Source of the DNA: Burkholderiales bacterium
GTDB taxonomy: Bacteria > Pseudomonadota > Gammaproteobacteria > Burkholderiales > WYBJ01
Direction: 5' to 3'
Length of the DNA stretch: 64,000 bases
Assembly (NCBI GenBank): GCA_020848435.1
Contig: JADLAC010000038.1
Coordinates: 1-64,000 of the forward strand
Shown here: one piece after another, positions 1 through 64,000 of the stretch
Layout of the letters: every line of letters starts with the position of its first letter
Position numbering within the stretch: the stretch's first letter is position 1
Translations under genes and position numbers: made by a program
Notes under the pieces: generated by a model
What the model saw: only the letters and a program-made list of their open reading frames with translations
Databases searched by the model: none
Told to the model about the DNA's origin: nothing

Positions 1-69
1 AGCCGATAGCGAGACTATCGGCAAGTCGTTCGACACCGCCATGCGCGAAAATCGCCCCGTCCCTTCGGG

Positions 70-167
70 TTGCGCCCACAACGCGCGCATGCGGCGTTGC
101 TCGGCTTGCCAATATTCCCGATATTGGCCTGCACCGAGCGCCTTGCCTGCGCGCGTTGTGGGCACAA
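70..167. repeat. Nested long inverted repeat (REP/MITE-like)
   Basis: Outer arms 70-89 and 148-167 are reverse complements at 19 of 20 positions. Middle arms 99-104 (GCTCGG) and 134-139 (CCGAGC) match perfectly. Inner arms 108-115 (GCCAATAT) and 121-128 (ATATTGGC) match perfectly around a 5-nt loop. The whole 98 nt can fold into one long interrupted hairpin. It has no T-run, so a simple intrinsic terminator is not the best reading. A repetitive intergenic palindrome or small non-autonomous element is an inference. Confidence 0.7.
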
Positions 168-181
168 CGCATCGCGCGAAA

Positions 182-202
182 TCAAGTCCGACAGGCTCCT
201 GG
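182..202 (+). repeat. 21-nt dispersed repeat, copy 1
   Basis: Matches 14643-14663 at 19 of 21 positions; the invariant core is CCGACAGGCTCCT. It sits 15 nt after the long hairpin at 70-167 and may be the edge of the same intergenic element. Confidence 0.5.
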
Positions 203-337
203 GATCCAGCGCGACTGTACCGCTGCCGGCGGATTTATAGAAGCGGCTGCTGCGGCTGTGCGTGGTCCAGGCAACCGGCATTCTCTCATCGGCATCGGCA
301 GCGCATAATCACGCCGGGCACACGCAGGAGATTCCAA

Positions 338-2044
338 GTGAGCACGACCCTGAACGATGGGTACTACGAAGTGGTGTGGCCGCGCAGCCCGCGGCAGATG
401 AAAAAGCAGGCGCTCGCGCCGCGGCTCGAGACGCTCGAGGGCAAGACCATCGCCCAGCTCTGGGACTACCTGTTCCAGGGTGACAAGGTGTTCGATGCAC
501 TGGAAGAGGGGCTCAAGGCGCGTTATCCCGGTGTCCGTTTCATAAGCTGGCGGGAGTTCGGCAATACCCACGGCAAGGAGGAACGCAGCCTGGTGGCGGA
601 CTTGCCGCGGCGCTTGCGCGAGCTGCGCGTCGATGCGGTCATCTCCGGCATGGGATGTTGAGGAAGCTGTACGCCCGCCGTGTTGCGGGCTGCGGCGAAG
701 TGCGAGGAAGCGGGTGTGCCGTCCTCCTCGCTGGTGTGCGAGGGTTTCATGGGTCAGGCGGCCGCGACCACGATCGGCCTGGGCATGAAGCTGCCGCTCG
801 CATTCGTACCGGGGCACACCGGTGCGCAAAGTGCGCAGCAGCTGCGGCGCAACATCCTCGATGTGACCCTGGCACACGTGATCGATAACCTGACCGCGGC
901 GCAGGGCGAAGCCGAAATCGAGCGTGAACCCGGTGCGCGCGACATCGTCTGTTCCGGGGCTTTCGCGGAGATCAACCGCGAGTTCATCGAGCGCGAGTGG
1001 AGCGACGGCTTGCCGATCGTGCCGCCGACGCGTGCTGCTGTCGAGACCTTCCTGCGCCACACCACGCGCGCTGCCGGAGAGGTCCTGGGCGTGATTCTTC
1101 CCGACAGCCGCGCCGCCACCGTATGGAGCGTCGCCGTCAACGGCGTCATGGCCGGGTGCAAGCCGCAGTACATGCCGATCCTGGTCGCGCTGGTGGAAGC
1201 GATGGCGGATCCCGCTTACGGCGTCGAGCACAGCGGCAATACACCGGGCGGCGAGACGCTGATCATCCTCAACGGGCCCATCGTCAAGCGCCTGGGTTTC
1301 AACTACACGCAAGGCGTGCTGCGCGACGGCTTTCAACCGAACACCGCAATCGGGCGCTTTTGGCGGCTGTACTTGCGCAACGTCGCCGGCTTCCTGCCGC
1401 ACAAGAACGACAAGGCGACGTTCGGCAATACCTGGCGGGTCGTGCTGGCCGAGAACGAAGACGTGCTCGGCGCGATCGGCTGGGCGCCGAACAATGTCGA
1501 AATGGGTTTCTCGGCCGCCGACGATACCGTGACCATTGCGCGCTATACGGGCGGCAACCTGATCGCCAACGTGTCGGGCTCGACGCCGCAGGAAATCATG
1601 CCGTATCTCGCCGACTCGCTCCAGCGCCAGATCAACTGGCAGCTCACGTTCACCGTCGGCAGCGCGCCGGGCACCGAACGCCCGCTCGTGCTGTTGTCGC
1701 CGATTCTCGCCGAGATCATCGCCAAGGCAGGCTGGACGAAAGACGATACCAAGCGCTACCTGTTCGAGCACGCGCGCATGCCGGCATGGCAGCTCGAGCG
1801 CCAGTTACGTGACTGGAACTACAAGCCGCTGTGGAACCTCGCCGAGGAGGTGCGCGCCGGCCGCTCGCCGAAAGTATTCGCCGAATCCGAGGATCCGAAC
1901 CGGATGGTGCCCGTGGTCGAGAAAGCCGCCGATATCATGATCGCGGTCACGGGCGACCCGTTACGCACCAACGCCTACGTGTTCGCGCACAACGGCGTGC
2001 TCGGCTATCCGGTCGCCAAACGCATCGGCACAGATCCGATTTGA
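338..2044 (+). CDS. UGSC-family selenoprotein with C-terminal fusion domain; in-frame TGA read as selenocysteine
   Basis: The GTG start at 338 follows a GGAG ribosome site (327-330). Codons run unbroken to TAG-free position 658, then TGA 659-661, then in the same frame to the stop at 2042-2044, giving 568 residues if TGA is decoded. Around the TGA the protein reads M-G-C107-U108-G-S-C111-T-P, exactly the motif that names the UGSC (seleno)protein family, seen in selenoprotein surveys with Cys or Sec. The flanks also fit: a predicted helix before, and after it a C-E-G-F-M-G-Q-A segment and a P-G-H-T segment. A hairpin starts 11 nt after the TGA. From about residue 215 to the end is a second domain opening W-S-D-G-L-P-I-V-P-P, with no function I recognise. 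A redox role for C107/U108/C111 is inferred. The alternative, a nonsense mutation, is unlikely given the exact motif. selA, selB and selC are not in this window. Confidence 0.85.
662..697 (+). promoter_or_regulatory. Candidate bacterial SECIS element
   Basis: Immediately after the in-frame TGA (659-661), bases 673-678 (GCCCGC) pair perfectly with 685-690 (GCGGGC) around the 6-nt loop CGTGTT. The apical loop lies about 18-23 nt from the TGA and has a G in its first two bases. Both features match the known spacing and loop preference of bacterial SECIS elements recognised by SelB. It lies wholly within the coding sequence, as bacterial SECIS elements do. Confidence 0.6.
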
Positions 2045-2090
2045 GCGCGGCCTCCGCTGCTACCGCACTCGGTCAGCGCGGCGTCGCCGC

Positions 2091-2756
2091 CTACGCACGC
2101 CTCCAGCTTCGCACGCCGAGCAGTGCGAGACCGGCCAGCATCAGGAACATCGCCTTGGGCTCGGGAATCGCGACCAGCACCGTTTCTCCCTGGAGCAAGC
2201 GGAAGTCCTGCGTCAGGGCGACGAACGGCGAGGCGGGCGCGTCGGCATAGAAATAGAAACCGAGCAGTCCGAGGTGCGAATAGGTGGCATCGTCGCCAGA
2301 CGGGATCGGCTGGCTGAAATAGGCCGGCGAGCTTTGATTCACCGGGTCGCGCAGGCGCAGGCTCCCCGGCTCCCAGCTCAAGCCGGCGACGATCGCTTGC
2401 TCGCCCGGGGTCAGGATGTCGTGAGCCCAGTAGATCGCGGCTTTCTCATAGCCTGGAAAAAGGGTACCGAAGGCCGGAATGGGCTGCCCGATAACGCCTT
2501 CGAACAGCGTCTTCTGCAAGTCCCAATTGGTTTCGCTGATCAACGCGGCTGCCCAGACCCGATAAAGCTCGTGGCTGCCATCGACCGCGGTGAGGGTGTC
2601 GTTCGCGACGGCGAAGGCGACCACGGCGGTCGGTTCAGTGTTCTTGACCCCGAGGTAGCCCGTATTGGTGCCGGAGTCGTAATACTCCTCGACGACGAAC
2701 GCGGCTTGCGCCGCCCACGACCACAACAGCAACGCGGCCAGTACGATACTTGCCAT
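2091..2756 (-). CDS. PEP-CTERM sorting domain protein
   Basis: A 221-residue exported protein of unknown function. The start at 2756 is preferred over 2783 because GGGGAG stands six bases upstream of it and the protein then opens directly with a signal peptide (MASIVLAALLLWSWAAQA). The C-terminus has the tripartite PEP-CTERM signal: I-P-E-P, a hydrophobic stretch of about 18 residues (AMFLMLAGLALLGV) and a basic R-S-W-R-R-A tail. Such tails are cleaved by exosortase (EpsH) in exopolysaccharide-producing Gram-negatives. The middle (about 20-190) has no motif I recognise. A sigma-54 promoter candidate at 2848-2862 and three repeats further upstream suggest nitrogen-type sigma control, as known for some PEP-CTERM regulons. 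No exosortase lies in the window; prsT (47552) is 45 kb away. Confidence 0.85.
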   Translation of the reverse strand: MASIVLAALLLWSWAAQAAFVVEEYYDSGTNTGYLGVKNTEPTAVVAFAVANDTLTAVDGSHELYRVWAAALISETNWDLQKTLFEGVIGQPIPAFGTLFPGYEKAAIYWAHDILTPGEQAIVAGLSWEPGSLRLRDPVNQSSPAYFSQPIPSGDDATYSHLGLLGFYFYADAPASPFVALTQDFRLLQGETVLVAIPEPKAMFLMLAGLALLGVRSWRRA

Positions 2757-2847
2757 GCGGTTCTCCCCGACGTTGCGCCACACCCAGCCGGCCCGGCGTC
2801 CACCGTCGGTGTCGAGCTAGCCAGTTCCGTTGCCCGGATTGCCGCAA

Positions 2848-2862
2848 GCAAGCACCGTGCCG
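2848..2862 (-). promoter_or_regulatory. Sigma-54 promoter candidate for PEP-CTERM gene
   Basis: On the minus strand the bases read CGGCACGGTGCTTGC. The sigma-54 consensus is TGGCACG-N4-TTGC, so this site matches GGCACG and TTGC exactly with GG-N10-GC spacing and differs only in the first base. The -12 GC lies about 92 nt before the start codon at 2756, leaving a leader of about 80 nt. Confidence 0.65.
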
Positions 2863-2932
2863 TTGCCAGGCACGAGGCGCGCTAGGCCGACAGCGGCGTA
2901 CGGGCCGCCGTGACTGTCAAGAACATCGACAG

Positions 2933-3094
2933 GTTGCAGCAAGAAGGCGGCGGCGCGCCGATAGACAGCGACTCGGCAAGATGTCTGGCCGACGGCCTTC
3001 ATCGGGTTGCCGCATGAAGGCGGCGGCACGCCGTAATTGCCCAGGCAAGCGCGCTCGCGCATCACGCAAATTGCAGCGAGAAGGCGGTGCGCCG
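2933..3094 (-). repeat. Three phased imperfect repeats, possible activator sites
   Basis: Copies lie at 2933-2960, 3006-3033 (25 of 28 identical to the first) and 3070-3094 (three bases shorter), 73 and 64 bp apart, close to whole helical turns. Each ends in a dyad-like core: CGGCGCGCCG (perfect palindrome), CGGCACGCCG and CGGTGCGCCG. They lie roughly 70-245 bp upstream of the sigma-54 candidate, where enhancer-binding activators bind. The activator role is inferred. Confidence 0.5.
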
Positions 3095-3131
3095 ACGGCA
3101 CCGCGCCGCGCCATGTGGCATCCGGCAGGCG

Positions 3132-3953
3132 TTACTCCGTGATCTTCGCCTTCGAGCGCAGATCGGCAACCACCTTTTGCAGCGCCTGTTGGCTCATCAT
3201 CTGCACGAGCTGGTTCTTCGCTTCGTCGAACGACGGCATCTTGAGCGGGCGCTCGTCTTGCAGTTGGATCACGTGCCAGCCGAACTGGGTTTGCACCGGA
3301 GCCTTGGTCGTCTCGCCCTTCTTCAGCTTGGTGAGCGCATCCGCGAACGGCTTGACATAGCGCGCGGGCGGCGCCCAGTTGAGGTCGCCGCCATTGCCCT
3401 TGGAGCCCGTATCGAGGGACTTCTCCGAGGCGACGGCTTCGAACTTCACGCCCTTGGCGATCTGTGACAGCGCATCCTTCGCTTCCTCTTCGGTCTTCAC
3501 CAGGATATGGCGCGCGCGGTACTCCTTGTCGCCTTGCTGTGCCTTGATCCGCTCGTACTCGCTCTTGAGGGCGGTGTCGTTGGGCTGGTTGCGGCGCAGA
3601 TGATCCTGCAAGAAGGCCGCGACCAGCACGCCTTGACGCATCATGTCGAGCTGCACCTGCACGTCGGCATTCTTGTCCAGACCGCGCCTGAGCGACTCTT
3701 GCTGGATGACCTCGCGGTTGATCAGCTCCTGCTTGAGGAAGCTGCGTAGCTCGGGAGAATCCTGTTGCCCTTGGGCGATGCGCTCGCGCACCAGCAGCTC
3801 GAGCTTGGTCTGAGGAATCGCCTTGCCGTTCACCGTGGCCAGCGTGCCGTTGGTGGGGGAGGGGGAGGCGGCCTTGTCCTGTGCCCCGGCCGGGGAGACG
3901 AACATCAGCGTGGCGAGCTGTGCGGCGAGGAGCAGGGTCGAACGCGTATTCAT
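3132..3953 (-). CDS. Periplasmic parvulin-type peptidyl-prolyl isomerase (PpiC/SurA-like)
   Basis: A 273-residue secreted folding helper that isomerises Xaa-Pro bonds. The start at 3953 is preferred over the longer frame because AAGAGG precedes it and the protein then opens with a signal peptide ending P-A-G-A-Q. Residues about 35-125 form the N-terminal helical region typical of PpiC/PrsA-like proteins. The rotamase domain spans about 145-235, with Y-R-A-R-H-I-L-V at its start, G-G-D-L-N-W in the middle and F-G-W-H-V-I at its end. It sits downstream of bolA and yciB on the same strand, a conserved betaproteobacterial order. Function in outer-membrane protein folding is inferred from the family. 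Confidence 0.9.
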   Translation of the reverse strand: MNTRSTLLLAAQLATLMFVSPAGAQDKAASPSPTNGTLATVNGKAIPQTKLELLVRERIAQGQQDSPELRSFLKQELINREVIQQESLRRGLDKNADVQVQLDMMRQGVLVAAFLQDHLRRNQPNDTALKSEYERIKAQQGDKEYRARHILVKTEEEAKDALSQIAKGVKFEAVASEKSLDTGSKGNGGDLNWAPPARYVKPFADALTKLKKGETTKAPVQTQFGWHVIQLQDERPLKMPSFDEAKNQLVQMMSQQALQKVVADLRSKAKITE

Positions 3954-3981
3954 CACAATCCTCTTGCTTTCGATAGAGACA

Positions 3982-4245
3982 TCAAAATTCGCCGGGGGCG
4001 AAGGTTCTGAGCGCAAGCGCGTGAATCTGTCGCCGCATCAACGGTGCCAGCGCCCGATACACCATCCGATGACGCTCCAGCGCCGTCTTGCCCGAGAAAT
4101 GCGCAGATACCACCGTCAGATGGTAGTGGCCGCCGCCCGACTTCGCACCGGGGTGACCGGCATGGCTGGCAGAATCGTCGCTGAGCTCGATCGACTCGGG
4201 CTCGAGAGACGCCAAGCACTGTTCGATCTGTTGGACGGTGGTCAC
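3982..4245 (-). CDS. bolA: BolA-family protein
   Basis: An 87-residue BolA domain protein. BolA proteins pair with monothiol glutaredoxins in iron-sulfur trafficking and can act in stress and morphology control. The family signature is seen in G-K-T-A-L-E-R-H-R-M-V-Y-R-A-L and the C-terminal I-H-A-L-A-L-R-T sequence; a His-rich segment G-G-G-H-Y-H-L precedes it. The GTG start at 4245 gives the usual family length; no strong ribosome site is visible, and the longer open frame upstream runs into yciB. It lies between yciB and the parvulin gene, 28 bp upstream of the latter, probably cotranscribed. Confidence 0.88.
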   Translation of the reverse strand: MTTVQQIEQCLASLEPESIELSDDSASHAGHPGAKSGGGHYHLTVVSAHFSGKTALERHRMVYRALAPLMRRQIHALALRTFAPGEF

Positions 4246-4357
4246 GTCGTAAGGGTTCGCCGAAGCCGCGATCAATGCAGCGCAGTGCCTGTGGGGGCGA
4301 GTCCGCCGGGGCGGGTGGCGATGAGGCGAGCAGTACGAGCGGCGGCGAAAGGGGGCA

Positions 4358-4897
4358 TCACCCGCGGCCCTTGTCCTCGACATACTTCGCCAAGGTGAAG
4401 GCTTGTGCCAATACGAACACGAGCATGAGCCCGGTGCCGCCGAACAGCTTGAAGTCGACCCACGTATCGGTCGGGAAGTTGTAAGCGACATATAGATTGA
4501 GCACGCCCATGACGGCGAAGAAGCCTGCCCAGCTCAAGTTGAGCTTGGACCAGACGCGATCGGGCAGCTCGATCTGTTGCCCCATCATGGCGCGGATGAG
4601 GTTCTTGCCGAAGACGGCCTCGGCCAGCAGCAAGCTCGCACCGAACAGCCAGTAGAGCACCGTCGGCTTCCACTTGATGAAGGTCTCGTCGTGCAATAGC
4701 AAGGTGGCGCCGCCGAATACCACGATGATCGCGAGGCTCAGCCACAGCATCGGCTCCACTTTGCGATGACGCAACCACACCCAGGCGATCTGGACGAAGG
4801 TGGCGGCGATGGCGACCGCCGTGGCGATGTAGATATCGGCGGTCTTGTACGCGGCGAAGAACAGTAATACGGGGAAGATATCGAACAGAAACTTCAT
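4358..4897 (-). CDS. yciB: Inner-membrane septation protein YciB (IspZ family)
   Basis: A 179-residue polytopic membrane protein with about five or six hydrophobic helices. It opens with the family-typical [14 protein letters not shown] and contains the conserved W-K-P-T-V-L-Y-W and L-N-L-Y-V-A segments. YciB affects cell envelope integrity and septation in enterobacteria; its biochemical role is not settled. It starts about 110 bp upstream of bolA, with which it is commonly linked in betaproteobacteria. Confidence 0.93.
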
Positions 4898-4972
4898 GGC
4901 GCGGCATTATGACGGCTCACCCCGGGGAACACAACCGAGCTTGCAGGGCGAGTCCCCCGGTGCAGCTTCGCA

Positions 4973-5371
4973 TCAGGCGCCAGCGTCGAAGGTGAGCGCG
5001 GCGGAATTGATGCAGTAGCGCAGCCCGGTCGGCGCAGGGCCGTCGTCGAAAACATGGCCGAGATGCGCGTCACAGCTCGCACACAGCACTTCGGTACGAC
5101 GCATGAGATGACTGAAGTCTTCCTCGGTGCGCACGGCAGCCGGATCGATCGGTTGCCAGTAGCTCGGCCAGCCGCTGCCCGAGTCGAACTTCTCGTCGGC
5201 GCTGAAGAGCGCGGCGCCACAGCACACACAGCGGTAGCGACCCTTGGCGTGGTTGTTCCAGTGCTCACCCGTGAATGCACGCTCGGTACCCTTATTGCGC
5301 GTCACCGCGTACTGCTCGGGGGTGAGCTGTGCCTTCCACTCGGCATCCGATTTCCTGACCTTGGCGTTCAT
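4973..5371 (-). CDS. msrB: Peptide methionine-R-sulfoxide reductase MsrB
   Basis: A 132-residue enzyme that reduces methionine-R-sulfoxide in damaged proteins. Two zinc-binding C-x-x-C pairs are visible (C-V-C-C around 47-50 and C-A-S-C around 96-99), the substrate pocket motif G-S-G-W-P-S-Y-W near 66, and the catalytic Cys in R-Y-C-I-N-S near 119. The start at 5371 follows GAGAGGG; the longer frame upstream lacks homology. Here the catalytic residue is Cys, not selenocysteine. It lies 75 bp upstream of yciB on the same strand. Confidence 0.95.
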
Positions 5372-5700
5372 GCAGCCCTCTCGACGGCGTGTTGGGCAAC
5401 GGGGTCGATACCCGGCAGAGCGCGCGGGCGCGGCATGTTGACAGACCGGGGCGGCGCAAACAAGTTCGCCTCGATCCTCGCGGCGCGGCAAGGAAAGCCC
5501 TCCGCGGCGGTGGCGGGGGCGTCCGTCACCGTGGACTCTACGAGTCGCCCCAGCTCGGTAAAGGAAGCCCCCCTCTGCCTACAGTGACTACCACCGACGT
5601 CTTCGCGTGCTCGCGCTCGGACGCTGCCCAGTCGCGGCAGCCGCGGCTTGCGCCAGCGGCGCCGCGGAACGGAGCGCTGGTTCTGCCGCGGACGGTCCCG
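5372..5700. other. 329-bp intergenic region, no gene seen
   Basis: It lies between the end of acnA and the start of msrB, both on the minus strand. I see no plausible start with a family match on either strand and no clear hairpin followed by T residues. The msrB promoter is presumably here. Confidence 0.5.
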
Positions 5701-8388
5701 CTACGCCGCGATCAGCTCCCGCAGCACATAGGGCAGGATGCCGCCGTGCAGGTAGTAATCGACTTCGATCGGGGTGTCGATTCGCAGCGTGAGCGGAACC
5801 TGCCGGCTGGCGCCGTCCTTGCGCCGGATCGTCATGGTCACATCCTGGCGCGGCGTGATGCCTTGCTCCAGCCCGGTGAAATCGAACACTTCCGAGCCGT
5901 CGAGGCCGAGCGACTGCGCGCTGGTGCCGGCCTTGAACTCGAGCGGCAGCACACCCATGAACACCAGGTTGGCGCGGTGGATGCGCTCGAAGCTGCGCAC
6001 GACCACGACCTTGACGCCGAGAAGCTGCGGCCCCTTCGCAGCCCAGTCGCGCGACGACCCCTGGCCGTATTCTTCTCCGCCGAACACCACCGTGGGCACG
6101 CCGTCCTTCTTGTAGCGCATCGCCGCTTCGTAGATGCTGGTCTGCTCGCCCGAGGGAGCGTACACCGTGACCCCGCCCTCGGTGCCGGGCACCATGAGGT
6201 TCTTGATGCGCACGTTGGCGAAGGTGCCGCGCATCATCACTTCATGGTTGCCCCGGCGTGCGCCGTAGGTGTTGAAGTTTTCGATCCCGACGCTCTGCGA
6301 TTGCAGGTAGCGTCCCGCCGGCGCGCTCGGCCGGATGCCGCCCGCGGGACTGATGTGGTCGGTGGTGATCGAGTCGCCGAACATCGCGAGCATGCGCGCG
6401 TTCTTGATGTCGGCGGCCTTGCCCGGCTCCATGGTGAAGCCATCGAAGTAGGGCGGATGGCGCACGTAGGTCGAGCTCGGATCCCATTGGAAGGTCGCGC
6501 CGCTGGAGGTCGGGACTTCGTCCCACATCGGGTTGCCTTCCTTGAAAGCCGAGAATACCTTCTTGAACATCTCCGGATCGGTCGCGTACTTCATCACCGC
6601 GGCCACTTCGGCGGTGGAGGGCCAGATGTCCTTCAAGTACACGGGCTTCCCGTCCTTGCCCTTGCCGATCGGATCCTTGGAGATGTCGATGTCGACCGTG
6701 CCGGCGAGCGCGAAGGCGACGACCAGCGGCGGGCTGGCGAGGAAATTGGCGCGTATGGCCTGGTGGATGCGCGCTTCGAAATTGCGGTTGCCGGAGAGCA
6801 CGGCGGCGCCCACGATGTCGTTCTTGGTCACGGCCTCCTCGATCGCCGGATCGAGAGGACCGCTGTTGCCGATGCAGGTGGTGCAGCCGAAGGCGACCAC
6901 GTTGAACCCGATCTGATCGAGGTAGGTCTGCAAGCCGGCGTTGTCGAGATACCTCTCCACCGCACGCGAGCCCGGTCCCAAGGAGGTCTTGACGCGCGGA
7001 TGCGGCTTCAAGCCTTTCTCGACCGCTTTCTTCGCCAGCAAGCCGGCAGCGAGCAACACGCCTGGGTTCGAGGTGTTGGTGCACGAGGTGATGGCGGCGA
7101 TCAGAACATCGCCATGACCGATATCGATCCCCGGCAAGTTGGTTTCGAAGCGCTCGCTCAGCGCGGCGGCCGACTTGCCGTAGCCGCCCTCGGCCATCGG
7201 CTTGCCCATGAGCTCCGCCAGCTTGCCCTTCAGCGCGGGCAGATCCAGCCGGTCGTGCGGGCGCCGGGGACCGGACACTGCCGGCACTACAGTGCTCAGA
7301 TCCAGCTCGATCAGCTCGCTGTAGTCGATGTCGCCGGGCTTCGGCATGCCGAACATGTTCTGCGCCTGGTAGTACGCCTTGGCGATCTCGGCGGCATCGG
7401 CGCGCCCGGTGATGCGCAGGTATTCGCAGGTGGTCTCGTCGATCGGGAAGAAGCCGCAGGTCGCGCCGTACTCGGGGGCCATGTTGCCGATGGTCGCGCG
7501 ATCCGGCAGCGCCAGCGATGACGCGCCCGCGCCGAAGAACTCGACGAACTTGGACACCACCTTCTTCTCGCGCAAGAGCTGCACGATCCGCAGCACCAGG
7601 TCCGTGGCGGTGACGCCGTCCTGAAGCTTGCCCTTGAGGTGCACCCCGACCACGTCGGGCTGCAGGAAGTACATCGGCTGACCCAGCATAGCGGCCTCGG
7701 CTTCGATGCCGCCCACACCCCATCCGAGCACACCCAGACCGTTCACCATGGTGGTGTGCGAATCGATTCCGACCAGGGTGTCGGGATAGAACATGCCGTC
7801 CTTCTGCCACACGACCTGCGAGACGTACTCCAGGTTGACCTGGTGGCAGATGCCGTTTCCGGGCGGCACGGTGTGGAAGGTCTTGAACGCTTGCGCGCTC
7901 CACTTGAGAAACTGATAGCGCTCGCGATTGCGCTTGAACTCGATCTCCATGTTCTTCGTCAGCGCATCGGGCGAGCCGTAGTTGTCGACCTGCACCGAGT
8001 GATCGATGATGAGGTGTCCCGGACACAGTGGCTCGATGATCTCGGGGTTCTTGCCCATCTTCTTTGCTGCTTCGCGCATCGCGGCGAAGTCGACCACCAG
8101 CGGCACGCCGGTCATGTCCTGGAGCAGCACGCGCGCGACCACCAGCGGCACTTCGGAGGTGCGCGCACCTTTCGGCGTCCAGGAAGCAAGATCGCGGATG
8201 TGGGCTTCGGTGATCTTCCTGTCGTCGCAGTTACGCAGCGCCGACTCGAGCACGATGCGCAGAGACACCGGCAGGCGCGAGATCCTGCCCACGCCGGCAC
8301 GCTCTAGCGCGGGCAACGAATGATACTTGCCGCGCTTGCCGGCGCCGTAGTTGAATTCCTGCTCGGTGTTGAAAAGGTTGAGGCTCAT
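5701..8388 (-). CDS. acnA: Aconitate hydratase A
   Basis: An 895-residue [4Fe-4S] enzyme of the AcnA/IRP1 type that interconverts citrate and isocitrate in the TCA cycle. Cluster cysteines are visible in I-T-S-C-T-N-T-S near 435 and F-G-C-T-T-C-I-G near 500. The start at 8388 follows AGGAGC, and the length matches family members. The C-terminal swivel domain carries [10 protein letters not shown] near 775. A promoter candidate lies at 8536-8564. Under oxidative stress or iron lack, AcnA-type proteins can also bind RNA; whether this one does is unknown. Confidence 0.98.
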
Positions 8389-8535
8389 CGGGATGCTCCT
8401 GTCTACGGTCGTTGCGCCGGCCGCGCGCGAGGCAAGCTGAATCGTTCATCGAGGTCGCGGCGCCGGTTCGCCCCACGAAACCTTCGGGAACGCGGTCGCC
8501 ACGACGTTCTTGTTGGGCGAGTGCGAAACCTAAGA

Positions 8536-8564
8536 AGTATAACAAACGCCCTTTCACGTATGAA
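8536..8564 (-). promoter_or_regulatory. Possible sigma-70 promoter of acnA
   Basis: On the minus strand TTCATA (-35, 4 of 6) is followed after exactly 17 bp by TATACT (-10, 5 of 6). The element lies between the end of the MFS gene and acnA, about 150 bp before the acnA start codon. Confidence 0.4.
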
Positions 8565-8575
8565 GGCGCGCGCGC

Positions 8576-9964
8576 CTACCCCGGGCGCCTGCGCTGCCAC
8601 CGTGCTGCTCGGACAGCCCAGAGCAGCGACCCGACCTGCAATAACAGGACAACGCCGAACGCGGCGCGATAGCCCTGGGCTGCGTAGCGGCCATCGACCG
8701 CCGTCCATACGCCGATGACGGCGCCCACGCCCGCCTGGAACGCGAACGCGCACGCCATGGTGAGCACGTTGACTGCGGTCAGCACCCGGCCGGTCAGCTC
8801 GGCGGGAAAGCGCGCCGTGAGCACGGCGTAAGCGAGCGTGCCCGCCGCGGCGCAGGCGATGAACAGGCACCAGGTGAGCGCGGGCCAGAGCGTGATGCCG
8901 AGCGCGAGCGGCAGCAGTGCGAGGGCGGTTGCCCCGCAGCCGGCCAGATAAGTCGATTCCACGCTCACGCCCCGGCGCGCGAGCCGTTCGGACAGCGTGC
9001 CGAATACGACCCCGCCCAACCCGAACGACACCGCGGCGATCGAAAGATGCTGCCCGATGGCCGCGCGCTCGAGCCCGGCGACATCGCGCAGCCAGGGACC
9101 GGCCCACAGTCCGAGCAGGGCAAGCGCGCCGGCCTGGGTGATCGCGGCGAGCAGTGCGATCCGCCAGAAATCGCGCGCGGCATAGATCGCGGCCAGCCCT
9201 TGAAACTGCGCTCGCCAATCGATCGCGGCCGTGGCTGCGCGCCGCTCGGGCACCCGCCAGCGAATGACGAAGCCGGCAGCGACCACCAGGACGGCCAGAG
9301 TGAAGAACAGCGTGCGCCAGTCGAGCGTGCGCAGCGCGATCTCCACCGGGGCGGTCGCGGCCAATGCGCCGCATGCGCCGACGGCGAGCATCCAGCCGCT
9401 GAGCGTCGCCATGCGAGCGCGTTCGAACCACAGCAAGAAGGCGGTCATCGACGACATGAGGCAGCCGGCGAAGCCCACCCCCATGAGGGCACGGCCGGCC
9501 ACGAGCATGGTGAGCTCGGTGGCCGAGGCGAACACGAATACCCCGCCCGCGGCCACTAGCAGCAGCGCCGAGTTGGTTCGCCGCGGGCCATAACGATCGA
9601 GCAGCATGCCGAGTGGAATCTGGAACAGGGCGAAGCCCAGGAAATACGCGCTGGTGAGCACGCCGAGCGCATCGGGGCCCAGACCGAAGGCAGCGACCAG
9701 CTCGGGAAACGCCACGGCGTTGATGTTCCGCAGCATGAACGAGAAGAAGTAGCCGCAGGCGAACGGAAAGAACACGTTCCAGAGCGTGCCGCGCGGAGCT
9801 GGCGCGACGCGCGGCGAGGGTGGTGGAGTGGATTGCGGCACGCTGTCATCCGAGGTCGCGGGCGACCATAGCACAGCCCGGCGGCCCGCGGCACCTGCCG
9901 CTCGCACGGACGCTGCTTCAGCCTGAATCGCCGGGGTTCGGTTACGGCGGGGATTGGTTAACAT
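8576..9964 (-). CDS. MFS transporter
   Basis: A major-facilitator permease of about 460 residues with twelve predicted membrane helices. The loop 2-3 motif is seen as G-M-L-L-D-R-Y-G-P-R-R, and a second copy in the second half as G-T-L-S-E-R-L-A-R-R-G. The substrate cannot be told from the sequence. The start is uncertain: ATG 9964 is taken, but it gives a long Pro/Ala-rich leader before helix 1, and GTG 9844 would leave a more usual 20-residue leader. The gene is divergent from the enoyl-CoA hydratase unit, so a shared control region at about 9965-10166 is possible. Confidence 0.85.
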   Translation of the reverse strand: MLTNPRRNRTPAIQAEAASVRAAGAAGRRAVLWSPATSDDSVPQSTPPPSPRVAPAPRGTLWNVFFPFACGYFFSFMLRNINAVAFPELVAAFGLGPDALGVLTSAYFLGFALFQIPLGMLLDRYGPRRTNSALLLVAAGGVFVFASATELTMLVAGRALMGVGFAGCLMSSMTAFLLWFERARMATLSGWMLAVGACGALAATAPVEIALRTLDWRTLFFTLAVLVVAAGFVIRWRVPERRAATAAIDWRAQFQGLAAIYAARDFWRIALLAAITQAGALALLGLWAGPWLRDVAGLERAAIGQHLSIAAVSFGLGGVVFGTLSERLARRGVSVESTYLAGCGATALALLPLALGITLWPALTWCLFIACAAAGTLAYAVLTARFPAELTGRVLTAVNVLTMACAFAFQAGVGAVIGVWTAVDGRYAAQGYRAAFGVVLLLQVGSLLWAVRAARWQRRRPG

Positions 9965-10166
9965 ACGCCGGCACCGCGATCGGTCCGCTACGAGCACTGG
10001 CGGTCGCCCGCGAGCCGCGGTTCCGGCCGACCAATCCGCGCCCCAGCGCTTGTCTTGCCCGGCAGGTATGCCGTGCCGGTCGCGACCGAGGACGCGCGGC
10101 TATGGGGAAAGGTGGCGCGGTATCGACCGCGAAGGCACACGCACCATTTCTCACGAGGACCAAGTC

Positions 10167-10952
10167 ATGACTACGCTGGAACACGACGGTTTGTATCGCT
10201 TGCAGGTGGGCGAGGGGATTGCATGCGTTACGCTGAACCGGCCCGAGTCGATGAACGCGATCAATTACGCCCTGCGCGCCGAACTGATGGAGCTTTTCCC
10301 GCGGATGGATACGCGCGACGACGTTCGCGTCATCGTGGTCACGGGGGCCGGCGACAGGGCGTTTTGCTCGGGGGCCGACCTGAAGGAGCGCAGCGAGCAG
10401 ACCACCGACAGCATGTACCGCTACCGGCGCCACATCCAGACACGCTGGGCGGGGCTACTCGCCAACCTCGCCAAGCCGACCATCGCGGCGATCAACGGGT
10501 ATTGCATGGGCGGGGGCTTCGAGATGGCGCTCGCTTGCGATATCACCATTGCGTCCGAGCGCGCCGTGTTCGCCCTGCCCGAGGTGACGCACGGCTTCAT
10601 CCCGGGTGCGGGCGGAACCCAGCGCTTGGCGCGGCTGATCGGCGTGCAGAAGGCGAAAGAGCTGATTCTGTCGGGGCGGCGCATGAACGCGGCCGAGGCG
10701 CTCGCAATCGGCGCGATCTGTCGCGTGGTAGCGCACGAGGCGTTGATGGCGGAGGCGAACGCAACCGCGCGCGCCATAGCGAACAATCCATCGATCGCGG
10801 TCATGCAGGCCAAGCTCGCGATCAACGCGACGCAGGAGACCGGCCTGAGCTCCGGGCTCGTGCTCGAGACCGAGTCCTGGCTGAGCTGCATGCTGAGCGA
10901 CACCTGGAAGGAAAAGACCAGGAGCTTCGCCAAGGGCGAGCGCAAGCCATGA
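10167..10952 (+). CDS. Enoyl-CoA hydratase/isomerase family protein
   Basis: A 261-residue crotonase-fold enzyme. The oxyanion-hole segments A-F-C-S-G-A-D-L-K and G-Y-C-M-G-G-G-F are intact. Both catalytic glutamates of classical hydratases are present, in L-P-E-V-T-H-G-F-I-P-G-A-G-G-T-Q-R-L and K-E-L-I-L-S-G, so hydration of a 2-enoyl-CoA is likely. The start at 10167 follows GAGG. Its stop overlaps the start of the next gene (ATGA), so the two are translationally coupled. The neighbouring dehydrogenase and alpha/beta hydrolase suggest a short catabolic route for an acyl-CoA, but the substrate is unknown. Confidence 0.92.
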   Translation: MTTLEHDGLYRLQVGEGIACVTLNRPESMNAINYALRAELMELFPRMDTRDDVRVIVVTGAGDRAFCSGADLKERSEQTTDSMYRYRRHIQTRWAGLLANLAKPTIAAINGYCMGGGFEMALACDITIASERAVFALPEVTHGFIPGAGGTQRLARLIGVQKAKELILSGRRMNAAEALAIGAICRVVAHEALMAEANATARAIANNPSIAVMQAKLAINATQETGLSSGLVLETESWLSCMLSDTWKEKTRSFAKGERKP

Positions 10953-12016
10953 CGACCGTCACCCTCATTCCGGGCGACGGCATCGGCCCGGAAGTGACCG
11001 CCGCCGCGCGGCGCGTGGTGGATGCGAGCGGCGCTCGCGTGCAATGGCAGCAGCTCGACGCCGGCATGGCGACGCTGGAGCGCACCGGCGAAGCGGTTCC
11101 CGAAGCCGTCTTCGAATCGGTATTGCGCAACCGCGTGGCGTTGAAGGGGCCGATGGGAAATACTTTCGGCGGCCGGTTCAGGGTCACCCGCCGGGCGCGG
11201 CGCGCCGGCGGCGAGATCGAGGAGCGAAGCTATCCCGGTCCGACGATTGCACTGCGCGGCGAGCTCGAGCTGTTCGCCAACGTGCGCCCCGCCAAGACAT
11301 TCGAGGGCATCGGCTCGCGCTACCAAGGTGTCGATATCGTGCTCTTTCGCGAGAACAGCGAGGATCTCTACATCGGCGCCGAGCGCATGGTGGACGAGCA
11401 TACGGCCGAGGCGATCAAGCGCATCACGCACGCCGGGAGCGAGCGCATGGCCAGCTTTGCGGCCGACTACATGCAGCGCACGGGTCGCAAGCGGGTGACC
11501 ATCGGCCATAAATCCAACGTGCTGAAGCTCACCGACGGGCTGTTCCTCAAGACCTGCCAGGACACGCTGGCGCAATACCCGGGCTTGAGCGTCGATGCGC
11601 GCCTTGTCGATGCCTTGTGCATGGAGCTCGTGATTCGGCCCGAGCGCTTCGACTGCCTGCTGCTGCCCAACCTGTACGGCGACATCCTGTCCGACTTGAC
11701 CGCCGGCCTGGTCGGCGGGCTCGGTGTGGCGCCCGGGGCGAACATCGGCCGCGACTGCGCGATGTTCGAGGCCGTGCACGGTTGCGCGCCCGATATCGCC
11801 GGTCAGAACCGCGCCAATCCGAGCTCGATGATATTGTCGGCGGTGATGATGCTGCGCTACATCGGCGAGAGCGTCGCGGCGAACCGAGTCGAAGCAGCGC
11901 TCGGCACCGTGCTACGCGAAGGCGGGAAGGTGACGCGCGATCTCGGCGGCAGCGCGGATACGACCGAGATGACGGCCGCCATCATCGAATGGCTCGAGCG
12001 CCCGAGCAGCGCCTGA
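10949..12016 (+). CDS. Isocitrate/isopropylmalate dehydrogenase-family enzyme, variant substrate loop
   Basis: A 355-residue beta-decarboxylating dehydrogenase resembling the NAD-dependent isocitrate dehydrogenase branch: I-P-G-D-G-I-G-P-E at the start, F-A-N-V-R-P-A-K, R-E-N-S-E-D-L-Y-I-G near 135, the K of H-K-S-N-V-L-K, and the metal-binding Y-G-D-I-L-S-D. In place of the usual R-S-x-N-V-x-L-R substrate-recognition loop it has an insertion of about 15-20 residues rich in Arg (residues about 73-93) followed by P-G-P-T-I-A-L-R. The Ser and Asn that contact isocitrate are therefore not in their usual positions, so the substrate may be another 2-hydroxyacid with a 3-carboxylate. The start overlaps the hydratase stop. 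Confidence 0.85.
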   Translation: MTTVTLIPGDGIGPEVTAAARRVVDASGARVQWQQLDAGMATLERTGEAVPEAVFESVLRNRVALKGPMGNTFGGRFRVTRRARRAGGEIEERSYPGPTIALRGELELFANVRPAKTFEGIGSRYQGVDIVLFRENSEDLYIGAERMVDEHTAEAIKRITHAGSERMASFAADYMQRTGRKRVTIGHKSNVLKLTDGLFLKTCQDTLAQYPGLSVDARLVDALCMELVIRPERFDCLLLPNLYGDILSDLTAGLVGGLGVAPGANIGRDCAMFEAVHGCAPDIAGQNRANPSSMILSAVMMLRYIGESVAANRVEAALGTVLREGGKVTRDLGGSADTTEMTAAIIEWLERPSSA

Positions 12017-12056
12017 GTTAGCATTGGCCATCGCCATCAGCGCTTCGAATTCCGCC

Positions 12057-12899
12057 ATGAGCATCGAGCCCGCGCGCAGTCACTTCGTGGTCCGCGACGA
12101 CATACGGCTGCACCATCTGGATTGGGGCAACCACGGCCGCCATCCGCTGCTGCTGGTGCACGGCAGCCGCTTGCATGCCCACGTTTGGAACGACTTCAGC
12201 CGCCGCTTCAACGACCGCTTGCATATCGTGGCCGTGGATCAGCGCGGGCACGGCGACAGCGGTTGGTGTGCACGGCAATGCTATGAGCTCGAAGACTTCT
12301 ACCGCGATCTGCGCGCGGTAGTGCAGGCGCGAGGGCTGGGCCGTTTCACCCTGGTCGGTCACTCGCTGGGAGGGCGCGTGTGCATGCTGTACGCGAGCCG
12401 GCATCCCGAGGAGCTGGAGCGCCTGGTGCTGGTCGACATCACGCCCGGACGGGCGAGCGCCGGGCGCGGAGCCGATATCTCGCGCATTGCCGAGACGCCG
12501 CCTCCGCGCGATTTCGACACCCACGAGGAAGCGATTGAATACCTCGGCCGCTTGCTCTCGCGTGCACCGGCGCATCTGGTCGAGGAAAGCGTGCGCCGTG
12601 GCATGCGCCGCATCGATGGCGGCCGCTACACCTGGAAATACGATCCTGCGCTGTTGCAGCGGCGGCGCAGCGCAACCGACGCCGATGCGCTGTGGGAGAG
12701 CGTGCGTTCGATCGAAGTGCCGACGCTGCTGCAATATGGCGCCTTGAGCCAGGTGGTGACGGCCGAGCTTGCAGCGCGGCTGGCAGCGACCATGCCCCGG
12801 TGCAGCGTGGAGCGCATCGAGGGCGCGGGGCACGCGCTCTTCACCGATCAGCCCGAGGCCTTTGCGCGCAGCGTGGCGGGTTTCCTGGCCGTGGGCTGA
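12057..12899 (+). CDS. Alpha/beta-fold hydrolase
   Basis: A 280-residue hydrolase of the esterase/haloperoxidase-like type. The nucleophile elbow is G-H-S-L-G-G near 106 and the catalytic His is in G-A-G-H-A-L near 258; the oxyanion segment V-H-G-S-R is near 38. The usual catalytic acid after strand 7 (G-x-x-D) reads G-A-L-S-Q here, so the acid may instead be the Asp of L-V-L-V-D-I-T-P-G. The start at 12057 is preferred to a longer TTG frame at 12024. It follows the IDH-like gene by 40 bp and probably belongs to the same unit. Substrate unknown. Confidence 0.85.
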   Translation: MSIEPARSHFVVRDDIRLHHLDWGNHGRHPLLLVHGSRLHAHVWNDFSRRFNDRLHIVAVDQRGHGDSGWCARQCYELEDFYRDLRAVVQARGLGRFTLVGHSLGGRVCMLYASRHPEELERLVLVDITPGRASAGRGADISRIAETPPPRDFDTHEEAIEYLGRLLSRAPAHLVEESVRRGMRRIDGGRYTWKYDPALLQRRRSATDADALWESVRSIEVPTLLQYGALSQVVTAELAARLAATMPRCSVERIEGAGHALFTDQPEAFARSVAGFLAVG

Positions 12900-13062
12900 C
12901 TTGGCGCAGGGCGGCGGAGCCGGCAGGTGGCAGATTTAGCGCATCAGCCGTCCGGTGGGCTAGCGGGCGGCGATGAGTGCCCGTCCGCATAGGGGCCGGA
13001 ATCCGAAGTCCGCCGCACAGCCGCGGTTGCGCGCTTGGCTATAACAGCGACGAACCCCGGGC

Positions 13063-13809
13063 TCAGGACACCAGGGCCTCATGCTTGTGTGCTCTCGCCC
13101 CCAGCGCATGGTCGGTCACGCGCGCTCGCTTGCCTGGAGCGAGCTCGACGATCGCCATGCATCCCCGGTCGCGCGTGCCGAGGTGCGCGGAGGGCACGCC
13201 GGGATAACAGGCCAGCGTGTGGCCATGACGCATCTGCCGATGCACGTGCACGTGGCCGAGCGCCAGGTAGTCGAATCCCGACGCCTCGATTTCCTCGGCA
13301 GTGATGAGCGAAGAACGCTCGCTCTCGCTGGAGTCGACGTATAGCCCGTGCGCCATGCCGATGTGCCAGTAGCTGCCGGTGCGCGGCGGGGCGCTCGCCA
13401 TCGGTCGATTGCTCGGCGCATGGTCGAGCATGCAGCGGCCCCATACCGTCGCATGCAATCGGGGGAATTCGACGCGCATGCCTTCCGGGTCGTCGAGCAG
13501 CGTGACGTGGTGCCCGGCATGACGAAAATCCATGCGCTGAAGCACCGAGCGCTCTTCCCAGCAATCGTGGTTACCGGGAATGATGACTGTGGGACAGGCG
13601 ACCCGCGCGAGCTGCTCGTATACGAAATCGATGATGTCACCCTTGATGCGCGTGTGATCGAACAGGTCGCCCGCGATCAGGAACAATTGCGCCTGCGTAT
13701 CGAGCACTGCATCGACGACATGGACGAACGCCTCGCGCACGCGCTCGGCGTCGGGCCCGTCGTGCAAGTGGACATCCGACGTATGGGCGATCTTCAGCGG
13801 CTGGTTCAT
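13063..13809 (-). CDS. Calcineurin-like metallophosphoesterase (SbcD/YfcE-like)
   Basis: A 248-residue two-metal phosphoesterase with the full motif set in order: S-D-V-H-L (D-x-H) near 10, G-D-L-F-D near 47, G-N-H-D near 79, the later H in M-A-H-G-L near 153, and G-H-V-H-V-H near 184. The order and length resemble the nuclease domain of SbcD/Mre11-type proteins, but no SbcC partner is adjacent, so a nucleic-acid substrate is not established. The gene converges on the alpha/beta hydrolase at 12899 with about 160 bp between them. Confidence 0.88.
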   Translation of the reverse strand: MNQPLKIAHTSDVHLHDGPDAERVREAFVHVVDAVLDTQAQLFLIAGDLFDHTRIKGDIIDFVYEQLARVACPTVIIPGNHDCWEERSVLQRMDFRHAGHHVTLLDDPEGMRVEFPRLHATVWGRCMLDHAPSNRPMASAPPRTGSYWHIGMAHGLYVDSSESERSSLITAEEIEASGFDYLALGHVHVHRQMRHGHTLACYPGVPSAHLGTRDRGCMAIVELAPGKRARVTDHALGARAHKHEALVS

Positions 13810-13893
13810 TGCGGGTGTGTGATGTGCTGGCTGCGGCCGAAATTGTCACACGCGCGGCAGGATCGGCAAAGTCCTCGCGCCGCGCTCGCCGCG

Positions 13894-14628
13894 TCAGGCC
13901 AGCGGCGGCTCGACCAGCGCGCGATGGAGAAAGCCGGTGGCGAGCGGCCATACCATGGCCGCCAACTCGGGCTGATAGCCCTCCGAATCCGGCGAGGCAA
14001 AGCCGTGGCGCGCGTACGAATAGAAATGCCACTCGAACGCCTGGCCGTTGGCTTGAAAGCTCTCCCATAGCCGCCGGCGCGTCTCGGCGCCGGCGATGTG
14101 ATCGAGCCCGCCGTAGATCATCATCGATGGGCACTTCAGCGTGCGCGCCAGATCGAATGCGTGCCGCGGCCGCAATTCGGTCTCGATCTCGTCGCGGATC
14201 GACGGGTAGTAAAGCACCAATGCACGCACTTCCGGAGTATCGGCGACGAAGGGAATGGCCAAGCGCCCGCCCATCGAGTGCGCCAGCACGCCGGTGCGCG
14301 TCGGGTCCACGTCGGCACGGCGCGCGAGATAGCGCCACGAATCGCCGATGACGCGCAAGAACTCGCCGTCGTTGAGCCGCTGCTGAAGCTCGGCGCCGCG
14401 GCCGATGTGGCTCTGCGCGGGCTCGCCCAGCATGTGATACAGGTTCGGAACCAGCGCCGCATAGCCTAGATGCGCCAGGTCGACCACGGTCGATTTCAGG
14501 TCGGCAGTCACGCCGTGTGCATGATGCAGCAGCAGTATCCCCGGCTTGCGCGCCGCAGCGGCCGGGTAGGCGAGAAAGCCCGAGATGCCGTCCTGCTCTC
14601 GGGTCAGTGATCTGGATGCGACTCGCAT
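13894..14628 (-). CDS. Dienelactone-hydrolase-like serine hydrolase
   Basis: A 244-residue alpha/beta hydrolase. The nucleophile elbow is A-H-S-M-G-G, so it uses Ser where classical dienelactone hydrolase uses Cys. The acid is probably the Asp in G-G-L-D-H-I and the His that in Y-A-R-H-G-F near 215. The start at 14628 is chosen because AGGAG then lies at normal spacing; ATG 14634 would be too close to it. It lies downstream of the isochorismatase-fold gene on the same strand, 31 bp from its end. Substrate unknown. Confidence 0.85.
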   Translation of the reverse strand: MRVASRSLTREQDGISGFLAYPAAAARKPGILLLHHAHGVTADLKSTVVDLAHLGYAALVPNLYHMLGEPAQSHIGRGAELQQRLNDGEFLRVIGDSWRYLARRADVDPTRTGVLAHSMGGRLAIPFVADTPEVRALVLYYPSIRDEIETELRPRHAFDLARTLKCPSMMIYGGLDHIAGAETRRRLWESFQANGQAFEWHFYSYARHGFASPDSEGYQPELAAMVWPLATGFLHRALVEPPLA

Positions 14629-14642
14629 GGGCATGCTCCTTG

Positions 14643-14663
14643 TCAAGGCCGACAGGCTCCTAG
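14643..14663 (+). repeat. 21-nt dispersed repeat, copy 2
   Basis: 19 of 21 positions match 182-202. This copy overlaps the stop codon of the isochorismatase-fold gene (TAG, minus strand, 14660-14662) and lies just upstream of the next start, so it sits in a 31-bp gap within a likely operon. Confidence 0.5.
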
Positions 14664-15247
14664 CGAAACGTGACTTCCGCGCTGGTCGTGATCTCGACGG
14701 CAAAGCGTTTGAGACCTGCGATCGAGGCCGCGTGCTCTTCCGCCGACATGGCGCAGCAGCAATCCTCGATGATGATCATTTCGTAGTCGCGATCGTGTCC
14801 TTCGCGCACGCACGCTTGCACGACCGCGTTGGTGGAGATGCCAGAGCAGTAGATGCGCCCGATACCGTTCGCGCGCAGGATCGGTTCGAGCGATGTCCCG
14901 TACCAAGGGCTCACGCGGTGCTTGACGATATCGAAGTCGCCGCTGCGCGGTGCTATGTCGGCGTGGATCTCGCTCGCCCAGGTACCGAGCTTGAACATGC
15001 CGTTGGCGCGGGCGGCTGAAAATATCGGCGATGCCGGCGGACATTCGCGGTAATCGGGCGAAAACCCGACCCGCACATACCCGATCTTGAGCCCCGCGTC
15101 ACGGGCCTTGGCGAGCGCTGTGCGCGTGCGCGCAACGATGTCGCGCTCCTTCACTTGAGAGCCGAACGGCCCCTTGGCCGCGGCGCCGTTCGGATGCACC
15201 AGCTCGTTTTCCATGTCGAGCACGAGGTAGATGGCAGCTGCGCTCAT
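14660..15247 (-). CDS. Isochorismatase-fold hydrolase lacking the usual Cys nucleophile
   Basis: A 195-residue protein of the isochorismatase/cysteine-hydrolase family. The catalytic Asp is in L-D-M-E-N near 10 and the Lys in V-K-H-R near 113. Where nicotinamidase-like members have T-x-x-C-V, this protein reads G-I-S-T-N-A-V-V-Q-A, so the Cys position is Val. It may therefore work like EntB-type isochorismatases, which lack the Cys, or by another route. The start at 15247 follows GGAG. It is followed by the serine hydrolase and preceded by the GntR regulator on the same strand. Confidence 0.82.
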   Translation of the reverse strand: MSAAAIYLVLDMENELVHPNGAAAKGPFGSQVKERDIVARTRTALAKARDAGLKIGYVRVGFSPDYRECPPASPIFSAARANGMFKLGTWASEIHADIAPRSGDFDIVKHRVSPWYGTSLEPILRANGIGRIYCSGISTNAVVQACVREGHDRDYEMIIIEDCCCAMSAEEHAASIAGLKRFAVEITTSAEVTFR

Positions 15248-15303
15248 GAGGGCTCCTTTCGCGGGAAATGTCGAGTAGGGGGTCGGGGCGGATCGAAGGC
15301 GGG

Positions 15304-16020
15304 CTATGCCGCGGCCCGCGTTACAGCCGGATTGGCCAGCGCCGGGTCGGCATCGATCGCCGCTTTCAGCTCGTCCCAGCCGGCATAGATATGATCGCGG
15401 GTGGCGGCCGCCGCCGCCTGCTCGTTGCGCGAGACCACGGCATCGATGATGCGTGCATGCTCCGCGGCGGCGCGGCCGACGCGCCCGCCGATCTGGTTGA
15501 TGATGTCGAACGGGTACTTGGCCCACAGCACCTGGACGAAATGAAAGCTCAGCGGCTGCTGCGCCAAGGCGTACAGATAACGGTGAAAACGGTAGTTGGC
15601 GCCGCGCGCGGCATTGCGGTCGCCGGCTTCGTGGGCGCGCTCGAACTCCTGCGCCAGGCGCTGCATCTGCTCCATCTCGCCGAGGGTCATGCGCCGCATC
15701 GCGCTCATGGTAAGCCGCGTCTCGAGCAGCGTGCGCAGCTCGATCACCTCCGAGGCGGTGGAGACTTCGAACGGGGCGACGATCGCGCCGCGATGCGTCG
15801 CCCCCAGCACATAGCCTTCGGCCGCCAACAGCTTGAGCGCTTCGCGCACCGGCGTGATGCTCAAGCCCAGCTCGTCGGCGAGATCGGCCTGCTTCAAGCG
15901 CATGCCGCGCGGGATCTCGCCCGACAGAATCCCCTCGCGCAAAAAGTCGGCGACGTATTCCTCCTTGGTGTGGAATACCGCCGGGCCGGCATCGCGCCGC
16001 GGCCGCACACGCGTTTTCAT
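15304..16020 (-). CDS. GntR-family transcriptional regulator, FCD subfamily
   Basis: A 238-residue regulator. The winged helix spans about 20-80, with Q-A-D-L-A-D-E-L-G-L-S-I-T-P-V-R-E-A-L as the recognition region. The C-terminal FCD helical domain (about 95-225) carries the usual metal- or ligand-binding residues in Y-R-F-H-R-Y, E-H-A-R-I-I and R-D-H-I. FCD regulators sense small organic acids and usually repress a neighbouring unit. It reads divergently from the two MmgE/PrpD genes and in line with the two hydrolases, so these are its likely targets. Confidence 0.92.
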   Translation of the reverse strand: MKTRVRPRRDAGPAVFHTKEEYVADFLREGILSGEIPRGMRLKQADLADELGLSITPVREALKLLAAEGYVLGATHRGAIVAPFEVSTASEVIELRTLLETRLTMSAMRRMTLGEMEQMQRLAQEFERAHEAGDRNAARGANYRFHRYLYALAQQPLSFHFVQVLWAKYPFDIINQIGGRVGRAAAEHARIIDAVVSRNEQAAAAATRDHIYAGWDELKAAIDADPALANPAVTRAAA

Positions 16021-16148
16021 GGCCGTGTCTCCGTAAGCGGGGTGCGAAGTATACGGTTCGTGCCGCTCGGCACATGACGGAGCATGGCGAGCGCGTTACG
16101 GGGGCGCGGGATACGTGGCATACGACCCTCTGCATGGACCGAGCGAGA

Positions 16149-16170
16149 TGCAATACATACAATGCATTAT
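16149..16170. promoter_or_regulatory. Candidate GntR operator
   Basis: An AT-rich stretch with the perfect palindrome AATGCATT at 16161-16168 and flanking TGCA half-sites (16149-16152 is TGCA; another at 16163-16166). FCD-type GntR proteins commonly bind short AT-rich dyads with a central TAC/GTA-like core. Its place about 130 bp upstream of the regulator suggests autoregulation; inferred only. Confidence 0.35.
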
Positions 16171-16240
16171 CCTTCTACGGGTGTCAAAGCTGACGTAGAA
16201 TCGCTGGCGTGCGGGCGGTGCGTGGCACGCTGCCGCGAGG

Positions 16241-16400
16241 GATGCGCCGGCGGCAGGGCAGCGCGGTACAAACCGCAAGAACTCGCGTGCGGCGAGGCAC
16301 GGTGGGAGATGCGCCGGCAGGGGGGGGTCAGCGCCGTACAACCGGACAAGCTTGCCGACGGCCAGAAACGATATCTACAGGGGATGCGCCGGTAGGCCAC
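16241..16400 (+). repeat. Three degenerate direct repeats
   Basis: The ten-base unit GATGCGCCGG occurs exactly at 16241-16250, 16308-16317 and 16383-16392, with spacings 67 and 75. Similarity between the first two copies continues about 30 bases further (CAGCGC-GTACAA-CCG). They lie upstream of the first MmgE/PrpD gene. Function unknown. Confidence 0.5.
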
Positions 16401-16438
16401 TGGCGCTCTCCAACACACCATTATCAGGACACACGCCC

Positions 16439-17854
16439 ATGAGCTCACAAGTCAAGACGGCCGCGGTCTCGCGCCCGACCGAACCCATCGCCGGCACCCT
16501 CGCCCAGTTCGCCGGCCGCTACGACTACGAGCACATTCCGCAACCCGTTCTGGAACGCGCCAAGCTACTGGTGCTCGACGCGGTCGGGATTGCCTTGGCA
16601 TCGACGCGCTATCCCTTCGCGCATCACGTCCTGACGGGTCTATCCGGCCTCGCGGGGCCGGGTACTTGCTCGGTGCTGGGCCTGCCCCACAAGCTCCCGC
16701 TGCGCGATGCCATGGTGATGAACGGGGTGCTGGTGCACGGGCTCGATTACGACGATACCCACGTCGAAGCGATCGTTCATCCGACCGCGAGCGCCTTGCC
16801 GTGCGCGCTCGGCATGGCGGAGCACCTCGACGCGAGCGGCCGGGATCTGTTGGCCGCCTACATCCTGGGCGTCGAAGTCGTGACTCGGATCGGCGTCGCG
16901 GCCGACCACGGTTTCCATGATTTCGGTTTTCATCCCACCGGCATCGCGGCGCATTTCTCCTGCGCGCTGCAGGCGGGATGGCTGCTGCGACTGAGCGAGC
17001 GTGCCTTGGTGTGCGCGCAGGGATTGGCCGGGAGCACGGCCGCGGCGAGCCAGCAGTTTCTCGACGAGGGGGCATGGAACAAGCGCGTCCATCCGGGCTG
17101 GGCCGGGCTCGCGGGCGTCACGGCAGCCTACCTCGCGCAAGCGGGCTTCCATGGCCCGAGCGAGCCTTACGAGGGCCGCTTCGGCCTGTTCCGCAGCCAC
17201 CTGCACGAGCGCGCGGAACACATCGACTACGGCAAGATCGTCGCCCGGCTCGGGGAAGTATGGGAGGTCGCGCATACGGCGGTGAAGCCGTTTCCGATCT
17301 GCCACTTCATTCATGCCTGCGCCGATGCCGCGCTGGAGATCCGCCGCCGCCATGCGCCGGATCCGGCCTCGATCAAGAGCGTGCGCGTGCTGCTGCCACG
17401 CTCGACCTTGCACATCGTCGCCGAGCCGGAGCAGGAAAAGAAGCGCCCGGCAAACGAGTATGACGCCAAGTTCAGCGCGCAATACGTGGTGGCGACGTGC
17501 TTGCTGCGGGGCCGCTTCGGGCTCGCGGAGCTGCTCCCCGAGGCGCTCGGCGATGCCGCCACGCTCGCGCTGGCCGCGAGAGTCGAATGCGCGGCCGATC
17601 CCGAATCGACATTCCCGAAATACTTCTCCGGCGGCGTCGAAGTCACGCTGAGCGACGGGCGCACGGTGCGCCAGCACGAGCCGGTGAACCGGGGCGCGGG
17701 TGAGCGGGCGTTGAGCGCGGCCGATATTTCGGACAAGTTCATGGAGAATGCGACCCTGGCGCTGGCGCCGGCGCGTGCGCGCGAAATCCGTGCCGCGGTG
17801 CTCGATGTCGAGCGCATGAGCGCGCGCGATTTCGCCCGCCGGCTGTCGGCTTGA
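16439..17854 (+). CDS. MmgE/PrpD family protein (first of two)
   Basis: A 471-residue member of the family of cofactor-free dehydratases and decarboxylases that includes 2-methylcitrate dehydratase PrpD and cis-aconitate decarboxylase. Family segments seen are L-D-A-V-G-I-A-L-A near 45, H-G-L-D-Y-D-D-T-H near 100 and F-H-P-T-G-I near 165, with K-P-F-P-I-C-H near 285. The start at 16439 follows AGGA; an upstream ATG in the same frame lies in the repeat region and is not supported. It is followed after 18 bp by a paralogue. The substrate of these Burkholderiales-type MmgE proteins is usually unknown. Confidence 0.9.
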   Translation: MSSQVKTAAVSRPTEPIAGTLAQFAGRYDYEHIPQPVLERAKLLVLDAVGIALASTRYPFAHHVLTGLSGLAGPGTCSVLGLPHKLPLRDAMVMNGVLVHGLDYDDTHVEAIVHPTASALPCALGMAEHLDASGRDLLAAYILGVEVVTRIGVAADHGFHDFGFHPTGIAAHFSCALQAGWLLRLSERALVCAQGLAGSTAAASQQFLDEGAWNKRVHPGWAGLAGVTAAYLAQAGFHGPSEPYEGRFGLFRSHLHERAEHIDYGKIVARLGEVWEVAHTAVKPFPICHFIHACADAALEIRRRHAPDPASIKSVRVLLPRSTLHIVAEPEQEKKRPANEYDAKFSAQYVVATCLLRGRFGLAELLPEALGDAATLALAARVECAADPESTFPKYFSGGVEVTLSDGRTVRQHEPVNRGAGERALSAADISDKFMENATLALAPARAREIRAAVLDVERMSARDFARRLSA

Positions 17855-17872
17855 ATACAAGGAGAGCGAGTC

Positions 17873-19264
17873 ATGCAAATCCCGTTGAAGCAGGGCGCCG
17901 CGCGGGAAGCCGAACAGCCCAGCCGCCTCTTGTCGGAGTTCCTGGCATCGCTCGACTACGGCGCGATCCCCGCGGCGGTCGTCGAGCGCACCGAGGACCT
18001 CTTTCTCGACTGGTTCGCCTCCGCGCTCGCGGGCAAGGGGGCCCGTCCTACGCTGGTCCTGGAGCAATTCGCGCGCTCGATGGGGCCGGCCCAGGGGACG
18101 GCCGAAATACTCACATCGCGCGCTCGCACCTCGCCGTTGTTCGCGGCGCTCGTGAACGGCGCGGCCTCGCACTTCGTCGAGCAGGACGACTTGCACAACA
18201 GCTCCGTGCTGCACCCGGCCACGGTGGTGTTTCCCGCCGTGTTGGCGGCGGCGCAGGAAATAGGCGCCTGCGGCCGGGACCTGATCGTGGCCGCCGTCGC
18301 GGGATACGAATGCGGCGTGCGCGTGGGCGAGTTTCTCGGCCGATCGCACTACAAGGTTTTTCACACCACCGGCACCGCGGGCAAACTGGCGGCGGCGGCC
18401 GGCGTCGGCCGCCTCCTCGGTCTGGATGCGAGCCGCATGAACCACTGCCTGGGCTCGGCCGGCACGATGGCCGCCGGCCTGTGGGAGTTCCTGCGCGATG
18501 CGGCCGATTCCAAGCAGCTCCATACGGCCAAGGCCGCCGCCGACGGCTTGATGGCCGCCTACATCGCGCGCGCCGGATTCACAGGGGCGGCGCGAATACT
18601 CGAAGGTGCTCAAGGCATGGCCGCGGGCATGTCGAGCGACGCCGATCCGACGCGCCTGGTCGACGGCTTGGGAAGCCGCTGGGCGACCGCGGAAACGTCC
18701 TTCAAGTACCACGCATCGTGCCGCCATACCCATCCGGCGGCCGATGCACTGCTTGCCGCGATGCGCGCGCATGCCTTGAAACCGACCGACGTCGCGCGGG
18801 TGACCGCGCTGGTGCACCAGGGCGCGATCGACGTGCTCGGGCCGGTCACCGATCCACAGAGCGTCCATCAATCGAAGTTCTCCATGGGCTTTGTGCTGGC
18901 GAATATCGCGCTGCATGGACGCGCTGGGCTCGCCGACTTCACCGACGATGCGCTACGCGACCGGCGCCTGCGTGATTTCCACGACAAGGTGAGGATGAAG
19001 CTCGACGCCGAAGTCGACGGCGCGTATCCGAAGCGCTGGATCGGCAAGGTCGAAATCGAGACCACCGACGGGCGCACGCTGTTCCAGCGCGTGGATACGC
19101 CCAAGGGCGATCCGGACAATACGCTCTCGCGCCCCGAGCTAGAGGACAAGGCATTGCGCCTCGCCGCTCACGCGAACGCGGCGAGCGAGGAAGAAATGCG
19201 CGTCCTGATCGCCCGTATCTGGCGGTTGCACGAGCAACCCGACGTGCGCGACTTTCTGCGCTGA
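17873..19264 (+). CDS. MmgE/PrpD family protein (second of two)
   Basis: A 463-residue paralogue of the preceding gene. The family segments are E-Q-D-D-L-H-N near 103, V-L-H-P-A-T-V-V near 113, F-H-T-T-G-T-A-G near 164 and K-Y-H-A-S-C-R-H-T-H-P near 280. An AAGGAGAG ribosome site stands close to the ATG at 17873. Clearly cotranscribed with its neighbour. Paired paralogues could form a heteromer or act on related substrates; the sequence does not decide. Confidence 0.9.
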   Translation: MQIPLKQGAAREAEQPSRLLSEFLASLDYGAIPAAVVERTEDLFLDWFASALAGKGARPTLVLEQFARSMGPAQGTAEILTSRARTSPLFAALVNGAASHFVEQDDLHNSSVLHPATVVFPAVLAAAQEIGACGRDLIVAAVAGYECGVRVGEFLGRSHYKVFHTTGTAGKLAAAAGVGRLLGLDASRMNHCLGSAGTMAAGLWEFLRDAADSKQLHTAKAAADGLMAAYIARAGFTGAARILEGAQGMAAGMSSDADPTRLVDGLGSRWATAETSFKYHASCRHTHPAADALLAAMRAHALKPTDVARVTALVHQGAIDVLGPVTDPQSVHQSKFSMGFVLANIALHGRAGLADFTDDALRDRRLRDFHDKVRMKLDAEVDGAYPKRWIGKVEIETTDGRTLFQRVDTPKGDPDNTLSRPELEDKALRLAAHANAASEEEMRVLIARIWRLHEQPDVRDFLR

Positions 19265-19352
19265 GGCGGGCTTTGCGCCGCTAATCCGCGCTTTGGCTCG
19301 GATCTGCCCGTGCTACCGTGGCACGGCAGTCGATATCCGGGCATCCGTGGAC

Positions 19353-20363
19353 ATGCTTTCCCCCTCAATGGCGGCCGCCGAGTCGGCCGCCGGCAGCACG
19401 CGCACGCAGCTCAATGCGGCCGAGCTCGATGCGCTCGCCAGCTCGAGGCTGTTTCACGACGTCTCGCGCCAGCGCCTGCTCGAGCGCCTGAGACCCAACG
19501 GCGAAGTCTGCCTGCGCAGCGGGGCGGTGCTGCTGGAGCTCGGCCAGCGCAATGCGCTCATCTATCTTCTGCTCTCCGGGCGTCTCGCGATCTATCTCGA
19601 CGCGGACGCGAACATTCCGGTCGCCCATGTCGAGCCCGGCGAATGCGTGGGTGAGATTTCCATCATCGACGAGGAAGCGGCCTCGGCCTCCGTGATCGCG
19701 CTGGAGCCCTCCAGGCTGCTGGTCACCAATGCGGCGCAGCTATGGGAATTGATGGCCGAGGAGCCCGCGCTGGCGTTGAACCTGATGCATATCCTCGCGG
19801 AGCGCATCCGCCGCAACAACGTGGCGGTGTTGGAGAGCTTCAAGCAGCAGGCGCATCTTCGCCGCTTGTCCGACGTCGATCCGGTGACTGGACTGCACAA
19901 TCGCCGCTGGCTGAGCGAGGTGTTCGTGCGTCGAATCGATCGTTGCGCGCGCGGCGACTTCGCGGTCTGCCTGGCGATGCTGGACATCGATCGCTTCAAG
20001 GGCGTCAACGACACGTTCGGACACCAGGTGGGCGATCGGGTTCTCGCCCAAGTCGGGCGGCTGCTGCTGAAACAATTCCGGCCCACCGATCTGGTCGCGC
20101 GTTACGGCGGTGAAGAGTTCGCTGTCCTGCTGCCCGAGACGCGCTTGCAGGAGGCGGTCGCGGCGCTGGAGCGCTTCCGGCTCGCGTGCGAGCAGACCCA
20201 GACCTCGGTCGCGCAACGCACCACCGTCAAGGTCACCGTTTCGGCCGGGATCGCGCAATGGCGCGCGGGCTGGAGCCTGGACGACCTGATCCAGTGTGCG
20301 GACCGCGCCTTGTACCGTGCCAAGGCGAGCGGCCGCAACTGTGTCGTCATCGACGAGAGCTGA
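19353..20363 (+). CDS. Diguanylate cyclase with cNMP-binding domain
   Basis: A protein of about 336 residues that likely makes cyclic di-GMP. Residues about 25-145 form a cyclic-nucleotide-binding-type domain, with P-G-E-C-V-G-E-I-S-I-I-D-E near 95. A GGDEF domain follows (about 175-335): D-I-D-R-F-K-G-V-N-D near 215 and the active site Y-G-G-E-E-F near 255, so it is predicted active. The inhibitory I-site R-P-T-D lies five residues before the active-site motif. The start is uncertain (ATG 19353; GTG 19347 also possible). It stands alone, three bases from the convergent PsiF-like gene. Confidence 0.9.
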   Translation: MLSPSMAAAESAAGSTRTQLNAAELDALASSRLFHDVSRQRLLERLRPNGEVCLRSGAVLLELGQRNALIYLLLSGRLAIYLDADANIPVAHVEPGECVGEISIIDEEAASASVIALEPSRLLVTNAAQLWELMAEEPALALNLMHILAERIRRNNVAVLESFKQQAHLRRLSDVDPVTGLHNRRWLSEVFVRRIDRCARGDFAVCLAMLDIDRFKGVNDTFGHQVGDRVLAQVGRLLLKQFRPTDLVARYGGEEFAVLLPETRLQEAVAALERFRLACEQTQTSVAQRTTVKVTVSAGIAQWRAGWSLDDLIQCADRALYRAKASGRNCVVIDES

Positions 20364-20366
20364 GCG

Positions 20367-20711
20367 TCACGCTCCCGCCTCGCTGCCCGCGGCGCCCTGG
20401 CCGACGTTCGCACCGGTGCTCCTGGTCTTGATGCAATCGCTCACGAACTCCTTATGGCGGGTTCCCTTGAGGCCTTTCTCCGTGGCTTGCGCGGTGCACT
20501 CCTTGGCTGCCGCCTGTGTGCCTGAGCCGCGCAGGCATTGGCTCATGTGATCCTTGCGCGCATCGCCCTTCAGACCCTTTTCCTTCGCTTCGGTGCTGCA
20601 CTGGCTCATGCGCGTCGTCTGGGCCTTGTTTCCCCCCGCCGATTCCGCGGTGAACCCCGCGCTCGCATACAGTGCCGACAGCAGAACTACCGGTAGTACG
20701 ATCTTCCTCAT
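20367..20711 (-). CDS. PsiF-repeat protein, exported
   Basis: A 114-residue small exported protein. A signal peptide (about 1-22, ending F-T-A-E) is followed by two copies of the PsiF repeat, each with the pattern C-x-x-x-A-x-x-K-G-L-K-G-x-x-R-K/H-x-F/H-x-S-x-C. In E. coli psiF is induced by phosphate starvation; the function is unknown. The start at 20711 follows GAGGAG. No Pho-box-like tandem repeat is obvious upstream. It ends three bases from the cyclase gene on the other strand. Confidence 0.85.
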   Translation of the reverse strand: MRKIVLPVVLLSALYASAGFTAESAGGNKAQTTRMSQCSTEAKEKGLKGDARKDHMSQCLRGSGTQAAAKECTAQATEKGLKGTRHKEFVSDCIKTRSTGANVGQGAAGSEAGA

Positions 20712-21027
20712 GACAGTGCTCCTCGTGGATAGGGTTTGGATGCCGTCTGCGCCGGCTCGCGCGTCGTTTACGGCGCGCCATGCGATCGCCATCCGGACGC
20801 CATTGCAGCAGAGCGCAAGCGCGCACTGAATACGGCAATGGTGCTACGCGATGGGCTATTACGAAGGACCTGGTGACGATCGACGCGCGGACGCTCGAAG
20901 CAGGGATCGACCCTGGTCCGACCCCGGTTCGGCCGTACGTGTATGCAGCGTCGAGCGAGCGGGCGGGTTGTCAGCAGCGCGGCTGGCTTGCAATAATCCA
21001 GCGCAACACGAATCGAAGGAGTCGAGC
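20712..21027. other. 316-bp divergent intergenic region, no gene seen
   Basis: It lies between the PsiF-like gene (minus) and the RidA gene (plus). I see no convincing small gene, promoter pair or hairpin. Confidence 0.45.
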
Positions 21028-21378
21028 ATGCCGATCGAGCGTATCGAAGTGAACAAGCGCCTGAGCGAGGCCGTGGTCCACGCCAGTACGGTGTACCTTT
21101 GCGGCCAGGTGGCCGATGACCTCAAGGCGGACATCCGCCAGCAGACCCGGGAAGTGTTGGCGAATATCGACAAGATGCTCGAGCGCGCGGGCAGCGCCAA
21201 GTCGCGGCTGCTGACGGCCACGGTGTATCTGAAGTCGATCGACGACTACAAGGCCATGAACGAAATCTGGGATGCCTGGACCGCGCCCGGCGCCGCGCCC
21301 GCCCGCACCTGCATCGGCGGGGTCGCGCTGTTTTCGCCCGCTGCGCTGGTCGAAATCACGGTGAGCGCCGCGAAGTAG
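21028..21378 (+). CDS. RidA family protein (YjgF-like)
   Basis: A 116-residue RidA/YER057c/UK114-family protein. Canonical RidA hydrolyses reactive enamine/imine intermediates from PLP enzymes. The key Arg is present in A-P-A-R-T-C-I-G near 90 and the C-terminal Glu in V-E-I-T-V near 110. The start at 21028 follows AAGGAG. It is slightly shorter than RidA itself and belongs to a related RidA subgroup. The Nudix gene follows 20 bp downstream. Confidence 0.92.
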   Translation: MPIERIEVNKRLSEAVVHASTVYLCGQVADDLKADIRQQTREVLANIDKMLERAGSAKSRLLTATVYLKSIDDYKAMNEIWDAWTAPGAAPARTCIGGVALFSPAALVEITVSAAK

Positions 21379-21398
21379 CGCCCCAGGCGCGCCGCGCC

Positions 21399-22220
21399 TT
21401 GAGCCTAGAGGACCGCGTTCGCGCCGCCCGCCGCTTTGAGCGTGCACGCTTCCTCAGCTTCGTCGCGGATGGCGCGGTACTGGGCTTCGTCCGCCGCGAT
21501 CACATTCCCTATCTGAAGGCCTATCGCGGCATCCTGGCGATCGGCGAGGATTCGATCAGCCTGTGTCCCGAGATTGGGACCTTCGAGGCACGCACAGCAG
21601 CGATGGCGAGCGTTGCCGCCTCGTTGGCCACGCGCGGCCTGCTCTCGAAATGGCGCGACGAAAGCTACGACATCGCCGCCGACGGCGCCGCTCGGGCCTT
21701 CGCGCTGGAGCGCTCGGCCGTGCGCTTCTTCGGCTTCGCGGCCAAGGCGGTGCATCTGAACGGCCTGGTGCGGACCGGCGCGGGCATCGACATGTGGATC
21801 GGGCGGCGCAGCGCCGACAAGGCGATCGACCCCGGCATGCTGGACAACATGGTGGGCGGCGGCATTGCCAGCGGCAGCTGCGTCGAAGCTACGCTCGTCA
21901 AGGAGGCTGCCGAGGAAGCAGGCATTCCGAGCGCGCTGGCTCGACAAGCCGTGCCGGCCGGCGCGCTGCGAGTGGCGCGCGAAGTGGCCGAGGGCCTGCA
22001 TCTCGAAACGATCCACGCCTACGATCTATTCCTAGCGGCCGAATTCGTCCCGATCAATCAGGATGGCGAGGTGGCGGAATTCCGCCGTGCGAGCCTGGAA
22101 GCGGTTGCGGGCGAGCTCGCCGGTGATGCCCCCTACACGGTCGACGCGGCGCTGGTCGCGCTCGATTGCCTGGCACGGCGCCTGCACGGATTCAAGTGCG
22201 CGCTCAGTAGTCGGGATTGA
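21399..22220 (+). CDS. Nudix hydrolase with N-terminal DUF4743-type domain
   Basis: A 273-residue protein resembling the Tnr3-like Nudix group (about 120 N-terminal residues, then a Nudix fold). The Nudix box is G-x5-S-x7-K-E-A-A-E-E-A-G-I near 151-173: the metal-binding E-x-x-E-E core is intact, but the first Glu of the box is Ser and the Arg is Lys. The family removes phosphate from thiamine or nucleoside diphosphate derivatives; the substrate here is unknown. The start is TTG at 21399 with no strong ribosome site. It overlaps the convergent NYN gene by 17 bp at the 3' end. Confidence 0.82.
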   Translation: MSLEDRVRAARRFERARFLSFVADGAVLGFVRRDHIPYLKAYRGILAIGEDSISLCPEIGTFEARTAAMASVAASLATRGLLSKWRDESYDIAADGAARAFALERSAVRFFGFAAKAVHLNGLVRTGAGIDMWIGRRSADKAIDPGMLDNMVGGGIASGSCVEATLVKEAAEEAGIPSALARQAVPAGALRVAREVAEGLHLETIHAYDLFLAAEFVPINQDGEVAEFRRASLEAVAGELAGDAPYTVDAALVALDCLARRLHGFKCALSSRD

Positions 22221-23040
22221 AGCCGCGAATGATCACCCCACCCGATTTCTCGTCTTCCTCGAGATCGAGCAGCTTGCGCGCGGCGGCCTCGTCGAGCAGC
22301 TTGCTGAACGAGCGAAAGCCGTAGTACGACTCGTTGAAACCGGGCTTGCGCCGTTTCAGCGCCTGCTTGACCATCGAGCCCCAGATTTTTTCGTCCGCGC
22401 TGCGCTCGGCAAACAACGCTTCCACGGTCTCCATCACCAGGTCGATCGCCTGCTGCTTGCGCTCGATTTCCTCGTCGCCGGCCACCGCCGCGGGGGTGCC
22501 CGCGGCCGCGGCCTGAGCGGGTGCGCTGGCCGTGGGCTTCTTGCGCGGCTTGCGCTTGTGCTGACCGCGGACCAGGTCGTCGTAGTAGATGAACTCGTCG
22601 CAGTTGGCGATGAGGAGATCGGAGGCCGAATTTTTCACCCCGACCCCGATCACGAGCTTGTTGTTCTCGCGTAGCTTGCTCACCAAGGGCGAAAAATCCG
22701 AATCGCCGCTGATGATGACGAAGGTGTCGACGTGCGCCTTGGTGTAGCACAGGTCGAGCGCATCGACCACCATGCGGATGTCGGCGGAGTTCTTGCCTGA
22801 TAGGCGTACGTGCGGAATCTCGATCAGCTCGAATGAGGCCTCGTGCATGTCCTGCTTGAATTCCTTGTAGCGGTCCCAGTCGCAGTACGCCTTCTTGACG
22901 ACGATGTTGCCCTTGAGCAGCAGCCGCTCCAGCACCTTTTCGATGTCGAACTTGGGATAGCGGGCATCGCGTACCCCGATCGCGACATTCTCGAAGTCGC
23001 AGAACAAGGCCATGATCTTGGTGTCCGGCTCGGCGGCCAT
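22204..23040 (-). CDS. NYN-domain (LabA/DUF88) ribonuclease-like protein with C-terminal OST-HTH/LOTUS domain
   Basis: A 278-residue protein. The NYN nuclease domain is at about 8-155, with acidic residues of a PIN-like active site in F-C-D-F-E-N near 15, D-I-R-M-V-V-D near 85 and S-G-D-S-D-F-S near 110. A basic, Ala-rich linker (about 160-195) leads to a LOTUS-type winged helix (about 205-275, ending Y-Y-G-F-R-S-F-S-K-L-L). LOTUS domains bind RNA, so an RNA-processing role is likely. The start at 23040 follows GGGAG. Confidence 0.9.
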   Translation of the reverse strand: MAAEPDTKIMALFCDFENVAIGVRDARYPKFDIEKVLERLLLKGNIVVKKAYCDWDRYKEFKQDMHEASFELIEIPHVRLSGKNSADIRMVVDALDLCYTKAHVDTFVIISGDSDFSPLVSKLRENNKLVIGVGVKNSASDLLIANCDEFIYYDDLVRGQHKRKPRKKPTASAPAQAAAAGTPAAVAGDEEIERKQQAIDLVMETVEALFAERSADEKIWGSMVKQALKRRKPGFNESYYGFRSFSKLLDEAAARKLLDLEEDEKSGGVIIRGFNPDY

Positions 23041-23297
23041 GCGTGGGCTCCCGGGAGGCGCTGGGGCGACGGACGCCGTCGCGCTGCGCGTAGGTTTGAT
23101 CGCTCCGGATGATACACCGCGGCAGTTCATGCTCGGCCTGGAGCGAGATCACCCCGTGGCCCACGGGTAGCCCGATATCCCACTCCCGGCGATGCCGGTG
23201 CCGCGCGTCCCTCGACACGCGACGCGCCAGGACGGGAACCGTCGCGCTCGCGCTTGTGCGAGAATCCCGCCATGGTCTTGCGCGTTGGGAGGCGCTC

Positions 23298-24272
23298 ATG
23301 GTCGGTCGAGGTATTCTGGTGGCATGGGCAGCCGCTTGCCTGCTCCAATGCGGTATGGCGCTCGCTGCCGACGCTTATCCCGCGAAACCGGTCCGCATCG
23401 TCGTGCCGTTCGCGGCGGGAGGATCGACCGATATCCTGGCGCGCAACATCGCCCAGCGTCTGAACGAGGTCTTACGCGGCCCGGTCATCGTCGAGAACCG
23501 GCCCGGCGGCGGGGCCGTCGTCGGCGCGGAGTACGTGGCGAAGTCGGCGCCCGACGGCTATACCCTGCTGATGGGCACCAATACGACGCACGCGGTCGCG
23601 CCGCATCTGTACAGCAAGCTGCCCTACAACGCGCTGCGCGACTTCATCGCCATCGGCGAGGTGGCCAACAATCCGCAGTTCCTGGATGTTCATCCGTCCA
23701 TCCCGGTTCGCAGCGTAAAGGAACTGATCGCGCTCGCGCGCGCGCGACCGGGCCAGCTCAATTACGGTTCGGCCGGCCAGGGCAGCGCTTCGCACATGGC
23801 GATGGAGCTGTTCAAGTCGATGGCGAAGATCGACCTGGTGCACGTGCCTTACAAGGGCACGGGCCCCGCGATGATCGATCTGCTGGGCGGCCATCTGTCG
23901 CTCATGTTCGACGTGGTGCTCACGACCTTGCCTTACATGAAGGCGGGCAAAGTACGCGTGCTCGGCGTAAGCAGCTTGACGCGGGCGGAAGTGGCGCCGG
24001 AGGTCCCCACGATCGCGGAGACCGGCTTGCCGGGATACGAGGCGCTAGTCTGGTTCGGCTTGTTCGCCCCCGCGGGCACGCCCACGGAGCTGGTGGCGCG
24101 GCTCAGCAGCGAGATCGGCAACATCGTGCGCCAGCCGAAGCTGCGCGAAACCATGGTGCTGCAAGGTCTGACGCCGGTCGGCAGCAGCCCGAGCGAGTTC
24201 GCCGCGCGCGTGAGCAAGGACAACGCGGTCTGGGGCAAGGTCATCCGCGAGGCCGGCATCAAGCTCGATTGA
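23298..24272 (+). CDS. Tripartite tricarboxylate transporter substrate-binding protein (Bug/TctC family)
   Basis: A 324-residue periplasmic binding protein. The signal peptide (about 1-24) ends A-L-A-A-D; the mature part opens with Y-P-A-K-P-V-R-I-V-V-P-F and the family loop A-G-G-S-T-D-I-L-A-R. The second conserved segment is S-A-P-D-G-Y-T-L-L. Bug proteins bind carboxylates, amides and similar small molecules; many are orphans, and no TctA/TctB membrane genes lie here. It is followed 15 bp later by hyuA, which suggests the ligand is a cyclic amide or related compound. The start at 23298 follows GGGAGG. Confidence 0.93.
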   Translation: MVGRGILVAWAAACLLQCGMALAADAYPAKPVRIVVPFAAGGSTDILARNIAQRLNEVLRGPVIVENRPGGGAVVGAEYVAKSAPDGYTLLMGTNTTHAVAPHLYSKLPYNALRDFIAIGEVANNPQFLDVHPSIPVRSVKELIALARARPGQLNYGSAGQGSASHMAMELFKSMAKIDLVHVPYKGTGPAMIDLLGGHLSLMFDVVLTTLPYMKAGKVRVLGVSSLTRAEVAPEVPTIAETGLPGYEALVWFGLFAPAGTPTELVARLSSEIGNIVRQPKLRETMVLQGLTPVGSSPSEFAARVSKDNAVWGKVIREAGIKLD

Positions 24273-24287
24273 TACGCGGGGTCACGG

Positions 24288-26342
24288 TTGTATCGCATCG
24301 GCATCGACGTTGGCGGCACCTTCACCGATTTCACGCTGCTCGACGAGCACGACGGGCAGGTCGTGTTTCACAAAGTCGCCTCGACCCCGGCGGACCCCTC
24401 GGAAGCGATCGCGAGCGGGATCGCCGAGTTGCTGCGGCTGCATCAGCTCGCGCCGGCGCAGATCGCGCACATCGGCCACGGTACCACCGTGGCGACCAAT
24501 CTCGTCATCGAGCGCAAAGGCGCCTTCACGGGGCTGTTGACCACGCGCGGCTTCCGCGACGTGCTGGAGATCGGGCGACAGGTGCGCCCGCACTTGTACG
24601 ACTACGGGCACGGCAAGCCGCCGCCCTTGATCGCTCGCGAGCATCGGATCGAGGTAGATGAGCGCATCGATGCGCGCGGCGAGGTACTGCATCCGCTGCA
24701 GGACGGCGCGCTCGCTCGCGCGGTGCTCGAGCTGAAAGAAGCCGGGGTGGAGTCGGTCGCGATCTGCTTTCTCCATGCCTATCGCAATCCTCTGCACGAG
24801 CAACGCGCGCGCGCCGCGATCGAGCGCTTGTTCCCGCAAGCCTACATCAGCGTGTCGAGCGAGGTATTGCCCGAGTTCCGAGAGTTCGAGCGGCTGTCGA
24901 CCACGGCATTGAACGCGGTCGTCGGCCCGCGCATGCAGACTTATCTGGATCGCTTCCTCGATCGCGTGCGCGCGCTCGGCATCGCCGCCGAGCCCTTCAC
25001 CATCCATTCCAATGGCGGCCTGATGTCGGTTCGCGCGGTACGCGCTTTTCCCGTGCGCACCTGTCTGTCTGGACCGGCCGCGGGTGTCGTCGGCGCGGCT
25101 GCGATCGGCCGGGCGGTCGATTTTCCCAGCTTGGTGACCTTCGATGTCGGCGGAACGAGCACCGACGTGTCGCTGGTCGTGGCGGGCGCGCCGCTGTTCA
25201 GCTCGCTGCGCTCGATCGCCGACTATCCGGTGAAGACGCCCATGGTCGACATCCATGTGATCGGCGCCGGCGGCGGCAGCATCGCGGCCATCGACGATGC
25301 GGGCGCGTTGAAAGTCGGCCCGCGCAGCGCCGGCGCCGATCCTGGACCCGCGGCCTACGCGCGCGGCGGAACGCAGGCGACGATCACCGACGCGCAGATC
25401 GTCTTGCACCGGCTCAATCCGGTCGCGCTGCTCGATGGCCGGCTCGCCGTCGACGAAGAGCGCGCCCGCCGCGCGCTGCACGACCAGGTCGCGGCACCCC
25501 TGGGCTTGAGCCTGGAGGAGGCGGCCGAGGGCGTCATCCGCATCGCCAATGCCAACATGGGGCGGGCAATACGGGCGGTGTCGACCGAGCGAGGCTACGA
25601 TTTGAGCGCGTTCGCGCTGTTCGCCTATGGCGGCGCTGGGCCGTTGCACGCGATCGACGTCGCCGCCGAATGCGCTATCCCCGCGGTGATCGTGCCGCAA
25701 GAGCCCGGTACGATGTGCGCGCGCGGCATGCTGCTCACCGACGTGAGCTTCGATTTCGTGCGCAGCCTCATCGCCATCGCCGAGCCCGCGAGCTGGGTAC
25801 TGGCAGCCGAGCTGTTCGCGGCGATGCACGCGCAAGCGCTCGCCTGGCTCGAGCGCGAGCGTGTGCGCGAATCGGATCGCGCGTTCAAGTACCATATCGA
25901 CGCGCGCTACGAAGGGCAGAACTTCGAAGTGATCGTGCCGCTGGCGGATGGCCGCGCCGCGGACCTGGATCGGTTTCTGGCCGACTTTGCGCTCGTGCAC
26001 GAGCGCGAGTACGGTTATGCCTTGCAGGGCAAGCCGGTGGAGATCGTCAATTGCCGTTTGCAGGCGCTCGGCGCGGTGCCGAAGGCGCCCTTGACCGAGC
26101 TTTCGAGCGGCGGATCGCTGGCGTCGGCCCGCCATGGGCAGCGCCGGATTTACTTCGGCCAGCGCATGGGATGGGTGGATACGCCGGTGTATCTACGGCC
26201 GCGGCTCGCCGCCGGCACGCGCATCGCCGGCCCGGCCGTGATCGAGGAAATGAGCTCGACCGTGGCGCTTGCCCCCGGCCGCCGCGCCGACATCGATCGC
26301 ATCGGCAACATCATCGTGCAGGTTGCGAGCGCCGAGCGATGA
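24288..26342 (+). CDS. hyuA: Hydantoinase/oxoprolinase subunit A (HyuA family)
   Basis: A 684-residue ATP-dependent hydrolase subunit. It opens with the nucleotide-binding G-I-D-V-G-G-T-F-T-D-F, has G-H-G-T-T-V-A-T-N near 64 and a second phosphate loop F-D-V-G-G-T-S-T-D near 285. The family opens hydantoins, 5-oxoproline or N-methylhydantoin with ATP, or carboxylates ketones together with a B subunit. TTG at 24288 is the start that puts the first motif at the usual place. It overlaps hyuB by ATGA. Confidence 0.93.
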   Translation: MYRIGIDVGGTFTDFTLLDEHDGQVVFHKVASTPADPSEAIASGIAELLRLHQLAPAQIAHIGHGTTVATNLVIERKGAFTGLLTTRGFRDVLEIGRQVRPHLYDYGHGKPPPLIAREHRIEVDERIDARGEVLHPLQDGALARAVLELKEAGVESVAICFLHAYRNPLHEQRARAAIERLFPQAYISVSSEVLPEFREFERLSTTALNAVVGPRMQTYLDRFLDRVRALGIAAEPFTIHSNGGLMSVRAVRAFPVRTCLSGPAAGVVGAAAIGRAVDFPSLVTFDVGGTSTDVSLVVAGAPLFSSLRSIADYPVKTPMVDIHVIGAGGGSIAAIDDAGALKVGPRSAGADPGPAAYARGGTQATITDAQIVLHRLNPVALLDGRLAVDEERARRALHDQVAAPLGLSLEEAAEGVIRIANANMGRAIRAVSTERGYDLSAFALFAYGGAGPLHAIDVAAECAIPAVIVPQEPGTMCARGMLLTDVSFDFVRSLIAIAEPASWVLAAELFAAMHAQALAWLERERVRESDRAFKYHIDARYEGQNFEVIVPLADGRAADLDRFLADFALVHEREYGYALQGKPVEIVNCRLQALGAVPKAPLTELSSGGSLASARHGQRRIYFGQRMGWVDTPVYLRPRLAAGTRIAGPAVIEEMSSTVALAPGRRADIDRIGNIIVQVASAER

Positions 26343-28084
26343 ACACCGACGAGCGCGAGTCACCCCGCGGCGCAGGACCGCGACGCGGGGGCTTCGATCC
26401 GATCGCGATGGAGGTTTTCAGCAACCGGCTCATGTCGATCACCGAGGACATGAACAACACGCTGGTGCGCTCCTCGTTTTCGACCAACATCAAGGAGCGG
26501 CGCGATTGCTCGGTGGCCTTGTTCGATCGGCGCGGCCGGCTGGTGGCGCAGGGCACCCAGATCCCCCTGCACCTGGGCTCGCTCGACGGCGGCATGCAGG
26601 CGCTGATCGCGCGTATTCCCGTCGAGGCCATCGCCGAAGGCGACGCGTTCATCTGCAACGACCCCTATCTCGCCAATGGTACGCATCTGCCCGACATCAC
26701 CGTCATCACGCCGGTATTCTGCAACGGCCGGGTCGAATTCTTCGCGGCCAACATCGGTCATCATGCCGACGTGGGCGGCGCCGTGCCGGGCTCGATCGCC
26801 GGCGGCGCGCGTTCGATATTCGAGGAAGGGATACGGCTGCCGCTGACGCGCATCTGCAAGGCGGGCCGGCTGGATACCGAGCTGCTCGAGCTGATCGGCG
26901 TCAATACCCGCGATCCGGAGGAGCGCAAGCTCGACCTGCGGGTTCAGATCGCGACCAATGCCTGCGGCGTGAAGGAGACACACGAGCTCATACGCCAGAT
27001 GGGCATCGACGCCGTGCACGCTGCCGTCGAGGACGTAATCGAGTACACGCGCCGGCGCATGCGCAACCGCATCGCGCGGCTCCAGCCCGGCGAGTATGCG
27101 TTCACGGAGTATCTCGACGACGACGGCATGGGCGGCGAGCCGGTCCCGATCCACGCGCGGGTGCGCATCGAGAACGACCAGCTCGAGATCGATTTCACCG
27201 GCTCGGGCGCGCAGGCGCGCGGGGCGATGAACGTGCCGCTCAATGCCGTTCGGGCGTGCGTGTACTACTCGATCAAGGCGCTGCTCGATCCGGAGCTGTG
27301 GCCGAACGCCGGCCTGTTCGAGGCCGTGCGCATCCATGCGCCGCTCGGCACGATCGTGAATCCGAAGCCGCCGGCGGCGGTGGGCGCGCGTTCGATCACG
27401 TGCCAGAAGGTTTGCGGCGCGATTTTTGGCGCCTTTCGCGAATTGCTACCGCCGCAACAGGTGATGGCTTCCGGCAACGATGTCGTGCCGGCGATCGTCT
27501 TTTCCGGCGAGCTGGCGCGCCGCCAGGGCGACTACGTCTATCTCGAGACGCTTGGCGGTGGATCGGGTGCGCGCTACGACGCCGACGGCATGGACGCAGT
27601 ACACGTGCACGTGACCAACACGTCCAATCTTCCAGTCGAAGCGCTGGAGAACGAGTACCCGCTGCGCGTCGACGAATACGCGCTGGTGGAAGATTCCGGC
27701 GGCGCCGGCAGGCATCGCGGCGGCCTGGGCATCGCGCGCCAGATCCGTGCCCTGGTGCCGAATACCATCTTCTCCGTGCGCTCCGACAGCCATACCGTCG
27801 GTGTCGCCACCGGGGTATTCGGCGGGCGCGACGGACGCCGCGCCCGGTTGATCCAGAATTACGGCACCGCGCAGGCCAAGACGCTCTTTTCCAAGGTCGC
27901 GCGGGTCGAGCTGGCACCCGGCGATTCCATGCGCATCGAAACGCCCGGCGGCGCCGGCTTCGGCCCGCCCGCCGAACGCGGCCTGGAGGCCATCGCGCGC
28001 GATCTTCGCGACGGTCGAATCTCCAGGGAAGCGGCCGAAGCCGACTATGGCAGCGAGCGCGTCAGCGCGGCATTGGCGTCGTAA
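26339..28084 (+). CDS. hyuB: Hydantoinase/oxoprolinase subunit B (HyuB family)
   Basis: A 581-residue partner of HyuA. Family segments are F-D-P-I-A-M-E-V-F-S-N-R near 20, N-D-P-Y-L-A-N-G-T-H-L-P-D near 105, N-I-G-H-H-A-D-V-G-G near 138 and G-G-A-G-R-H-R-G-G near 460. ATG 26339 overlaps the hyuA stop, so the subunits are translationally coupled. Its 3' end overlaps the convergent flavoprotein gene by 23 bp. The specific substrate is unknown. Confidence 0.93.
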   Translation: MNTDERESPRGAGPRRGGFDPIAMEVFSNRLMSITEDMNNTLVRSSFSTNIKERRDCSVALFDRRGRLVAQGTQIPLHLGSLDGGMQALIARIPVEAIAEGDAFICNDPYLANGTHLPDITVITPVFCNGRVEFFAANIGHHADVGGAVPGSIAGGARSIFEEGIRLPLTRICKAGRLDTELLELIGVNTRDPEERKLDLRVQIATNACGVKETHELIRQMGIDAVHAAVEDVIEYTRRRMRNRIARLQPGEYAFTEYLDDDGMGGEPVPIHARVRIENDQLEIDFTGSGAQARGAMNVPLNAVRACVYYSIKALLDPELWPNAGLFEAVRIHAPLGTIVNPKPPAAVGARSITCQKVCGAIFGAFRELLPPQQVMASGNDVVPAIVFSGELARRQGDYVYLETLGGGSGARYDADGMDAVHVHVTNTSNLPVEALENEYPLRVDEYALVEDSGGAGRHRGGLGIARQIRALVPNTIFSVRSDSHTVGVATGVFGGRDGRRARLIQNYGTAQAKTLFSKVARVELAPGDSMRIETPGGAGFGPPAERGLEAIARDLRDGRISREAAEADYGSERVSAALAS

Positions 28085-29549
28085 CCACAGCCGCATCGCT
28101 GGCAGCCGCTGTTTCCGCTCGTTGCGAGCCGTGGCCCGCGGGCAGGGCCGCATCGGCGGGCGAGTCGCTGGCGGCCAGCTCTCCTAACAGCAGCGGTTTG
28201 ATCGGCGGGCGTATGCGGAAGTAGCCGATCTCGGCGGGCGACATGCCGCGACCCTGGGCGATCAGCTCGGTGACGGTCAACCCGCACATGCGTCCCTGGC
28301 ACGGTCCCATGCCGCAACGAAGAAACGCCTTCATCTGGTTGGGTCCCGGGCAGCCCTGCTTGATGACGGCGCGGATTTCCCCGGCGGTAATACCTTCGCA
28401 GCGGCATACGATCACCGCGTCGTCCGCTGGCACGACATGCGGGTCGTTCGGCCGGTACAGCGCTTCCAACAAAGGCCGGATCCGGCGCTCGGAGGCGAGC
28501 TGGCGACGTGCGCTGCGGGCGCGGGCGTCGCGTTCGGTGCGATCGATTCGGCCCAGCTTGTGCGCGACTTCCAAGGCTGCGAGCGCGCCGGCGTACTCGG
28601 CGGCGCGCGCGCCCGCGATCGACGCGCAGTCGCCTGCGAACTGGACCTGCGGCAGCGAGCTGCTCCCCCAGCCGTCGGTACGAGGCAGAAAGCAACGCTG
28701 GCTTTCGTTCCATTCGTGCTCACAGCGCAGCGCCCAGCCGAGGTTGGCGTTGGGCACGATGCCTTGATGCAGCAGGACGAGATCGGCGGCTTGGTTATGG
28801 GTCGCGCCGTTGCGCCGATAGACGACTTCGCGCACGCGCGCGTCGCCTCTGAGCTCGATGTCCGCGATGTCCTTGAGCCAGGGAATGGCGGCGGCCTTGA
28901 TCGAGCGCACCAGCTCGAATCCCTTGCGCAGGTACGCGGCTGAGCGCAGGGCCGAGCCGGCATGACGCAGCGCTCGAGCAGGCGCGTCCGCCTTGCCGGT
29001 ATCGAGGATGGCCGCGATCGGCACGTTCGCTCGCATGAGCTGCCATGCGAGCAACAACAGCAGCGGACCGGTACCGATCATCACCACCCGTCCGGCCGGC
29101 ACGTGGCCCGCGCTCTTCAGCAGGATTTGCGCGCCCCCGGCGGTCATGACGCCGGGGAGCGTCCATCCCGGCAGCGGCATCGGTCGCTCCATCGCCCCGG
29201 TTGCGATCACGAGATGGCGGGTTTGCACGCACTCGGTGCCCGTCGGCGTGGAGGCGAACACGCGCTGATCGGGCTCGACCTGCCACACGCTCGCTTGCGG
29301 CCGATAGTCGATCTTGGCATCGCGGAAGGCGCGCACCAGCGCGATCCCGGCGGCATAATCCTCGCCGAGGATCGCCAGCCGCTGCGGATGCTCGCGCGCC
29401 ACCCGCTCGATCGCGCGATAGATCTGACCGCCCGGCTCGGCCTGCTCGTCCAGCACGATGGTGCGCAAGCCGAGCTCCGCGGCGCGAATGGCCGCGGCCA
29501 TGCCGGCTGGGCCGGCGCCGACGACGACGAGATCGGCTGCCGCGCTCAT
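28062..29549 (-). CDS. FAD/NAD(P)-binding oxidoreductase with C-terminal BFD-like [2Fe-2S] domain (HcnB/LhpE-like subunit)
   Basis: A 495-residue subunit of a heterotrimeric amine/amino-acid dehydrogenase of the hydrogen cyanide synthase, opine oxidase and D-hydroxyproline dehydrogenase type. The FAD-binding motif V-V-G-A-G-P-A-G-M-A-A-A is near 9, and a second dinucleotide-binding segment V-M-I-G-T-G-P-L near 155. The C-terminal BFD-like cluster has C-R-C-E-G near 397, then C-G-M-G-P-C-Q-G-R-M-C. The start at 29549 overlaps the stop of the small ferredoxin-like subunit (ATGA). It is last in a minus-strand unit with M20 peptidase and nadC. Confidence 0.9.
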   Translation of the reverse strand: MSAAADLVVVGAGPAGMAAAIRAAELGLRTIVLDEQAEPGGQIYRAIERVAREHPQRLAILGEDYAAGIALVRAFRDAKIDYRPQASVWQVEPDQRVFASTPTGTECVQTRHLVIATGAMERPMPLPGWTLPGVMTAGGAQILLKSAGHVPAGRVVMIGTGPLLLLLAWQLMRANVPIAAILDTGKADAPARALRHAGSALRSAAYLRKGFELVRSIKAAAIPWLKDIADIELRGDARVREVVYRRNGATHNQAADLVLLHQGIVPNANLGWALRCEHEWNESQRCFLPRTDGWGSSSLPQVQFAGDCASIAGARAAEYAGALAALEVAHKLGRIDRTERDARARSARRQLASERRIRPLLEALYRPNDPHVVPADDAVIVCRCEGITAGEIRAVIKQGCPGPNQMKAFLRCGMGPCQGRMCGLTVTELIAQGRGMSPAEIGYFRIRPPIKPLLLGELAASDSPADAALPAGHGSQRAETAAASDAAVVTTPMPR

Positions 29550-29848
29550 GGCTCGCAGACCGGCGCCCCGAGTTGGCGGCGGACCCGCATGCCGGCTGCG
29601 ACGCTGACCATGCAGCCCTGGCGGTTCGGGACCCCATCGATTTCGACCAGGCACTCGAAGCACACGCCCATCATGCAATAAGGCGCTCGCGGCGCGCCGC
29701 CGGCGGGTGCGGTTCGGCTCGGGATGATACCCGCATGCAGCAGCGCTGCCGCGACGCTGATGCCGGCGGGAATCAGGACGCGCCGACCCTCGATGGTCAT
29801 GTCGAGGTGCTCGCGCGGCTCGGCGTCAAGCGCTCGGTACAGAGTCAT
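29546..29848 (-). CDS. (2Fe-2S)-binding small subunit (HcnA/LhpF-like)
   Basis: A 100-residue electron-transfer subunit. The cluster cysteines are in Y-C-M-M-G-V-C-F-E-C-L-V near 64-72 (C-x4-C-x2-C), with a fourth Cys in R-Q-G-C near 82. This matches the small subunit of cyanide synthase and opine oxidases. It is overlapped at both ends: its start lies 23 bp inside the preceding amine-oxidase-like gene, and its stop overlaps the next gene start. Tight coupling argues for one complex. Confidence 0.92.
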   Translation of the reverse strand: MTLYRALDAEPREHLDMTIEGRRVLIPAGISVAAALLHAGIIPSRTAPAGGAPRAPYCMMGVCFECLVEIDGVPNRQGCMVSVAAGMRVRRQLGAPVCEP

Positions 29849-30941
29849 GGAAACGCCTGCTGTGAAATGGGGCGAAGTCTTCCGGCAGCGCACCCGCGGC
29901 GACGTGCTTGGCGTAGCGCAACGCGTGCGCAGCCGCCAAGGTGACCCCGCTGTGACAGGTGGCCGCGAATGCGCCGGGATGGCGCTGCGATTGTTCGTAC
30001 ACCGGAAAGCCATCCGGGGTCATCACCCTGAGCGCCGCCCAGGTCCGCAGCATGCGAACCGAGCCCAGGAACGGAAAGGTCTTGATGGCGCGGGCGGCGA
30101 GGCTGCGTACGACGTCGATCCCTGTCTGGTCGTCGCGGCGGCCTTCCTCGCGCGATTCGCCGATCATGATGGAGCCTTCCTCGGTCTGGCGCAGGATGAG
30201 GGTCGGCATGCGCAGGCGCGGGGCGATGCGCTCGGTGACGATGACTTGGCCGCGGACCGGAAAGACCGGAATCGACAGGCCGACGGCGTCAGCGAGCGCG
30301 GCGTTCCCCAGGCCAGCGGCGAGCACCAAGCGCGGCGCTTGAAAGCGGCCCTTGGCCGTATCCGCGCTGAAAGTCGTGCCCTCGACCGAGAGTGCATCCA
30401 CCTTTGCTTCGGCGATGTAGTGACCGCCGCGTGCGCGTATCGCGGCGTGCAGCGCGCGCAAGGTGTAGAGCGGATTGGCATGCCCATCGTAAGGCGACCA
30501 GGACGCGCCCACCACCTGCGGGCCGATGCCCGGCAGCAGCTCCTTGACCTCGCCGTGATCAAGCATGCGATAGTCGAAGCCTTCGTCGCCCATCTGAGCG
30601 CGCATCTCGCCCATCATGCGGGCGCGAGCGGCGAATTCTTCCTGCGTGAGGCAGATCGCGACGCCGCCCGGCCGGCTGTGGCCGACGCCGATGCCGGTTT
30701 CGTTCTTCAGCGCGGCGGCGAGCTCCAGCCAAAGCGCGGAGGAGCTGCGGCTCCAGCGCTGGTAGGCGGGATTGCCGAGGCCCTTGCTCTGTACCCAGAC
30801 CAGGCCGAAATTGCCTCGCGAGGCGCGCAAGGCGACGTCGCCTTCATCGAGCACCGCGGGTCGCAGCCCCTCGCGGCACAACCCGTAGGCGATCGCGGCG
30901 CCGACCAGGCCGCCGCCGACGACGATGGCATCGTAGCTCAT
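29826..30941 (-). CDS. FAD-dependent amino-acid/amine dehydrogenase (DAO family, HcnC/LhpB-like)
   Basis: A 371-residue DadA/sarcosine-oxidase-like flavoprotein and the probable substrate-oxidising subunit of the trimer. The FAD motif V-V-G-G-G-L-V-G-A-A-I-A is near 7, V-L-D-E-G-D near 30, and the C-terminal FAD segment T-P-D-G-F-P-V-Y near 315 with H-S-G-V-T-L near 340. The order of the unit is this gene, the 2Fe-2S subunit, then the FAD/BFD subunit. The amine or imino acid oxidised cannot be told; D-hydroxyproline, opines and glycine are oxidised by relatives. Confidence 0.9.
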   Translation of the reverse strand: MSYDAIVVGGGLVGAAIAYGLCREGLRPAVLDEGDVALRASRGNFGLVWVQSKGLGNPAYQRWSRSSSALWLELAAALKNETGIGVGHSRPGGVAICLTQEEFAARARMMGEMRAQMGDEGFDYRMLDHGEVKELLPGIGPQVVGASWSPYDGHANPLYTLRALHAAIRARGGHYIAEAKVDALSVEGTTFSADTAKGRFQAPRLVLAAGLGNAALADAVGLSIPVFPVRGQVIVTERIAPRLRMPTLILRQTEEGSIMIGESREEGRRDDQTGIDVVRSLAARAIKTFPFLGSVRMLRTWAALRVMTPDGFPVYEQSQRHPGAFAATCHSGVTLAAAHALRYAKHVAAGALPEDFAPFHSRRFHDSVPSA

Positions 30942-30975
30942 CGGACTGCGCGCCGCGCGCTCGGCCGCTTGCTGC

Positions 30976-31809
30976 TCATGGGCCGAAGCGCATCGACAAG
31001 TCGACCGCTTTCACGTCCTTGGTCAGGGCGCCGATCGATATGCGATCCACCCCGGTCTGGGCGATGGCGCGCACGTTGTCGAGCGTAATGCCGCCGGAGG
31101 CTTCGAGCTGCGCGCGCCCGGCGTTGATCCGCACCGCCTCGCGCATGCGAGCGAGGTCGAAATTGTCCAGTAGCACCATGGTCGCGCCCGCCGCAAGCGC
31201 TTGGTCGAGCTGCGGCAAGGTCTCGACTTCGATCTGGGTCCAGATACCGGGCGGGGCGACCCTGCGGGCTGCGGCCAAGGCTTGGCGGATACCGCCGGCC
31301 GCGGCGATGTGGTTTTCCTTGATCAAGATGCCATCGTACAGGCCGGTGCGGTGGTTGGATGCGCCGCCGCAGCGCACCGCGTACTTCTGCGCGAGCCGCA
31401 AGCCGGGCAAGGTCTTGCGCGTATCGACGATCGTCGCCCCGGTATCCCGCACCGCGTCCGCGTAGCTGCGCGCCAGCGTTGCCACCGCCGAGAGAAGCTG
31501 GAGAAAATTGAGCGCGGTCCGCTCCGCGGTGAGCAACGTGCGGGCGCCGCCATCGATCTCGCACAGCGTCTGGTTGGCGCCGATGCGATCGCCGTCGCGC
31601 GCGTGCCACGTCAAGCTCACGTTCGCATCGAGCTGGCGGAAACAGGCGTCGAACCAAGGCGACCCGCACAACACGGCCTGCTCGCGGCAGACCACGCGGG
31701 CGCTCGCGCGCGCAGCGGCGGCGATCAGCAACACGGTGAGGTCGCCGCTGCCCACGTCTTCGGTCAATGCGGCGGCGACGTTGCGCTCGATCTCGGCGGT
31801 CAGATCCAT
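30976..31809 (-). CDS. nadC: Nicotinate-nucleotide pyrophosphorylase (carboxylating)
   Basis: A 277-residue quinolinate phosphoribosyltransferase that makes nicotinate mononucleotide in NAD synthesis. Active-site segments are [10 protein letters not shown] near 132, R-C-G-G-G/A-S-N-H-R near 150, the K of L-I-K-E-N-H near 168, E-V-E-T-L near 197 and E-A-S-G-G-I near 240. The start follows GGGGGAG. Oddly it stands inside an operon with the flavin dehydrogenase and not beside nadA or nadB. Confidence 0.96.
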
Positions 31810-31835
31810 GGCGTACTCCCCCCTGAAGCGCTATT

Positions 31836-32990
31836 CTAGCTGCTCGCATCCCAAGCGAGATCGCGCAGCAGCCCATGCCAGAAGCGTAGCCGCTGCGGCA
31901 GGCTCGCAACCAGGATGTGCTCGTGCAAGGTGTGGGCGCCGTCGCCTTCGGCGCCCAGCCCGTCGAGGGTCGGAACGCCGAGTGCCGCCGTGAAGTTTCC
32001 GTCGCTGCCGCCGCCCGTGAGCGGCGCTTCATCCAACGGAAACCCGCTCCTCAGGGCAACCCGCTGCGCCTGCCGCAGCAGCGCCTCGACATGCGGAGCG
32101 CGCTCGAAGGGCGGACGATTCAGCCCCGCCTGCACTTCGAGCTTCACGTCCTCGGTCACCGGCGCCAACGCGCCGACCAGGCGCAATACGCGCTCGGCCT
32201 GGTCCGAGGTGACGACGCGAAAATCGGCGAGCAGGCTGGCGCGCTCGGGCACGACGTTACGGTTGGTGCCGCCTTCGATGCGCCCGACATTGAAGGTGAT
32301 GCCTTGCGCATAGTCGGTCATGGCTTCGAGCGCGAGCGCCTGGTGGGCGATCTCGCGTATGGCGCTGCGCCCCTTGGCATGCTCCACGCCGGCGTGGCTC
32401 GGGCGGCCCATGGCTGTCACCTGCACGAAGCCCGTGCCCTTGCGGCTGGTCACGCAATGCCCGCCGCTGCGGGCCGGCTCCGCGACCAGGGCAACGGCCG
32501 CATCGCGCCCCCGCGCCTCGATCGTCGCTCGCGACAGGCGACTGCCGGTTTCCTCGTCCGGCACCAGCAACAGCTCCACCGGGCGTGCGGGCGGTGCTTC
32601 ACGGTACAGGGCGGCAAGGGCTTGCAGCGCGAGATAAGCGCCCGCCTTCATGTCGTAGCTGCCGGGGCCGAACATGCGCTCGCCCTCGATTCGCGGCCGG
32701 TTTCGCTCGAGGCTGCCCAGCGGATGAACGGTGTCGTAGTGGGCGAGGACGAGCACGGCCTTCTGGGCGCTCGGGGAGTCGGCGACGATCCGCACCAGCG
32801 GCAGCCTGGCCTCGCCGAGCGGAATGAATTCGGTCCGCAGCCCTGCCTGGCGGGCCTGGTGCGCGGCCAGCTCGGCCAGGGCGCGCAGGTGCGGTTCGTC
32901 GTGCGGCGGCGTTTCGAAGGCGATCCATTCGCCGATGCCCGCGACCAGCGCTTGGGGGCGAACGTCATCCAATGGGCTTGCCTGCGTCAT
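31836..32990 (-). CDS. M20-family metallopeptidase (glutamate carboxypeptidase-like)
   Basis: A 384-residue di-zinc aminoacylase/carboxypeptidase. The metal ligands are in L-A-H-Y-D-T-V-H near 85, Y-D-M-K-A-G near 115 and the base D-E-E-T-G near 148; a later His is in L-H-E-H-I near 360. The dimerisation domain (about 180-290) carries the family R-P-S-H-A-G. Relatives cleave C-terminal Glu from folates or deacylate amino acids. It starts the minus-strand unit leading to nadC and the trimeric dehydrogenase, and may free the amino acid the dehydrogenase oxidises (inferred). The start at 32990 follows AGGGGA. Confidence 0.92.
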   Translation of the reverse strand: MTQASPLDDVRPQALVAGIGEWIAFETPPHDEPHLRALAELAAHQARQAGLRTEFIPLGEARLPLVRIVADSPSAQKAVLVLAHYDTVHPLGSLERNRPRIEGERMFGPGSYDMKAGAYLALQALAALYREAPPARPVELLLVPDEETGSRLSRATIEARGRDAAVALVAEPARSGGHCVTSRKGTGFVQVTAMGRPSHAGVEHAKGRSAIREIAHQALALEAMTDYAQGITFNVGRIEGGTNRNVVPERASLLADFRVVTSDQAERVLRLVGALAPVTEDVKLEVQAGLNRPPFERAPHVEALLRQAQRVALRSGFPLDEAPLTGGGSDGNFTAALGVPTLDGLGAEGDGAHTLHEHILVASLPQRLRFWHGLLRDLAWDASS

Positions 32991-33269
32991 GTCGTGTCCC
33001 CTGTGGCGCGAGATCGACGCCTCAATCGTGCGAGGTCGAAACGGGAACGCCGCTTGTTTACGGCTTCCAGGTCCGGGGCACACGATACCATGCCCGGTAC
33101 CCTCGGCAAGCGCGTCGACAGCAGCACGCGAGCGCCAGTACACTGCGTGCGCTGAAGGCCGCCCGCGGCGAGGTTGGGTGCTGGCACGCGAGAGGCGACT
33201 CGCCGAGGCCAGCCTCGAACAGCGCCTATATCGGGCCGAGGCGATTGTTTCTCAGGGAGGGCGAGCAGC

Positions 33270-34772
33270 ATGATGAGCGTCATCTCGTACGGCCTGGGGA
33301 CCGTGGTGGGCCTGGTGCTGGTTGCTACCCTGGTCGTGTGGTTCGTCCAGGACGTCACGCAGAAGAAGCATTCGGTGTTGCGCAACTATCCCGTGGTCGG
33401 GCGGCTGCGCTATTTCTTCGAGCGTCAGGGCGAATACTTTCGCCAGTATTTCTTCATGGGCGACCGCGAGGAGATGCCGTTCAACCGCGCGACCCGCGCC
33501 TGGGTGTACCGGGAGGCGAAAGACGAGGGCGGCGTCATCGGCTTCGGCTCGACCAACGACCTGCGCGAGCCCGGCTCGATCATCTTCGTCAACGCGGCGT
33601 TCCCGGTGCTGGAATCGGATCGCCAGTGCAGCTTGCCGCTGGCGATCGGCGAAGGCTACTGCCGGCAGCCGTTCCGTGCCCGCTCGATCGTCAACATCAG
33701 CGGCATGAGCTTCGGCGCGATCTCCGAGCCAGCGGTGCGCGCGCTGTCGCGCGGCGCGGCCGAGGCGGGGTGCTGGATGGATACCGGCGAAGGCGGCCTC
33801 GCGCCCTACCACCTCGAAGGCGGTTGCGACATCATCATGCAGATCGGCACGGCCAAGTACGGCATTCGCACGCCCAGCGGAGAGTTCAGCCCGACCAAGG
33901 CCAAGGAGCTCGCCAAGCGCGTGCAGGCGTTCGAGATCAAGCTTTCGCAGGGCGCCAAGCCGGGAAAAGGCGGCGTGCTGCCGGCCGCCAAAGTGACCGA
34001 GGAAATCGCGCGCATCCGCGGCATTCCCGTAGGCGTCGATTCGATCAGCCCGAATCGCCATCCGGAAATCGCCGACATGACCCAGTTGCTGGACCAAGTC
34101 GCTCATGTGCGCGATCTCACCGGGCGTCCGGTCGGCGTCAAGACCGCGATCGGCGGCTGGGAATTCATCAACGACCTGTGCGAGCAGGTGTTGCGGCGCG
34201 GGCTCGAGTATGCGCCGGATTTCCTGGTCATCGACGGCGGCGAGGGCGGCTCCGGCGCCGCGCCGCAGACGCTCGCCGACCACGTGAGCCTGCCGATCGC
34301 AGAAGCCTTGCCGCGCGTGGTCGATGCGCTGCTCGAGGCGGATCTCAAGCGGCGCGTACGCGTGGTCGCATCTGGCAAGCTCGTCACCTCCGCCAGGGCG
34401 GCATGGGCCTTATGCGTGGGGGCGGATTTCATCAACAGCGCGCGCGGCTTCATGTTCGCGCTGGGCTGCATCCAGGCGTTGCGCTGCCACCAGAACACCT
34501 GCCCGACCGGGGTGACGACGCACAATCGGCGCTTGCAGCGCGGGCTGGTCGTGGAGGAGAAGTATCTGCGGGTCGCCAACTACTGCCGCAACATGAACAA
34601 GGAGCTCGACATGATCGCCCACTCGTGCGGCTGTCACCATGCGCGCGATTTGCGCCGCGAGCACGTTCGGATCGTTCGCAGCGCGAACGAAAGCATTGCC
34701 TTGAACATGCTCTATCCGTATCCCGAGGTGGGCGGCCGGACGCGGCGTGCGGCCGTGCTCGACGCCGCGTGA
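33270..34772 (+). CDS. Membrane-anchored FMN-binding glutamate-synthase-like protein
   Basis: A 500-residue protein. One N-terminal membrane helix (about 5-26) precedes a domain like the FMN/[3Fe-4S] synthase domain of GltB (about 90-470). Seen are G-M-S-F-G-A-I-S near 148, G-E-G-G-L-A-P-Y-H near 172, D-G-G-E-G-G-S-G-A-A-P near 320, and the cluster cysteines C400-x5-C406-x4-C411 in C-I-Q-A-L-R-C-H-Q-N-T-C. The amidotransferase domain of GltB is absent, so it cannot use glutamine alone. Such stand-alone proteins are common in Proteobacteria; their reaction is unknown. The start follows GGGAGG. The gene is divergent from the M20 peptidase. Confidence 0.92.
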   Translation: MMSVISYGLGTVVGLVLVATLVVWFVQDVTQKKHSVLRNYPVVGRLRYFFERQGEYFRQYFFMGDREEMPFNRATRAWVYREAKDEGGVIGFGSTNDLREPGSIIFVNAAFPVLESDRQCSLPLAIGEGYCRQPFRARSIVNISGMSFGAISEPAVRALSRGAAEAGCWMDTGEGGLAPYHLEGGCDIIMQIGTAKYGIRTPSGEFSPTKAKELAKRVQAFEIKLSQGAKPGKGGVLPAAKVTEEIARIRGIPVGVDSISPNRHPEIADMTQLLDQVAHVRDLTGRPVGVKTAIGGWEFINDLCEQVLRRGLEYAPDFLVIDGGEGGSGAAPQTLADHVSLPIAEALPRVVDALLEADLKRRVRVVASGKLVTSARAAWALCVGADFINSARGFMFALGCIQALRCHQNTCPTGVTTHNRRLQRGLVVEEKYLRVANYCRNMNKELDMIAHSCGCHHARDLRREHVRIVRSANESIALNMLYPYPEVGGRTRRAAVLDAA

Positions 34773-34846
34773 TGTCCCCGTCGTGGCCAAGCCGCCGGAG
34801 CGCTCGATCTGCCTCGTGATGCGGCCTGGTCAAGCTGGTGAACCGG

Positions 34847-34874
34847 CTTGAAATGGCTGTGCTGCGCCCCATCT
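34847..34874 (+). promoter_or_regulatory. Consensus sigma-32 heat-shock promoter of clpB
   Basis: CTTGAAA at 34847-34853, a 13-bp spacer, then CCCCATCT at 34867-34874. This is a perfect match to the enterobacterial RpoH consensus (CTTGAAA-N13/14-CCCCATNT). It lies 32 bp before the clpB start. Confidence 0.9.
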
Positions 34875-34906
34875 AGACCGGGTACGATTCAGCGGACCGG
34901 GAAGCC

Positions 34907-37519
<2,613 letters not shown>

Positions 37520-37554
37520 CGCGCTCGCGGGCCGCGGATTCGGCGGGTATGCGA

Positions 37555-37580
37555 CGCGGCACGGGTCGCCGCGTGCCGTG
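37555..37580. terminator. Hairpin between convergent clpB and lipocalin genes
   Basis: CGGCACG at 37557-37563 pairs with CGTGCCG at 37572-37578 across an 8-nt loop; two further flanking pairs (one G-T) extend the stem. There is no T-run on either side, so termination is plausible but unproven. Confidence 0.4.
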
Positions 37581-38654
37581 CTACATCTTGAGCGCGCCGG
37601 CGTAGCCCGTCAGCTCGAGATAGCCGCGGCCGATCGAGCGGCCGTCGCGCACCGCGCGCACGGCGCCTTCCCAATACACCGCCCCGGTACTCAAGCGCGT
37701 ATCGTTCTCCTGGTCGTCCATGAGCGGCTCGAGGGCGAGGGTCGATGCGCCGAGCGTGAGCTGCATGGCGACCGGATAAGCGGCGCCCGTCCGAGGGCTG
37801 CGCCACAGCCGCGCAGGCGCCCAGTGGACCGCGTGCGGCTCGAAGGTGCTGCGTCCGCCGTCAGGCGTGCGTAGCGTCGCCGCCGCCCACAAGGATCCGC
37901 CGGCGCGATGGCGCATGCGAAACGCCATCAGCGCCGAGCCGTCGTAGAGGTTGATGCCCGTCCAATCCCAGCCGAGCGCTTCCGCGGCCATGTACTCGCT
38001 CGACCATTCGTGATCGAGCCAGGCCGTGCCCGCGCCTTCGATCCAACGCTCGCCTGCGCGAACACGCCCCGAAACCTCGAGCTGGGGCAGGCTGTAGTAG
38101 TAGCTCGCCGAGCGCGGCTCGGGGCCTTTGCGGCTGTAGCCGCCATCGCCGTGGAGCAGCGGCGCCTGGGTGGGACGGAACCGGAGCTCGAGCGCAAGCG
38201 CGTCGCTGGCGAGCTGCGCCGCGTACGCCGAGCCCCGCGTTTCGAGGCGCCAGTCGTCGAGCTTGACGTGCATCCGGCCGCTGCCTGCGTCGACCAGGCC
38301 GAAGCCGACACGCGCCACCCGCTGCGCGTGCCGCAGGCGCCCCTGCGCCGGCTCGGACACGGCCGCGTGCGCGATCAGGATGTCGCGCGGATCGAAGCGG
38401 CTCGGGTTGCCGGTATCGACGTGCGGGCGGGTGCGGAAGAAGGTGACCTGGAAACCGAGCGCTGAGCGGTGCTCGTTCAGCCAGCCGGTGACGTACCACC
38501 ATTCGGTGCGGAATTGCGGATGGCTGCCTTCATCGCGCGGGAAGCGTAGCGCATGGCCCGGTACGACCGGGGCGAACGGCTGCGGTCCGGACTGCGCATG
38601 AGCGGGCAGCGCCAGCACGCCGAGCACGCTTTGCAACCACTGCCGTCTATGCAT
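37581..38654 (-). CDS. CrtC/AttH-type lipocalin-fold protein
   Basis: A 357-residue exported protein of the family first named for carotenoid 1,2-hydratase (CrtC) and AttH. The signal peptide (about 1-20) ends L-P-A-H-A. The family hallmarks are H-P-Q-F-R-T-E-W-W-Y-V-T-G near 45-57, D-I-L-I-A-H-A-A-V near 91 and W-L-D-H-E-W-S-S-E near 212. No carotenoid genes are near. It starts 15 bp after an ABC permease gene of the same unit, the known AttFGH-like arrangement, so an envelope or lipid-linked export role is more likely than carotenoid synthesis. Confidence 0.9.
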   Translation of the reverse strand: MHRRQWLQSVLGVLALPAHAQSGPQPFAPVVPGHALRFPRDEGSHPQFRTEWWYVTGWLNEHRSALGFQVTFFRTRPHVDTGNPSRFDPRDILIAHAAVSEPAQGRLRHAQRVARVGFGLVDAGSGRMHVKLDDWRLETRGSAYAAQLASDALALELRFRPTQAPLLHGDGGYSRKGPEPRSASYYYSLPQLEVSGRVRAGERWIEGAGTAWLDHEWSSEYMAAEALGWDWTGINLYDGSALMAFRMRHRAGGSLWAAATLRTPDGGRSTFEPHAVHWAPARLWRSPRTGAAYPVAMQLTLGASTLALEPLMDDQENDTRLSTGAVYWEGAVRAVRDGRSIGRGYLELTGYAGALKM

Positions 38655-38669
38655 GATACGCGCGCCCGC

Positions 38670-41183
38670 TCACCAATCTTCCTTCACCGCGCCCACGATA
38701 TCGTCCTCGAGCACACGGCGAACGCTCACGGCCGCGGTAACTGCGGCGCACGCGGACAGGAGCACGCTCAACGCAACCAGAGGGAACCAGGGAACATCGA
38801 TGTCCATGCTCCAATGGAACGACTGGCGATTGATGACGTGGATCAGGATCAGGCTCATCGCCGCGCCGACGGTCAGGCCGGCCAAAGCACCGAGCGCGCC
38901 GACGAGGCCGCCTTCGATCGCCAACATACGTCCAAGCTGCCGCCGCGACATGCCGATCTGATGCAAGACTCCGAACTCGGCGCGGCGGGCGATCGCCTGT
39001 GCGCTCGCACCGATACTGATGCCGAATAGCCCGATCACCACGGCCGCGACTTGCAGCGCGTAGGTGATGGCGAAGGTGCGATCGAATGCCGCCAGCGACA
39101 ATTGACGCAGGCGCGCGGGCTCGCGCAACTCGATCTCGGCGCCGACATGAAGCGCTCGGCGCAGGATATCGGACGCGTCATCCGGGCTGTGCCGGGGCTT
39201 GAGCCAGATCCACGCTTCGTTCGCTCGCTCGTCTGCCGTGGCTCGAATGTAGACATCGCGCGGGAGGACCACGGCGCCGGTTTGACGCACGTAATCCCGC
39301 CAGATGCCGGCGACGGTCGTATCGATCGTGCGCCCGGCCAGTGGCAGCCGAACGCGTGCACCCACCTCCAGACCGAAGAGATCGCGCATGGCCTCCGAGA
39401 TCCATATCGGCGTGCTGCCGTCGACAGGCAGGCGTTGCGGCGCGACCAGTGGCAAGGCGTCGGGAGCGCGCGGATCGAGGTCGCGAGCGATCAGTGTGAT
39501 CGCAGGTCGATCGGCATCCAGACGCAGCGTGTCGAAGCGGGAGAACACGACGCGCTCGACAGGCTCGGCCGCGCGCAGCAGGACCTGCCGCTCACGATCG
39601 ATCCAGGTGCTCGCGCCGGCGCCGGCACGCGCATACAAGTCCGCCGGCAGTACCGCCTGCAGCCAGTGGTCGAGCGAGCCGCGAAAGGATTGGATCATGA
39701 TGAGCATGGCGACCGCCAGGCTGAAGCTGGCGAGGATCGCGGCCAGGCTGATGCTCGCGTAGCCCGCCGTGCCGCGTAGCTGCTGGAGCGCAAGCCACAG
39801 CGGCAGCGGCCCTCGCGCGGGCAATGCCGCCAACGCCGCGGTTGCGTATGCCGGCATCAGCATCAATGCGCCCAATAGCACGCAGGCGATCGCCGCGTAG
39901 CCGAATACCGGCAGTGCGTCGATCGCGGGCAAGAGGCTGAGCACGGCCGCGCCGGCGAGCAAGCCCAGCCCCGGCAGGTAGCGCGGCAGGCGCCGCAAGG
40001 CGCGCTGTTCATCGCCCGCCCGCAGCGCTTGCGCCGGCGAAGCTCGAGCGGCCTCCAACGCGGGAAAGAAACCGCCCAGGCCGCCGGCCAGTACGCCGCA
40101 AAATGCGATCGCGCCGAGACCCCAGGGATCGATATGCAAGCTGGCCACGATCCGCGCAAAATATCCAGCTCCCAGATCGCCGCCCGCGTGGGTGAGTGCG
40201 ACTTGCGCCGTGAGCACGCCCAAGCCGACGCCGGCAAGCGCGCCGACCACGCCCAGCAGCAGCGCCTCGAGCAGCAACAAAGCCGCGAGCGTGCGCGCCG
40301 GCAGGCCGATCGCACGCAGCAGCGCGAAATGGGTGCGCCGGCGCAAGGCCGACAGGGTCTGCGTGGAAAAGACCAGTACGGCCCCGGTAAACAATGCTAC
40401 CAACGCGAGCATATTGAGATTCACGCGATAGGCGCGCGACAGCGCCACGCTTTGCTCGGCCGCGATCTGCATCTCGGTCGCGAAAACCCCCGGCGGGAGC
40501 TCTCCCGCGAGCCGATCGAGCAACCTGCGCGTGTCCGTGCCGGGTTTCAATCGCAGCTCGATGCGCGATACCCGGCCAAGCTGATCGAACAGCCATTGGG
40601 CGGCGGCGATGTCCATGAGCGCGAGCGGCTGGCGCAACGCGTCGTTGACCGGCAGCACGGCAAGCACATTGAGCTCGACGCGGCGCAGGCCCGACTGCGC
40701 GTCCAGGGTATCGCCCGCGGACAAGCCAAGCTCGCGTGCCGCCGCGGCGCTGAGCATCACGTTGCCGGGTCGCAACAAGTCGAGCAGGCGCTCGCCGGCA
40801 TCCCCGAGCAGCGCCGGCTGCAGCGCCAGAGCGCGAAACGGATCCAAGCCGAGCACGCGCAGCGTTCCGCGCGGTCGAACGAGCGCCACGTCGAGCTCGA
40901 TGAGCGGGCTGGCCACGGCAACCTCGGGCTGCTTGGCAAGCAATGCATAGAGGTCTTCGGCAATACCCGTGCGCGCTCCGCTGACCTGGATATCCGCGTC
41001 GCCCGATAAATTGCGTATGGCGTTGACGAGCTCGGCGGCCGCCGAATGGTTGATGAGGTGGACCGCGGCGCCAAGGGCAACGCCTAGCGCGATCGCGATG
41101 ATGGTAAGCGCGAGCCGGCCGCGGTCGTGGGACCAGGCGCCGCGCGCGAGCGAGCGTGCGAGGGCTGGAAACACGGCCGCCAT
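38670..41183 (-). CDS. FtsX-like ABC transporter permease
   Basis: An 837-residue permease with two FtsX/MacB-like units. An N-terminal helix (about 25-45) is followed by a large extracytoplasmic region (about 50-245), three to four helices (about 250-380), further helices near 400-510, a second extracytoplasmic region (about 520-720), and three final helices. Double-unit permeases of this type resemble those for lipoprotein or lipid extraction and antimicrobial peptide resistance. Its start codon overlaps the ATPase stop (ATGA at 41183). The start MAAVFPALARSLARGAW is right at that overlap. Confidence 0.88.
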   Translation of the reverse strand: MAAVFPALARSLARGAWSHDRGRLALTIIAIALGVALGAAVHLINHSAAAELVNAIRNLSGDADIQVSGARTGIAEDLYALLAKQPEVAVASPLIELDVALVRPRGTLRVLGLDPFRALALQPALLGDAGERLLDLLRPGNVMLSAAAARELGLSAGDTLDAQSGLRRVELNVLAVLPVNDALRQPLALMDIAAAQWLFDQLGRVSRIELRLKPGTDTRRLLDRLAGELPPGVFATEMQIAAEQSVALSRAYRVNLNMLALVALFTGAVLVFSTQTLSALRRRTHFALLRAIGLPARTLAALLLLEALLLGVVGALAGVGLGVLTAQVALTHAGGDLGAGYFARIVASLHIDPWGLGAIAFCGVLAGGLGGFFPALEAARASPAQALRAGDEQRALRRLPRYLPGLGLLAGAAVLSLLPAIDALPVFGYAAIACVLLGALMLMPAYATAALAALPARGPLPLWLALQQLRGTAGYASISLAAILASFSLAVAMLIMIQSFRGSLDHWLQAVLPADLYARAGAGASTWIDRERQVLLRAAEPVERVVFSRFDTLRLDADRPAITLIARDLDPRAPDALPLVAPQRLPVDGSTPIWISEAMRDLFGLEVGARVRLPLAGRTIDTTVAGIWRDYVRQTGAVVLPRDVYIRATADERANEAWIWLKPRHSPDDASDILRRALHVGAEIELREPARLRQLSLAAFDRTFAITYALQVAAVVIGLFGISIGASAQAIARRAEFGVLHQIGMSRRQLGRMLAIEGGLVGALGALAGLTVGAAMSLILIHVINRQSFHWSMDIDVPWFPLVALSVLLSACAAVTAAVSVRRVLEDDIVGAVKEDW

Positions 41184-41860
41184 CAATCGCGCCGTCGCTC
41201 GCTCAATCCCTCGGGGCTCAACAGCAGCATCCGATCGGCCAGCCGGGCCGCGGACGCCGAGTGCGTGACGAGGATGCACGCCGCCCGGCTCCGGTCCACC
41301 CGCTCGCGCAATAGGGCAAGGACTTGCTGTGCGTTGTCGGCATCGAGGTTCCCGGTCGGTTCGTCGGCGAGAACGAGCTTGGGCCGATGAACCAGCGCCC
41401 GCGCGATCGCAACGCGTTGCATCTCCCCGCCGGAAAGCTCGCGCGGTAGAGCCGCCTGCCGAAGCACCAGGCCGACCTCGGCGAGCGCTTGCATCACGCG
41501 GTCGATGCGCTCGCGAGCCGGGCAGCCTGCCATCACCAGCGGCAGCGCGACATTGTCTGCGACGTTGAGATAAGGCAGCAGATGGAAGGCCTGGAAGACG
41601 AAACCCAAGTGCAGGCGCCGATGGGCGGCGCGCGCGGCATCCGGCAGCGCGGCAAGCTCGGTCCCGGCGATGGCGACGCTGCCGGTATCGGCTGTTTCGA
41701 GCCCGGCGATCAGATTGAGCAGCGTCGACTTGCCGCTTCCCGACTCGCCGGTGATCGCCACGAACTCGCCGGCCGCGACGTCGAGATCGACCCCGGCGAA
41801 CAGCACCCGCGCGCCATGGCCGCTGCCGACTCGCTTGCCGAGGCCACGAACCTTCAGCAT
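41183..41860 (-). CDS. ABC transporter ATP-binding protein (LolD/MacB-like)
   Basis: A 225-residue ATPase with Walker A G-E-S-G-S-G-K-S-T near 38, signature L-S-G-G-E-M-Q-R-V near 142, Walker B L-V-L-A-D-E-P-T-G-N-L-D near 162 and the switch His in V-T-H-S near 197. The T-G-N-L-D form is typical of the LolD/MacB/FtsE branch. It is the first gene of the unit ATPase, permease, lipocalin protein. Confidence 0.95.
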   Translation of the reverse strand: MLKVRGLGKRVGSGHGARVLFAGVDLDVAAGEFVAITGESGSGKSTLLNLIAGLETADTGSVAIAGTELAALPDAARAAHRRLHLGFVFQAFHLLPYLNVADNVALPLVMAGCPARERIDRVMQALAEVGLVLRQAALPRELSGGEMQRVAIARALVHRPKLVLADEPTGNLDADNAQQVLALLRERVDRSRAACILVTHSASAARLADRMLLLSPEGLSERRRD

Positions 41861-42002
41861 AGGCGTCCCTTACCCAGCCGATCTCGATTCGCTGTGCGAA
41901 CCCCTCGCGCGGCCGGCATCGCGGCGGCCGGGGTCGGGGGGGCGATGCCGACAAGCCCGCGCCGATAGAATGCGGCTCCAGCGGCCGCGGCGATCGACGT
42001 TG

Positions 42003-43442
42003 TTACTTCGAGCCGTGGCCGCCGAGCAGGACGGCTTTCGTGATGCTACGCCGTGCGCGCACGCTTTGCGGGTTGCCGCGCTCGCGGGCTTCCGTTGCGC
42101 TCTGCGCCAGTGCCGGCTCGTAAGGCTTGCTGAAGTCGAACCCGTCGGCCGCGACCGTGCTTGGCTTGGGATGGCGTGGCTCACGAGCGGTCGAAGTGCC
42201 GCGGCGGTGCTCAGCGCGGGGATGCGCCTCGGGGCGGGGCCTGCGCGTATCCCGATGCTCGCGCTCGGCGCCCAGGGCAAGCGTTTCGCGCGGGATGCTG
42301 CGTTTCAGCAGGCGCTCGATGTCGGCGAGCAGCTTGTGCTCCTCCGGCTCCACCAGCGATATCGCTTCGCCGCTGCTCCCCGCGCGGCCGGTGCGCCCGA
42401 TGCGATGGACGTAGTCCTCGGGCGAATAGGGCAACTCGTAGTTGACGACGATCGGCAGCTCTTCGATATCGATGCCACGCGATGCCACATCGGTCGCGAC
42501 CAGCACGCGCACCTCGCCGTTCTTGAAATCGGCCAGTGCCTTTTCGCGTTCGGCCTGGGTGCGATTGCTATGGATCGCCGTGGCGTTGATGCCGTCGCGC
42601 TCGAGGCCGCGGGCGAGCCGGTTGGCGCCGAGGCGGGTGCGGGTGAAAACGAGGACTTGGCGCAAGTCACGGCTGGTGACCAGATGCGCCAGCGCGCGCC
42701 GCTTGTCGTCGCCGCTGACCGAATAGGCCTGGTGGGTGACGGTTTCGGCGGCTGTATTGCGCGGGGCAACCGCGATCAGGATCGGCCGATTCAGCAATTC
42801 ATCGGCGAGCCTGCGGATGTCATCGGAGAACGTGGCCGAGAACAACAGGTTTTGCCGCTGCTTCGGGATTTGCGCGAGGATGCGCTTGATGTCCGGAAGA
42901 AATCCCATGTCCAGCATGCGATCGGCTTCGTCCAGGACCAGGATCTCGACGCGGCTCAAGTTGGCCGTCTTGTTACGCACGTGGTCGAGCAGGCGCCCGG
43001 GAGTCGCCACCACGACCTCGATGCCGCCGTGGAAGGCTCGGATCTGCGGGTCCATGTCGACCCCGCCGTAGACGACCGCGGTGCGCAGCGGCACGTGCCG
43101 GCCGTAAGCCCTGAAGCTCGCTTCGACCTGAACCGCCAGCTCACGCGTGGGCGTCAGTATCAAGGCGCGCACCGGATGGCGTGCGGGCGAGGGGCTGGCA
43201 TTGGCGTGCGGTGCGAGCAGCTGGAGGATGGGCAGGGCGAAGCTCGCGGTCTTGCCGGTGCCCGTCTGGGCGCTGCCCATGATGTCCCGACGCGCAAGCA
43301 CCGGGGGAATGGCTTGGCGCTGGATCGGCGTCGGTTCGGAGTAACCCTGCTCGGTGATGGCTCGCAGAAGCTCGGGCAGCAGGCCCAGTTCGGCGAAGGC
43401 GGTGGGGACGTTACCTGGATCGGCGTCGGTGTTCGCGGTCAT
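42003..43442 (-). CDS. rhlE: DEAD-box RNA helicase RhlE
   Basis: A 479-residue RNA helicase. The motifs in order are the Q motif (P-T-P-I-Q), A-Q-T-G-T-G-K-T near 60, P-T-R-E-L-A near 105, D-E-A-D near 176, S-A-T near 207, and H-R-I-G-R-T-G-R near 345. The tail after about 375 is basic and disordered (R/H/P-rich), usual in RhlE. It likely works in ribosome maturation or RNA decay at low temperature. A perfect -10 box lies at 43535-43540. Confidence 0.95.
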
Positions 43443-43877
43443 GCTCCATGGCGTTGCGCCCGTTGGCTTGCTCCACGACTGCGGAAAGGTACGGGTCGCA
43501 CGAGTGATCTATGGTTGAAATGGATAAACGACGCATTATAGACCGGTGCGAGTCCATTGGGCGGAAGTTTGTGGCGAGGCGCTGCTCGAGGTCGCGATCG
43601 GTGAGCGCACGGTTTCCTGCCGACGAGCTGCCTGCGAGCCGGCCGGTTGCGCGCGGGCAGCGTGTCTCGGCCGGCCGATCCGGATTATCCAGAAGCCGGC
43701 CGAGTTTGCCGCGGCCGCCCGGTATCGACTCCGGTTCGTGCGCCAAGCTATTGATATCCGGAGACCATTGCAGCGAAAATCGGCGGGTGTAGAGGGCTAC
43801 ACCGGAGCGCGCCGCGGGCTCGGCAAGCGCGTTGGCCAGCAGAGCCAGACGGTCGCTTCCGGAACTCGAGTGGCGCG
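43443..43877. other. 435-bp divergent intergenic region
   Basis: It lies between rhlE (minus) and the HNH gene (plus). It contains a -10-like box for rhlE at 43535-43540 and several GC-rich partial inverted repeats (GCCGGCC types near 43637-43710). I see no gene. Confidence 0.5.
43535..43540 (-). promoter_or_regulatory. Possible -10 element of rhlE
   Basis: TATAAT, a perfect -10 hexamer, on the minus strand about 93 bp before the rhlE start codon. No good -35 hexamer is found at 16-18 bp, so it is uncertain. Confidence 0.3.
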
Positions 43878-44498
43878 ATGATGGCTCAGCTCAATTCGGC
43901 GCAGGCGGCAGCAGTGGGTCAGGGGGGCTTTCCGCTCATCCTGACGCTGGATATGCACGGGGTGCCGCACCGATGGATCACTTGGCAGCACGCCTGCTAT
44001 TACTATGCCAAGGAGCGCATCGCCTGGTCGCTGGGCGGCACCGTGTTCACGATCTACGGCGGCATTTCGCGCCTCTCGGGCCGGCGATCGGAGATCAGCG
44101 CGGCGAGCATCATCGCCATTCGCGGCAAGGCGATGGCGATTCGCTCGTTCAACAACGTCCCGCCGCTCAACAACCGCGAGTTGTTTCATCGCGACCGGCA
44201 TCTGTGTGCCTACTGCGGCGGAGTGTTCAGCACGACACGGCTCACGCGCGACCACATCACGCCGTTTTCGCGTGGCGGCCGCGATGCATGGATGAATGTC
44301 GTCACGGCGTGCCGGGCGTGCAACGAGAGGAAGAGCGACCGCAGCCCCGAGCAGGCGGGCATGGAATTGCTGTACGCGCCGTATGTGCCCAATCGCGCCG
44401 AGTACCTGATACTCACCAATCGGCGGATTCTGGCCGACCAGATGGAGTTCTTGGCGCAACACGTGCCGGCACAGAGCCGGCTGCGCCACGCCATGTAG
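43878..44498 (+). CDS. HNH endonuclease family protein
   Basis: A 206-residue protein with a compact HNH nuclease fold at about 108-165: zinc-binding C-A-Y-C near 112, the D-H of R-D-H-I-T-P near 127, N in W-M-N-V-V near 142, and C-R-A-C-N near 149. The N-terminal part (1-105) has no motif known to me. This type is a widespread single-copy chromosomal gene, not tied to phage or restriction here. The next ATG (43881) could be used instead. It is followed by RNase AM, YciO and TrpS on the same strand. Confidence 0.88.
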   Translation: MMAQLNSAQAAAVGQGGFPLILTLDMHGVPHRWITWQHACYYYAKERIAWSLGGTVFTIYGGISRLSGRRSEISAASIIAIRGKAMAIRSFNNVPPLNNRELFHRDRHLCAYCGGVFSTTRLTRDHITPFSRGGRDAWMNVVTACRACNERKSDRSPEQAGMELLYAPYVPNRAEYLILTNRRILADQMEFLAQHVPAQSRLRHAM

Positions 44499-44592
44499 TG
44501 CGGGATCGCGCTCGGGCGCTCCGAGGCGCGAACTTGCCGCGCGGGCATTGCCTGCCTGCTATGATTCGCTCTGCCCATCGACGAAGTTCGTC

Positions 44593-45450
44593 GTGCTCTC
44601 CATCGATCTCCACTGTCATTCCGACCGATCCGACGGTGCATTGAGTCCAACCGCGCTGATATACCGAGCGGCGGCGCGCGGTGTACGCGTTCTCGCGCTC
44701 ACGGATCATGACACGCTGGCCGGGCTCGATGCCGCGACGGATGCGGCGAAGCAGCATGGGGTCGAGCTCATCGGTGGTGTCGAGATATCGGTCACCTGGC
44801 ACGGCCGCACGCTGCACGTGGTCGGGCTGAACGTCGATCCGCAAGCTGCGGCACTGTCGGAAGGGCTGGCGCGGTTATGCTCGGGACGCCGGCGGCGTGC
44901 CGTGGAGATCGGCGATCGCTTGGACGCAATGGGTGTCCGCGGGGCGCTCGATGCCGCCACCCGGTTGGCATCGAATCCGGATCAGGTCGGGCGCACGCAC
45001 TTCGCGCGTCACCTGGTGGCTTGCGGTGCGGCGAGCGATGTGAAATCCGCATTTCGCCGCTATCTCGCCGAGGGCAGGGCGGGGTATGTGCGGCACCAGT
45101 GGGCGAGCTTGCCGGATGCCGTCGCTTGGATCAGGCAGGCGCGAGGGATGGCCGTCCTGGCCCATCCCGGCCGTTATGGCCTGCGCTCGCCGCGGTTGCG
45201 CTCGCTGTTCGCGGAATTCCGTGCCTTGGGCGGCGATGCGGTCGAGGTGTTGACGGCCAGCCATGGGCCCGAGCAGGTCGACGCGGTCTCCAGGGTGGCG
45301 AACGAATCGGGGTTGCTCGCATCGGCGGGTAGCGATTTCCACGCGCCGGACGAGAGCTGGCTCGACCTCGGGCAGTTGCCCGAATTGCCGGCGAGCTGCC
45401 AGCCCATTTGGCGCGCTTGGACCGATCGCCGCGCGGCTTTCGTGCAATGA
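44593..45450 (+). CDS. yciV: PHP-domain exonuclease (YciV/RNase AM)
   Basis: A 285-residue three-metal PHP phosphoesterase. Metal ligands are in D-L-H-C-H-S-D near 5, T-D-H-D near 38, G-V-E-I-S near 65, A-H-P-G-R near 193 and G-S-D-F-H near 249. The E. coli homologue is a 5'-3' exonuclease that matures 5S rRNA ends and acts on short RNAs and pAp. The GTG start at 44593 places the first motif at the normal distance. It is linked to yciO and trpS, as in other proteobacteria. Confidence 0.92.
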   Translation: MLSIDLHCHSDRSDGALSPTALIYRAAARGVRVLALTDHDTLAGLDAATDAAKQHGVELIGGVEISVTWHGRTLHVVGLNVDPQAAALSEGLARLCSGRRRRAVEIGDRLDAMGVRGALDAATRLASNPDQVGRTHFARHLVACGAASDVKSAFRRYLAEGRAGYVRHQWASLPDAVAWIRQARGMAVLAHPGRYGLRSPRLRSLFAEFRALGGDAVEVLTASHGPEQVDAVSRVANESGLLASAGSDFHAPDESWLDLGQLPELPASCQPIWRAWTDRRAAFVQ

Positions 45451-45463
45451 GCGAGGACCGACG

Positions 45464-46099
45464 GTGGCACAGGTTCTTCAAGTTCATTCGATCGATCCCC
45501 AGCCGCGGCTGGTCCGGCGAGCGGCCGAAATCGTTCGCTCTGGCGGTGTCATCGCTTATGCAACCGATTCATGTTACGCGCTTGGTTGTCGGATCGGCGA
45601 CAAGGAGGCTGCGGATCGGATCCGGGAAATCCGCCAGCTTGCGCCTACCCACCATCTGACCCTGGTATGCGCGAACTTGGCGCAAGCCGCGCAGTACGCA
45701 CGGCTCGACGACATGCGTTTCAGAGTCATCAAGCGCGTCACACCAGGCAGCTATGCCTTCATCCTGCCCGCCACGCGCGAGGTTCCGCGGCGCTTGCAGC
45801 ACCCGCGGCGCAAGACCATCGGCATAAGATTGCCGGATCACCCGGTGGTAAAGGCGCTGCTGGAGGAACTGGGCGAGCCGCTCTTGAGCACCACGCTGCA
45901 ACTGCCGGGCGAGGACCATCCGCTCAACGACGCGGACGAAATCCGGGAACGGCTCGATAGGCGTCTTGACCTCGTGCTCGATAGCGGATCATGCGGCATC
46001 GAACCGAGTACAGTAGTTGATTTGACCGGCGACAGCGTGGTGGTCCTGCGTCAAGGCAAGGGACAGACCGAGGGCTTCGGCTGGACACTTGCCACTTGA
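45464..46099 (+). CDS. yciO: YciO/Sua5-family threonylcarbamoyl-AMP synthase-like protein
   Basis: A 211-residue protein with the Sua5/YrdC fold. Family segments are G-G-V-I-A-Y-A-T-D-S-C-Y-A-L-G near 26, H-H-L-T-L-V-C near 62, P-G-S-Y-A-F-I-L-P-A-T near 93 and I-G-I-R-L-P-D near 114. YciO resembles the enzyme for the first step of tRNA t6A synthesis but does not fully replace it in E. coli. GTG at 45464 follows AGGA and lies just after yciV. Confidence 0.9.
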   Translation: MAQVLQVHSIDPQPRLVRRAAEIVRSGGVIAYATDSCYALGCRIGDKEAADRIREIRQLAPTHHLTLVCANLAQAAQYARLDDMRFRVIKRVTPGSYAFILPATREVPRRLQHPRRKTIGIRLPDHPVVKALLEELGEPLLSTTLQLPGEDHPLNDADEIRERLDRRLDLVLDSGSCGIEPSTVVDLTGDSVVVLRQGKGQTEGFGWTLAT

Positions 46100-46161
46100 A
46101 TAGTCACAAGGCGCGCACGACCGCGCTGCTTAGAGCACGCTATTAGGGAAGTCGACGAAAC

Positions 46162-47367
46162 ATGATGTTCGCTGATCGCGTCCTGTCCGGCATGCGCCCG
46201 ACCGGCAATCTCCACTTGGGCCACTACCATGGCGTGCTCAAGAACTGGATCAGGCTGCAACACGAGTACCAGTGCCTGTTCTTCGTGGCGGACTGGCACG
46301 CCTTGACCACGCACTACGACACGCCGAGCAGCATCGAGCACAATACCCGCGAGATGCTGATCGATTGGATCGCCGCCGGAGTCGATCCGTCGCAAGCGGT
46401 GCTGTTCGTGCAGTCGCACGTGCCGGAGCACGCCGAATTGCACTTGCTGCTGTCCATGATTACGCCCCTTGGCTGGCTGGAGCGCGTTCCCAGCTACAAG
46501 GAGCAGCAGGAAAAGCTCTCCGAGAAAGACTTGTCCACCTATGGCTTCCTCGGCTATCCGCTGCTGCAAAGCGCGGACATATTGATCTATCGCGCCAACA
46601 TGGTACCGGTCGGAGAGGACCAGGTCCCGCATGTCGAGTTCACGCGCGAGATCGCGCGGCGCTTCAACCACTTGTTCGGCAAGGAGCCCGGATTCGAAGA
46701 CAAGGCGCAGGAAGCCGTGCGCAAGCTGGGCAGCCGGCGGGCCAAGGTCTACCGCGAGTTGCGGCTGCGCTATCAAGAACAGGGCGATGCGCAAGCGCTC
46801 TCGTCCGCGCGCGCCTTGCTCGATGAGGCGCAGAATGTGAGCTTGGGCGATCGTGAGCGTCTATTCGGATACCTGGAAGGTGGCGGCCGAATCATCCTCA
46901 CCGAGCCGGAAGCATTGCTCACGGAGGCAGCCAGGATGCCCGGAACCGATGGTCAAAAAATGTCAAAATCGTATGACAACACCATCGGGTTGCGTGAACA
47001 TCCCGATGCCGTCATCAAGAAGATACGCACCATGCCGACCGATCCCGCCCGCGTGCGGCGCACGGATCCGGGCGAGCCGGAAAAATGTCCCGTCTGGCAA
47101 TTCCATCTGGTGTATTCGGACGATGCGCGCAAGCAATGGGTGTTGAACGGCTGCCGCAGCGCCGGAATCGGCTGCCTGCAATGCAAACAGCCCGTAATCG
47201 ATGCCATTCTCGTCGAGCAGCAGCCGATGCGCGAGCGGGTGGAGCCTTATCTCAAGGATCCGACGTTGTTGAACAGCATCATTGCGGACGGGCGCGAGCG
47301 CGCGCGCAAGCTCGCGCAAGAGACGATGCGCGACGTGAGGGATGCGATGGGGTTGAGGCCGTCTTGA
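46162..47367 (+). CDS. trpS: Tryptophanyl-tRNA synthetase
   Basis: A 401-residue class I synthetase. The HIGH-type signature is H-L-G-H-Y-H-G near 18 and the second signature G-Q-K-M-S-K-S near 267. About 60 extra residues lie between residues 165 and 235 compared with short bacterial TrpS (R-E-L-R-L-R-Y-Q-E-Q), an insertion seen in betaproteobacterial forms. ATG 46162 or 46165 may be the start. It lies 62 bp after yciO. Confidence 0.96.
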   Translation: MMFADRVLSGMRPTGNLHLGHYHGVLKNWIRLQHEYQCLFFVADWHALTTHYDTPSSIEHNTREMLIDWIAAGVDPSQAVLFVQSHVPEHAELHLLLSMITPLGWLERVPSYKEQQEKLSEKDLSTYGFLGYPLLQSADILIYRANMVPVGEDQVPHVEFTREIARRFNHLFGKEPGFEDKAQEAVRKLGSRRAKVYRELRLRYQEQGDAQALSSARALLDEAQNVSLGDRERLFGYLEGGGRIILTEPEALLTEAARMPGTDGQKMSKSYDNTIGLREHPDAVIKKIRTMPTDPARVRRTDPGEPEKCPVWQFHLVYSDDARKQWVLNGCRSAGIGCLQCKQPVIDAILVEQQPMRERVEPYLKDPTLLNSIIADGRERARKLAQETMRDVRDAMGLRPS

Positions 47368-47551
47368 GGCCAGCACAACGAACTGCTCGAGATCACACGG
47401 CGACAACCGTTAATGTCGGAGGGGAACAGAACTTGCATCCGGCGCGTGCCAGTTTGGTGGCCGCGTTGCAAGAATGGCGCGCGATCCGCCGCGACAGGCT
47501 GACCCACGCACGTGGCTAGCACCGTATCCAGGCATTTGAGCAGAGGCGCAG

Positions 47552-50500
47552 TTGGCGATATTCGGCCCGAAGAATCATCCAGATAGCAAAGGCTCGCCGA
47601 GCGACTTGCTGGCCGGCCCGGCCAACGTTCCCGCTCGCGGGTCGGACGGTCCCGACGTGTGCCGGGTAAGCCCAAGCAGTTTGCTGGGTGACGAACCGCC
47701 GCCGGATTTTCAGCGCAAGGCCGAGCGCGTGGGCGCGCTCGTGAGTCCCGAGACGCTCTTGGCGCCGTCGGCACCGCCATCGACGGGACGAAAGCGCTAC
47801 CTGTTGGCAGGCGGCCTGATCGCGCTCGTGCTCGCGCTTGGCGGCGTGTTTCTGGGCCAAAAGCAGCAACGGCCCATAGCGGAATTGATGCAAGAGGCGC
47901 GGGCATATCACACTCGTGGCGACAATGCGTCCGCGGCCATCCTGCTGAAGAATATCGTCAGCCGCGATGCCCAGAATGCCGAAGCGCATTTGCTGTTGGG
48001 GAAGGCGTACATCGCAGTGGGCGCGATCCTGGACGCGCAAGGGGCATTGCAGCGCGCCGAGGATCTGGGAGTCTCGCCGGTCGAAACGGTGCCGCTCGCC
48101 GTCCAGGTTCTCATCGACCTCGATCGGCACGAAGAAGCGCTGAAAGTGCTCGGCGACGCGAAGCTGTTGGTGGGCAAGGTGCCCAGCGGCACGATCGCTT
48201 TGCTGCTCGGACGCGCCTATCTCGGCGCCGGTAATACGGTGGAGGCGCGCACGCAATTCAGCATTGCGCGGAGCGAATCGCCGGGGCCTGCCATGGCCGG
48301 GCTTGCGCGAGTATTGATGGCCGAAGGCGATACCGATCGCGCCCGCAAGCTGTTGGCGGAAGCCACGGCGACGCATGCGAACACGGTCGAGGCGTGGCTT
48401 GCCAAGGGTGATCTACTGCGTGGCGAGGACAAACCCAAAGAGGCCATGGCCGCCTATCGCGTGGCGGAGTCCCTCGCGCCGGGTTCCTTGGAAGCCATCC
48501 TGAGCAGCGCGATTACCTTGATCAGCCAGGACGACCTGGTGGAGGCGCGCAAGGAGTTGCGCAAAGCGCGTGCGATCGCGCCGTCGAGTCATCTGCTGGG
48601 TTTTGCGAACGCCGTACTGGCGTTGCAGGAAAAGCGCTACGACGATTGCCGCGATTTGCTGCAGTCGGTGCTAAGTACCGTGCCGCGGCATATGCCGAGC
48701 GTGTACTTGGCCGGCATGCTGAGCCTGTCGGTCGGGCATCTGGAGCAAGCGCAGGATGCCTTCACCGCCTATCTCACCAAGTTTCCCGGCAATATCCAAG
48801 CGCGAAAAATGCTGGCCATCGTGCTGTTGCGTAAACAGCGAGCGCAGGCGGCGGTAGAGATCGTTGCCCCGCTGGCCGAGTTGGACGTCAAGGACCCGGG
48901 GTTTCTGCTGGTCGCGGGGGAAGCGTACCTCCAGACGGGAAATGCCGAACGCGCGCGAGCGTTGCTCGACAAGGCCGCGCGGCTCGATTCGTCGAACCCA
49001 TCGATCCTGACCAGCCTCGGTGCGGCGCAACTGGCATCCGGCGCCGGGGACAGCGCGATCGCCGAATTCCAGAAAGCCGTTGCCTTGCAGCCCAAGGACC
49101 CATTGCCGTACCGGCGCCTGGCGACGACGCTGATGGCCAAGGGCCGCATCGACGAGGCTTTGGCGGTCGCGGACAAGCTCGAGCGCAGCCTGCCCAAGAG
49201 CCCCGAGCCGCATTGGTTGCGCGGGCTTGCCTATTCGCTGCGTAAAGACTCCGCCCGAGCGCGAGCGAGCCATGAGGCGGCCCTGAAGCTCGATCCGGGG
49301 TATTTCCCGGCGGCCGCGAAGCTCGCCGAGCAGGCCGTGGCGAGCGGTAATGCGAACGAGGCGCGCGCGCGCTTGGAAGCTGTGCTGAAAGCGAGCGCCG
49401 GTCATCTGGAGGCCTCGCTCGCGCTGGCAAGGCTCGATGGCGCCGAAGGCAAGGTCGCGCGGGCGCTCTCCCGCGTGCAGGCCGCCGTTGACGATCATCC
49501 GCAAAGTACCGCGGCGAAGCTCTTGCTGGCCGAGATGCAGCGACGCTCCGGCCAGATCGATGCGGCGCTCGCCACGGCGCGCCGCGCCCGCGAAGCGGAC
49601 CTGCTGAATCCCGGAGCGGCCGAGCTCCTCGGCAGACTACAGCTCGAAACCAAGGACATCGACGGCGCGGCGCAGACATTTACCTCGCTGGTGAACATGC
49701 GGCCCCGTTACCTGCCGGGACGGCTACAGCTAGCGGATGTCCAGAATGCCTCCGGCCAGCGCCGGGCTGCGATCGTCACGCTTCAGGAAGCGCTCGCGCT
49801 TGGTCCCGGAGGCCCGCGTACGTATTCCCTCCTGGCGGCGCTCTTGCTGCAAGAAAAGCAGTATAGCGAGGCATTCGCCGTGGCCGAGCAAGCGAAAAAA
49901 CAGCTCCCTGGCCGATCGCTCGGGATACTGCTGGAAGGCGAAATCAGGCTCGCTCAAGGCGATCTCAAACAAGCGCTGCTTGCCTTCCGCCGAGGCAAGC
50001 AGATCGAACCCACCGCAGAGCTGGAGATTCGCCTGCACCAAGCCGAGTCGAAAGTTCTCGATCGGGAGGCGCCGCTCGACGCGATACTCGATTGGGTGAA
50101 GACGCATCCCAAGGACGCGTTGGTCCAGTTTTATGCGGCTGATGCATTGGTGCGCGCCGGGCGCAGCGCTGAGGCGATTCCGCTCTACCTCGCCCTGCTG
50201 GAGCGGGCCCCGGGCGACTACCGGCTATTGAACAATCTGGCGGACGCGCTGGTGCGCCAAGGCGACCCAAGGGCGTTGGATTACGCCCAGCAGGCGCTTC
50301 AGGTTCGGCCGAAGGATCCGGTGATCGCGGCCACATTGGGCGCTGCGCTCCTCAGCCAAGGCAAGCTGGTCGAAGCCATGCAGGTCCTGCAAAACGCCGT
50401 GCGGCTCGATCCCGATAACGCCGAGATCAGGTTTCAGTTCGTGATGGCCTTGGTCAAGGCCGGCGATCGCGCCCGCGCGAAGGCGGAGCTGCATGCGTTG

Positions 50501-50563
50501 CTTGCGGCGGGGAAATCCTTTCCACAGATCGCCGAGGCGCGCGGACTTGCGGCGAAGCTGTGA
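47552..50563 (+). CDS. prsT: PEP-CTERM system TPR-repeat protein PrsT
   Basis: A 1003-residue TPR protein. After a Ser/Pro-rich cytoplasmic segment (1-80) there is one membrane helix (about 83-102), then about 20 TPR-like repeats to the end, with typical A-x-x-x-L-G and L-D-P-x-x-x-x-A spacing. The repeat start, E-L-M-Q-E-A-R-A-Y-H-T-R-G-D, corresponds to the start of the mature part of PrsT proteins. PrsT is usually described as a lipoprotein; here I see no lipobox. The TTG start at 47552 follows AGAGG. A PEP-CTERM protein gene is next downstream. The role in sorting or exopolysaccharide export is inferred from the family. Confidence 0.88.
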   Translation: MAIFGPKNHPDSKGSPSDLLAGPANVPARGSDGPDVCRVSPSSLLGDEPPPDFQRKAERVGALVSPETLLAPSAPPSTGRKRYLLAGGLIALVLALGGVFLGQKQQRPIAELMQEARAYHTRGDNASAAILLKNIVSRDAQNAEAHLLLGKAYIAVGAILDAQGALQRAEDLGVSPVETVPLAVQVLIDLDRHEEALKVLGDAKLLVGKVPSGTIALLLGRAYLGAGNTVEARTQFSIARSESPGPAMAGLARVLMAEGDTDRARKLLAEATATHANTVEAWLAKGDLLRGEDKPKEAMAAYRVAESLAPGSLEAILSSAITLISQDDLVEARKELRKARAIAPSSHLLGFANAVLALQEKRYDDCRDLLQSVLSTVPRHMPSVYLAGMLSLSVGHLEQAQDAFTAYLTKFPGNIQARKMLAIVLLRKQRAQAAVEIVAPLAELDVKDPGFLLVAGEAYLQTGNAERARALLDKAARLDSSNPSILTSLGAAQLASGAGDSAIAEFQKAVALQPKDPLPYRRLATTLMAKGRIDEALAVADKLERSLPKSPEPHWLRGLAYSLRKDSARARASHEAALKLDPGYFPAAAKLAEQAVASGNANEARARLEAVLKASAGHLEASLALARLDGAEGKVARALSRVQAAVDDHPQSTAAKLLLAEMQRRSGQIDAALATARRAREADLLNPGAAELLGRLQLETKDIDGAAQTFTSLVNMRPRYLPGRLQLADVQNASGQRRAAIVTLQEALALGPGGPRTYSLLAALLLQEKQYSEAFAVAEQAKKQLPGRSLGILLEGEIRLAQGDLKQALLAFRRGKQIEPTAELEIRLHQAESKVLDREAPLDAILDWVKTHPKDALVQFYAADALVRAGRSAEAIPLYLALLERAPGDYRLLNNLADALVRQGDPRALDYAQQALQVRPKDPVIAATLGAALLSQGKLVEAMQVLQNAVRLDPDNAEIRFQFVMALVKAGDRARAKAELHALLAAGKSFPQIAEARGLAAKL

Positions 50564-51027
50564 GCTTCGGGCCGGGCGGGCCTCGTCGACGGCGACGATT
50601 TACCCACACGTTCGGATCGAGCCCACGCCAGCCATCCGCCGGCGGTACGCGACGGGGGCTGGCGACCGGCGTTTTTCATTCGATGCAATTCGTCACGACC
50701 AGGCCGTGAACAACTGCTCGCAAGACCGCGCCCGGTCTGTGGGCCGGTTCGCAAATGATTTGATGATCAATGGCTTAGGCACGCGGCCACGGGCTGAGCG
50801 GGATTCGAACGATGCTCTGTCGGTGTTTATTACAGTCCATCCGCGTCGGGGCGTGCCGGGACATCGGGCATACCCGGCTCCCCACCATTAAGCCCAGTAA
50901 TTCAATTCCTTATATTCTATCGCAGTGCGTCGGCCTAGAAGTTGCTTAGATAATCGCGACGCAGACTGTGCGGGCCCGGGCCAGGCGTTGGCAGGGGAAC
51001 CGGCGGTCCAAGACTGGGGTGTCATCA
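50564..51027. other. 464-bp upstream region of the second PEP-CTERM gene
   Basis: It holds no gene. The segment 50890-50935 is AT-rich compared with its surroundings. A sigma-54-like element lies at 50931-50946, and palindromic GTGCCGGG/CCCGG segments lie near 50850-50876. A tRNA-like TTCGAAT motif near 50803 does not form a T-stem. Confidence 0.55.
50931..50946 (+). promoter_or_regulatory. Sigma-54 promoter candidate for second PEP-CTERM gene
   Basis: CGGCCTAGAAGTTGCT has the invariant GG (50932-50933) and GC (50944-50945) exactly ten bases apart, and TTGCT matches the -12 consensus fully. The -24 half (CGGCCT against TGGCAC) is weak. The start codon at 51028 lies about 82 bp from the -12 GC. 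Confidence 0.45.
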
Positions 51028-51801
51028 ATGAAAAAGACGATGTTACGTATGAGCCTATGCGCCGCAATGATGTCCGCGGCAGGGATGGCGTCGGCCGTCC
51101 AATATACGTGGGACCTGGGACAACTCGGTACGACCCTTGGCGCAGTGGGGGCCGCATTGAGTTTCGCCAGCACGCCGACCGGCAGGACGCTTAAGGTCAC
51201 GGCATATGAAACAACCAACGACAACGGGACTGGGAAGCTGATCGACGCCGCAGTCCAAACGGATGGCTCCTGGGGCCTGGGCGTGAAGGGTAGCGCCGAT
51301 TCCGGTTACCCCGACACATACACCGTCGATAACGCTGGCAGGGACGAAGTACTCGTTTTCGATGCGGGCGTGGACAACTTCGATTGGACTTCGCTCAAGC
51401 TCGGGTTCATCGCGACCGGTACGGGATTGGAGAGCGCACCTGATCTCAAGTACTGGGCCGGCAACGGTACAGGCACAGGATTCGATTTCAATAACTACTG
51501 CTTGCTCGCTTCCTCATGCACGGGAACCGTGTTGAATGGAAGTGCCGGATTTGGCAGCGCAACCACCCTCACCGACATGGGGACCACTGCCCGGACGTTG
51601 ACGACGGGGAATAAGGGACGCTACCTGGTCGTGTCCGGCGAGCTGTCGACCGCCGGCGGTTTTGAGAAATTCAAGATCAGCTCGACTGGCGGAGCATCGG
51701 CCCCGGAACCGCAGTCGATCGCGCTGATCGCAATCGGCTTGCTGGCGATGTTCGGCATCCAGCGCCGAGCGTGGCCCCTGCGCCGAAGCGCATTCGCGTA
51801 A
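51028..51801 (+). CDS. PEP-CTERM sorting domain protein
   Basis: A 257-residue exported protein. The signal peptide (about 1-23) ends M-A-S-A-V. The body (about 25-220) is rich in Gly, Thr, Asn and Asp, suggesting a beta-rich surface protein, with one pair of Cys near 158 and 164. The C-terminus has the PEP-CTERM signal: A-P-E-P-Q, a hydrophobic helix (IALIAIGLLAMFGI) and a basic R-R-x-x-x-L-R-R tail. It lies directly after prsT and has a sigma-54-like promoter. A strong hairpin follows the gene. Function unknown; in related bacteria such proteins take part in floc or biofilm formation. Confidence 0.9.
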   Translation: MKKTMLRMSLCAAMMSAAGMASAVQYTWDLGQLGTTLGAVGAALSFASTPTGRTLKVTAYETTNDNGTGKLIDAAVQTDGSWGLGVKGSADSGYPDTYTVDNAGRDEVLVFDAGVDNFDWTSLKLGFIATGTGLESAPDLKYWAGNGTGTGFDFNNYCLLASSCTGTVLNGSAGFGSATTLTDMGTTARTLTTGNKGRYLVVSGELSTAGGFEKFKISSTGGASAPEPQSIALIAIGLLAMFGIQRRAWPLRRSAFA

Positions 51802-52155
51802 TCGAGCCTCGCGCAGTAGTCGAACAGCGCCAGCCCAGAGCTGGCGTTGTTCATTCCGGTAGCCCTGAGGCACGCTCCAAGCGGACATGCCATGTCCCCG
51901 CCTGGCACGATCGCCGATCCGCACCATCAAGCCCCCGGCGAGCGAGGGCTGCAATCCCGCGCGCAGCTCATGCGCGCCACACGGTCGGGCATCAAGCTCT
52001 CGGCTAGAGAGCCGCTACAATCACCGAGGGCCGTCAGCCAGCTTTTGGGCGCGAGGGAATACAGCGGGATGCAGCCCGCTTCTTGATTTTCGTGATTCGC
52101 CGACTTCGACTCCAAGCGCTTTCGATGCTTGAGATCTTCTCTACCGTAACCCTGG
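51802..52155. other. 354-bp intergenic region
   Basis: It starts with a strong hairpin (51822-51852, own entry). The rest, 51853-52155, shows no gene on either strand that I can support. The MBOAT-like gene starts at 52156 by TTG. Confidence 0.5.
51822..51852 (+). terminator. Terminator-like hairpin after PEP-CTERM gene
   Basis: The arms 51822-51834 and 51840-51852 pair at 12 of 13 positions across a 5-nt loop. The 3' arm ends in TTGTTC, giving a modest T-rich tail. It lies 20 bp past the stop codon. Confidence 0.6.
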
Positions 52156-53694
52156 TTGCAGCTTCGACCGCCGACCGTGTCGTCTCCGGCGTTTGACACG
52201 CACTTGCCCGCCGAAGCGAGTCGCCGTCCGCGCGTCGACCCGCGCTCATGGCGTCTGCCGCCCCTGGAGACCTATCCGGCGGTGGTGGTGTTCGCACAGT
52301 CCATCCCCGGCAAGCTCGTCCTGTTCGTCGCATTCGCGGCGCTGATGAAACTGCATGCGCACGCAGGTTGGGTCGGAGGCCAAGGGATGTGGGCCGCGCT
52401 CACGCTGTCCGCGGCCCTGGTCTCGATCGCTGGACCCTACCGGCACCATGTCCTGCTGGCCTGTGCTGGCCTGTTGCTGGCGCGCTATCCAACGTGGTTC
52501 GATTTCAGCGCCGTCGAGACCGTGCTTCGCCAAGAGTATCTCTACGGTGCGCTCCACGTCGGCACCCTTCGAGCGCTCACGTTGATCGGCTGCGTTCCGT
52601 CCGCGATTCTGCTCATCCACCTTGCGCGCTTATGCCGCGATCATCCGCTCGGGCGTACGCCAGTCCTTTGGCAGCACGCCGTGTACGCATCCCTGCTCGC
52701 TTTGGCAGCTTCGGGCGTGCTCGATGACCACCTGCAGGTGGCGGCGTGGAGCCTCTTGAGCGTCTGGTCCGCGTATTTCTGGTATCTCGCTTACGCACTC
52801 ATGAACCAGCGCCAGCGCCAGCCGGCGCCGATGGTGCTTCACTTGGCGACGTTCAATCCGTTCGCCTGGGCAACCGTCGTTCCCATGGGCAAGGGGGGCG
52901 CCAATTGGCGCAGTGTCGAGGCCGCCGCGGCCGAAGAGCTTGCGGTCACGCAGCTGAAAGCGCTCAAGCTGCTGGTGTGGGCGTTGTTCCTGAGCGGTGT
53001 GCTGTCCGCCTTCCGCTGGTGCGTGTACGAGCAGTTTGGCGTACCCGATCTCAAGCTCGCCTTCGACCGATTCCTGCAGGGCAAGGATGTGCCCGCGCCG
53101 CTCGGTCTTTTCAGCGTATTAGCCAACTTGCCTGACCGCTTGCTTCTGATGGCGATCATGGGCCACATCATCATCGCCCTGGCGCGGCTGGCCGGGTTCA
53201 GGCTCTTGCGCAACACCTACCGCCCGCTGTCTGCGCGCACCGTCGCCGAGTTCTGGAACCGGTACGTGTATTACTTCAAGGAGATCCTCGTTCACGTCTA
53301 CTTTTATCCAACCTTCGTGCGCTGCTTCAAGCGCCATCCGCGACTGCGGATTGCGTTTGCGACGTTCATGGCTGCCGGGGTCGGCAACTTCCTGTTCCAT
53401 TTTGTCATGCAGACGCCAACGATTGCCAAGTACGGGATTTGGGACGCGGTGGTCCGCATGCAGACGTATGCCTTCTATTGCGGGCTCTTGGCGGCCGGTA
53501 TCATCGTTTCCCAATTGCGCGTGCGCCGTGGCGGGGCCGGATCGGGTTGGGTGCGCCGTCAGCTCGTTCCTTCGATCGTGGTCACGGGCTTCTTCTGCTT
53601 CCTTTCGTTCTTCGATGGACCGCAGCGTCATGTGAGCCTGGCGCGCCATTTCGAGTTCTTGTTGCAATCGATCGGCATCTCCTATCGGTTCTGA
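52156..53694 (+). CDS. MBOAT-like polytopic membrane protein
   Basis: A 512-residue protein with about eleven predicted membrane helices. Two segments resemble the membrane-bound O-acyltransferase signature: a cytosolic S-A-R-T-V-A-E-F-W-N-R-Y-V-Y-Y-F near 360, where MBOATs have F-W-R-R-W, and a helix ending G-V-G-N-F-L-F-H-F near 415, whose His may be the MBOAT catalytic His. If so, it may O-acylate a surface polysaccharide, which would fit PrsT and PEP-CTERM genes next door. The similarity is distant and the call is tentative. The start is TTG 52156; GTG 52177 is possible. Confidence 0.55.
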   Translation: MQLRPPTVSSPAFDTHLPAEASRRPRVDPRSWRLPPLETYPAVVVFAQSIPGKLVLFVAFAALMKLHAHAGWVGGQGMWAALTLSAALVSIAGPYRHHVLLACAGLLLARYPTWFDFSAVETVLRQEYLYGALHVGTLRALTLIGCVPSAILLIHLARLCRDHPLGRTPVLWQHAVYASLLALAASGVLDDHLQVAAWSLLSVWSAYFWYLAYALMNQRQRQPAPMVLHLATFNPFAWATVVPMGKGGANWRSVEAAAAEELAVTQLKALKLLVWALFLSGVLSAFRWCVYEQFGVPDLKLAFDRFLQGKDVPAPLGLFSVLANLPDRLLLMAIMGHIIIALARLAGFRLLRNTYRPLSARTVAEFWNRYVYYFKEILVHVYFYPTFVRCFKRHPRLRIAFATFMAAGVGNFLFHFVMQTPTIAKYGIWDAVVRMQTYAFYCGLLAAGIIVSQLRVRRGGAGSGWVRRQLVPSIVVTGFFCFLSFFDGPQRHVSLARHFEFLLQSIGISYRF

Positions 53695-53800
53695 AGAACG
53701 TAGCTCTGAACCGTCCTGCGGCTCGTCGCCGCGCGACGTCTCGAGCGCTCCCTTCGTCGAGCTCAGTCCCGTCCACTGCGACATGCAGTAGAATCCGGCG

Positions 53801-54604
53801 ATGCCTCAGGTCGCCCCAAGTCCTCCAATCGCTCGCATCCACGGCGAACCATTGCTCGTCGTTCCCGAGGACCTCTACATTCCTCCGGACGCGTTGGAAG
53901 TCTTTCTGGAGACCTTCGAGGGGCCGCTCGACCTGCTGCTGTATCTGATCCGCAGGCACAACCTGGATGTGCTCGATATCCAGATGGCCAAGCTCACCGC
54001 CCAATACCTCGAATACGTCGAGATGATGCGGGCGAATCAGCTCGAGCTGGCGGCCGAGTATCTGCTGATGGCGGCGGTGCTGATCGAAATCAAGTCGCGC
54101 ATGCTGCTGCCGAAGCCTCGCGTCACGGACGAGGACTCCGAGGACCCGCGGGCGGAGCTCGTGCGGCGGCTGCTCGAGTACGAGAAGATGAAGCTGGCGG
54201 CACAGAAGCTGCACGAGCTGCCGCAGGCCGGACGAGATTTCCAGCTCGTGCAAGTGTGGATCGAGCACGCCGCGGCGGTTCGCTTGCCGGAAGTGCGGCC
54301 CGAGGACCTGCGTGAAGCGTGGCTAAGCATCATCGCGCGCGCCAAGGTCACGCAGCACCATCGCATCAGCCGCGAGCAGTTGTCCGTTCGCGAGCGCATG
54401 ACGCGCGTTCTGCGCCAGTTGCGCGATAACAAGTTCGTCGCATTCGAGGCGCTGTTCGACCCTGCCCTGGGCGTGGCCGAGATGGTGGTGACGTTTCTCG
54501 CGATTCTGGAGCTTGCCAGGGAGGGCTTGATCGACTTGACGCAGCAGGCTGCGTTCTCACCGATTTACGTTCGACCAAACGGTAGCGAGCTGGAGGCTGC
54601 TTGA
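53801..54604 (+). CDS. scpA: Segregation and condensation protein A
   Basis: A 267-residue kleisin that links the SMC heads and takes part in chromosome organisation. The N-terminal segment E-T-F-E-G-P-L-D-L-L-L-Y-L-I-R near 38-52 is the family hallmark, and A-A-E-Y-L-L-M-A-A-V-L-I-E-I-K-S-R-M-L-L follows near 85. The C-terminal winged helix lies at about 195-258. scpB follows with an overlap. Confidence 0.95.
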   Translation: MPQVAPSPPIARIHGEPLLVVPEDLYIPPDALEVFLETFEGPLDLLLYLIRRHNLDVLDIQMAKLTAQYLEYVEMMRANQLELAAEYLLMAAVLIEIKSRMLLPKPRVTDEDSEDPRAELVRRLLEYEKMKLAAQKLHELPQAGRDFQLVQVWIEHAAAVRLPEVRPEDLREAWLSIIARAKVTQHHRISREQLSVRERMTRVLRQLRDNKFVAFEALFDPALGVAEMVVTFLAILELAREGLIDLTQQAAFSPIYVRPNGSELEAA

Positions 54605-55377
54605 ACAACGCGGAGTTCTTTGCGCAGGAGCCCGAAGCGCCGGATGCCGTCGACTCGGCAGCCGATGTCGAGACGGCCAAGACAGTGTTGGAAACCGCGC
54701 TGCTCACGGCGCAGGAACCGATGTCCCTCAACGAGCTGCGCCGTTTGTTCGCCGATGAGCTCGGCGTGGACACGGTTCGCCGCCTGCTCGAAGACATTCG
54801 CGGAAGCTGGGCGGGCCGCGGGGTCGAGTTGATCAACGTGGCGAGCGGCTGGCGTTTCCGCGCCAAGCCGGAGATGCAGTCGTTTCTCGATCGGCTGAGC
54901 CCGCAGAAACCGCCGAAATACTCGCGCGCCGTGCTCGAAACCTTGGCCATCATCGCCTATCGGCAGCCTGTCACCCGCGGCGACATAGAGGAAATTCGCG
55001 GCGTCACCGTATCCACGAATATCGTGAAGGCCCTGGAGACACGCGGATGGATCGAAGTCATCGGCCATCGCGAGGTTCCGGGACGCCCGGCACTCTACGC
55101 GACGACTCGCCAGTTCCTCGATGACCTGGGCCTGCGCTCCGTGGAGGAGTTGCCGCCGCTGGAGGACTTGGGCGCCCTCGTAGATACGAGCTCCGCGGCG
55201 CCTCTACTACCGCAAACGACGCCGCCCGAGCCAGTGGCCACGGTGGACGAAGCGCGCGCGATTCCTGAAGTAGTTGCCAGCACCGCGGAGCAAGTGGATC
55301 CCCTCGATAGTCCGTTGGACCCGGCCAGCCACGAATCGCCGAGCGAGGACGGGCCGCGTCCGGAAACAGATCGATAG
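54601..55377 (+). CDS. scpB: Segregation and condensation protein B
   Basis: A 258-residue protein with two winged-helix domains (about 25-100 and 105-185), with the hallmark R-A-V-L-E-T-L-A-I-I-A-Y-R-Q-P-V-T-R near 105 and I-R-G-V near 130. The final 65 residues are acidic, Pro-rich and probably disordered. The TTG start at 54601 overlaps the scpA stop (TTGA), so the pair is coupled. ScpB binds ScpA to form the SMC-ScpAB condensin. Confidence 0.95.
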   Translation: MNNAEFFAQEPEAPDAVDSAADVETAKTVLETALLTAQEPMSLNELRRLFADELGVDTVRRLLEDIRGSWAGRGVELINVASGWRFRAKPEMQSFLDRLSPQKPPKYSRAVLETLAIIAYRQPVTRGDIEEIRGVTVSTNIVKALETRGWIEVIGHREVPGRPALYATTRQFLDDLGLRSVEELPPLEDLGALVDTSSAAPLLPQTTPPEPVATVDEARAIPEVVASTAEQVDPLDSPLDPASHESPSEDGPRPETDR

Positions 55378-55532
55378 CAACGGACTCGCGATGAGTGCCG
55401 CGAGAAGTCGCGTGCGCGTCAATCTTCGTGGCACAGCGCAAGAGCGGCCATCGGACGGAGGACGCCCGCGGAGGTGCGCCTCCCGGGTCGATCAGTGGCG
55501 ACCAATCGTCCCGATCGAGGCCTGACTCCGTG

Positions 55533-56465
55533 ATGGTCGTCTTACTGCTCACACCACGATCGGACCAGGCCGAGCTCTGGCGCCGGCTCTTGTCCGCGGC
55601 GCTGGACGGCATCGATTTCCGGGTCCATCCGAACATAGGCGATCCGGCGCACATCGATGCCGTATTGGCGTGGAAGCCCCCCCATGGCGTGCTCGCGACG
55701 CTGTCCCGGCTCAAGCTCATCTGCTCGCTGGGCATGGGCGTCGACCACTTGCTCGCGGACCCGCTGCTACCCCAGGACGTGCCGATCGCCCGGCTGGTCG
55801 ACCCGAACATGATCGAGCAGATGAGCGAGTACGTGCTCTATGCCGCGCTGCATTTTCATCGTGGCTTTGACGTTTACCAGCGCTTCCAGAGCGAACGCCG
55901 CTGGGAAGAGCTGCCGTTGCCCCACACCGCGATGCGACGTATCGGCATCATGGGTTTGGGTGCGATCGGTACCGATTGTGCGAGAAGACTGGCCGGGCTC
56001 GGTTTTTCGGTGCGAGGCTGGAGCCGCACGCCGAAAGCGCTCAAGGGGGTTCGGTCCTTCAGCGGGCGCCACCAGCTGGCGGAGTTCCTCGGCGAGACGG
56101 ACATCCTGGTGAGCGTTCTGCCACTTACGCGGCAGACGGCGCGCATCGTCGACGCCCGGCTATTTGCCGAATTGCCGCCGGGTGCCTCCTTCATCAATGT
56201 CGCGCGTGGCGAGCTGGTGGTCGAGGACGATCTGCTCGCTGCCCTCGATTGCGGCCGCCTCGCCGGTGCGATGCTGGACGTCACGGTATCCGAGCCACTT
56301 GCTGCCGCGAGCCCATTGTGGGCTCATCCCAAGGTCCGCATCACGCCGCACATCGCCGGTCTGACAAATCCGGTAACGGCCGTCGAGCCGATCGCGGAGA
56401 ATCTGCGCAGGTTACGTGCCGGCCTGCCGTTGCGCGACCTGGTCGATCGAATCCGCGGATACTGA
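55533..56465 (+). CDS. 2-hydroxyacid dehydrogenase (GhrA-like glyoxylate/hydroxypyruvate reductase)
   Basis: A 310-residue NAD(P)-dependent D-2-hydroxyacid dehydrogenase. The dinucleotide motif is G-L-G-A-I-G near 146; the catalytic Arg is in V-A-R-G-E-L near 230, Glu in V-S-E-P-L near 258, and His in T-P-H-I-A-G near 277. The short form without a long N-terminus and the S-x-R sequence after the fold resemble GhrA. GTG 55530 may also serve as the start. It is about 155 bp after scpB and converges on sat. Confidence 0.9.
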   Translation: MVVLLLTPRSDQAELWRRLLSAALDGIDFRVHPNIGDPAHIDAVLAWKPPHGVLATLSRLKLICSLGMGVDHLLADPLLPQDVPIARLVDPNMIEQMSEYVLYAALHFHRGFDVYQRFQSERRWEELPLPHTAMRRIGIMGLGAIGTDCARRLAGLGFSVRGWSRTPKALKGVRSFSGRHQLAEFLGETDILVSVLPLTRQTARIVDARLFAELPPGASFINVARGELVVEDDLLAALDCGRLAGAMLDVTVSEPLAAASPLWAHPKVRITPHIAGLTNPVTAVEPIAENLRRLRAGLPLRDLVDRIRGY

Positions 56466-56678
56466 AACGCTCCCGGAGAAGCAATGGGGTCCCTGCTCGG
56501 CCGTGAGCATTCATAAACAGTGGCGCCGGCGGAAGCGCCGCGCGCAGCGCCTGGTGGCAGGGGCAGATCCAGAATGCTCGAGCGCCGTGTCTACTTGCGC
56601 CGGCGCGCGCTCGATGCCGCTCCCTCGGTGCCAGCCACTCGACGGATTGATCGCTTAGATGACAGCCGAGCCCGAGGG

Positions 56679-57902
56679 TCAGCGCGCCGAATGTCCCGAC
56701 AGGGTGATCTCCACCTTTTCGTCCAACCCGGCGTAATAGGCGCGCAACACGTCCAGCACTTCCGGACGGCTGAACTCCGCCGGCACCTCGCTGCCTTCGG
56801 AGAGAAGCTTGCGCAGCTTCGTGCCAGACAACAACAGGCGATCCTCCGGCGCGTGCGGGCAAGTGCGATCGGAGGCCATGCCGCCGCAGCGGTAGCACCA
56901 GAACGTCCAATCGATTTTCATCGGCTTGGTTTCCAGCGCGCCGGCCGGTAGCTGGTCGAAGACATGGTGCGCATCAAACGGCCCGTAATAGCTCCCGACC
57001 CCGGCATGATCGCGGCCGATGATCTGATAGGCGCAGCCGTAGTTCTGCCGGAACAGCGCGTGCAACAGGGCCTCGCGCGGGCCGGCATAGCGCATATCCA
57101 GCGGGTAGCCTGACTGCATTACGGTGTCGGCGACGAAGTACTTCTCGAGCAACACGCCGATCGCACGGGTACGGACATCGGCCGGAATGTCGCCCGCTTT
57201 GAGGTTCCCCAGCAGCGAGTGCACCAGTACCCCGTCGCAGACCTCGATCGCTACCTTGGCGAGATACTCGTGCGAGCGGTGCATCGGGTTACGCGTCTGG
57301 AACGCGGCGACGTTGGCCCAGCCTTTGGCCTCGAAGGCAGCCCGAGTCTGCGCCGGCGTCAGGTACAGCCCGGGATACTGGGTCGCGAATCCGCCCTCGG
57401 ACAAGACCTGGACCGTACCCGCCAGGTTGACATCACCCTGCGCCAACACCATCGCAACGCCCGGATGCGCGCTGTCCTCGGTCTTGAAGACCTCGCGGCA
57501 TTCGAGCGCCTTGTCGGGTCGATATTTTTCCTCGACGCGCATGGTGGCGACGATTTCGCCCGCGCCCTGATCGACCAAGGCGACGTCCGAGCCTAGGCGA
57601 ATGGCGTCCGCTGTGGGCGTGTCGGTGGACAGAGTGATCGGAATCGGCCAGAACAGCCCGCTTTCGAGGCGCATGTCGAGACAAACCGAACGCCAATCTG
57701 CCGAGGACATGAATCCGGCCAGCGGGGTAAAGCCACCGATCCCGAGCATGACGAGGTCGCCCCGCTCGCGCGAGGATACGCTGACCCGGGGCAGATCGAG
57801 CGCCCGGCGCCGCTCCGATGCGAGCAGCGGCCCCTGCAGCATGAGGGGTCTTAAGGGTCCGCCGCCGTGCGGGCGTGGCAGTCTGCTCACTGGCTTGCTC
57901 AC
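56679..57902 (-). CDS. sat: Sulfate adenylyltransferase (ATP sulfurylase)
   Basis: A 407-residue homo-oligomeric ATP sulfurylase (Sat/MET3 type). It couples sulfate and ATP to adenosine phosphosulfate, or in sulfur oxidisers runs in reverse. Active-site segments are [11 protein letters not shown] near 201, G-R-D-H-A-G near 298 and the C-terminal S-G-T-K-L-R near 362. A Cys cluster C-Y-R-C-x7-C near 344 probably binds zinc, as in the dissimilatory enzymes. apr or dsr genes are not in the window, so the direction cannot be told. It is divergent from the tolC-like gene. Confidence 0.95.
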
Positions 57903-58085
57903 CCTTTCAATTCAACGTGCAGCAGGTTAGCATTCGGCGGCACCGGCAACGATTTGGAATATTTATTGCACTATAAGCCCCGTTAGCCGGCGTGTTGGCC
58001 GTGGGGAGGACGGCAACACCACCCCATTGAACGCAGCGCTCAACCTGACGACCCGATCAGTGGACGTCTCGCACACCTAGAACCC

Positions 58086-59522
58086 ATGCACGATCGCCGC
58101 CGTACGCGATACCCCGAATGGGCCATCGCCGCTGTCATGCTGTTGTCGGGACCGATGCACGTTGCGGCGAACGACGACCCCTACGCCACTCACCGACTGG
58201 TTGCGCCTACACCATACTCCCGCTGGCAATCGGTCGATGCTGTCGAACCGCCGGCGCCCGCGCTGGAAGTCGTAGCCGATAGCGCCGCGGTATACACGCT
58301 CGCTCAATTGACCGACATGGCGCTTCGAAACAATCCGCGCACCCGGCAAGCGTGGGCGGTCGCGCGTTTCGAGGCGGCGCAATACGGCATCGCCCACGCG
58401 GCACTGATGCCCAGGGCCGACCTGCTGCTGAACTTCACGCGGGCGCGCGTCATCTCCAACACCACCGGCGCCGCGACGACCGAACAGAATCGTTACGGCC
58501 CCAATGCCAGTCTGTCGTACGTGCTTTATGATTTCGGGGCGCGCGCGGCCGAAGTCGAAGCGCAAGGCTATCGCGTGTTGGCTGCCAACCTGACCCAGAA
58601 CCGCGTGCTCCAAGAGGTCGTATTTCAGGTCGAGCAGGCGTATTTCCGACTGATGGGCGTCGAGCAGCTTGTCCGCGCCGGGACGCAAGCGCTGAAGAGC
58701 TCGGAAGCCACGTTGGATGCGGCTCGCCGGCGTCACCAGGCGGGACTCGCGACGATCGGCGACGTGTTTCGCTCCGAAACCGCGGTCGCGCAAGCGGCGC
58801 TGAACTTGCGTCGCGCTGAAGGAGAGGTTTTCAAGGCGAAGGGACAGGTTGCCAGCGCATGCGGGTTTCCGGTGACCACCGCGCTGCGCCTGCAACCGTG
58901 GTCCGACGAGCCCAAGTCTTCACAGATGCAAGACACCCTCGAATCGATGCTGAAGAGGGCGAGCACGTCCAGGCCCGATGTGGCGGCGGCGCAAAGTCGC
59001 GTACAAGCCGCGCGCGCGGCCGTAACCGCGGCCGCCAATGCCGGCAAACCGAGCCTGGAGCTCAATCTGCAAGCAAGCCGAAACTACTATACCGACGGGC
59101 GGCACCGCGCCGACGGCAACCTGATCGGCTTCAACGTCCGGATACCGATATTCGATGGTTGGCGCGATGAGTATTCCGTGCGCCGCGCGGAAGCCCAGGC
59201 GCAGCAAGCCGAGGCCACGCGGGACCAACTGTACGTGCAAACCGAGCTCGACGTCTGGCAGGCGTACTACGACCTGCAGACGGCCGCGACCGGCATCACA
59301 ACCACGGCGACATTGGTCCAAGGCGCTACTCAAGCCGCATCGGTGGCCGCGGCGCGCTACCAATCGGGCGTCGGTAGTCTGTTGGATCTGCTCACCGCCC
59401 AGGCTGAAGAAACCAACGCACTGGTGCAGTCGATCCAGTCGAATCTCGATTGGCACACGGCACTGGCAAGACTCAACTTCGCACTCGGCGCTTCGGGCTA
59501 CTACGGGACGACCACACCTTGA
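58086..59522 (+). CDS. TolC-family outer-membrane efflux protein
   Basis: A 478-residue outer membrane factor. The signal peptide (about 1-28) ends V-A-A-N-D. The two coiled-coil repeats of the TolC fold are at about 70-260 and 285-475, opening A-L-R-N-N-P-R-T-R-Q-A near 78 and typical Y-D-F-G near 155 and F-D-G-W-R near 352. Its stop overlaps the adaptor start (TTGA). It forms the exit duct of the pump below. Confidence 0.93.
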   Translation: MHDRRRTRYPEWAIAAVMLLSGPMHVAANDDPYATHRLVAPTPYSRWQSVDAVEPPAPALEVVADSAAVYTLAQLTDMALRNNPRTRQAWAVARFEAAQYGIAHAALMPRADLLLNFTRARVISNTTGAATTEQNRYGPNASLSYVLYDFGARAAEVEAQGYRVLAANLTQNRVLQEVVFQVEQAYFRLMGVEQLVRAGTQALKSSEATLDAARRRHQAGLATIGDVFRSETAVAQAALNLRRAEGEVFKAKGQVASACGFPVTTALRLQPWSDEPKSSQMQDTLESMLKRASTSRPDVAAAQSRVQAARAAVTAAANAGKPSLELNLQASRNYYTDGRHRADGNLIGFNVRIPIFDGWRDEYSVRRAEAQAQQAEATRDQLYVQTELDVWQAYYDLQTAATGITTTATLVQGATQAASVAAARYQSGVGSLLDLLTAQAEETNALVQSIQSNLDWHTALARLNFALGASGYYGTTTP

Positions 59523-60784
59523 GACCTTTCTGGATCGTATTCATCGTCTTGTGCGCTGCCGGCGGCGGCGCTTACTACTGGTGGGCGAATCAAGCCAAGA
59601 GCACGGCGCCCGAGGCGACCAGCGCCAAGGCGGACGGCAAGAAGGGCAAGAAAGGCCGCGGCGGTCCGGTGAACGTTCGGACAATCACCCCGAAGCGCCA
59701 GGCGATGCCGGTATTGATTGACGCAGTCGGTACCGTGGAATCCGAGCACAGCGTCGCCGTACGGCCGCAGGCGAGCGGCGTGCTCACCGCAGTTCGCTTC
59801 AAGGAAGGCGACTACGTCAAGAAGGGGCAGGTGCTATTTCAGATCGACGCGCGGCCCCTACAGGCGGCAGTAGACCAATCTACCGCGGCAGTGAACCGGG
59901 ATGAAGCGCAGCTCGCGCAAGCCCGAGCACAGGAAGGGCGGCTGCGGTCGCTGGTCGAGAAGGACTACATCACCAAGCAGGAATACGACGTCGCGGCCAC
60001 CGCTGCCAAATCGCTGGAGGCGACCGTGAACGCCAATCGGGCCGCGCTCGAGCAAGCCCAACTGCAACTCGCCTATTCGCAGATCGTCGCGCCGATTTCG
60101 GGCCGGACGGGAAGTCTCTCGGTCAAGGCGGGCAACCTCGTGACCGCCGGTACCGGGGGAGCGCCCCTGGTGGTGATCAATAGCACCAGGCCGATACTGG
60201 TTTCGCTGCCGGTGCCTCAGCGCTATCTCGACGATATCCGGCGCTACTGGGGCACACCCGATCTGCGGGTCGAGATCGCTTCGGATCGGGGGGGCGCAAC
60301 GCTGGTCGAAGGAAAGCTGGTCTTCATCGACAATAGCGTGAATCCCACGACCGGCACCATTCTGCTCAAAGCCCAGGTCGCCAACGAAAAAGAAGAGCTT
60401 TGGCCCGGGCAGTTCTTGGCGGCCCGGATCGTACTTCGGATGGAGCAGAACGCCCTGGTGCTGCCCGAGGGGGCGGTCCAGCCCGGACAAGAAGGTCCTT
60501 TCGTCTTCGTGGTGAACGAGGGAAGAGCCCGCGTGACGAGGATCGAGGTGGACCGCCAGGTTGGCGAGCAGGTGGTCATTGCCCAGGGCTTGAACGGCGA
60601 CGAGCAGGTGGTGATCGACGTCCCGCCGACGCTGGCGCCGAATTCGCCGGTAGTTGTCGGCGGGCAAGGCGGCAAGGGCGGCGGCAAAGGAAAAGGCAAG
60701 GGCAAGCCCGAGACCGCGAAAGCGGGTTCGGCGCCTGCGCCGGACGAAGTCGGCAAGTCGACCAAGGACAAGGAGAAGGGCTGA
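59519..60784 (+). CDS. RND periplasmic adaptor (membrane fusion protein)
   Basis: A 421-residue adaptor of the MdtA/AcrA type. A membrane helix or signal anchor (about 4-22) is followed by a Lys/Gly-rich patch (40-50), a lipoyl half-motif (about 75-100, with G-x-V-x-V-x-x-x-G-D-Y-V-K-K-G), a coiled hairpin (about 110-185), then the beta-barrel and membrane-proximal domains (about 195-380). The last 45 residues are a Gly/Lys-rich tail, odd for the family. TTG at 59519 is in overlap with the TolC stop. The stop overlaps the pump start (TGATG). Confidence 0.92.
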   Translation: MRPFWIVFIVLCAAGGGAYYWWANQAKSTAPEATSAKADGKKGKKGRGGPVNVRTITPKRQAMPVLIDAVGTVESEHSVAVRPQASGVLTAVRFKEGDYVKKGQVLFQIDARPLQAAVDQSTAAVNRDEAQLAQARAQEGRLRSLVEKDYITKQEYDVAATAAKSLEATVNANRAALEQAQLQLAYSQIVAPISGRTGSLSVKAGNLVTAGTGGAPLVVINSTRPILVSLPVPQRYLDDIRRYWGTPDLRVEIASDRGGATLVEGKLVFIDNSVNPTTGTILLKAQVANEKEELWPGQFLAARIVLRMEQNALVLPEGAVQPGQEGPFVFVVNEGRARVTRIEVDRQVGEQVVIAQGLNGDEQVVIDVPPTLAPNSPVVVGGQGGKGGGKGKGKGKPETAKAGSAPAPDEVGKSTKDKEKG

Positions 60785-63700
60785 TGAATGTCTCGCGGAT
60801 TTTCATCGAGCGCCCAGTAGCGACCAGCGTCCTGTTCGTTTGCATCCTGTTCTTTGGCTGGCTCGCGTTCAATCGCCTGCCGGTGAACGACTTGCCGAAT
60901 GTCGATTTCCCTACCATCACGGTGACGGCGCGCCTGCCCGGAGCGAGCCCCGAGGTAATGGCGAACACGGTCGCGCAGCCGCTCGAGCGGGAGTTCAGCC
61001 GCATCGCGGGCGTGGACGAGATGACGTCCTCCTCGACCAGCGGCAATACCCGCATCACGATGACATTCTCGCTCGCGCGGGATATCGATTCCGCCGCGCA
61101 GGATGTGCAGACCGCGATCTCGCAGGCGATACGCCGGCTTCCTGCCGATATGCCGGAGCCGCCGACATTGCGCAAGCTCAATCCTGCCGACGCGCCCGTG
61201 CTTACGCTGGCGCTTGCTGCCGAGCATGTGCCGATGCAGAAGCTCGACGAGTTCGCCGACGCGCATATCGCGCAGCGGTTCTCGACCATCAACGGCGTGG
61301 CGCAGGTGCAGGTGTTCGGCTCGCAGAAGTACGCGGTGAGGCTGTTTCTCGATCCGAACGCGCTCGCCAAGCGCGGGCTGGGGCTGGAGAAGGTCGTAAC
61401 CGCCATCCGCGACGCGAACTCCAACCTTCCTTCCGGCGCGCTGCAGGGCAAGGCGCGCACCTATACGGTGAAGTCCGACGGCAAGCTCGAGCGAGCCGCG
61501 GACTTCAATCCGCTGATCATCGCGTACAAGGATGGGAATCCGGTTCGGTTCTCCGACATCGGCAGAGCCGAGGACGGCGTCGAGAACGAGAAGATCCGCA
61601 GTTGGTACAACGGTAACCGCGCATTGATTCTCGCCATCTATCGCCAGCCCGGGTCGAACACCGTCGAAGTCGTATCCAAGCTGCGCGAAATGCTGCCGGA
61701 CATCGAGCGCGAAATGCCGGCCGGCGCGTCGATCAACATCCTGAACGATCGTTCCGAGTTCATCAGTGACTCGATCCACGAGGTCAACTTCACGCTGGTG
61801 CTGTCGATCGTGCTGGTGGTGCTGGTAATCCTGGGCTTCCTGCGTAACCTGCGCGCCACGTTGGTGACGGCGCTCATTCTGCCGGCGTCGGTGCTGGGCA
61901 CGTTCGCCGCGATGTCGCTGCTCGGCTACAGCTTGAACAACTTGTCCCTCATGGCGATCACGCTCGCCGTCGGATTCGTGGTCGACGATGCCATCGTGGT
62001 GCTGGAGAACATCACTCGCCACATGGAGATGGGCAAGGATCGCTTACAGGCCGCCCTCGAAGGCTCGAAAGAGATCGGCATGACCGTCGTGACCATGACG
62101 GTCTCCCTGTCGGCGGTGTTCTTGCCCATTCTCTTCATGGAAGGCATGGTCGGACGGCTGTTCCGCGAGTTCGCCGTTACGGTCGGCACCGCGGTCCTGA
62201 TCTCAGGGGTGGTCTCGTTGTCCATCACACCCATGCTGTGCAGCATCCTGTTGCGCCATGACCATAGTCATGGCCGACTCTACAACTGGTCGGAGCGCAT
62301 GTTCGACCGCGTTCGCGACGGCTATGCGGCGAGCTTACGCTGGATGTTGCGCTGGCAGGGCATAGTGCTCGTCGCTTCGCTTGCGGTGTTGCTCGCCATG
62401 GGATGGCTCTACGAGCAGGTCTCCAAGGGCTTCATCCCGCGCCAGGATACCGGTGTCATTTTCGCGAACACCCGTGCGCGCGAGGGCGTGACCTTCGAGG
62501 AAATGATCAGGCATCAGCAAGCGGTCGCCGCGGTCATCCGCAAGAACGAAAACGTGGACGCGGTGATGTCCACCGCGGGCCAGGGCGTGGGCGGAGTGGT
62601 CGGTGATAACGTGGGCCGCTTCATCATCCGGCTCAAGCAGCGCACGCAGCGCGGCGTCACCGCCGATGAAGTGATCCAGCAGATACGCCGGGACACCGCC
62701 AGCCTGCAGGGCGTACGAGTCTTCCTTTCCAATCCGCCTGCGATTCGTATCGGCGGCACGCTATCGACCAGCGACTATCAATTTGTCATTACCGGCACCG
62801 AGCTGCAGGCGTTGTACCGCCCCGCGCAGGAGCTGGAATCGCGGCTGCGTGCAACACCATTGCTGCAGGATGTGTCGACGAATCTAGAGCTGCGCAATCC
62901 CGAAATCCAGGTCAAGATCCAGCGCGACCGTGCCGCTGCACTGGGCATCACTTCGCAACAGGTCGAGCTGGCTTTGTTCAACGCATTCGGCGGCCGCCAG
63001 GTGAGCACGCTGTACGGCGCGGCCGACCAGTACGATGTACGCCTGGAAATCGACCGGCGCTATCAGGCCGACATCAATGCGATGGAGAACATCTTCATCC
63101 AAGCGCCCAGCGGCGCCATGGTTCCGTTGTCGGTAGTGGCGGAGGTGAAGAGCGGCGTCGGACCCGTATCCGTAGCTCACCTGGGGCAGATGCCGGCGGT
63201 GATCCTCTCGTTCAACCTCGCTCTGGGCGTGTCGGTCGGTGAAGCGGTCGCGGCGGTGGAGGAAATCGCGGCGGAGATACTGCCGGCCGGTGTGTCGACC
63301 GTATTCACCGGCAGCGCCAAGGCGTTCCAAGAGGCGTTCAGAACGCTGCCCATGCTGCTGCTCGTGACGGTGATCCTGATCTACATGATTCTGGCGATCC
63401 TGTACGAGCACTATGGCCATCCCTTCACCATTCTGACCGCGCTTCCCTTCGCCGGCTTCGGCGCGCTGGCGACGCTTCTTCTCTTCAACGAAGAGCTCAA
63501 CATCTTCAGCTTCGTCGGCATCATTCTGTTGATCGGCTTGGTGAAGAAGAACGGGATCATGATGATCGACTTCGCCCTGCAGATACAGCGCGAGCAGGGC
63601 GCGCGGCCGCTGGACGCGATCGTGGAGGCCTGTCGCGTGCGGTTTCGCCCGATCATGATGACGACCATGGCTGCCATTCTGGGAACGCTGCCGATCGCCA

Positions 63701-63903
63701 TGGGCTACGGCGCGGGTGCCGAGACACGGCGGCCCCTCGGCATTGCGGTGGTGGGCGGCTTGGTGTTTTCGCAGTTCCTTACGCTCTACGTAACGCCCGT
63801 CTTCTACGTCGCGCTCGAGCGTATGGTGGCGTTCTTCAAGCGCGGTAAAGCCCCGGCAGGGGCTGCTGAGAGCCGCGCCTCATCCGAGACGGAGCGGGTC
63901 TGA
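60784..63903 (+). CDS. RND multidrug efflux pump inner-membrane subunit (AcrB/MdtBC-like)
   Basis: A 1039-residue proton antiporter of the hydrophobe/amphiphile class. The proton relay is intact: D-D in G-F-V-V-D-D-A-I-V-V near 401-406 in helix 4, and Lys in G-L-V-K-K-N-G-I near 920 in helix 10. Twelve helices and two large porter domains (about 30-335 and 560-870) have the usual placing. It is the last gene of a TolC, adaptor, pump operon with overlapping starts. Substrates are unknown; the nearest class (MdtB/C) exports bile acids, novobiocin and metals. No regulator is adjacent. Confidence 0.96.
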   Translation: MNVSRIFIERPVATSVLFVCILFFGWLAFNRLPVNDLPNVDFPTITVTARLPGASPEVMANTVAQPLEREFSRIAGVDEMTSSSTSGNTRITMTFSLARDIDSAAQDVQTAISQAIRRLPADMPEPPTLRKLNPADAPVLTLALAAEHVPMQKLDEFADAHIAQRFSTINGVAQVQVFGSQKYAVRLFLDPNALAKRGLGLEKVVTAIRDANSNLPSGALQGKARTYTVKSDGKLERAADFNPLIIAYKDGNPVRFSDIGRAEDGVENEKIRSWYNGNRALILAIYRQPGSNTVEVVSKLREMLPDIEREMPAGASINILNDRSEFISDSIHEVNFTLVLSIVLVVLVILGFLRNLRATLVTALILPASVLGTFAAMSLLGYSLNNLSLMAITLAVGFVVDDAIVVLENITRHMEMGKDRLQAALEGSKEIGMTVVTMTVSLSAVFLPILFMEGMVGRLFREFAVTVGTAVLISGVVSLSITPMLCSILLRHDHSHGRLYNWSERMFDRVRDGYAASLRWMLRWQGIVLVASLAVLLAMGWLYEQVSKGFIPRQDTGVIFANTRAREGVTFEEMIRHQQAVAAVIRKNENVDAVMSTAGQGVGGVVGDNVGRFIIRLKQRTQRGVTADEVIQQIRRDTASLQGVRVFLSNPPAIRIGGTLSTSDYQFVITGTELQALYRPAQELESRLRATPLLQDVSTNLELRNPEIQVKIQRDRAAALGITSQQVELALFNAFGGRQVSTLYGAADQYDVRLEIDRRYQADINAMENIFIQAPSGAMVPLSVVAEVKSGVGPVSVAHLGQMPAVILSFNLALGVSVGEAVAAVEEIAAEILPAGVSTVFTGSAKAFQEAFRTLPMLLLVTVILIYMILAILYEHYGHPFTILTALPFAGFGALATLLLFNEELNIFSFVGIILLIGLVKKNGIMMIDFALQIQREQGARPLDAIVEACRVRFRPIMMTTMAAILGTLPIAMGYGAGAETRRPLGIAVVGGLVFSQFLTLYVTPVFYVALERMVAFFKRGKAPAGAAESRASSETERV

Positions 63904-64000
63904 CCGTCCCCAGGCCGCGCGACGACGACCGCCAAGCAAGGCGACTCGTTGGCGCGTAGCGGCCGTCTATTGCAGTGGAAGTTTCGATGGTGTGCGAGGG

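Follow-up and report, generated by a model that had tools for sequence, protein, structure and literature searches.

In PrdB and GrdB, the selenocysteine (Sec) subunits of D-proline reductase and glycine/betaine reductase, the Sec residue participates in reductive C-N bond cleavage. Another selenoprotein family, UGSC, was noted in 2008 by Zhang and Gladyshev, including a fusion to a conserved domain termed Unknown_1, and its members are among the commonest selenoproteins of marine and especially of non-marine metagenomes (PMC2398784). With respect to whole selenoproteomes, the largest reported for bacteria comprise 57 genes in the Olavius algarvensis Delta 1 endosymbiont and 63 in a Methylomirabilota MAG, and the organisms richest in selenoproteins are mainly anaerobic, with distinct family sets (PMC13188914).

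Here, we describe a UGSC gene located in a 64,000-nucleotide stretch of DNA (the window), which represents the first part of contig C38 of a Burkholderiales assembly (5.73 Mb, 89 contigs, 93.6% complete, 2.1% contamination). Sequence comparison makes it very likely that UGA 659–661 of this gene encodes Sec and that the product is a two-domain selenoprotein composed of UGSC and a partner domain. The locus comprises the following features:

326–330, + strand: AGGAG, likely ribosome-binding site, 7 nt 5' of the GTG at 338
338–2044, + strand: selenoprotein gene of 568 codons including one Sec codon, with GTG start and TGA stop (2042–2044)
368–892, + strand: UGSC domain (PF24696), residues 11–185, from the Pfam match and the AlphaFold2 model
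659–661, + strand: in-frame TGA, predicted selenocysteine 108, the U of U-G-S-C
673–690, + strand: SECIS-type hairpin (GCCCGC 673–678, loop CGTGTT 679–684, GCGGGC 685–690), 11 nt after the UGA
944–2041, + strand: C-terminal partner domain, residues ~203–568, ~365 aa
1157–1159, + strand: codon of Cys 274, the conserved Cys of the partner-domain motif AGCxP

Re-translation confirmed the coordinates of a preliminary description of this DNA, as the frame is interrupted solely by this TGA, and ORF calling indeed splits the gene as predicted there (about 107 and 454 aa), yielding a 454-aa ORF at 680–2044 and a frame ending at 661. Residue 108 stands in the context I-S-G-M-G-C-U-G-S-C-T-P-A, and the start of the gene is kept in the homologue L015. 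Close homologues were found in MAGs of Burkholderiales/Betaproteobacteria, with record titles of several referring to lakes and groundwater. Located 5' of the gene are a short perfect hairpin at the contig end (2–22, GCCGATAG-CTATCGGC) and an inverted repeat around ACAACGCGCGC (about 70–175), while 2091–2783 (−), on its 3' side, encodes a small protein with the C-terminal PEP-type sorting tail PEPKAMFLMLAGLALLGVRSWRRA.

The window gene belongs to an already known selenoprotein family, and UGSC fusions are known as well. Membership, as claimed at first sight, is supported by the PF24696 match (E 4e-27, 95.8 bits versus a gathering cut-off of 25) and by the U/C-G-S-C motif at the conserved position of the family; against the narrower NCBIfam equivalog NF041046 (UGSC_fam), the protein scores 41.5 bits, below the curated cut-off of 125. 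In comparison to the described family (PF24696/NF041046; GOS study, PMC2398784), the domain, Sec at the U, Cys homologues and a SECIS element are shared, whereas the score below the NF041046 cut-off, the C-terminal fusion and the presence of 24–53 Sec copies per genome set it apart. The motif context also differs, being GMGC-U-GSCTPA in the window protein versus G-x-G-D-U-GSCTSW in many split UGSC paralogues. The relatives L178, L198 and L177 feature U-G-S-S or C-G-T-S and thereby lack the second Cys of the motif.

No Pfam family matched the partner domain. In the source genome, the partner is fused to UGSC in nine of the 24 UGSC genes, and in a further 14 a homologue of it is encoded by a same-strand neighbour, downstream or upstream, the partner thus being fused or adjacent in 23 of the 24; the remaining gene, C30:179718, is situated close to a contig end. 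An alignment of 30 partner sequences shows strict conservation of the D in D-G-L-P, the Cys in A-G-C-x-P and further positions (G-P, R, N, E and W). In two distant homologues on plasmids of Variovorax and Neorhizobium, no AGCxP pattern was found. This regular fusion or adjacency, together with the invariant residues, suggests that UGSC and partner very probably form one functional unit. The Unknown_1 fusion (PMC2398784) likewise joins UGSC to a conserved domain, a likeness drawn by text description only. The partner is unlike the Grd/Prd subunits searched; one of the 24 members of set A1 matches PF09338 (PrdA/GrdE-type pyruvoyl-forming subunit), weakly at an E value of only 0.04. Class I fumarases gave the best matches to a partner-only model, no more than a weak lead at a TM of ~0.23.

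In the AlphaFold2 model (pLDDT 88.6), the UGSC domain appears as an alternating strand/helix, Rossmann-like fold, with U108 between strand 100–106 and helix 111–124. When PDB and viral structures were searched by Foldseek with the full-length model, no convincing homologue emerged and no thioredoxin ranked among the top matches; a sequence search against solved structures gave no match. At the profile level, hhalign placed 100 UGSC domains on ten PrdB/GrdB-like proteins, Sec on Sec, with a P of 8e-6 over an alignment of only ~68 columns; decoys (shuffled, reversed and unrelated profiles) reached 0.017 or worse. UGSC resembles PrdB/GrdB in the U-x-x-C, the preceding VDAVI-type strand and the E-x-x-G-I/V-P segment after the aligned Sec, but differs in lacking the N-terminal GRDB part and any HMMER match, the window protein matching none of PF07355, TIGR01918 and TIGR04483. 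In the source genome, PF07355 matches lie at loci other than the window gene. Since its match ends at the Sec codon on the Sec-type loci of these genomes, PF07355 is unfit as a direct test of UGSC, a limit addressed by recoded alignments and hhalign. Altogether, the profile comparison links the UGSC Sec region, as a putative homologue, to that of PrdB/GrdB rather than to thioredoxins. The source genome also contains a separate PrdB/GrdB-like selenoprotein with V-U-PNC-T (L129:1267–2607, +, contig C78), which ORF calling cuts at 198 aa.

In view of this PrdB/GrdB link and a model unlike thioredoxin, we favour reductive, Sec-dependent cleavage by UGSC and its partner. By analogy, we tentatively propose, at somewhat less than even confidence, that the Sec selenolate could attack an activated small organic substrate and cleave a C-N or similar bond. 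As one half of a U-x-x-C pair, Sec would be positioned where the central beta strand gives way to a helix, and the substrate could be held between UGSC and the partner domain, with Sec serving as nucleophile or redox centre of a two-part catabolic reductase. Reduction of the oxidised Sec might then proceed through the nearby Cys and a disulfide reductase using NAD(P)H. In this context, a thioredoxin-reductase-like (TrxR-like) gene with CADC was found between selB and selC in the source genome (G000) as well as in G292, a Burkholderiales genome of another family (98% complete, 2% contaminated):

L009:460–1362, − strand, and L282:419–1336, − strand: thioredoxin-reductase-like gene, in the order selA-selB-TrxR-like-selC

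In G292, selA, selB, the TrxR-like gene and tRNA-Sec lie together, and a second, partial selB-like match is located on another contig. The encoded flavoprotein is a candidate electron donor for UGSC proteins and could be the enzyme recharging them. If reductive cleavage by UGSC and partner applies, many diverged paralogues would mean many substrates. The gene neighbourhoods of UGSC loci indicated no specific substrate. Receptors of the tripartite tricarboxylate type (TctC) made up 27 of 126 ORFs near UGSC loci, an apparent enrichment that was rejected because near equals far (15/77 at <2 kb from UGSC, 21/109 at >4.5 kb). The source genome contains 447 TctC-type receptor candidates, and all 150 of those scored were strong.

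Alternatively, UGSC could be a thioredoxin-fold thiol oxidoreductase or peroxidase instead of a PrdB/GrdB-like substrate cleaver, with the selenoprotein still being made. A thiol-redox role of UGSC and partner is possible, as U-x-x-C is typical of redox selenoproteins and a Trx-like fold of UGSC was thought likely in the 2008 study (PMC2398784). However, the predicted sheet of alternating strands and helices with Sec following its strand, the missing thioredoxins among the top Foldseek matches and the hhalign tie to PrdB/GrdB all argue against such a fold, and natural variants without the second Cys are more in keeping with a nucleophile than with disulfide exchange. We regard the thioredoxin reading as rather unlikely and continue to favour reductive cleavage. 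Our UGSC data provide a partner for tests and offer a pointer to the chemistry.

Both readings of the function presuppose that UGA 659–661 is decoded, and Sec insertion at this codon is, on comparative grounds, near certain. TGA is found at residue 108 in more than 60 homologues, including all residue-spanning homologues in genome contigs except L079, which has Cys, and each of the 24 UGSC domains of the source genome features one in-frame TGA, at the Sec position. The preliminary description had named a lack of sel genes and of Cys homologues aligned at U108 as grounds against Sec; neither objection holds, since selA, selB, selC and selD are all present and Cys occurs, besides L079, in L177, L186 and homologues carried on plasmids of Natrinema, Haloterrigena, Variovorax and Neorhizobium. 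In comparison with L015, divergence at codon positions 1/2/3 is 0.19/0.15/0.48 ahead of the UGA and 0.19/0.13/0.47 behind it, a near-equality which indicates that constraint at the protein level extends over the downstream frame; judged from these values, purifying selection acts on both sides of the UGA.

Read-through of UGA is generally partial, and the 107-aa piece would be made in the absence of selenium. This truncated form could even represent the main product, with Sec read-through occurring only under plentiful selenium. We consider this very unlikely, as the piece would stop just short of the active-site motif, in the middle of the predicted domain fold, and the frame 3' of the UGA is under equal constraint.

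Some bacteria have unusual tRNAs reading UGA, and the Cys homologues at position 108 would fit decoding as another residue, namely Cys or Ser. Such a decoding is highly improbable in a genome which encodes a full tRNA-Sec (C29:44489–44579; 75 bits, above the Rfam cut-off, called SeC by ARAGORN) next to selA and selB on C29, as well as selD on C22, with selA, selB and selD all above curated cut-offs, and in which a SelB-type hairpin follows the UGA. Moreover, SelD (L131:1501–2430, −) is a selenoprotein as well, with UGA at the canonical Sec position in GGGUGC. Near selD, a protein resembling a rhodanese-type tRNA 2-selenouridine synthase is encoded (L131 about 2610–3700, +). The possibility of a pseudogene, disrupted by a nonsense mutation or by an error in sequencing, is practically negligible, even though UGA serves as a normal stop in this genome and most of the 24 UGSC genes end in TGA: as the preliminary description had argued against a random nonsense mutation, the same TGA recurs in every own paralogue and in homologues with as little as 60% identity, the third-position excess versus L015 persists past it, and a conserved hairpin follows it. 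UGA 659–661 would hence be decoded as Sec by tRNA-Sec and SelB, with SelB recognising the stem-loop at 673–690.

This stem-loop, just 3' of the UGA and with G/U in its loop, has the form expected for bacterial selenoproteins. Across homologues, synonymous sites in the window-type hairpin are near-frozen, while most of the proteins are only 60–75% identical to that of the window. Ala is encoded by GCC in 77/77 cases (background 36%), Val by GTG in 77/77 (54%), Arg by CGG in 77/77 (16%) and Leu by TTG in 72/75 (17%), and three of the 60 distinct hairpin sequences have A-T in place of G-C as outer pair. Diverged S-x-x-V-H-D paralogues have a second type (GTCGTGG-AGTGT-CCACGAC), also at a spacing of 11 nt, with both bases changed at pairs 1, 2, 4, 5 and 7 and with Ser encoded by AGT in 51/51 cases versus a background of about 5%. 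In L179 and L192, paired compensatory changes are synonymous on both sides. In the 24 own genes, folding of the hairpin region gave a mean of −12.3 kcal/mol, compared to −6.6 when the genes were recoded synonymously (combined p 2e-15). Taken singly, the hairpin of the window gene does not exceed its synonymous recodings in strength (p 0.22), owing to the GC richness of its codons; its SECIS case is one of comparison across homologues. Under the criteria used, no clear hairpin was found in the own-genome paralogues C78a, C2a and C19:13380.

UGSC matches above the cut-off occurred in 40 of 399 genomes sampled from the order. Three relatives from the same genus have 17–24 matches, with TGA in nearly all, and G292 has 58, counts which derive from draft assemblies and whose exact values could be shifted by contig breaks. 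Of the latter, 55 were examined (L227–L281): UGA occupies the Sec position in 53, of which 48 also show the hairpin, and three loci contain an extra stop. No pair of G292 loci exceeds 85% DNA identity over 150 bases, i.e., near-duplicates are missing. In the tree, 19 of the 24 own UGSC genes are nearest to a gene of another genome, which implies that most paralogues are old.

Like the Olavius algarvensis Delta 1 endosymbiont and the Methylomirabilota MAG, these genomes have very many UGA-Sec genes, but here the hosts are Burkholderiales and a single family contributes 24 (source genome) or 53 (G292), an unusually large investment of one bacterium in one enzyme family. Within the literature searched, with most subscription papers outside it, neither 24–53 Sec copies per genome nor the partner pairing, the PrdB/GrdB link or a TrxR-like gene in the sel operon were found described. 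As a whole, it is conceivable, if doubtful, that UGSC represents an unrecognised PrdB/GrdB-related class of Sec-dependent reductive enzymes, present in 20–50 copies per genome in Burkholderiales, with a different organic substrate for each copy and a dedicated TrxR-like enzyme from the selA-selB-selC operon serving them all, and making up most of some of the largest selenoproteomes. Burkholderiales with tens of copies might also be the origin of many metagenomic UGSC proteins. Standard annotation can conceal dozens of such enzymes per genome, as exemplified by the conjugative IncP plasmid p2-T1 of Acidovorax sp. T1, which carries a UGSC gene with UGA and intact hairpin (L221:2501–3958) at a locus that its gene table annotates as no more than a hypothetical protein of 97 aa.
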